Assembly (NCBI GenBank): GCA_001969505.1
Contig: LSSK01001331.1
Location: 1-25,661 of the forward strand
DNA: 25,661 nt
Direction: 5' to 3'
Source of the DNA: Zancudomyces culisetae
Lineage: Eukaryota > Kickxellomycota > Harpellomycetes > Harpellales > Legeriomycetaceae
Each line of letters opens with the position of its first letter. The first letter of the stretch is position 1. The translations under genes and the position numbers were made by a program. This document shows, one piece after another, positions 1-25,661 of this stretch. The notes under the pieces are model-generated. The model was not told the origin of the DNA, made no database searches, and was given only the letters and a program-made list of their open reading frames with translations.

Positions 1-24
1 CCCCCCCCCCCCCCCTCCCCCCCC
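1..24. repeat. Poly-C homopolymer tract at the window edge
   Basis: Fifteen C, one T, then eight C, in a window that is otherwise strongly AT-rich. No coding or structural reading is possible. It may be a contig-end or sequencing artefact, or a genuine C-rich microsatellite. The sequence cannot tell these apart. Confidence 0.9.
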
Positions 25-1025
25 TGGAGAAAAAGGTATATTTTTAAAATTAAAACAATAAACTGCTTTCTCAGGGTCCTTCATACTGTGGTAAAGACAG
101 GATAAGCAAAATCGATATAAACTTGAATTTGAAGTGGAGTCTTGGAGTGTATGAATAAAAATAGATTTTATTGTAGTGCTCTTTTCGGTTTGAGGCATTA
201 AGAGTCTCAGTGTGGAAGGAGGAGGGGGATAATAAAAACATTTTTGCCTTCTTGTTTATAACTACCAATTCAACGTATTTATGGACACTATCTGAATTCT
301 TAATAATCTGAAACATGAAAAAAAAGTAATATAGTCTATTAGCACTTTTTGGATATATGTATCTGGCCATATAATCCCAGTTATGCTTAAGCAGCCATCA
401 CACTATTTATTGTGCCGAAATAAGGTCATAGACAAGCATATCATACATCTTGATGAAAAACTACTGTATACCAGAATATTTTTTGTTTTCATTATCACTA
501 TCTGTTTCTTTGTTCGGAAAAACGCACAACAGACTCTTTTTCAAAATCATGCATATGACCCTCCATTACGCACCATACAATAACAATTTTCTAATACCTT
601 TAAACATTACCTAGAATCCCGATATATTAGTAAAATGTAACTAAACAGCATTCTCGCTCATGACTTGTGCCTCCTAATTGTGGTGATAATTTCTTCTAGA
701 AAAAGTTTGTGAAATTACGTGAAATGAGAATATAGTTAAGAACTTTAGCACGCAGAATACATGTTTTTTTATTGCTATTAACTTCAGCGAATAAAAAAAT
801 GCAGGTCAATTTAATTTTGCCTATTATTTATTTCCAAGGGAAAGTCAACCAATCAATCATAATTAATTTTATTGACGTTTAGTAACCACTTTGTAACAGT
901 AAAGGAAAATTGAAACAAGCGATTTTTTTTTGAAGATAAAATAATATTGAATCTAAATAGCTCTTTACGCTCTATTAAATAGATACCTATATTTTTGAAA
1001 AAAAGGTGCGAAAGAATATATAAAA
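25..1025. other. Gene-free stretch upstream of eS30
   Basis: AT-rich sequence without a convincing gene. The open frames here are short, use A/T-driven codons and show no domain or splice pattern. The last 150 bases must hold the eS30 promoter. A TATA-like run sits at about 1014-1025, directly against the ATG. This is too close for a classical TATA-to-start distance, so it may simply be AT-rich leader. Confidence 0.6.
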
Positions 1026-1592
1026 ATGGTAAGTTTACTGCGTCACTATGCTGCTATATTGTCTTTTATGTGATATTAGGTCTACGACCGAATGTGCTAC
1101 AGCGGATTTAAGGTTATTTGGCTTGAAGCGTTGGCTTTGTCAGAAAAAACACACTGCGAATCAATGCGGAATGCTAAATGAAAATTGAATCCCTTTTTGT
1201 GTGTCTCATTTATTGTTCTGATTTGAACCTGAATAAATTGCGAATCTCTAAATGATTAATAGGGTAAAGTACACGGATCATTAGCTCGTGCTGGTAAAGT
1301 GAGATCACAAGCACCAAAAGTACAAAAGACCGACAAGCCAAAGAGAGTAAAAGGTATGTTTTTGATTGTCATTTTTTGATACTTAGGGGTTCACTCTGTG
1401 TTTATACGAGAAGCTTTGCCTTTTGCTTGTGTATTCTTTGTATTCGGCTTGTATTTATACATAACGAGCATAATTATACAAAGCACTAACGATGTATCAT
1501 TGTAAACTTGTTTAGGACGTGCCATGAAACGCGAGAAGTACAACCGCCGTTTTGTAAACGTTACCGCTCTTGGAACCAAGAAGAGATCCTAA
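1026..1592 (+). CDS. RPS30: Small-subunit ribosomal protein eS30 (three exons)
   Basis: Component of the cytosolic 40S ribosomal subunit. The coding sequence was rebuilt from three exons: 1026-1028, which is the ATG alone; 1263-1353; and 1516-1592. The introns begin GTAAGT (1029-1262) and GTATGT (1354-1515). Intron 2 has an ACTAAC branch-site match at 1485-1490, 25 nt before its AG. The product is 56 residues and starts [17 protein letters not shown], then has a [18 protein letters not shown] block, the conserved eS30 core. It is slightly shorter than the roughly 60-63 residues known from fungi because the extreme C-terminal tail is missing after TKKRS. There is no ubiquitin-like N-terminal fusion as in animal FAU, as expected for fungi. 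Splice phases agree at both junctions. An intron directly after the start codon is, from memory, also known in yeast RPS30 genes. Identification is very secure. Confidence 0.95.
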
Positions 1593-1894
1593 ACAGCTGC
1601 CAAATAATTGTATCTAGGCTTAAATTTGGTCTTATTTTCTCTAATTTTTCTTCAACTCTGGTTTGGGAATTGTTTACATTTTTTTCTTTCCCGTTGATTA
1701 AGGCAAATATATAGTATATCGATTTAATTCGGTAATGTAGCTATCTTTTACTAATAAATTTTTTGAGAAGTTTTGTTCAAATTGTAACAGGAGCAACGCG
1801 GTCATAGTAGACATGGTTTTTGTGAAGAAGGCAGTGTGTTGGTTGTTGCAGAATATACGTGTGAGCTGCTATATAACGAGTAAATTGCGTTAGC
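1593..1894. other. 3' flank of eS30, no gene seen
   Basis: This is the eS30 3' untranslated region followed by AT-rich spacer. A short open frame crossing eS30 exon 3 continues here in another frame and is a shadow. From about 1790 the base composition becomes visibly more balanced. That may mark the true 5' end of the candidate RNA gene that follows. Confidence 0.5.
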
Positions 1895-2345
1895 ACTAGA
1901 AGGGCTCAGCATAACAACGTTGGCTCTTTCCATCCCAGTAAAGTGGAAGGTGTATTGAGAGAAAGACAATACATGTGGGGAATACACAACCTCGCTCGTA
2001 CATTTGTGTTTTCTTGTGCTGTTACAGCACATTAAAGTACAGCTACGCCAAATCTCCACATAGAATAAATGTATAGAAAGATGGCTGGATTATTGTTAGG
2101 AAATGTGTGATTTCCGAGCTTAGTGAGCTTCGCGGGAAAATCGAAGGTAAACTCCTAGGAGAGGAGTTCAGACTCAAACTTTCTGGAATTCTTCGGGATC
2201 CAAACACCACTCGCGTTAGAGTGGTGGTTTCCACAGTCAGGTTTCTTAACGAAACCTCCTTGAACTAGTGTCCCTCAGATACAGAGACTCTAGAGGGTCG
2301 AAGGGGGATAGGATGGGTTTAGTTTAATAGATTGACTTTTTCTTC
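1895..2345 (+). ncRNA. Candidate structured non-coding RNA (about ten hairpins)
   Basis: Within about 400 bases, one stem-loop follows another. Perfect 7-bp stems: 1951-1957/1967-1973, 2015-2021/2025-2031, 2150-2156/2162-2168 and 2239-2245/2251-2257. Longer or interrupted stems: 1900-1906/1922-1928; 2109-2116 with 2134-2142, around an inner AGCT/AGCT stem; 2184-2191/2196-2202, closed by a C(UUCG)G tetraloop; 2202-2212/2219-2230 (11 bp, one bulge); and 2272-2279/2289-2297 (8 bp, one bulge). A hairpin at 1926-1932/1944-1950 competes with the first. GC content is higher than in the flanks. A T-run at 2337-2341 could end a polymerase III transcript. The plus strand is chosen because the UUCG loop and several G-U pairs work only in that sense. 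The size would suit SRP, RNase P/MRP, U3 or a large snoRNA, but I could not match the conserved boxes of any of these. No good open frame exists. The RNA class is unknown and the boundaries are approximate. Confidence 0.45.
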
Positions 2346-2902
2346 AAGAGCTTTTTATTACCTGAATAAGCTTCATTTCATCAATCAAAATAATACCATC
2401 CAACATATCCTCCTAGCACCATCTTTCTTTGTTGAAAGTGTGTTATCTTGACTATTGTAGTCGGTACTGTTTACACGCTGCTGAAGAGTCAGCTGGGAAA
2501 TGAGTTGGAACGAATATGGATCAGTGTTTTAGGGTTTGTGAATCTTGGTTTGGTTTCGTGTTTTGAATACTCTTTGCTCATTAATTTATCAAAAAAATTT
2601 TCGCTCTAAAAATCAAAGTGCTAATAATTGGCACGAACTGCAAAACGTAAAAAGTAAAAAATAAAAAATAAAAAGAGAAAAATGAAATTGCTCATAGGCT
2701 CTGCTATAATAAAAAAAATTGAACCGTTAGCGCTACAATTATCTTTTTTTCTGTACACGAATAAAAGATAATAAACCTAAAACAAGAGAATAGAGTAGAA
2801 GAGTCATATACAAACCAGGAGTTAAGACAAAGTATATGGGATTCAAAGATAGTAAAAGAATAACATTAATTAATCATTAAAAACATACCCTGGAAAAGTA
2901 CA
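2346..2902. other. Intergenic region and IWS1 promoter
   Basis: AT-rich, with A-rich runs from 2640 to 2800 and no gene. The one notable motif is an 11-base telomere-repeat-like site (see the separate entry). The final 100 bases before the IWS1 ATG are A-rich leader. Confidence 0.55.
2527..2537 (+). promoter_or_regulatory. Telobox-like site (TTTTAGGGTTT)
   Basis: This matches the TTAGGGTT core bound by Tbf1/telobox factors in fungal promoters (known of that family). It lies about 370 bp upstream of the IWS1 start and 190 bp past the candidate RNA. It could serve either gene or be a chance match. Confidence 0.3.
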
Positions 2903-4198
2903 ATGTCAGACCATGAATCTGGAAAAGAAGGAGAATTTTATTACGAAAACGAAGGCGAACTCAATAATGAAATGCATAGTAACAATGAAAATGAAAATGA
3001 AATAGTAGATCGAAATGAAGGGGGAGCAGAAGAGAAAGGTGGAGAAAACGAAGAAGGCGAAGAATCTGAAGATGAACAAACTAAAGCCATCAAAAGCATG
3101 CCAAAGTTTAAACTCAAAAGAAAGCTAGAGCGAAGGAAAAGCCGAGAGAGCGAAGGAGGGGAATCTCAACACGAAGAATTGGCTCAAGAGCGGGAGCACG
3201 AACGAGAACAAGAACAAGAACAAGAACAGAGAGAAAAAGAATATAAGGAAGGGGAAGAGGAGGAGGGAGATAATGCATATCCACAGGAACATGAAGATGA
3301 GCGTAGATCGAAAAAGCGTCGTAAGAGAAGAAGAGATGAGGAAGATGAAGAGGGAGAAAGAGGGGAACCCCAGGAAATAACTGATCCCAAACAACTAGAA
3401 ATAATAGCAATAAATAAAGAAATTGACATGGCCTTGAAAAGCGGAAAGACATCCCGGCGGCGAAAGCGAGATGAGTTGGATGCGGGAGTAGATGAGGAGA
3501 TAGTTAAGTTGCAGGAGAAGATGCGACGGGCGGCAATGGAGGATTTCGAAGCCAATAAGGAGGGCGCTGCAGCAATGCACAAGGTGGGAATGTTAGTAGA
3601 GGTGAGTAGAGAGCTGGGAAAGTCGCATTTGCATGAGGTAATGTTAGAAAACAACATTTTGGACACAATTCGATTGTGGTTGGAACCGCTTGATGATGGA
3701 GCGCTTCCGGGTCTTGATCTTCAACAAGAGATGTTGGGCGTAATAAGTAGGATGCCTGTACGAACAGAGCACCTGCGCGATAGTGGGATTGGAAAAATAA
3801 TTTTATTTATGAGCAAATGCGACAGATACCCCGATAGGATTAAGCGGCAGGCGATGGGGCTTGTTCAGAAATGGGCACGACCACTGCTAAAACGAAGCAG
3901 CAGCTTTAGGGATAAGGTTGCAACTATGAATGCTGATGGAGGTGGTGTCAGAAGAAGAAGTAGTGCTGAGGACCGGCAGGAAGGATTTTTGGGAAGTATA
4001 CAGGTGCAGACAGGTAATTCGGAGAGCGGACAGACTCGGCGAGCGATTATTCCAAGCAAAAACATTAAAAATTATACTGTAATGCCAAAGGGATCCATTT
4101 CTCTCCGTGAGCAACCAGAAGGAAAAGCAAACAACGCCATGCCAGATATATATAAGCGTCTAAAGGCATCATTCCAAAAGAAAAAAAGACCAAACTAA
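2903..4198 (+). CDS. IWS1: Transcription elongation factor IWS1/Spn1
   Basis: A nuclear factor that binds Spt6 and RNA polymerase II and couples elongation to chromatin handling. The product is 431 residues in a single exon. Residues 1-165 are a highly charged, low-complexity arm, with Glu/Asn tracts, an EQ repeat near 102-109 and a basic cluster at 135-144. Such acidic disordered N-termini are typical of IWS1. The folded core lies at about 165-340 and contains the family hallmarks: a helix with ILDTIRLWLEPLDDGALPG (251-270), LRDSGIGKII (291-300), and a final RIKRQAMGLVQKWARPLLKRS block (312-332). This is the TFIIS N-terminal (LW) domain fold. The tail is basic and ends KKKRPN. The ATG at 2903 is preceded by an A at -3. 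The stop lies 11 bp from the stop of the convergent Myb gene, so the two 3' ends must overlap in transcription. Confidence 0.9.
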   Translation: MSDHESGKEGEFYYENEGELNNEMHSNNENENEIVDRNEGGAEEKGGENEEGEESEDEQTKAIKSMPKFKLKRKLERRKSRESEGGESQHEELAQEREHEREQEQEQEQREKEYKEGEEEEGDNAYPQEHEDERRSKKRRKRRRDEEDEEGERGEPQEITDPKQLEIIAINKEIDMALKSGKTSRRRKRDELDAGVDEEIVKLQEKMRRAAMEDFEANKEGAAAMHKVGMLVEVSRELGKSHLHEVMLENNILDTIRLWLEPLDDGALPGLDLQQEMLGVISRMPVRTEHLRDSGIGKIILFMSKCDRYPDRIKRQAMGLVQKWARPLLKRSSSFRDKVATMNADGGGVRRRSSAEDRQEGFLGSIQVQTGNSESGQTRRAIIPSKNIKNYTVMPKGSISLREQPEGKANNAMPDIYKRLKASFQKKKRPN

Positions 4199-4209
4199 GT
4201 GAAAGATTG

Positions 4210-5703
4210 CTAATGAGAAATGAAAAGTTTTTTGAGGGCTTCTTCACTCGGACGCACAAAGTATTTATGGCATAAACATAGTTCTCTTGTTTTTTCAAAT
4301 AAAATGTAATCAGGGTCAGAAGTATCGATTTGATCTAATGAGGTGATATTTTTTTGTAGTTTCAAGTTTATACCATAGGATTTAAGCAGTAAATAAATGT
4401 TTATTGTACTCTGAGATCGGGAGCGAACATGGACTTCGGAGCGAGTATACGATAAAGCCTGGCTTATTTTGACCCAGCTTATTTTGTCGTGGCCCATGAC
4501 GTGCGACAAAATCAAATAGTCTTCCTTCGCGGTAAATTTACCGCTTGTGTTAAGAAAGGGTGATAGATAGTTGATATACCTATATCTACACTGGGACGAT
4601 GTGCGATCGCCCATTTTTTCGCTGATTTTTTTCCAGGAAAAGATTTCTTCCTTTTCTAGTGACTCTGTAACAAGGTTTTTTAGTTTTTCCGAGTCCTCAG
4701 CCGACCATTTACTAGTGGGTTTGTGCTTTTTGCGTATCTTTACTACCTTGCCTTTAATTGCCCTTTGCAAAGTCTTGTATCGCGAATAAACAGCAATGGT
4801 GGAACATGGTGTTCCACTCATCAAACTTGCCACCTTTGTCCACTTTTCGCCATGCTTTTCGACCAGTTGGAGTAGTTCTTTGTCGCTTTCAGGCGTCCAA
4901 TTGCGAAATCGTCTAAATTCACCTTCTTTTTCTCTTGACATTGCTGCATTTTCTAATTCTGCATTTTCACCTTCATCCGCTCCTTCCTCTGCGATGCTCA
5001 GATTAATCATATCAAACAAGTGCTTAATACTGGATCCATCTTCATAGCGGATATTTTCAATCATTTTCTGGCTCTCCTTATCGAGCGCATAAAGTTTTTT
5101 TAGCTGGTATAGATAATTGTATCTTGATCGGCACTGATGTCGATTCCTACCCGGGATCCCATTTGAAACGGCCCCCCAATTTTTTTTATTCACCGCCTCA
5201 GAAAGTTCAAGAAGCCTCAGATCCTCTTGTTTGCTCCATTGTCCGTTTTTAGCTGCTTTTTCAAAATCTTCGGTGTACAGTTTGAAAATTATAGACTGGG
5301 GTGTTCTACCCAACTTTTTTGCTATTTCACCTATAGATAATCGAGCTTTGACAAGTTGCACCATTTCGTCTTTCTCCTCCTGTGTCCAACGCTTGTAGAA
5401 ATTACCGGGCTTAGTACCAGCAACTTTTGTATCTTGGGGGTTTTGGGATTTTTTTGAAGAATTCTCAGAATGTGTTTCTAGATCTTTTTTCGCACCTTTA
5501 AATTATATAGTTAGAGTAAAAGTAAAGATAAATGTAAATGAATGTCCCGTAGTTTTGTAAAGGTTTGTTATATTTCATTTTTTTGATTTACAGTTGGAGA
5601 ATGTGAATTTACCTTTTACAGCCTGCTTTTTTGAACTAAATGTGGCTATTGCCGTGGTGTGTCTTATTGCTGGAAAAATTCTTTTGCCCGTAATTCTCAG
5701 CAT
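4210..5703 (-). CDS. Five-repeat Myb/SANT protein with a mitochondrial-type N-terminus
   Basis: Rebuilt from two exons on the minus strand: 5703-5613 (30 codons plus 1 nt) and 5495-4210. The 117-nt intron starts GTAAATT and has a CTCTAAC branch match (plus-strand 5510-5516). The product is 458 residues. The phase closes exactly and the join makes VKGAKKD. Starting instead at the first internal Met (codon at 5364) would cut off the first Myb helix, whose WTQEEKDE lies upstream in the same frame. Residues 1-31 carry seven Lys/Arg, no Asp/Glu and many hydroxylated and hydrophobic residues, beginning MLRITGKRIFPAIRH. This is a textbook mitochondrial presequence pattern. Five Myb/SANT units follow, with lead aromatic residues near W67, W117, W230, W294 and F351; each has the acidic EED/ESD first helix and the CRSRY/SRY/CRYRY third helix. 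The repeats imply DNA binding. Residues 184-228 are an acidic linker. The orthologue is not recognised, and targeting is an inference. Confidence 0.8.
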
Positions 5704-5722
5704 TTTCTTCAAGTTGGAGGGG

Positions 5723-5756
5723 CTATCTTTTATACAAATCTATCTTTTATACAAAT
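5723..5756 (-). promoter_or_regulatory. Tandem duplicated TATA element of the Myb gene
   Basis: A 17-base unit (plus strand CTATCTTTTATACAAAT) is repeated twice without a gap. Read on the minus strand, each copy contains TATAAAAG, at 5734-5727 and 5751-5744. These lie about 24 and 41 bases upstream of the Myb protein's ATG at 5703. The arrangement implies a very short leader. Confidence 0.5.
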
Positions 5757-6318
5757 ATATTCAAATCGCTTGTAACATAATTATCTTTATTAGTGAAAAA
5801 AAAACATTTGATGCAAGTTGGTAATATTTTTGTGTTTACGATTTTTTTTTCCAAATCAGATATAAGGGATTAAATTGGATAACGCAAAATAAAGATTTGA
5901 AACTGAAATTGAAATAAAAAGCAAAATTGACAAGCAAAATAGGTTGTAAAGGGGAATAGGGTAAACTATGCCGGTACTACACTAGCGTATCATAATTTCT
6001 TGGCGTAGAGTGATCAACATAGATAGTTCTGCTTTAAAGCACCACTATCGGGACACCCTTATTTAAAAGCATATTAAATGTCAAGTCAGTAATCATCAAT
6101 CAGTAGAAAAAACTAAAGTGAATAGCGGAGGGGAGGAAGATGGAAAGGGGAGGGTGTGTGAGTTGTGTATTTCGATAAAGCAGCAACTTCTATTACAGTA
6201 GCATTATTTTGGATAAAATAACATTACTAAAACAGAGTTGATCAGAATGCTGAGCAAATCGGAATATATTGGATTTATTTTTAAAAAACAAGGGTAAATA
6301 CTTTTTAAAAAATGCAAA
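5757..6318. other. Intergenic region with one strong hairpin
   Basis: This is the space between the divergent Myb start side and the 3' end of glycyl-tRNA synthetase. It is AT-rich apart from 5940-6060. It holds an imperfect hairpin at 6022-6049: GATAGT pairs with ACTATC, a 2-base internal loop follows, then the palindrome TGCTTTAAAGCA. No gene is supported. A trailing ACA at 6052-6054 is not enough to call an H/ACA RNA. Confidence 0.45.
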
Positions 6319-8379
6319 CTAACTATCACTGGATAGAGTAGGGTGGGATTTCAAAACATCTTCCCAGCTGGATTTGCCATTGACAATATCAATGACAATA
6401 TTAATAATAGTATCAACATTTGCTCTGATCTGTTGGCATGAATCACGTTCTCTAAGAGTGACAAGGTTTTCGGAAACAGTGAGCTGATCAATAGTGATGG
6501 CAAATGGAATTCCCAATTCGTCGTTTCTGGCATATCTTCGTCCAATGGAGGCAGAAGAAGCATCGTCAATGCGAGCGGCTACACCAGCACTGCGTAGAGT
6601 CTTTGTGATATGGTTTAGAGAAGCAGAGAATGCAGGACCAGTTAGAAGAGGAAGTACAAGACATTTGATAGGAGAGATTTGGGGGTTGAAAGCAAAGACA
6701 GTGCGGGAGGCATCATCAGGACGAGTGTAGTAAGAGTGTTCGAGAAGAGAGTAGAGGATACGACCAATACCAAAGGAAGGCTCAATGACGTTTGGAGTAT
6801 ATTCACGAACAGATTTTTTGAAGTTTTGCATTTCAATGGTCAACAAGTCAGATGTAATCTCAACAGGTTCGGGGAGACCAAGGGAGGCAGAGCACTTTCC
6901 GGCAGAGTCGAGTTCCTTTTTGATTTCGGCAAGCTGCTCCTGAGGAAGAGCTTCCAGAGCTTCTTGAATCTTTTTGGCGTTTTGTTTGAACTTGGGGCCA
7001 AATAGACGTTTGTTGAACACACATACCAATGCATCATAGACAATAGGAATCTCAAGCTCTTCTTGGGCACAGAGATTGACACCAGTACGTCTGGAATGGG
7101 CAGTCAAGTCATAGGCCGAGCGGTCAGCACATCCAACACATTCAACCCATCCATAGCTGCTCTTGATTTCGGCATCCCAGCAGTCAGTGGCATAATGTGC
7201 CATTTCGTTGGACATATGCTGGCGGAATCTAAGTCTAGTTTCGTCAATTCCTATCTTGGCGAGGAACAAGTAAATTCTTCCCAAAAAGTATCCAAGTGTT
7301 TGGTTGTTGACTATCTTCTTTTCAACTGCTTCTCCAATCGACATTGATACAGTGGTTGAGCTGCCTGATTCCTGTACCTCTGCTGGCAAGAAGTTTAGGT
7401 GGATTTCCTTAACTTCTTCATACTTTGGATGATCTTTTTTCAATGGATCTACGTAGTGTTCGATTTCAGCCATTGTAAATTCTCTTACTCTCAATAGCCC
7501 TGCTCGTGGAGAGATTTCATTTCGGAAGGACTTTCCAACCATAGCTGATGCAAAAGGCATTTTTTTGTTGTTGAATTCGTACAAACGTTGGAAGTTCACA
7601 AATTGTGCTTGTGCTGTTTCTGGTCGCAAGTACCCCTTCAAATTTCCAGTAGGACCAATACTTGAATCAAACATCAAGTTGAATGCAACTGGCTCAGTAA
7701 CTTCGTTGTTGGTTGCTGGGTTTCGGATTTCGTACTCCTTGATTATTTCACCAAGCTGATCTCCGTTGAAGTTGTCGATTTGTGCCAATATCTCTTCATA
7801 TTTCTTCTCTACTTCTTCGCTCAGAACCACCGCTCCCTTTGGTACCTTACCTTTACCTCCTTTCTTTGCCTTCTCTGCTCCTGCTCCCTCTCCTGATGCT
7901 GCTTGCTTTGCGAGTTTGCTCTCCTCAATTCTCATTTCCAGAATTCCCTCTACAAGATGGTCAGCTCTAAACACTTCGTTTGTTTTGACATCTCGGCACA
8001 TATAATCAGTAAACTTTTCAACGTGTCCTGATGTTTTGAGCACCTCTGATGGTGTTATGATTGCTCCGTCCATCTCCAGCATATCTTCCTCGATCACAAA
8101 GTGCTTTCGCCAGATATTGATAAGGTTTTGTTGCAACACCGACCCAATTGGTCCGTAATCGTACAATCCTGCAACTCCACCATATATCGAAAATGATGGC
8201 ACGTAGAAGAATCTTTTGGTGAGTGTTGATTCGAACACTGCTCTATCGAATTCCTTGGTCATTTTTTTTGCCTTGGGTTGTTTTTTTAGTTTTGATGCAC
8301 TGGAATACAAATTTATGAATTTAGTGCTTTTAGTTCCTAGTACTCTCTTTAATCCAATATGTTTAAATGTATTAAACAT
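6319..8379 (-). CDS. GRS1: Glycyl-tRNA synthetase, probably dual cytosolic/mitochondrial
   Basis: A class II aminoacyl-tRNA synthetase that charges tRNA-Gly. The product is 686 residues in a single exon, the usual length for the eukaryotic alpha2 enzyme without a WHEP domain. Visible landmarks are GGVAGLYDYGPIG (67-79), LRPETAQAQFVNF (251-263), the motif 2 region GKSFRNEISPRAGLLRVREF (282-301), the WVECVGCADRS insertion (411-421), motif 3 EPSFGIGRILYSLLEHSY (533-550), and an anticodon-binding domain at about 566-663. A low-complexity Ala/Gly/Lys insert lies at 155-182. Residues 1-39 are basic with no acidic residues before the next Met, like a mitochondrial presequence. M40 begins TKEFDRAVFEST, the usual start of the cytosolic enzyme. 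The first ATG has T at -3 and is preceded directly by an ATG-TAG minimal uORF (8385-8380). The M40 ATG (8262-8260) sits in an A-rich, strong context. Leaky scanning would therefore give both forms. The function is certain; the dual-start model is inferred. Confidence 0.95.
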   Translation of the reverse strand: MFNTFKHIGLKRVLGTKSTKFINLYSSASKLKKQPKAKKMTKEFDRAVFESTLTKRFFYVPSFSIYGGVAGLYDYGPIGSVLQQNLINIWRKHFVIEEDMLEMDGAIITPSEVLKTSGHVEKFTDYMCRDVKTNEVFRADHLVEGILEMRIEESKLAKQAASGEGAGAEKAKKGGKGKVPKGAVVLSEEVEKKYEEILAQIDNFNGDQLGEIIKEYEIRNPATNNEVTEPVAFNLMFDSSIGPTGNLKGYLRPETAQAQFVNFQRLYEFNNKKMPFASAMVGKSFRNEISPRAGLLRVREFTMAEIEHYVDPLKKDHPKYEEVKEIHLNFLPAEVQESGSSTTVSMSIGEAVEKKIVNNQTLGYFLGRIYLFLAKIGIDETRLRFRQHMSNEMAHYATDCWDAEIKSSYGWVECVGCADRSAYDLTAHSRRTGVNLCAQEELEIPIVYDALVCVFNKRLFGPKFKQNAKKIQEALEALPQEQLAEIKKELDSAGKCSASLGLPEPVEITSDLLTIEMQNFKKSVREYTPNVIEPSFGIGRILYSLLEHSYYTRPDDASRTVFAFNPQISPIKCLVLPLLTGPAFSASLNHITKTLRSAGVAARIDDASSASIGRRYARNDELGIPFAITIDQLTVSENLVTLRERDSCQQIRANVDTIINIVIDIVNGKSSWEDVLKSHPTLSSDS

Positions 8380-10173
8380 CTACATAAAAATACTGTTTGT
8401 GTTTTATGCCCTTGTATAAATCTTATATTTAATCTAAAGGCTATTAAAAAAAAATTTTTTTCCTTAATTTTTCTGATATTACACAATAACATTTTTGTGC
8501 ATTTTCCTGATTTACAGTTTGATGACCCACTTTTTATCATCGTAATTATGAGAAAAATCCAAATTGAATAGCAGAGAAGCTAGTTGATTCGCAAAAAATC
8601 ATTATTGTCCGATTTCCCCAAAGATAAAAAAATGATGCTATAAAAAAAACCCAGCAACCATTCGCCATTAAACTCCTAAAAAAAACAAAAAAAATTTAAA
8701 AAAAAGAAAACAACTTGAATAAAGGCCAGAAAACATTTTTTGCAACTAAGCTGTCCATTCTTGCCGTTTAGCAACCTATTTTTAGCGTTCTTGACACTGG
8801 CTATACCTCAATAGTACTATTAGAGGGTGTAATATAATTATACCTGAAAAAACCTGACTGTGGCACGTTAAAGACTAACTTTTTTGATTTATGATGCAAG
8901 TGACACTTGAAGAGAAAGCCCGAACCCAACTGTAACACTCTTGTTTGTTGCGGCTTATACTCAGTTCCTTTATTGTTCAATTGTCAGCAGACCCATCTGT
9001 TGTACTTCCAGTTTAAACAAATATTGGTTAAACGTAATAAACTAGACACAGACAACAGATCCTGGAGATTAATCTCTCTATGCGTATGCTGTAAATGGCT
9101 CGTATATAATATCTTTTATATTGACTGATACTTGATATATTCTTGGACGTTCTGAAGGTTATCACTGCCCATTTTTGTTGTTGTTAATGGTGTTATGTGT
9201 ATAATTTTTAATAATAAAATTAAGAATTACATCAAGGCAAAAATTGGTGATTTTAGAGTGAGCATTTTAAAACCATCATCAATGTCATATGTTAGTGATA
9301 ATAACTAGCTGGGTTGTCACCATTTGTGTACACTATCATATCCACATATGCCACTGACTATAGTCATGCATAAAATATGTTTTCTCAGTTAAAGTATCTA
9401 ATGAAAATCAATTAATGTACAGATGATTGCAAAATCATTCATCATCATTAATCTGTCTTGTTATATTTGCGCGCCTGAAAAATCAAATATATATTAACCG
9501 CAATTTTTTTGTAATAGATAAACAGCACCATTACATACAAAACGCAACATGTGTGCCAAAGATATAAAAAGGATAAGAATTTTTGTAGCTGTATAATAGC
9601 ATGCAAAGTATGATATTTAAAGTTTTCTAACCCTAATACCTATTTGATTGCAATTATAGGTGTATGTTTGGTAATGGTGAGTATCATATGTTTTTCGTTG
9701 CCTCTAGGCTTGAATAGTAGCATTTTGCACACTTGTTTTGAAAAGTATGAGCAATAGTCATGATCCATATTGGTTATAGCCTTTACATATTGGGAAAAGA
9801 GCGTCAATGGATCTTAAAGGCGAGTCCTCCTTGACTATACAAATTTCATATATCTATCTTGGTAGTGAATCAAATTAAAGTGATAAACAAATATTTCACA
9901 ATAACACTTTTTTGGTATTCTTTTATTTCCCTGTCATATGTCAAATGATTGATTGGCAATTTTGCAAAATTGTATCAAACATTAAATGGGAAAAAAAAGC
10001 AGGAACAAATAAACGATGAAACAATTCAGATAAAAATAAAAGACACAAATAAAAATATAATATGAATATCACCTGTTTGTAACAGAACCAACGAGGAACT
10101 TGTGGATTTACAGGAATCGTATCGACTTTTTAGCGCGTTAATATACCTTTCCCAGATAGAATGGATAGGATAA
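8380..10173. other. 1.8-kb gene-free stretch between GRS1 and the carrier gene
   Basis: It contains the divergent promoters of GRS1 and the carrier gene, plus AT-rich sequence with poly-A and poly-T runs. I see no coding exon, tRNA or repeat. Short open frames (e.g. 8907-9128) have no domain and biased codon content. The only distinctive motif is CTAACCCTAA at 9627-9636. For its size this is the largest unexplained interval in the left half and could hide a non-coding RNA. Confidence 0.5.
9627..9636 (+). promoter_or_regulatory. Telomere-repeat complement CTAACCCTAA
   Basis: Ten bases complementary to one and two-thirds TTAGGG units. It could be a Tbf1/telobox-type factor site about 540 bp before the carrier ATG, a telomerase-RNA-like template, or chance. 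A match of this length is expected well under once in a window of this size, so it is recorded. Confidence 0.3.
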
Positions 10174-10190
10174 ATGGCGGACGATTCTAA
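10161..10190 (+). promoter_or_regulatory. Overlapping upstream ORF of the carrier gene
   Basis: An ATG 13 nt upstream of the carrier start opens a nine-codon frame ending TAA at 10188-10190. It overlaps the main ATG (10174) in another frame. If the mRNA leader includes it, ribosomes must leak past it to make the carrier, so it could lower or regulate translation. Transcript start data would decide. Confidence 0.4.
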
Positions 10191-11651
10191 AGTAGGTTCA
10201 GACGAAATGTCTAAGGACAATCAGAGCTTCGAATTTGAAAAGGGGTTTAAGAAAGTAGTTTATGGTAATTTTTCTGTTATTATGCTTTTGTTATACTCAA
10301 TTATTTTTTCTACTAGCAGGCTTGATAGGGAAATGTTGAAATAAGGAGAATAGAGGGATAGGCTTATTGCTGATATCAATCTTGATAGCTAATTACAAGA
10401 TAAACAAAAAATAGCAAACAGAATATTCCTTGCCGGCTCCTCTGCAGCAGTATGTGGGGTCGTAGCCGGGTACCCGTTCGACTCGCTAAAGACGAGAATG
10501 CAAACATATAATTATAAATCTATCTTTAAATGTGCAAAAGTGACAATCGCAGAGGAAGGTTTCTTTGGGCTTTACCGAGGTCAGTGATTAACAATGAGAT
10601 TATATTACTTTTCTTTTTGCCATTTTTGTATACTTCTTGTTTAAATGTTGATTTAACCAAGAAAGATGGATATTCTTTTACGGTAAATAGGAATACTACC
10701 GCCTCTATTGACGATTTCTCTAACTAAATCAACATCATTCTCAATATACGAATACTCGAAAAATAAAGTTAATAAATTAATGTATCCCGAAAGTAAAACC
10801 GAGACGGGAATGGTGAATGATAGCAAACAAAAGAGTCTAAAATCAATATTCTTTAATTCAGTCATATCTGGTGGTATATCTGGTTCATTCGTTGCCGTGT
10901 TTGCAGCCCCATTAGAGCTGATAAAAATCCAAATGCAACTGGCCAGCTTAATTCATAAAGAACAGTTGTCAAAAATAGAGAAGCTCAAGGCCGAGGTAGC
11001 GAAAAAGGGTCTATTGGATCCCAAAGTATACCAAGCCAGGCTGGCAGCTTTAAATAATCTACAAGCTGTGAACTCTAGAGTTGAAAAGATGTATTTTTCC
11101 AAAAATGGGAAAATGTCTAATTTTGCTTCTATTAAAAAAATTGTACAAACAAGGGGGGTTTTTGGGCTATACACTGGTTTAGGAATCCATGTTGGTAAGT
11201 AGTAAAAATTGACATCATTATTATCTCGAATACTATCCTAACTTATATACCTGTTTTTTTTCAAATAGTTCGCGATTTTTTTGGCACTGGAATCTATTTT
11301 AGTACCTATGAGCTATTCAAGGAAACGCTTAAGCGGACCCGATTAGGCAGCAATAACGCAGATCCATTAATACATATGATAGCTGGAGGATTTTGTGGTG
11401 TGGTTGCCTGGCTAATCATCTTTCCCATTGATTTGGTCAAGTCTATAGTTCAAAAGGATTCATTAGCCTATCCGCATAAATACATGTCACCTATCAAGTG
11501 CTTCAAGTATAACCTTGATCGTTATGGTTTTCGGGGAGTGTACCGAGGGATTAGTGTAACTTTGATAAGGGCATTTCCGCTACACGCGCTAAATCTCACT
11601 GTTTATGAATATGTTCGAGAAATTCTGACAGACTATGCAAAGCCCTTATAA
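10174..11651 (+). CDS. Mitochondrial carrier family (SLC25) transporter, four exons
   Basis: An inner-membrane metabolite exchanger. Exons are 10174-10264, 10400-10579, 10691-11194 and 11269-11651. The introns start GTAATT, GTCAGT and GTAAGT, all phases close, and intron 3 has TCCTAAC at 11236-11242. The product is 385 residues. All three carrier signatures are present: PFDSLKTRMQ (56-65), PLELIKIQMQ (164-173) and PIDLVKSIVQ (311-320). Each is followed by a G-x-x-G-LYRG-type helix end, GFFGLYRG (84-91), GVFGLYTG and GFRGVYRG. The N-terminal 35 residues are polar. A charged insertion of about 60 residues (roughly 177-235), rich in Lys, Glu and Leu, sits in the second matrix loop and makes the protein longer than the usual 300. 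The GILPPLLTISLTKSTSFSIYE and VRDFFGTGIYFSTYE segments resemble the carnitine/acylcarnitine-ornithine branch. The substrate cannot be read from sequence alone. Confidence 0.9.
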
Positions 11652-12079
11652 CTCCCACTCTTCTGGTGCGTGCTGGCTTAGACTTACTTCTTTTGTCTAC
11701 GCACCGTGTATCCGGCCTGTTGCTTTTTATTGATCATGAACTATTGGTTGTACAGGATCATATTATCTTATAGAATACATATTTTTCAATACACTTTTTT
11801 CAAGAGCGAAATATACAAAGTTAGATTAACGAAAAATTAATAATATATATATAACGGATTTTTAATGTGTTATCATTGCATGGGAGTTTAGTGTTGCTTT
11901 TTGAGTCTTTTAGGACAAAAGATAGTATGTATATCAAGTTACCTGTGTGTTGTGGTGCTAATAACAGATCCCTAGTTTCTGCGACTTTCTGATGCTATTT
12001 TCCAATTTAATCAAAAAAAAAAGCATCGATTTACCAAAAATAACAAATTGTCCCCATAACTCTTGTGCTACAAATTAAC
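11652..12079. other. Spacer downstream of the carrier gene
   Basis: AT-rich, no gene seen. A TATA-like run at about 11845-11856 could be the promoter of the snRNA-like cassette downstream or simple AT sequence. Confidence 0.45.
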
Positions 12080-12190
12080 CAGTAGTATAGGGGACAGTGA
12101 TCATTGGTCACTGGATTTCTTTATCATTCATTAATGCAATACTCTGCATCGGAAATTTTTGGGATCTTTCCATTGGAGAGATCTTTTGTG
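12080..12190 (+). ncRNA. Candidate Sm-class snRNA-like cassette
   Basis: In order: GTAGTA (12082-12087), a perfect 6-bp hairpin (12095-12100/12108-12113), a perfect 5-bp hairpin (12134-12138/12145-12149), the exact Sm-binding consensus AATTTTTGG (12154-12162), and directly after it a 9-bp stem-loop with one G-U pair (12163-12171/12175-12183). An Sm site followed at once by a 3' hairpin is the hallmark of U1, U2, U4 and U5 snRNAs. GTAGTA, two stems, then Sm, spaced about 70 nt, is the order seen in U2. However, the strongly conserved U2 5' segment (TTTTGGCT...GATCAAGTG) is absent, as are the U1, U4, U5 and U12 diagnostic sequences. It may be a divergent or degenerate snRNA, another Sm-bound RNA such as the 3' end of a telomerase RNA, or coincidence. 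The 5' end is unknown. Confidence 0.35.
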
Positions 12191-13007
12191 GTTTGCCGAT
12201 TCCGTAATATTACACCATTGCTATAAAAAATCCGAAAATTCCAAACAGATGGAAGCTGGTGAGGAGAGGAAGTGACGTTCACTCGTCGTTTCTTTTTCTT
12301 TCGAGTTTTTTGTCTGTTTGGGTTTTTATCCAAGGGAGGCTGTTTGAGAACCTAAAGTTGATGCTGTCTACCAGCTCGGGTTTTCTATTTGTTTAGAAAA
12401 TTTGTGCGGGTTGGTGGTATATGAAGTTATAAAGGGGATGTGCAGCCTCACATTTTGCTACAAGCACTTATTATTAAAGAAGAAATATACAAAAACGGTG
12501 AATAGTGATCATTGAGGTGATTGCTGAGTGTGATCTGATAATTGAACTAAGGCAGTATTGCTTAAAGTGGTGATGGTATTATAGTTCATTTAGATTTGCA
12601 TGCTGAGTTTGTAAGCACGCTGGCTCATATGCATATTGTTCTATCATTTTATATTTTCATACAGTTTCGCGTTTTGGTTTAAATGATGAGAAGGTTGGGG
12701 GAGGGGGAAATCTGAGCTAAATTAATTTGAATTTGAAAAAAAATTATACGAAAATATACGAAAAAATAAATGAAAAATAAATAATTAGCGAGTAAATAAA
12801 TAAACAATTCCAAATGTTTTTGTGCGCATGAGTTTAAGAGAGAATATGCTGATCATTATTTAAAATCAATTGAACTAGTAACAGCAATTTATTACAAAAA
12901 CGCATTTTGTGTTCTCATTCAGGCATTAATAAAACAAAGAATAGCAGATATACCGAAAAATACTTTTCAATTTGCAAAATAAATGGGAACTGCAGATTTA
13001 TAGAACA
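12191..13007. other. Intergenic region and HIR3 promoter
   Basis: No gene is supported. The 12124-12333 minus-strand open frame is basic, has no domain and overlaps the snRNA-like cassette. Past 12700 the sequence becomes A/T-only runs typical of a promoter. A six-codon upstream ORF (12983-13003) ends 4 nt before the HIR3 ATG. Confidence 0.5.
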
Positions 13008-16000
13008 ATGACCATTATGGAGTACGAAGAATTTCCGTTCATACCGATTAATTATCCAGAATACGAAGAGGAGGAGGGCCAAGGGGTAGTGGGTGCAGAA
13101 GGAGAGGCTGGAGAGGAAGAAGAGGAAATACTAGAAGAAAAGGTAAGTCACTGAAAATTAAGGCAAAGATATAGCAATCGAAATCAAAGCGCCAGAGGAA
13201 CATAAAGTATAGCAAGTATTTTATTGCAAACATAGATTGACGGGCTGTTTGAAAAGTATCACGAGATACTCTTTATTTTGAAAGAAAAGAAATATCAAAA
13301 AGCAATCAGTATTCTTGCCGAAATACTCGATTCAGATGTATTGTCAACAGAGGTATTTCAATCAGATACGAATAAGTACTATATTGAAACTTAATTTAGT
13401 TTTGAGAGAATAAAAATATTTTTATCATATTTATTATACATTATAACTAGAAATATATACTGGAAAGCGAGGAAGACGAAATGAAGGAGGTATCTGATAA
13501 TGAAAAAGAGAATGAATCAATAAATGAAAACGAAAGGATAATTGTCACTCTTGATGAGATTAAAGCCATAAACAAACTCAAATGGCTGGTTTTAAAAACA
13601 CTTGGGGCTGCTAGAATATATAGAACGAGAGAACTATTGAGAGATCTAGAAGAAGAGTCCCAAAAGGTGCTATTTTCAACAAATGATATTAATGAAGCTC
13701 TTTCGGTGAGGGAATGGGTACGGATTCACGTAATGCTAGATTCTATGGTAGATAAGCAGGACTCTGCAATGAACAAAAGTACCTTAAGCGAAGTCAAAAA
13801 ACAGTTGGTGGATGCAGAAAAAAAGTATAGATACGCAACCGTTCTTAACAAAAAAGATGTAAAGTCGCTTTATATACTTGGAGGTGTATGCATATCGTTA
13901 GGTAAATATGAACGTTCTGCAAAAGCATTTGAAGAATGTGTGTTTAACTCAAGCCTTTGCTTCCAGGGTTGGGATTATCTAGTTGAGAATGTAGATGTGA
14001 GTGATAGCAAACAGCTTCAGAATAATCCGATGATTGGTAGCTATTTAGCACCGAACCGAGGTCTCTTCGAAAGAAATAGTGACACTTCTGCTTTTACTTT
14101 GAATTTAAAAGGTAAGAATCTGGATCCATATGGGTGGTGGGGTCTGGAAGGGTTGTTTTACACAGCAATTTTGCAGCAAGATACCGAGACAGCTGGGCGG
14201 ATATTAAATATTGGACAATCTATACAGTCTGACTTTTTGGTTTTTGACCCACTTGTACAGGACTTTATTAATGCTAAAAACCACGAGAGCTTGAGGAAAA
14301 CAAAAGCCGAGATACAGTATTTCAAACAATCATACAAACCAGCATTCCACGAAACTGGGGATATTGTTCATGACTTTAAGAAAAAATTATATGAGGGAAT
14401 TGGAGTCAAAATGAACAAAAGGTCAACTGATGTAGAAATTCGCAACAACACAGCTGTGAAACCCGTGGAAATCGTATTTAATTCGGGTGAGGGCGTTGAA
14501 AAAATTGCAGAAAAGGTTGTTCAAAGGTTTCAAAGCATTTTGATAGAGACAAACCAAGAGAAATTGAAAAGTAACCTGAACATTTTAGGAGCAAAAATAT
14601 TGCTGAAAGAAGACAAAGGAGCGGATGGCTCCAGTCTCAGTCCGAATGTGACTGAATTGGCTGATATGGAGATGGATTCTAAATTGATTACTCAAAACCA
14701 GGGTGCTGAGGAAAACGTGGATGCTAACACCGAGAAAAATACTATTGGTGATTCGTCACCGACAGATGCGGTTGAAACAGAAAAAGCTATCGAGAATAAT
14801 GAGAACACCGAGAATCCCGGAAAAGAGTTATCAGACACCACATGCACAGATGATACAGAGAAAGAGGGGGCCGAAAATGGGGAACAGACTGAAGAGGCAG
14901 CACAAGTTGTAACACGAAGATCGACAAGAGTACGCAACATGAGCAAGACTTCGAGTACGGATAACGGTAGCAGTAACGAGTTGGGTCTTAAAGCAGGAGA
15001 ATTTTTGAACAACACAACAGGTGGGTTGAATGCAACGTTAGAGTTTCCTCGCAAAAATGTGGAGGATGAGCTGCGTAATCAAGAGGATGAAAAATTGACC
15101 AAGTTGATGTTTTATTTGGAGGATTATTGTGGTACTAGGCCAACTGAGCGCACTGGTATTGTGAGAACAAGGAAGGAAAATGAAAATGCAAATGCGGCGA
15201 CGAATAAAGAAAACGACCCATATAGCATGTTGTTGAAACACAAAATGTGGCCGATCTTTGGCGAATTGTTACAAAGTGATGTGTTTGAACGGGAGTCGAT
15301 AGACAAGTGTGAAGTTATAAATACAAGCGTAACGAATCTGAGGCAGATTTTGTCTACATACACCAATAATGATAGCACCAGATCGCGCAGAAAACAAAAA
15401 GGTATGGGTGATAAGGTGCAAAACAGTTGTGTGTTTAGCAACTCAACGTTAGAGTTTGTAGATACTCTCGAAAAAGTCATAGGGAGTAGAAACGGCGGAA
15501 TATACGGGTTTGTATTTTTGTTCATCCAGGAAGTAATGCATTTTAAACAGCGACATGCTTTAATTCACAAGGACGCAAAGTTGTACTATTTGTTGGCAAG
15601 ATTGATAATTATGGGTGGGCAGGTGTTTATTGACTATAGCAAAACGCGCTTTCACTCGCATAAGATACAAAACGGGAAAAGAGTCGATTCAGACGTGAAA
15701 GGTATTGAACTATCGCTATATTCTTTAGATCTTATTTCAAGCTATGTTGAAACGCAATTGGAACAAAACTGCGATAATGGAGTCGACTTGAAGGTTGTAG
15801 ATTTATTCAACAGGTGGGGTGATTTGATAGTAGAAGAATTAGCTAGACTCAAAATCAAAGAGAGAGTGAACAAAAATTCGAATCTGCGGACAATATTGGA
15901 TTTAGAACCATTGCTGATACTAATACTAAATTACAATAAATATCGGATTGGGGTTTGCCTGAATGAAACAGTGTCTTCTAAAAGCGCTCTCAAGACGTGT

Positions 16001-19000
16001 ATTGCAATGTCACAAAACATTGCAGGTGTCAATAAGATAATTTTAAAATACAACAAGCTCAAGAAAAAACCCATGGATGAAACATATGGGCTATTTGAGA
16101 CTCTTTACAACTACTATTACCGATATTTATTAATGGGAGGTGTGGAAACATGTCAAGATGGGTGTGTAGCTGTAGTACCAAAAAAATCGATCAATAAATC
16201 AACATTGGTCGAGTTTTTTACAGGCAAAATATCCGCAATTGAATATGTCGAGAAAATTTCCAAATGTAGTGGTTATTTTTCTACCGGCGAATATGGTATG
16301 GTCATTGAGTTGATTGGACCGATTTTCAAACGATCAATGTCCAAGCTACATGAAATAATACCATTATCGCAACAAGAAGCACATACAGGTGACGAGAATT
16401 CTGGTAAAAGTACTGGGAGTGAAGTAGATGACAGCTACTTGTGTGAGTTGTTGTATACATCGTATTACAGCGTTGGAAATGTGAAGGCGGCTGTTTTGGT
16501 GCTTATTGTTGATTTAGCCAAATTAATACACAAACTATACCTACAGAATACTGCCCATCAATTGGGTCAACTGATAGCCAGAGTAATTCAAACGTTATCA
16601 AAGTTGTATATGCTCATCAAAAAGGTACCAGGGTTTATGGGGAATAAAATTGATGGCTCAGGAGGCACTCTGGTCGATTTTATAAAAGATTCGGGTGTAT
16701 TTAGCAGTGACGAGACCAAGGACGCGGATGGTAAGCAGTATGTGAACTATCTCGTTGATGTTATTACCAAGCTGGTGATCAGAGAGTACAGTAAAATGTT
16801 GCTAGTGATGGTTCATTTTCTGCCTATTTGTGTTGAGGATATTTTGGATCGGGAGGTAAACTGGATAGAAATGATCAAAAAAGTTGTTCCCGACAGGTAC
16901 ATCACTCTGATTGTTCAACTTTCAAGCGTTTTAGTTTTTCTAATTCAGAAGGAAACCAAGCGTTTTGAAATGGATATTGGAAAAACAAATGCAGTATTTA
17001 CAATACTATATTGTTTACACCATATCATGGGTAAATTTGGGCTGTGTACATATCAAGATCCTGAAAAAATATCTCAGCCACAGGTTTCTGATGATAAGAT
17101 GGAAACGGATGGTCAAAAATCACTCAACAACGAAAAAAGCGACGCTGAAACCGCAGCACATACGGAGAGTGGCGATAAAATCCAAATGGATGTATATCTG
17201 GAACACAAATCAGGTTTTGGTGGTTTAGTGGTAGATTTAAGTGGTGGATTTATATCCAAACATTACAAAGATTACTGTCGTGATAAAGCGCGGTTTGCTA
17301 CTGTTAACCAGCAGCAAGGCGATCCAGATGTAATGCAGAAAGCAATTGGTCTATTTATCCAGAGTGTACTGTGCGTTTACGATGTTTCGGTTGAAGTAGA
17401 ATTGCAGAACGAATTGTGGGAGATTGTAGTACACTATCAATACAACAACAACAGTGATGATGGTTGTTGTGGTCGTGGTGGTGAGGGGGAGGATGGAGAG
17501 GGGGAGGATGGAGAGGACACAGGGAGCGAAATGAGTATCCAGACTACATCAGTGATTTTTGCACTTTTGAAAAACCAACTATATGAGTCGTTTAGAAACA
17601 ACAAACCGGGTATTCTGAAGCAAAGAAGGGGATTAATTGAACTTGTATACGAGTCGTGTGCCGAGTTTACGGCCAACAACGATCTTTTCACACTGGTTAA
17701 CTTGACTTTGCATGCTTCAAACAGCTCTGGTAATTTGGAAAGAAGGAGCGAGGAAAGTGGGACTGTGGCTATAGCCAATAGTTTGGGGATGAATAACAGT
17801 GCACTCAATTCGCTCTTGTTCAATGCAACGTCCGTGCGGAATTACCTGAACAAATTCAACTATCAAAAAATTTTATCGGAATTTAGCGCAGATACTCACT
17901 CTTCTACACCCAAACCAGTGTTTATGAACTCAGATACAAATGGTATCGTTTCAGATATGTATTCAAATATTTATTTTATTTACGCTTCGATTCAGAGAGA
18001 TGCGATCCGTGTCAAAAAGTATTCCGATCCTCTCCGTTCTGCGTTTGAGTTTGCAAGCATCATCAACATGTGTTATATAAACCTGCACTTCAACCCCAAA
18101 CATTGGGCTAACTGGTATGTCTTGGGGCAATCTGTCTTGGAACGAGTAGATTATTTGCTTATTTCGGGTGCAGATAGCGTTTCCGAAATGTTGCCAAAAC
18201 CAAAAACAAAGTCAAGTTCGGATGGAGACACAGACAAAAACAACGACACAAATACAAATACAAATACAAATGCAGACGCAGATCTTAAGTCTGGCACAAG
18301 TACGGGTACAGGTACAAGTATGGTTACAGGTAAAGAACCAGAGAAATCAAGGACCTTTACTCAACATCTCAGTTTGTCATCTTCATCCATTGAGCAAAGT
18401 TCCTTGGCTTCTAATTCGACTACTGCGGCTGCCATTGCTGCTGAAAAAACTACTTCTACATCTGCTTTTGAAAATAAGGCACTTGAAATGTATCCAGAAA
18501 CAACTACAAATTGTCGTAGCGGTAAAGATAAAGACAAAGATAAGGATGATGGTAAAAGTAAAGGTAAAGGTAATAGTAGTAATAATGAGGATGGAAATGG
18601 TGATGACGATGGTGATGACGATGATGATGACGAGTACCCTGTTCGTTCATACAATATTGTCTGGAGCTACAAGGTAGCTCTATTGTGTTTTGCTCAGGCG
18701 ATTAGGCTGTTTGAGAGCGACGTTGCTATTGATACAGAAAATTGTTTGCCCGCTTCCATTTCGTTCCCCTATGAACTGTACTATTCTACTGCATCGCTAT
18801 TATATAGAATGTCATCATTCCCGTTTAATGACAACAAATCGTTTTCAAACATATTGTATTCATCAGTCTACAACTTGGTGCTTAAATCCAAACAACAGAT
18901 GCTATACAGTTCAACTGTCTCTTTGTTTAATCAAGTATCGCTGGAGCTACTACTGGCCAAAACGCTCTCTAAACTGAACATGAAGCCCGAAGCCTGTCTG

Positions 19001-21061
19001 ATGTTTATCAAAGCCTTGTATATGGGATATAAGCAACCATTACTACCAGGAAAGCCCGAGTCAGGAACTGGAAATATTCTGACTGGGTTTACCGATCTTT
19101 GCATTGAACCATTAGTAAAATTTCTGGCAACTTTAACTAAATTGTTATTGTGTGATGCTATCTGTACATGTCGTGCTGCAAAATATATCTCTAGCTTGCC
19201 GGGATTCCCCAAAATTATAGAGGATAATGTTGATGATGCTTCAGTTTCCTCTCAAACCAGCCCCGATATCAGATCCCGTTCATTTTCCGGCTCATTTCGT
19301 GGTGAGGCTGGAAAATCCAATGCGGGAGGCAGTGTAATATACAAGCACGATTCTGTTAAAAATTCAAACAAAGAGGTTTATGTTATCAGCAGCGATGAAG
19401 GCGACGATCCACCAGCCAGTCCCAAGAAGAAACAAAAGCTCTCCCACTATACTACAAAAACCAGCCCAAAGACTAAAGAGCAAGATAGTTTGTGTCCTCA
19501 GTGTCGGGGTAACCTGATATATTCCAAAAAATCAGTATTCACAACCATTCTTCATTTGTTGGAACAAATGTCTGTTTTCGACAAGAAAAAAACGCATCAT
19601 AAATATGTATTTTTACAGGCATATATTTATTACCACTTTTTCAGAGATTTCGTAAAGGCAAGGAACAGTATATCCAATATTGTGCATTTAAAGCTGAGTG
19701 GAGGTCGCGGGCTTACCAGCTTTTACAAAACCGAGATGGAGTTTTCCGGAAAGTTCTACTATTACGCCGAAAAGTATGCGCTGTTTGCCATAAAAATTAT
19801 TTACAACGTATCTGACAGTTCTGCAAAGGCATATTCGACTAGTCTTGATTACTATTCTTGGTGCCAAACATTCATTTCTGGGGTTGATGACTTTCACACA
19901 GCATGTAAAAAAGTCATTGTCACCGAAAATGTGTTTCTAAACAGGGAAATTATATGTAACATTGCAAGGCTGTATCTCTACAAACTTATTGTGAAAAAAT
20001 ACAAGTACGTTGTGAATTCATGCTGCACGTTTTTCAAATTAGTTCCATTCTACCAATCAACCAACACAGCCGCCATAGACGACTTTCAGTCAACCTTTTT
20101 CTGTGGGCCTATGTTTTTGAATATCGATAAACACAAACTTGACATATGCCATAGATCCATGCTTGCTAGGATTAAGCGACTGCTGTATATAGGGAAGCGT
20201 TCCTCTGCCCATTCGTCCTTGGATAACTATTTTCTGTCGCTTTATAAGCAGACATACTTTTTATTGTTGTTTTTGCATCGCCTGTTTGCAAACATCCGCA
20301 AAATTCCATCCAATTTCAATCCTCAAGTCTTTGAACAGTTGCCGCTTAATGATCCTTACTTTGTATATGATGTTGATTTGCTCTCCATCGATATATACTG
20401 CAGACTGTTGACATTTTTTGGAAAATCCTCCCCATCCTATTTTATCACTGATGGCTCCCTCTCTTCTGAAACGAGCCACGACATTTCTGGTCAAGATGGA
20501 CCTAGTCTTGTCGAGTTGGTTGACGATTTTATGCTAGATTTGAACAATAGCTCGTCACACTATCAGGACTCATCCACACCCGATCCCGAGCTTAATTCCC
20601 ACCAAACAACCGACAATCAAAAGCTTTGGAGTTTTTTGCTCCCAGGATTTCATTCAACAAGTACATGTCCATTTTATTCAACGCAATCTCTTTTCAACTA
20701 CAACAGGTCTCCTCAACAGTTTTCGGGCGATCCTAGCCTAAACCTAAATGTTCATCGAACCACCAGCACCTACCAGAAATCACCTGTATCGATGTTTTCC
20801 ACTCGGATGTCACAAACCTACGGCGAAAGGGAAGAATTGTTGTTGCCAAACTGTTTGTTTTTGGAGTTTGCAAACCTTTCCAACAAGCTATACGCTTTGG
20901 ACTTTTCCACTCAGCAGATACTGATCAACCGTCCTGATATGTATTTGGCGTGTTGCCAGAAAAAATATCTTGCGAGTATTGACGAGGGTAGATTGTTAAA
21001 ATCTAAATGGATAACCAATATTCACAGCTTGGTTGATATTTTTGATGCTTTAAAGCACTGA
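13008..21061 (+). CDS. HIR3: HIR histone chaperone subunit Hir3 (CABIN1-like)
   Basis: A TPR-rich scaffold of the HIR complex, which deposits H3-H4 outside S phase and represses histone genes. Exons are 13008-13142, 13236-13352 and 13451-21061. The introns are 93 and 98 nt, both phase 0, starting GTAAGT and GTATTT. The total is about 2620 residues. The N-terminus holds a Glu-rich stretch, then the family's signature first repeat LFEKYHEILFILKEKKYQKA (residues 48-67). TPR helices follow, with VKSLYILGGVCISLGKYERS and WGLEGLFYTAILQQDTETAG. The TRRSTRVRN motif (about 577-585), after an acidic stretch, is a recurrent HIR3/CABIN1 feature. Further helices run to the C-terminus, including LHFNPKHWANWYVLGQSVLE. 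A CPQC pair occurs near residue 2100. The gene is larger than most fungal HIR3 genes because of low-complexity inserts (see the repeats below). The ATG at 13008 is chosen because the upstream in-frame extension has only a TTG. An ATG three codons later is the alternative. Confidence 0.88.
17476..17518 (+). repeat. In-frame 15-bp tandem repeat inside HIR3
   Basis: A GGGGGAGGATGGAGA unit is repeated in tandem and encodes EGEDGEGEDGED. It is a length-variable acidic loop between helical segments, and the frame is preserved. Confidence 0.6.
18200..18640 (+). repeat. Cluster of coding microsatellites inside HIR3
   Basis: Consecutive low-complexity blocks stay in frame: ACAAAT repeats (18246-18270, encoding NT repeats), Thr/Gly- and Ser-rich runs, AAAGAT/GGTAAA repeats (18524-18575, KDKDK and SKGKG) and GATGAC repeats (18598-18634, poly-Asp). 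They form a disordered linker of about 150 residues between two TPR blocks and account for much of the protein's excess length. Confidence 0.7.
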
Positions 21062-22453
21062 TTCTTACCCGCTTTTTTTGTTTTTGTTCTTTTTTTTCAA
21101 AGTTCTATATTTTAGATTCTTTTGGGTAGTTAAACAATTTCAAGCAGTTTGTGCTAAAGTATACCTCGGAATAATGTTTAATTGTGGATATTTTTTTTAT
21201 TGGGTAGTTTGTACCAAAATAAAAACACTAATCTTGGAGAATTCTTTAAATAATACTGATCCAAAATTTATTAACTGAATCCAGACGGAGTTATTTGATC
21301 AACTCAAAAATCATTAATCGTGTTTTATTTGTTAATATTTACAATGTCATAACAGCTGTTCATTTACTTTAAATCATCAAAGGTTAATACCCAAAATATA
21401 TTTAAAGTGTCATTTGGTCACTAGAACAGCTTTAGTTATAATGTTACGGGTTGGCTGATACTGTATATATTTAACAAGGTTCGAAAACCAAGGTGTCAAA
21501 ACTCTATAAAACATTTGGTTAAATAAGTAATCTTTGTAACAATCCATACTAATTGGGTTAGAGGCTTGACATAGTATATGTTATCCTTACCTACCTAAAT
21601 AAAATAAAATTTCAAGTAAACGGATAATATCAAGAGTCAATCTTTACTGAGATTCACTTATCAAGGGTCTTTACTTTTTGTGGTGTTTATATCAATTACT
21701 CGAATTTATATTTTGCATTAAAATAAACAACCCCGCATAGAACCATTAGAATCAGATTAAAGAACAGAATTATTTAATACTATTATGGTTTATAATATCA
21801 AATATACACTATCAATGTCAATCGCAGTGCTGAACTTACGTATAATTAATATTAACTAAATGATCTCAAGATTAAATATGTATAGCAGTTAGTAATGAAA
21901 AAGAAAACTAGTTTATTCTACATTTTGTAGATAATCAAAAGAGTTCATAAAACCCCCGCTGTTAAATTTTCCAACCTGAAAAAATGTGTTTTGTAAGGGT
22001 TGTAATGTATCAAACGATGGCCATACAGTTGGAAATATTCGGTTTTGTATTCGTTGTCTTATTAATGGTTTTATCTTTGCTCATATATTCTGATTTTGCG
22101 TACTAACACTCCACACACCAAAAATAAAAATAAAACGTCATCACCTCAGTTGCTTATATCAAAATACAAATATTTATTTCAAGTACATAATTATCCATTT
22201 TGGAATTCTAATACTATGTTTTGATATTTTAAATAGACAGTTTCCATTAAGAAATGTCCTTGAAGTTTCCATCATCGTGGAAATTTTTGTCTAATACTGT
22301 GTAAAGGTTCAAGTATATAGTTTCAACTTCGATCCAACATAAAGGTTTTTATTTATTTATTTAAAAATATAATTGAAATATGTTATTTATCAATCTAAAA
22401 CTAAATAACTAAATAATCAATTAACAATTAAACTAGTAGTATTTATTTCAAGT
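21062..22453. other. Gene-free region downstream of HIR3
   Basis: Strongly AT-rich. No coding signal was found beyond a short A/T-driven open frame just after the HIR3 stop. It includes the left copy of the diverged duplicated segment. The last 200 bases are the 3' flank of the secreted-protein gene. Confidence 0.5.
21270..21690 (+). repeat. Diverged duplicated segment, left copy
   Basis: Shares ordered blocks with 23450-23745: an AACTCAAA...ATTAAT block, AGAACAGCTTTA followed by ATAATGTT, TATCCT/CCTAAATAAA, and TCAAT...CAAGGG. The left copy carries about 130 extra bases between the second and third blocks. The alignment was done by eye. Identity is partial and the ends are soft. Confidence 0.4.
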
Positions 22454-22886
22454 TTAAAAGTATGGTGCAATCCAAGAGTAGGATGTTGCAGCTTTATTAC
22501 CAATTTGGTAATATATACCATTAATATCACTTCCTGCGCTTCTAGGTACGACGAAGCATTTGCCTGTACAATTAGCCTCGCTGCAAAACATCATGGCGCC
22601 TTTGTTGTTATTCACACAGCTCATTCTTACAGCTGCAAAGTTTGCTGCCGAATAGCACTTGTTTGGTTTTGCATAGGCAATAGTCGATGCGCCAAAACAG
22701 CCTACAGCATTAAACAACTCAAACTTCAATTTTCTGACTTTTCTGCGCCTGGGTCTGTCTTCGTCGTCCATCTCATTAAAGTTGGACTCCAGGATATCAT
22801 TTTCTCTTGATTCCTGTACATCTTGATTCTGGGCATTTTGTGGATTGTACTCGTTTTGTGCAAAGACTGAGCTAAGTGCCAATGCA
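22454..22886 (-). CDS. Small secreted cysteine-containing protein, first exon unresolved
   Basis: The last exon encodes about 143 residues. It opens with ALALSSVFAQN, the hydrophobic end and AxA-type cleavage site of a signal peptide. An in-frame stop lies just upstream with no ATG between. A TACCCTCAG splice acceptor (plus-strand 22887-22895) immediately precedes the exon, so the signal-peptide start lies in an upstream exon. The exon opens one nucleotide before a codon boundary, so the missing exon must end in phase 2. The mature part has an Asn/Gln/Glu-rich stretch, a basic RPRRRKVRK cluster (a possible processing site), then a domain with six cysteines in a C-x(n)-C...CSEANCTGKC pattern, ending SYSWIAPYF. 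The even Cys number suggests disulfides outside the cell. The family is not recognised; a cell-wall, effector-like or crystallin-like fold are all possible. It stands alone in a gene-poor region. Confidence 0.7.
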
Positions 22887-23449
22887 CTGAGGGTATATTA
22901 TTGATAAGATACTCATCAGATATTTTATTTTTGTAGTGTTAAAAGAAGTGAAAAGTAAAGGTTTGATTCATTATTGATTATATTTTTCAAACGGAGATCC
23001 TACATTTTATAACATTTATACATTCTGATGTTATTTAATGCTGAATGCCAGGTATTCTTGTCTATTACTTACTCCTTGTTGACAGATAAGTATTACTGAC
23101 TATACTTTTAATTCGTTACTACATAAGTTATGTAGAAAGTTAAATAAGCATTCTAGTAATAAAAATAAACGTAGTTACTTTTTTATAAAATATCTATAAA
23201 TGAACACTAAATAGCACTAGCAAATTGAATTTCATTGTAACTACAAAATCTAAAGCTGACTCCATGGATAATACGGATGGCTATGTTCCTACAAGCTATT
23301 TGTGTATATGTATTTTTTGTTCTACTTTTCACTATTATAATAAACTTTGTTAATTTTTGCAACACATTATCTATAGTATTACCATGTCTATTTCATCATA
23401 AACTTTGCATGTTTACATCAACATTGAACAGCCATCTATTTAAGTGAAA
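22887..23449. other. Upstream region of the secreted-protein gene
   Basis: It must contain the missing first exon and promoter of the minus-strand secreted-protein gene. The best signal-peptide-like start is an ATG at 23235-23233 (minus) reading MKFNLLVLFS, but no GT donor within it has the required phase, so I do not join it. The remainder is AT-rich without a recognisable feature. Confidence 0.4.
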
Positions 23450-23745
23450 TCCCTAAATGAATTTTAGGAAGAACTTTTGAGCTATGCAAATAACTCAAAT
23501 TATTAATATAGTTGTAGATTTTACTTGTAAGCAGTCGTTTTAAAGAGTTTCATATCATTAAGAATTGATTTAGTTACTTTTATTGGTATTTAAAAGCTAT
23601 ACGATAATTAAAAATATGTAGTAAAGTGCCACTTTATTGTTAGAACAGCTTTAAGAATAATGTTTATCTTATCCTAAATAAAAAACATTTTAAGAAAGAT
23701 ATTCAAATTGTACCTGTGTCAATCCTGACAAGGGATCAAGAGCTA
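23450..23745 (+). repeat. Diverged duplicated segment, right copy
   Basis: Counterpart of 21270-21690, with the same block order but shorter. It ends within a few bases of the start of the uS10 fragment. This suggests that a segmental duplication or rearrangement placed the ribosomal gene fragment here. Confidence 0.4.
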
Positions 23746-23749
23746 TGGT

Positions 23750-23926
23750 ATGAAATTATTTACACCGAAACTAAACGGTGAAGGTTCAAAGACCTGGGAC
23801 AGATTTGAAATGAGAATCCACAAGAGATTGGTCGATTTGCACTCACCCGCCGAAATCGTCAAACAAATCACCTCCATTGCTATCGAGCTAGGAGTTGATG
23901 TCGATGTTATCATCGCCGACGTTTAA
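23750..23926 (+). pseudogene. RPS20: 5'-truncated ribosomal protein uS10 (RPS20) fragment
   Basis: Encodes 58 residues from the ATG at 23750. From residue 10 onward ([17 protein letters not shown]...[13 protein letters not shown]...VIIADV) it is the C-terminal half of 40S protein uS10, with no stop or frameshift. The normal protein is about 120 residues. The roughly 65-70 residues that should precede are not found in the 850 bases upstream on this strand. Residues 1-9 do not follow the family, although the DNA there looks like a decayed version of the ITTRKTP segment. Codons are the C/G-ending highly expressed type, unlike the surroundings. It is probably a relic of a duplicated gene. The alternative is a real gene with a distant or unrecognised first exon. 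A functional uS10 must exist elsewhere if this is a relic. Confidence 0.7.
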
Positions 23927-23990
23927 TTTTTGTCGACACCTTTTCTTTCATCTTTCTTGGGTGCTGTGCGAGAAATAGTATAAGTGTACA

Positions 23991-24051
23991 ATGGACATGG
24001 ACCAAAATATAAAGAGAAAGAGCAACAAAAAATGGGATGAAGAGGAAGAGA
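23991..24051 (+). other. Possible first coding exon of an unidentified gene
   Basis: An ATG at 23991 opens MDMDQNIKRKSNKKWDEEEE and runs into a consensus GTGAGT donor at 24052. Charged residues and balanced codons look coding. I could not find a matching downstream exon before the next gene, so this may be a relic or chance. It lies 65 bases after the uS10 fragment. Confidence 0.25.
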
Positions 24052-25453
24052 GTGAGTGTAAACGCCTCAACTTTTTGTGATTTGAACGGGGATTATGTGT
24101 ACCGGTGGTAATGTTCACCAGTATTTATGCCTTGATCCAGGTTTACTTTTATTCTTTTGCTCTTTTAGCTTTTTTTGTTATTTGATTTTCGTGTTTTCTT
24201 TTACTCTTGTTATTATTTTTCTTGCATTTGGAATAAGAAAGATTTCAAGCCACACACCGTTATTTTTTGAGTTTCAAAAGTGTTTCTACTTATCGCAACT
24301 ACACATTCACTTTATAGTTGATGTGAATATATTTGAGATAATATTTGGGTACTATATATTGTGTTTACAATGTATGAATACCATGGCTGATTACCACAGT
24401 CAAGCATGGTCATGTGTATTATTCAAGATTTAACAAAACTTGGTGAATATAATGGATATTTTCTAAATATTTTTTGTCATGTATTGCTATATGCATATGC
24501 TGCCTTTTATATAAGCGATAATATCTGCCTACAGAGCTGATAATGCTCTTTATTACACCTATCATATTCTAACCATTCCGAGTATCCGGATAATTTATTC
24601 TCTGTTATTAGAGCGTGAATTGGAAACAAAAAATGAACATGTCCACGTTCAAACACTAATTCTCTATAATAAAAACTAAAGATATTAATTTTTGTTATAT
24701 TTCATAGAAACGTACTTGAATATCCAGTACAGTCTACCCACCACTACCCATTACTGCTGTATTTTCTTATGACCTAGACCTCTTTCTCCAGTATTTTTAT
24801 CGATAAAATATCACATGCCATCAATCTGATAATGAAAATGGAAATAAAAATTTCAAGCTAGAAATTCATGGAATTTCAGCCATACGTTCACATGTATAAG
24901 GTAAATCCCTGATCAAGTAACATTTCGGGATTCCTTTTTCAATTTATTCCCACTCCAAAATCACAAACAATCCGAAAATTTATAATTGGTGGAATAAACA
25001 AGTCACAAACAACATAAACAACAATCCCGGGTATAACAGAAAAGAAATCCCTCTCTTACCAAGCAAATAGTTAGAGGTAATCTTGCACTATCACTTCATC
25101 TTTTCTTCTCTTCATCTCAAAAGCCCTTTTTTTTCCGATGATTTATTTCGCCTTATGCATTTACCAATTATTTCCTAGTTTAACTTTATGTATTAGTAAT
25201 CCAGATTACTCATTAAGACAAAATATCAAGTAAAATTTTTTTTCAAAAGGATCGGATGAAATTGACTTTTAAGTGGGGGATGAAGATGTAGGTGCCGTAG
25301 AAAACATAGGTGTCTTTAAAAGTACTAGAGCGAGCCAGAATTATATTCAGCATTTCAAATCGTGGATTTAGAGACTCTTGCAAAACAAAGATTAAATAGA
25401 CACATCGCCCTCATTGACACACCAAGGTATAGAAAGGAAGAAAATGCTTGTTT
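24052..25453. other. Gene-free region before the transporter
   Basis: AT-rich, with pyrimidine-rich runs. The 24095-24433 open frame is a Phe/Leu-rich artefact of T-rich DNA and lacks transmembrane-protein character beyond that. No RNA gene or repeat is recognised. The last 150 bases presumably hold the transporter promoter. Confidence 0.5.
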
Positions 25454-25661
25454 ATGGCTATAATGAAGAAACTGAATAGGAATAGCGATATAATCCGGTT
25501 GTTTACCCCAAATTGGTTTACAATCAACATGGGTACTGGAATCACAGGGGTTCTAGTATACACATCTCCATACCAGTTCACTGGCTGCCATGAAATAGGA
25601 ATCGTGCTGTTTATACTAAATTGTATCTTGTTCCTTATATTTAGTATAATATTAATGCTAA
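25454..25661 (+). CDS. TDT-family transporter, SSU1/Mae1-like, N-terminal part only
   Basis: The first 69 codons of a membrane transporter cut by the window end. After a short basic cytoplasmic start, IIRLFTPNWFTINMGTGI gives the TDT (tellurite-resistance/dicarboxylate transporter) family opening: an FTPxWFxxxMGTGI segment entering transmembrane helix 1, then a PYQF loop. A second hydrophobic helix with LFILNCILFLIFSIILML follows. Fungal members are plasma-membrane sulfite efflux pumps (Ssu1) or malate permeases (Mae1); the SPYQF...FILN pattern is nearer the sulfite-pump type. The ATG at 25454 is the first in frame after a stop (25430-25432). A second ATG three codons on is an alternative. 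The rest of the gene lies outside the window. Confidence 0.82.
   Translation, partial: MAIMKKLNRNSDIIRLFTPNWFTINMGTGITGVLVYTSPYQFTGCHEIGIVLFILNCILFLIFSIILML

Follow-up and report, generated by a model that had tools for sequence, protein, structure and literature searches.

The window (the whole 25,661-nucleotide stretch of Zancudomyces culisetae DNA analyzed here) carries on its minus strand a spliced gene, read from a single frame, whose 458-aa product joins a short, basic N-terminus to an array of Myb repeats. The first-pass annotation had proposed this gene, with its 117-nt intron and 30-codon first exon, and recomputing the splice and the translation returned the same frame. The elements of the gene model are as follows:

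5728..5751, minus strand: a pair of TATAAAA boxes whose first bases lie 48 and 31 nt ahead of the ATG
5613..5703, minus strand: exon 1, 91 nt (30 codons plus 1 nt), residues 1-30, presequence-like
5496..5612, minus strand: intron, 117 nt, GTAAAT...AAAG, GC 0.239
5510..5514, minus strand: CTAAC, resembling a branch site, with its A 15 nt ahead of the final intron base
4210..5495, minus strand: exon 2, the rest of codon 31 and residues 32-458, stop at 4210

Upstream of the Myb gene lies a glycyl-tRNA synthetase (GlyRS) gene (6319-8379, minus strand). Among the best 120 of its 7829 matches, the highest outside the window are from five Smittium species (64-67% identity), with Coemansia and further Kickxellomycotina next in rank. 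Its predicted product has an N-terminal extension ahead of MTKEFDRAV, where the database version begins, and it is likely that this one gene serves both cytosol and mitochondria via two starts. On the other side, a 431-aa ORF (2903-4198, plus strand) converges on the Myb gene, with the two stop codons 11 bases apart; its N-terminal part is very acidic and its C-terminal part, judged by eye, is presumably Iws1/Spn1-like. Also identified by eye was an intron-split, mitochondrial-carrier-like gene (10174-11648, plus strand) with a comparable intron, GTAAGT...CTAAC...ATAG. A small open frame (22457-22897, minus strand) combines a hydrophobic stretch that resembles a signal peptide, close to its start, with a Cys-containing domain that we take to be reminiscent of crystallin-like secreted folds.

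Support for the two-exon gene model

The exon junction is in phase, and the donor, branch site, and acceptor described in the first-pass annotation are all present. The intron borders read AAAG/GTAAAT at the donor and TTAAAG at the acceptor, a scan of the intron for CTRAY has CTAAC as its single match, and the acceptor is the sole AG of the intron. GC content steps at both splice sites (0.396 in exon 1, 0.239 in the intron, and 0.395 in exon 2). With a TATA box 31 nt ahead of the ATG, transcription would be expected to start just upstream of exon 1. An alternative GTAAAT donor 21 nt downstream would give a 96-nt intron with the same acceptor, and it leaves residues 1-30 identical.

It is very improbable, in our judgment, that the protein starts elsewhere and that exon 1 has been wrongly taken for its first exon. 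Such an error would fit the weak codon log-odds of exon 1 (2.3 bits; of 2549 stop-free windows in presumed noncoding stretches, 20% equal or exceed this), as well as the many further frame-preserving splice pairs that appear when GT/GC..AG sites are loosely listed, and the sole database version of the protein, which has 284 aa and begins at residue 175. Against it stand the splice-site features, the GC step, and the TATA box described above, and also the repeats themselves. Within exon 2, in-frame initiation is first possible at the ATG of residue 75 (the start of a 384-aa ORF). Because this follows W67, the first Trp of repeat 1, repeat 1 is not wholly obtainable from an exon-2 ATG and depends on coding sequence that precedes residue 75. 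Repeats 1 and 2 would both be missing from the 284-aa version.

Myb repeats and their closest relatives

The repeats and the basic cluster between two of them lie within exon 2 (the limits of repeat 1 were set by us):

5275..5400, minus strand: repeat 1, residues 63-104, weak Myb/helix-turn-helix, 19.9 bits
5107..5250, minus strand: repeat 2, residues 113-160, Myb, 41.8 bits
4768..4902, minus strand: repeat 3, residues 229-273, Myb, 37.2 bits
4717..4740, minus strand: KIRKKHKP (residues 283-290), a basic cluster flanked by repeats 3 and 4; candidate nuclear localization signal (NLS) or DNA-contact linker
4558..4713, minus strand: repeat 4, residues 292-343, Myb, 44.9 bits
4405..4551, minus strand: repeat 5, residues 346-394, Myb, 25.6 bits

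Each repeat segment was scored individually against the Pfam Myb family (PF00249; cut-off 24.4 bits). Repeats 2-5 exceed the cut-off, the last of them only just, so four units of the five-unit array originally claimed hold; repeat 1 alone falls under it, and we therefore describe the array as four clear repeats plus one weak one. The whole protein scored 133.2 bits over four stretches, and we classed it as a Myb-repeat protein on the basis of at least two repeats above the cut-off. It should be noted that repeat 5 is absent from the genome-wide list of Myb profile matches, and that repeat 1 also touches helix-turn-helix families, in every case under their cut-offs. The C-terminal 60 residues have no Pfam match, and exon 2 matched nothing over cut-off in NCBIfam. 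Structure prediction for exon 2 from the single sequence (AlphaFold) gave a poor model (mean pLDDT 46.7), for which the leading Foldseek matches, none at E <= 0.001 and thus suggestive only, were SNAPC4, c-Myb, and Reb1.

When 5.8 billion proteins were searched, the sole match was the window protein itself in its 284-aa form, both for the whole protein (7221 candidates, E up to 0.01) and for residues 226-392 (224 candidates, E up to 10). The search requires shared 5-residue words, and we estimate that relatives near or below about 40% identity may escape it. Because the database includes Smittium and Coemansia proteins, the gene is either fast-evolving or lineage-restricted, or its relatives were missed by the word filter. 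Within the genome (23.1 Mb in 859 contigs, profile-searched), a second copy of the gene region occurs on contig C673 (L009), where comparison over 6,001 bp shows a single mismatch. This is probably assembly redundancy or a second haplotype and, being near-identical, is uninformative on conservation. Several other Myb and HMG matches across the genome likewise occur in equal-scoring pairs or triplets.

Among solved structures, the best sequence match is SNAPC4, the snRNA-activating protein complex subunit 4 (PDB 7xur; residues 65-157, E 2.8e-12), which was also first by Foldseek on the low-confidence model (E 2.9e-3). The two have several tandem Myb repeats in common, whereas the window protein is 458 aa long and has a presequence-like start. 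Orthology with SNAPC4 was rejected, as a gene on contig C794 matches it far better (E 6.4e-48 vs. 2.8e-12). The match to c-Myb (R2R3 type, PDB 1h88; E 6.9e-12) reflects shared Myb repeats, although their number and spacing differ, and c-Myb is the top match, among solved structures, of a separate gene on contig C93 (E 1.8e-27). Reb1 (PDB 5eyb), which we group with the Reb1/TTF1 terminators, matches residues 228-364 (E 2.5e-7, 33.4 bits). A 196-aa frame on contig C297 matches Reb1 slightly better (40.0 bits) yet ties between c-Myb (E 2.8e-9) and Reb1 (E 2.9e-9), and the window protein may itself have a Reb1-like identity. These three (C794, C93, and C297) are the only other Myb genes that were compared with solved structures. 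Given that the first is SNAPC4, the second has c-Myb first, and the third ties, the window gene encodes, on these sequence comparisons, a further Myb protein that has no clear namesake.

The N-terminus as a candidate import signal

Residues 1-30 include seven K/R, one H, and no D/E, in agreement with the seven basic and no acidic residues first reported for exon 1. The best amphipathic moment over 14 residues is 0.63, at residue 6 (Pro11 lies within the stretch), and FSS occurs at residues 22-24. The most direct comparison is with starts from the same genome. That of GlyRS has six K/R, no acidic residue, and a YSS motif, and that of a mitochondrial-type HMG protein (described below) has six K/R, no acidic residue, and LSS at 44; the citrate synthase start has six K/R, one acidic residue, and no such motif. 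Thus, among these four starts (the scope of this motif comparison), a hydrophobic residue followed by SS is common to the Myb, GlyRS, and HMG proteins and missing from citrate synthase. By eye, the start of the genome's own Rpo41 is very basic. For the mitochondrial SSB gene, the sole solution of a splice scan is a short first exon (MFRTVSAKTLK) followed by a 160-nt intron with an AAAG/GTAAAC donor, a layout that would resemble that of the Myb gene; the CTRAY scan that was applied to the Myb intron found no site in this SSB splice model.

How unusual such a start is depends on the control. At least seven K/R with no D/E was found in 26 of 1256 ATG-started open stretches of 30 codons (about 2%), taken in any frame and with overlapping stretches counted. 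The same pattern was found in none of 29 ORFs (minimum length 200 aa, without overlaps) from 136,671 bases, a sample in which some ORFs probably lack true gene starts, one is the Myb gene's own exon-2 ORF, and one part (L028-L038) was chosen for its Myb genes. By the settings of this control, the moment is 0.58 for the query and 0.52 for GlyRS, and 4 of the 29 long ORFs reach 0.62-0.74 (one is the query's exon-2 ORF, and none is a known mitochondrial protein). The charge pattern is therefore unusual but not decisive, as 26 of the arbitrary open stretches match it, and the moment does not stand out. The mitochondrial targeting proposed in the first-pass annotation is partly supported: the likeness to presequence-like starts of the same genome and the presence of separate genes that match SNAPC4 and c-Myb best speak for it, and the NLS-like cluster, the weak codon score of exon 1, Pro11 within the best stretch, and the four ORFs with moments at least as high speak against it.

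Compartment and possible role of the Myb protein

On balance, we consider import into the mitochondrial matrix, where the Myb protein would act on mtDNA, to be the best reading of these features. Less probable, but a serious competitor, is that this is an ordinary nuclear Myb-repeat DNA-binding protein, with a basic N-terminus that is coincidental or aids DNA binding or nuclear import and with KIRKKHKP as its NLS. Myb arrays, and the family as a whole, are normally nuclear, and the closest solved relatives (SNAPC4, c-Myb, and Reb1) are nuclear proteins. The cluster has a K-K/R-x-K/R match at 286 (KKHK, 286-289), and 8-residue windows with at least five K/R are confined to residues 280-290. The control stretches that are as basic and acid-free as exon 1 are also consistent with coincidence. 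However, a basic cluster between two Myb repeats could equally be a DNA-binding linker, and the N-terminus resembles the presequence-like starts of the same genome in charge, and two of the three in its hydrophobic-SS motif. Between these two readings, we judge the presequence one to be the better.

The occurrence of a presequence-like N-terminus and an NLS-like cluster in the same protein could also indicate dual location, that is, a form imported after translation from the ATG at 5703 together with a nuclear form that arises by incomplete import or from a later start. The adjoining GlyRS gene, with its N-terminal extension, offers a parallel, as such extensions occur in dual targeting by alternative starts. 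We consider this unlikely for the Myb gene, in which a start at the next in-frame ATG (residue 75) would drop the first Trp of repeat 1.

If the protein is imported as we favor, a nuclear gene would supply mitochondria with a sequence-specific DNA-binding protein. Roughly the first 15-25 residues, encoded by exon 1, would form a cleavable presequence, the protein would enter the matrix via TOM/TIM23 and be trimmed by the processing peptidase, and repeats 2-5, perhaps aided by repeat 1, would bind AT-rich mtDNA.

The contig with cox1 is 62,475 bp long, has a GC content of 18%, and carries a direct terminal overlap of 3,819 bp at 99.97% identity, which closes it to a unit of 58,656 bp. Because of this overlap, the mtDNA maps as a circle, although linear concatemers are possible. 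For comparison, a published account of Z. culisetae gives a mitogenome of 58,654 bp, described as a linear assembly with two contigs overlapping by 61,188 bp, and assemblies with 35.3-35.7% GC, and states that transcriptomic data were produced (PMC12611240). The mtDNA-end binding raised in the first-pass annotation is not supported here, as the assembly is without ends. We likewise set aside a telomere-binding protein of linear mtDNA, which would call for defined ends where there is a 58,656-bp circular map.

The fungal proteins known to bind mtDNA belong mainly to the HMG-box, SSB, polymerase, and recombination classes. The genome has matches to the phage-type RNA polymerase and SSB families, and contig C814 (L057:604-1455, minus strand) encodes a two-HMG-box protein with a presequence-like start (MSAILARVARAIRP...RFLSS), a candidate Abf2/TFAM-like mitochondrial packaging protein. 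The Myb protein resembles the Abf2/TFAM type in its presequence-like start and in its proposed compartment (matrix) and substrate (mtDNA), but it has Myb repeats rather than HMG boxes, and the genome has its own candidate of that type on C814. Replacement of the HMG packager by the Myb protein is thus unlikely. Since phage-type RNA polymerase, SSB, and the two-HMG-box protein are retained, the Myb protein, if imported, would be an addition to the normal mtDNA toolkit, most plausibly as a factor acting at specific sites.

Beside the HMG packaging protein, such a factor might act in transcription, in termination, or as a replication barrier. Our preferred functional model is the site-bound block of polymerase or replication forks for which Reb1 is the precedent, the difference being location under the mitochondrial reading. 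More specifically, we tentatively suggest a site-specific terminator, replication barrier, or regulator on mtDNA that was recruited in insect-gut fungi, although we regard this as considerably less certain than matrix import itself. Among the papers listed by a literature search, judged by titles and the beginnings of abstracts and with most subscription journals outside its scope, none deals with a mitochondrial Myb protein.

Should the protein prove to be nuclear, it would be an ordinary Myb protein without known relatives. If it is instead imported, a nuclear-type DNA reader would have been shifted into the organelle, making this an unusual mitochondrial DNA-binding protein, and it would offer a handle on mtDNA regulation in early-diverging fungi.
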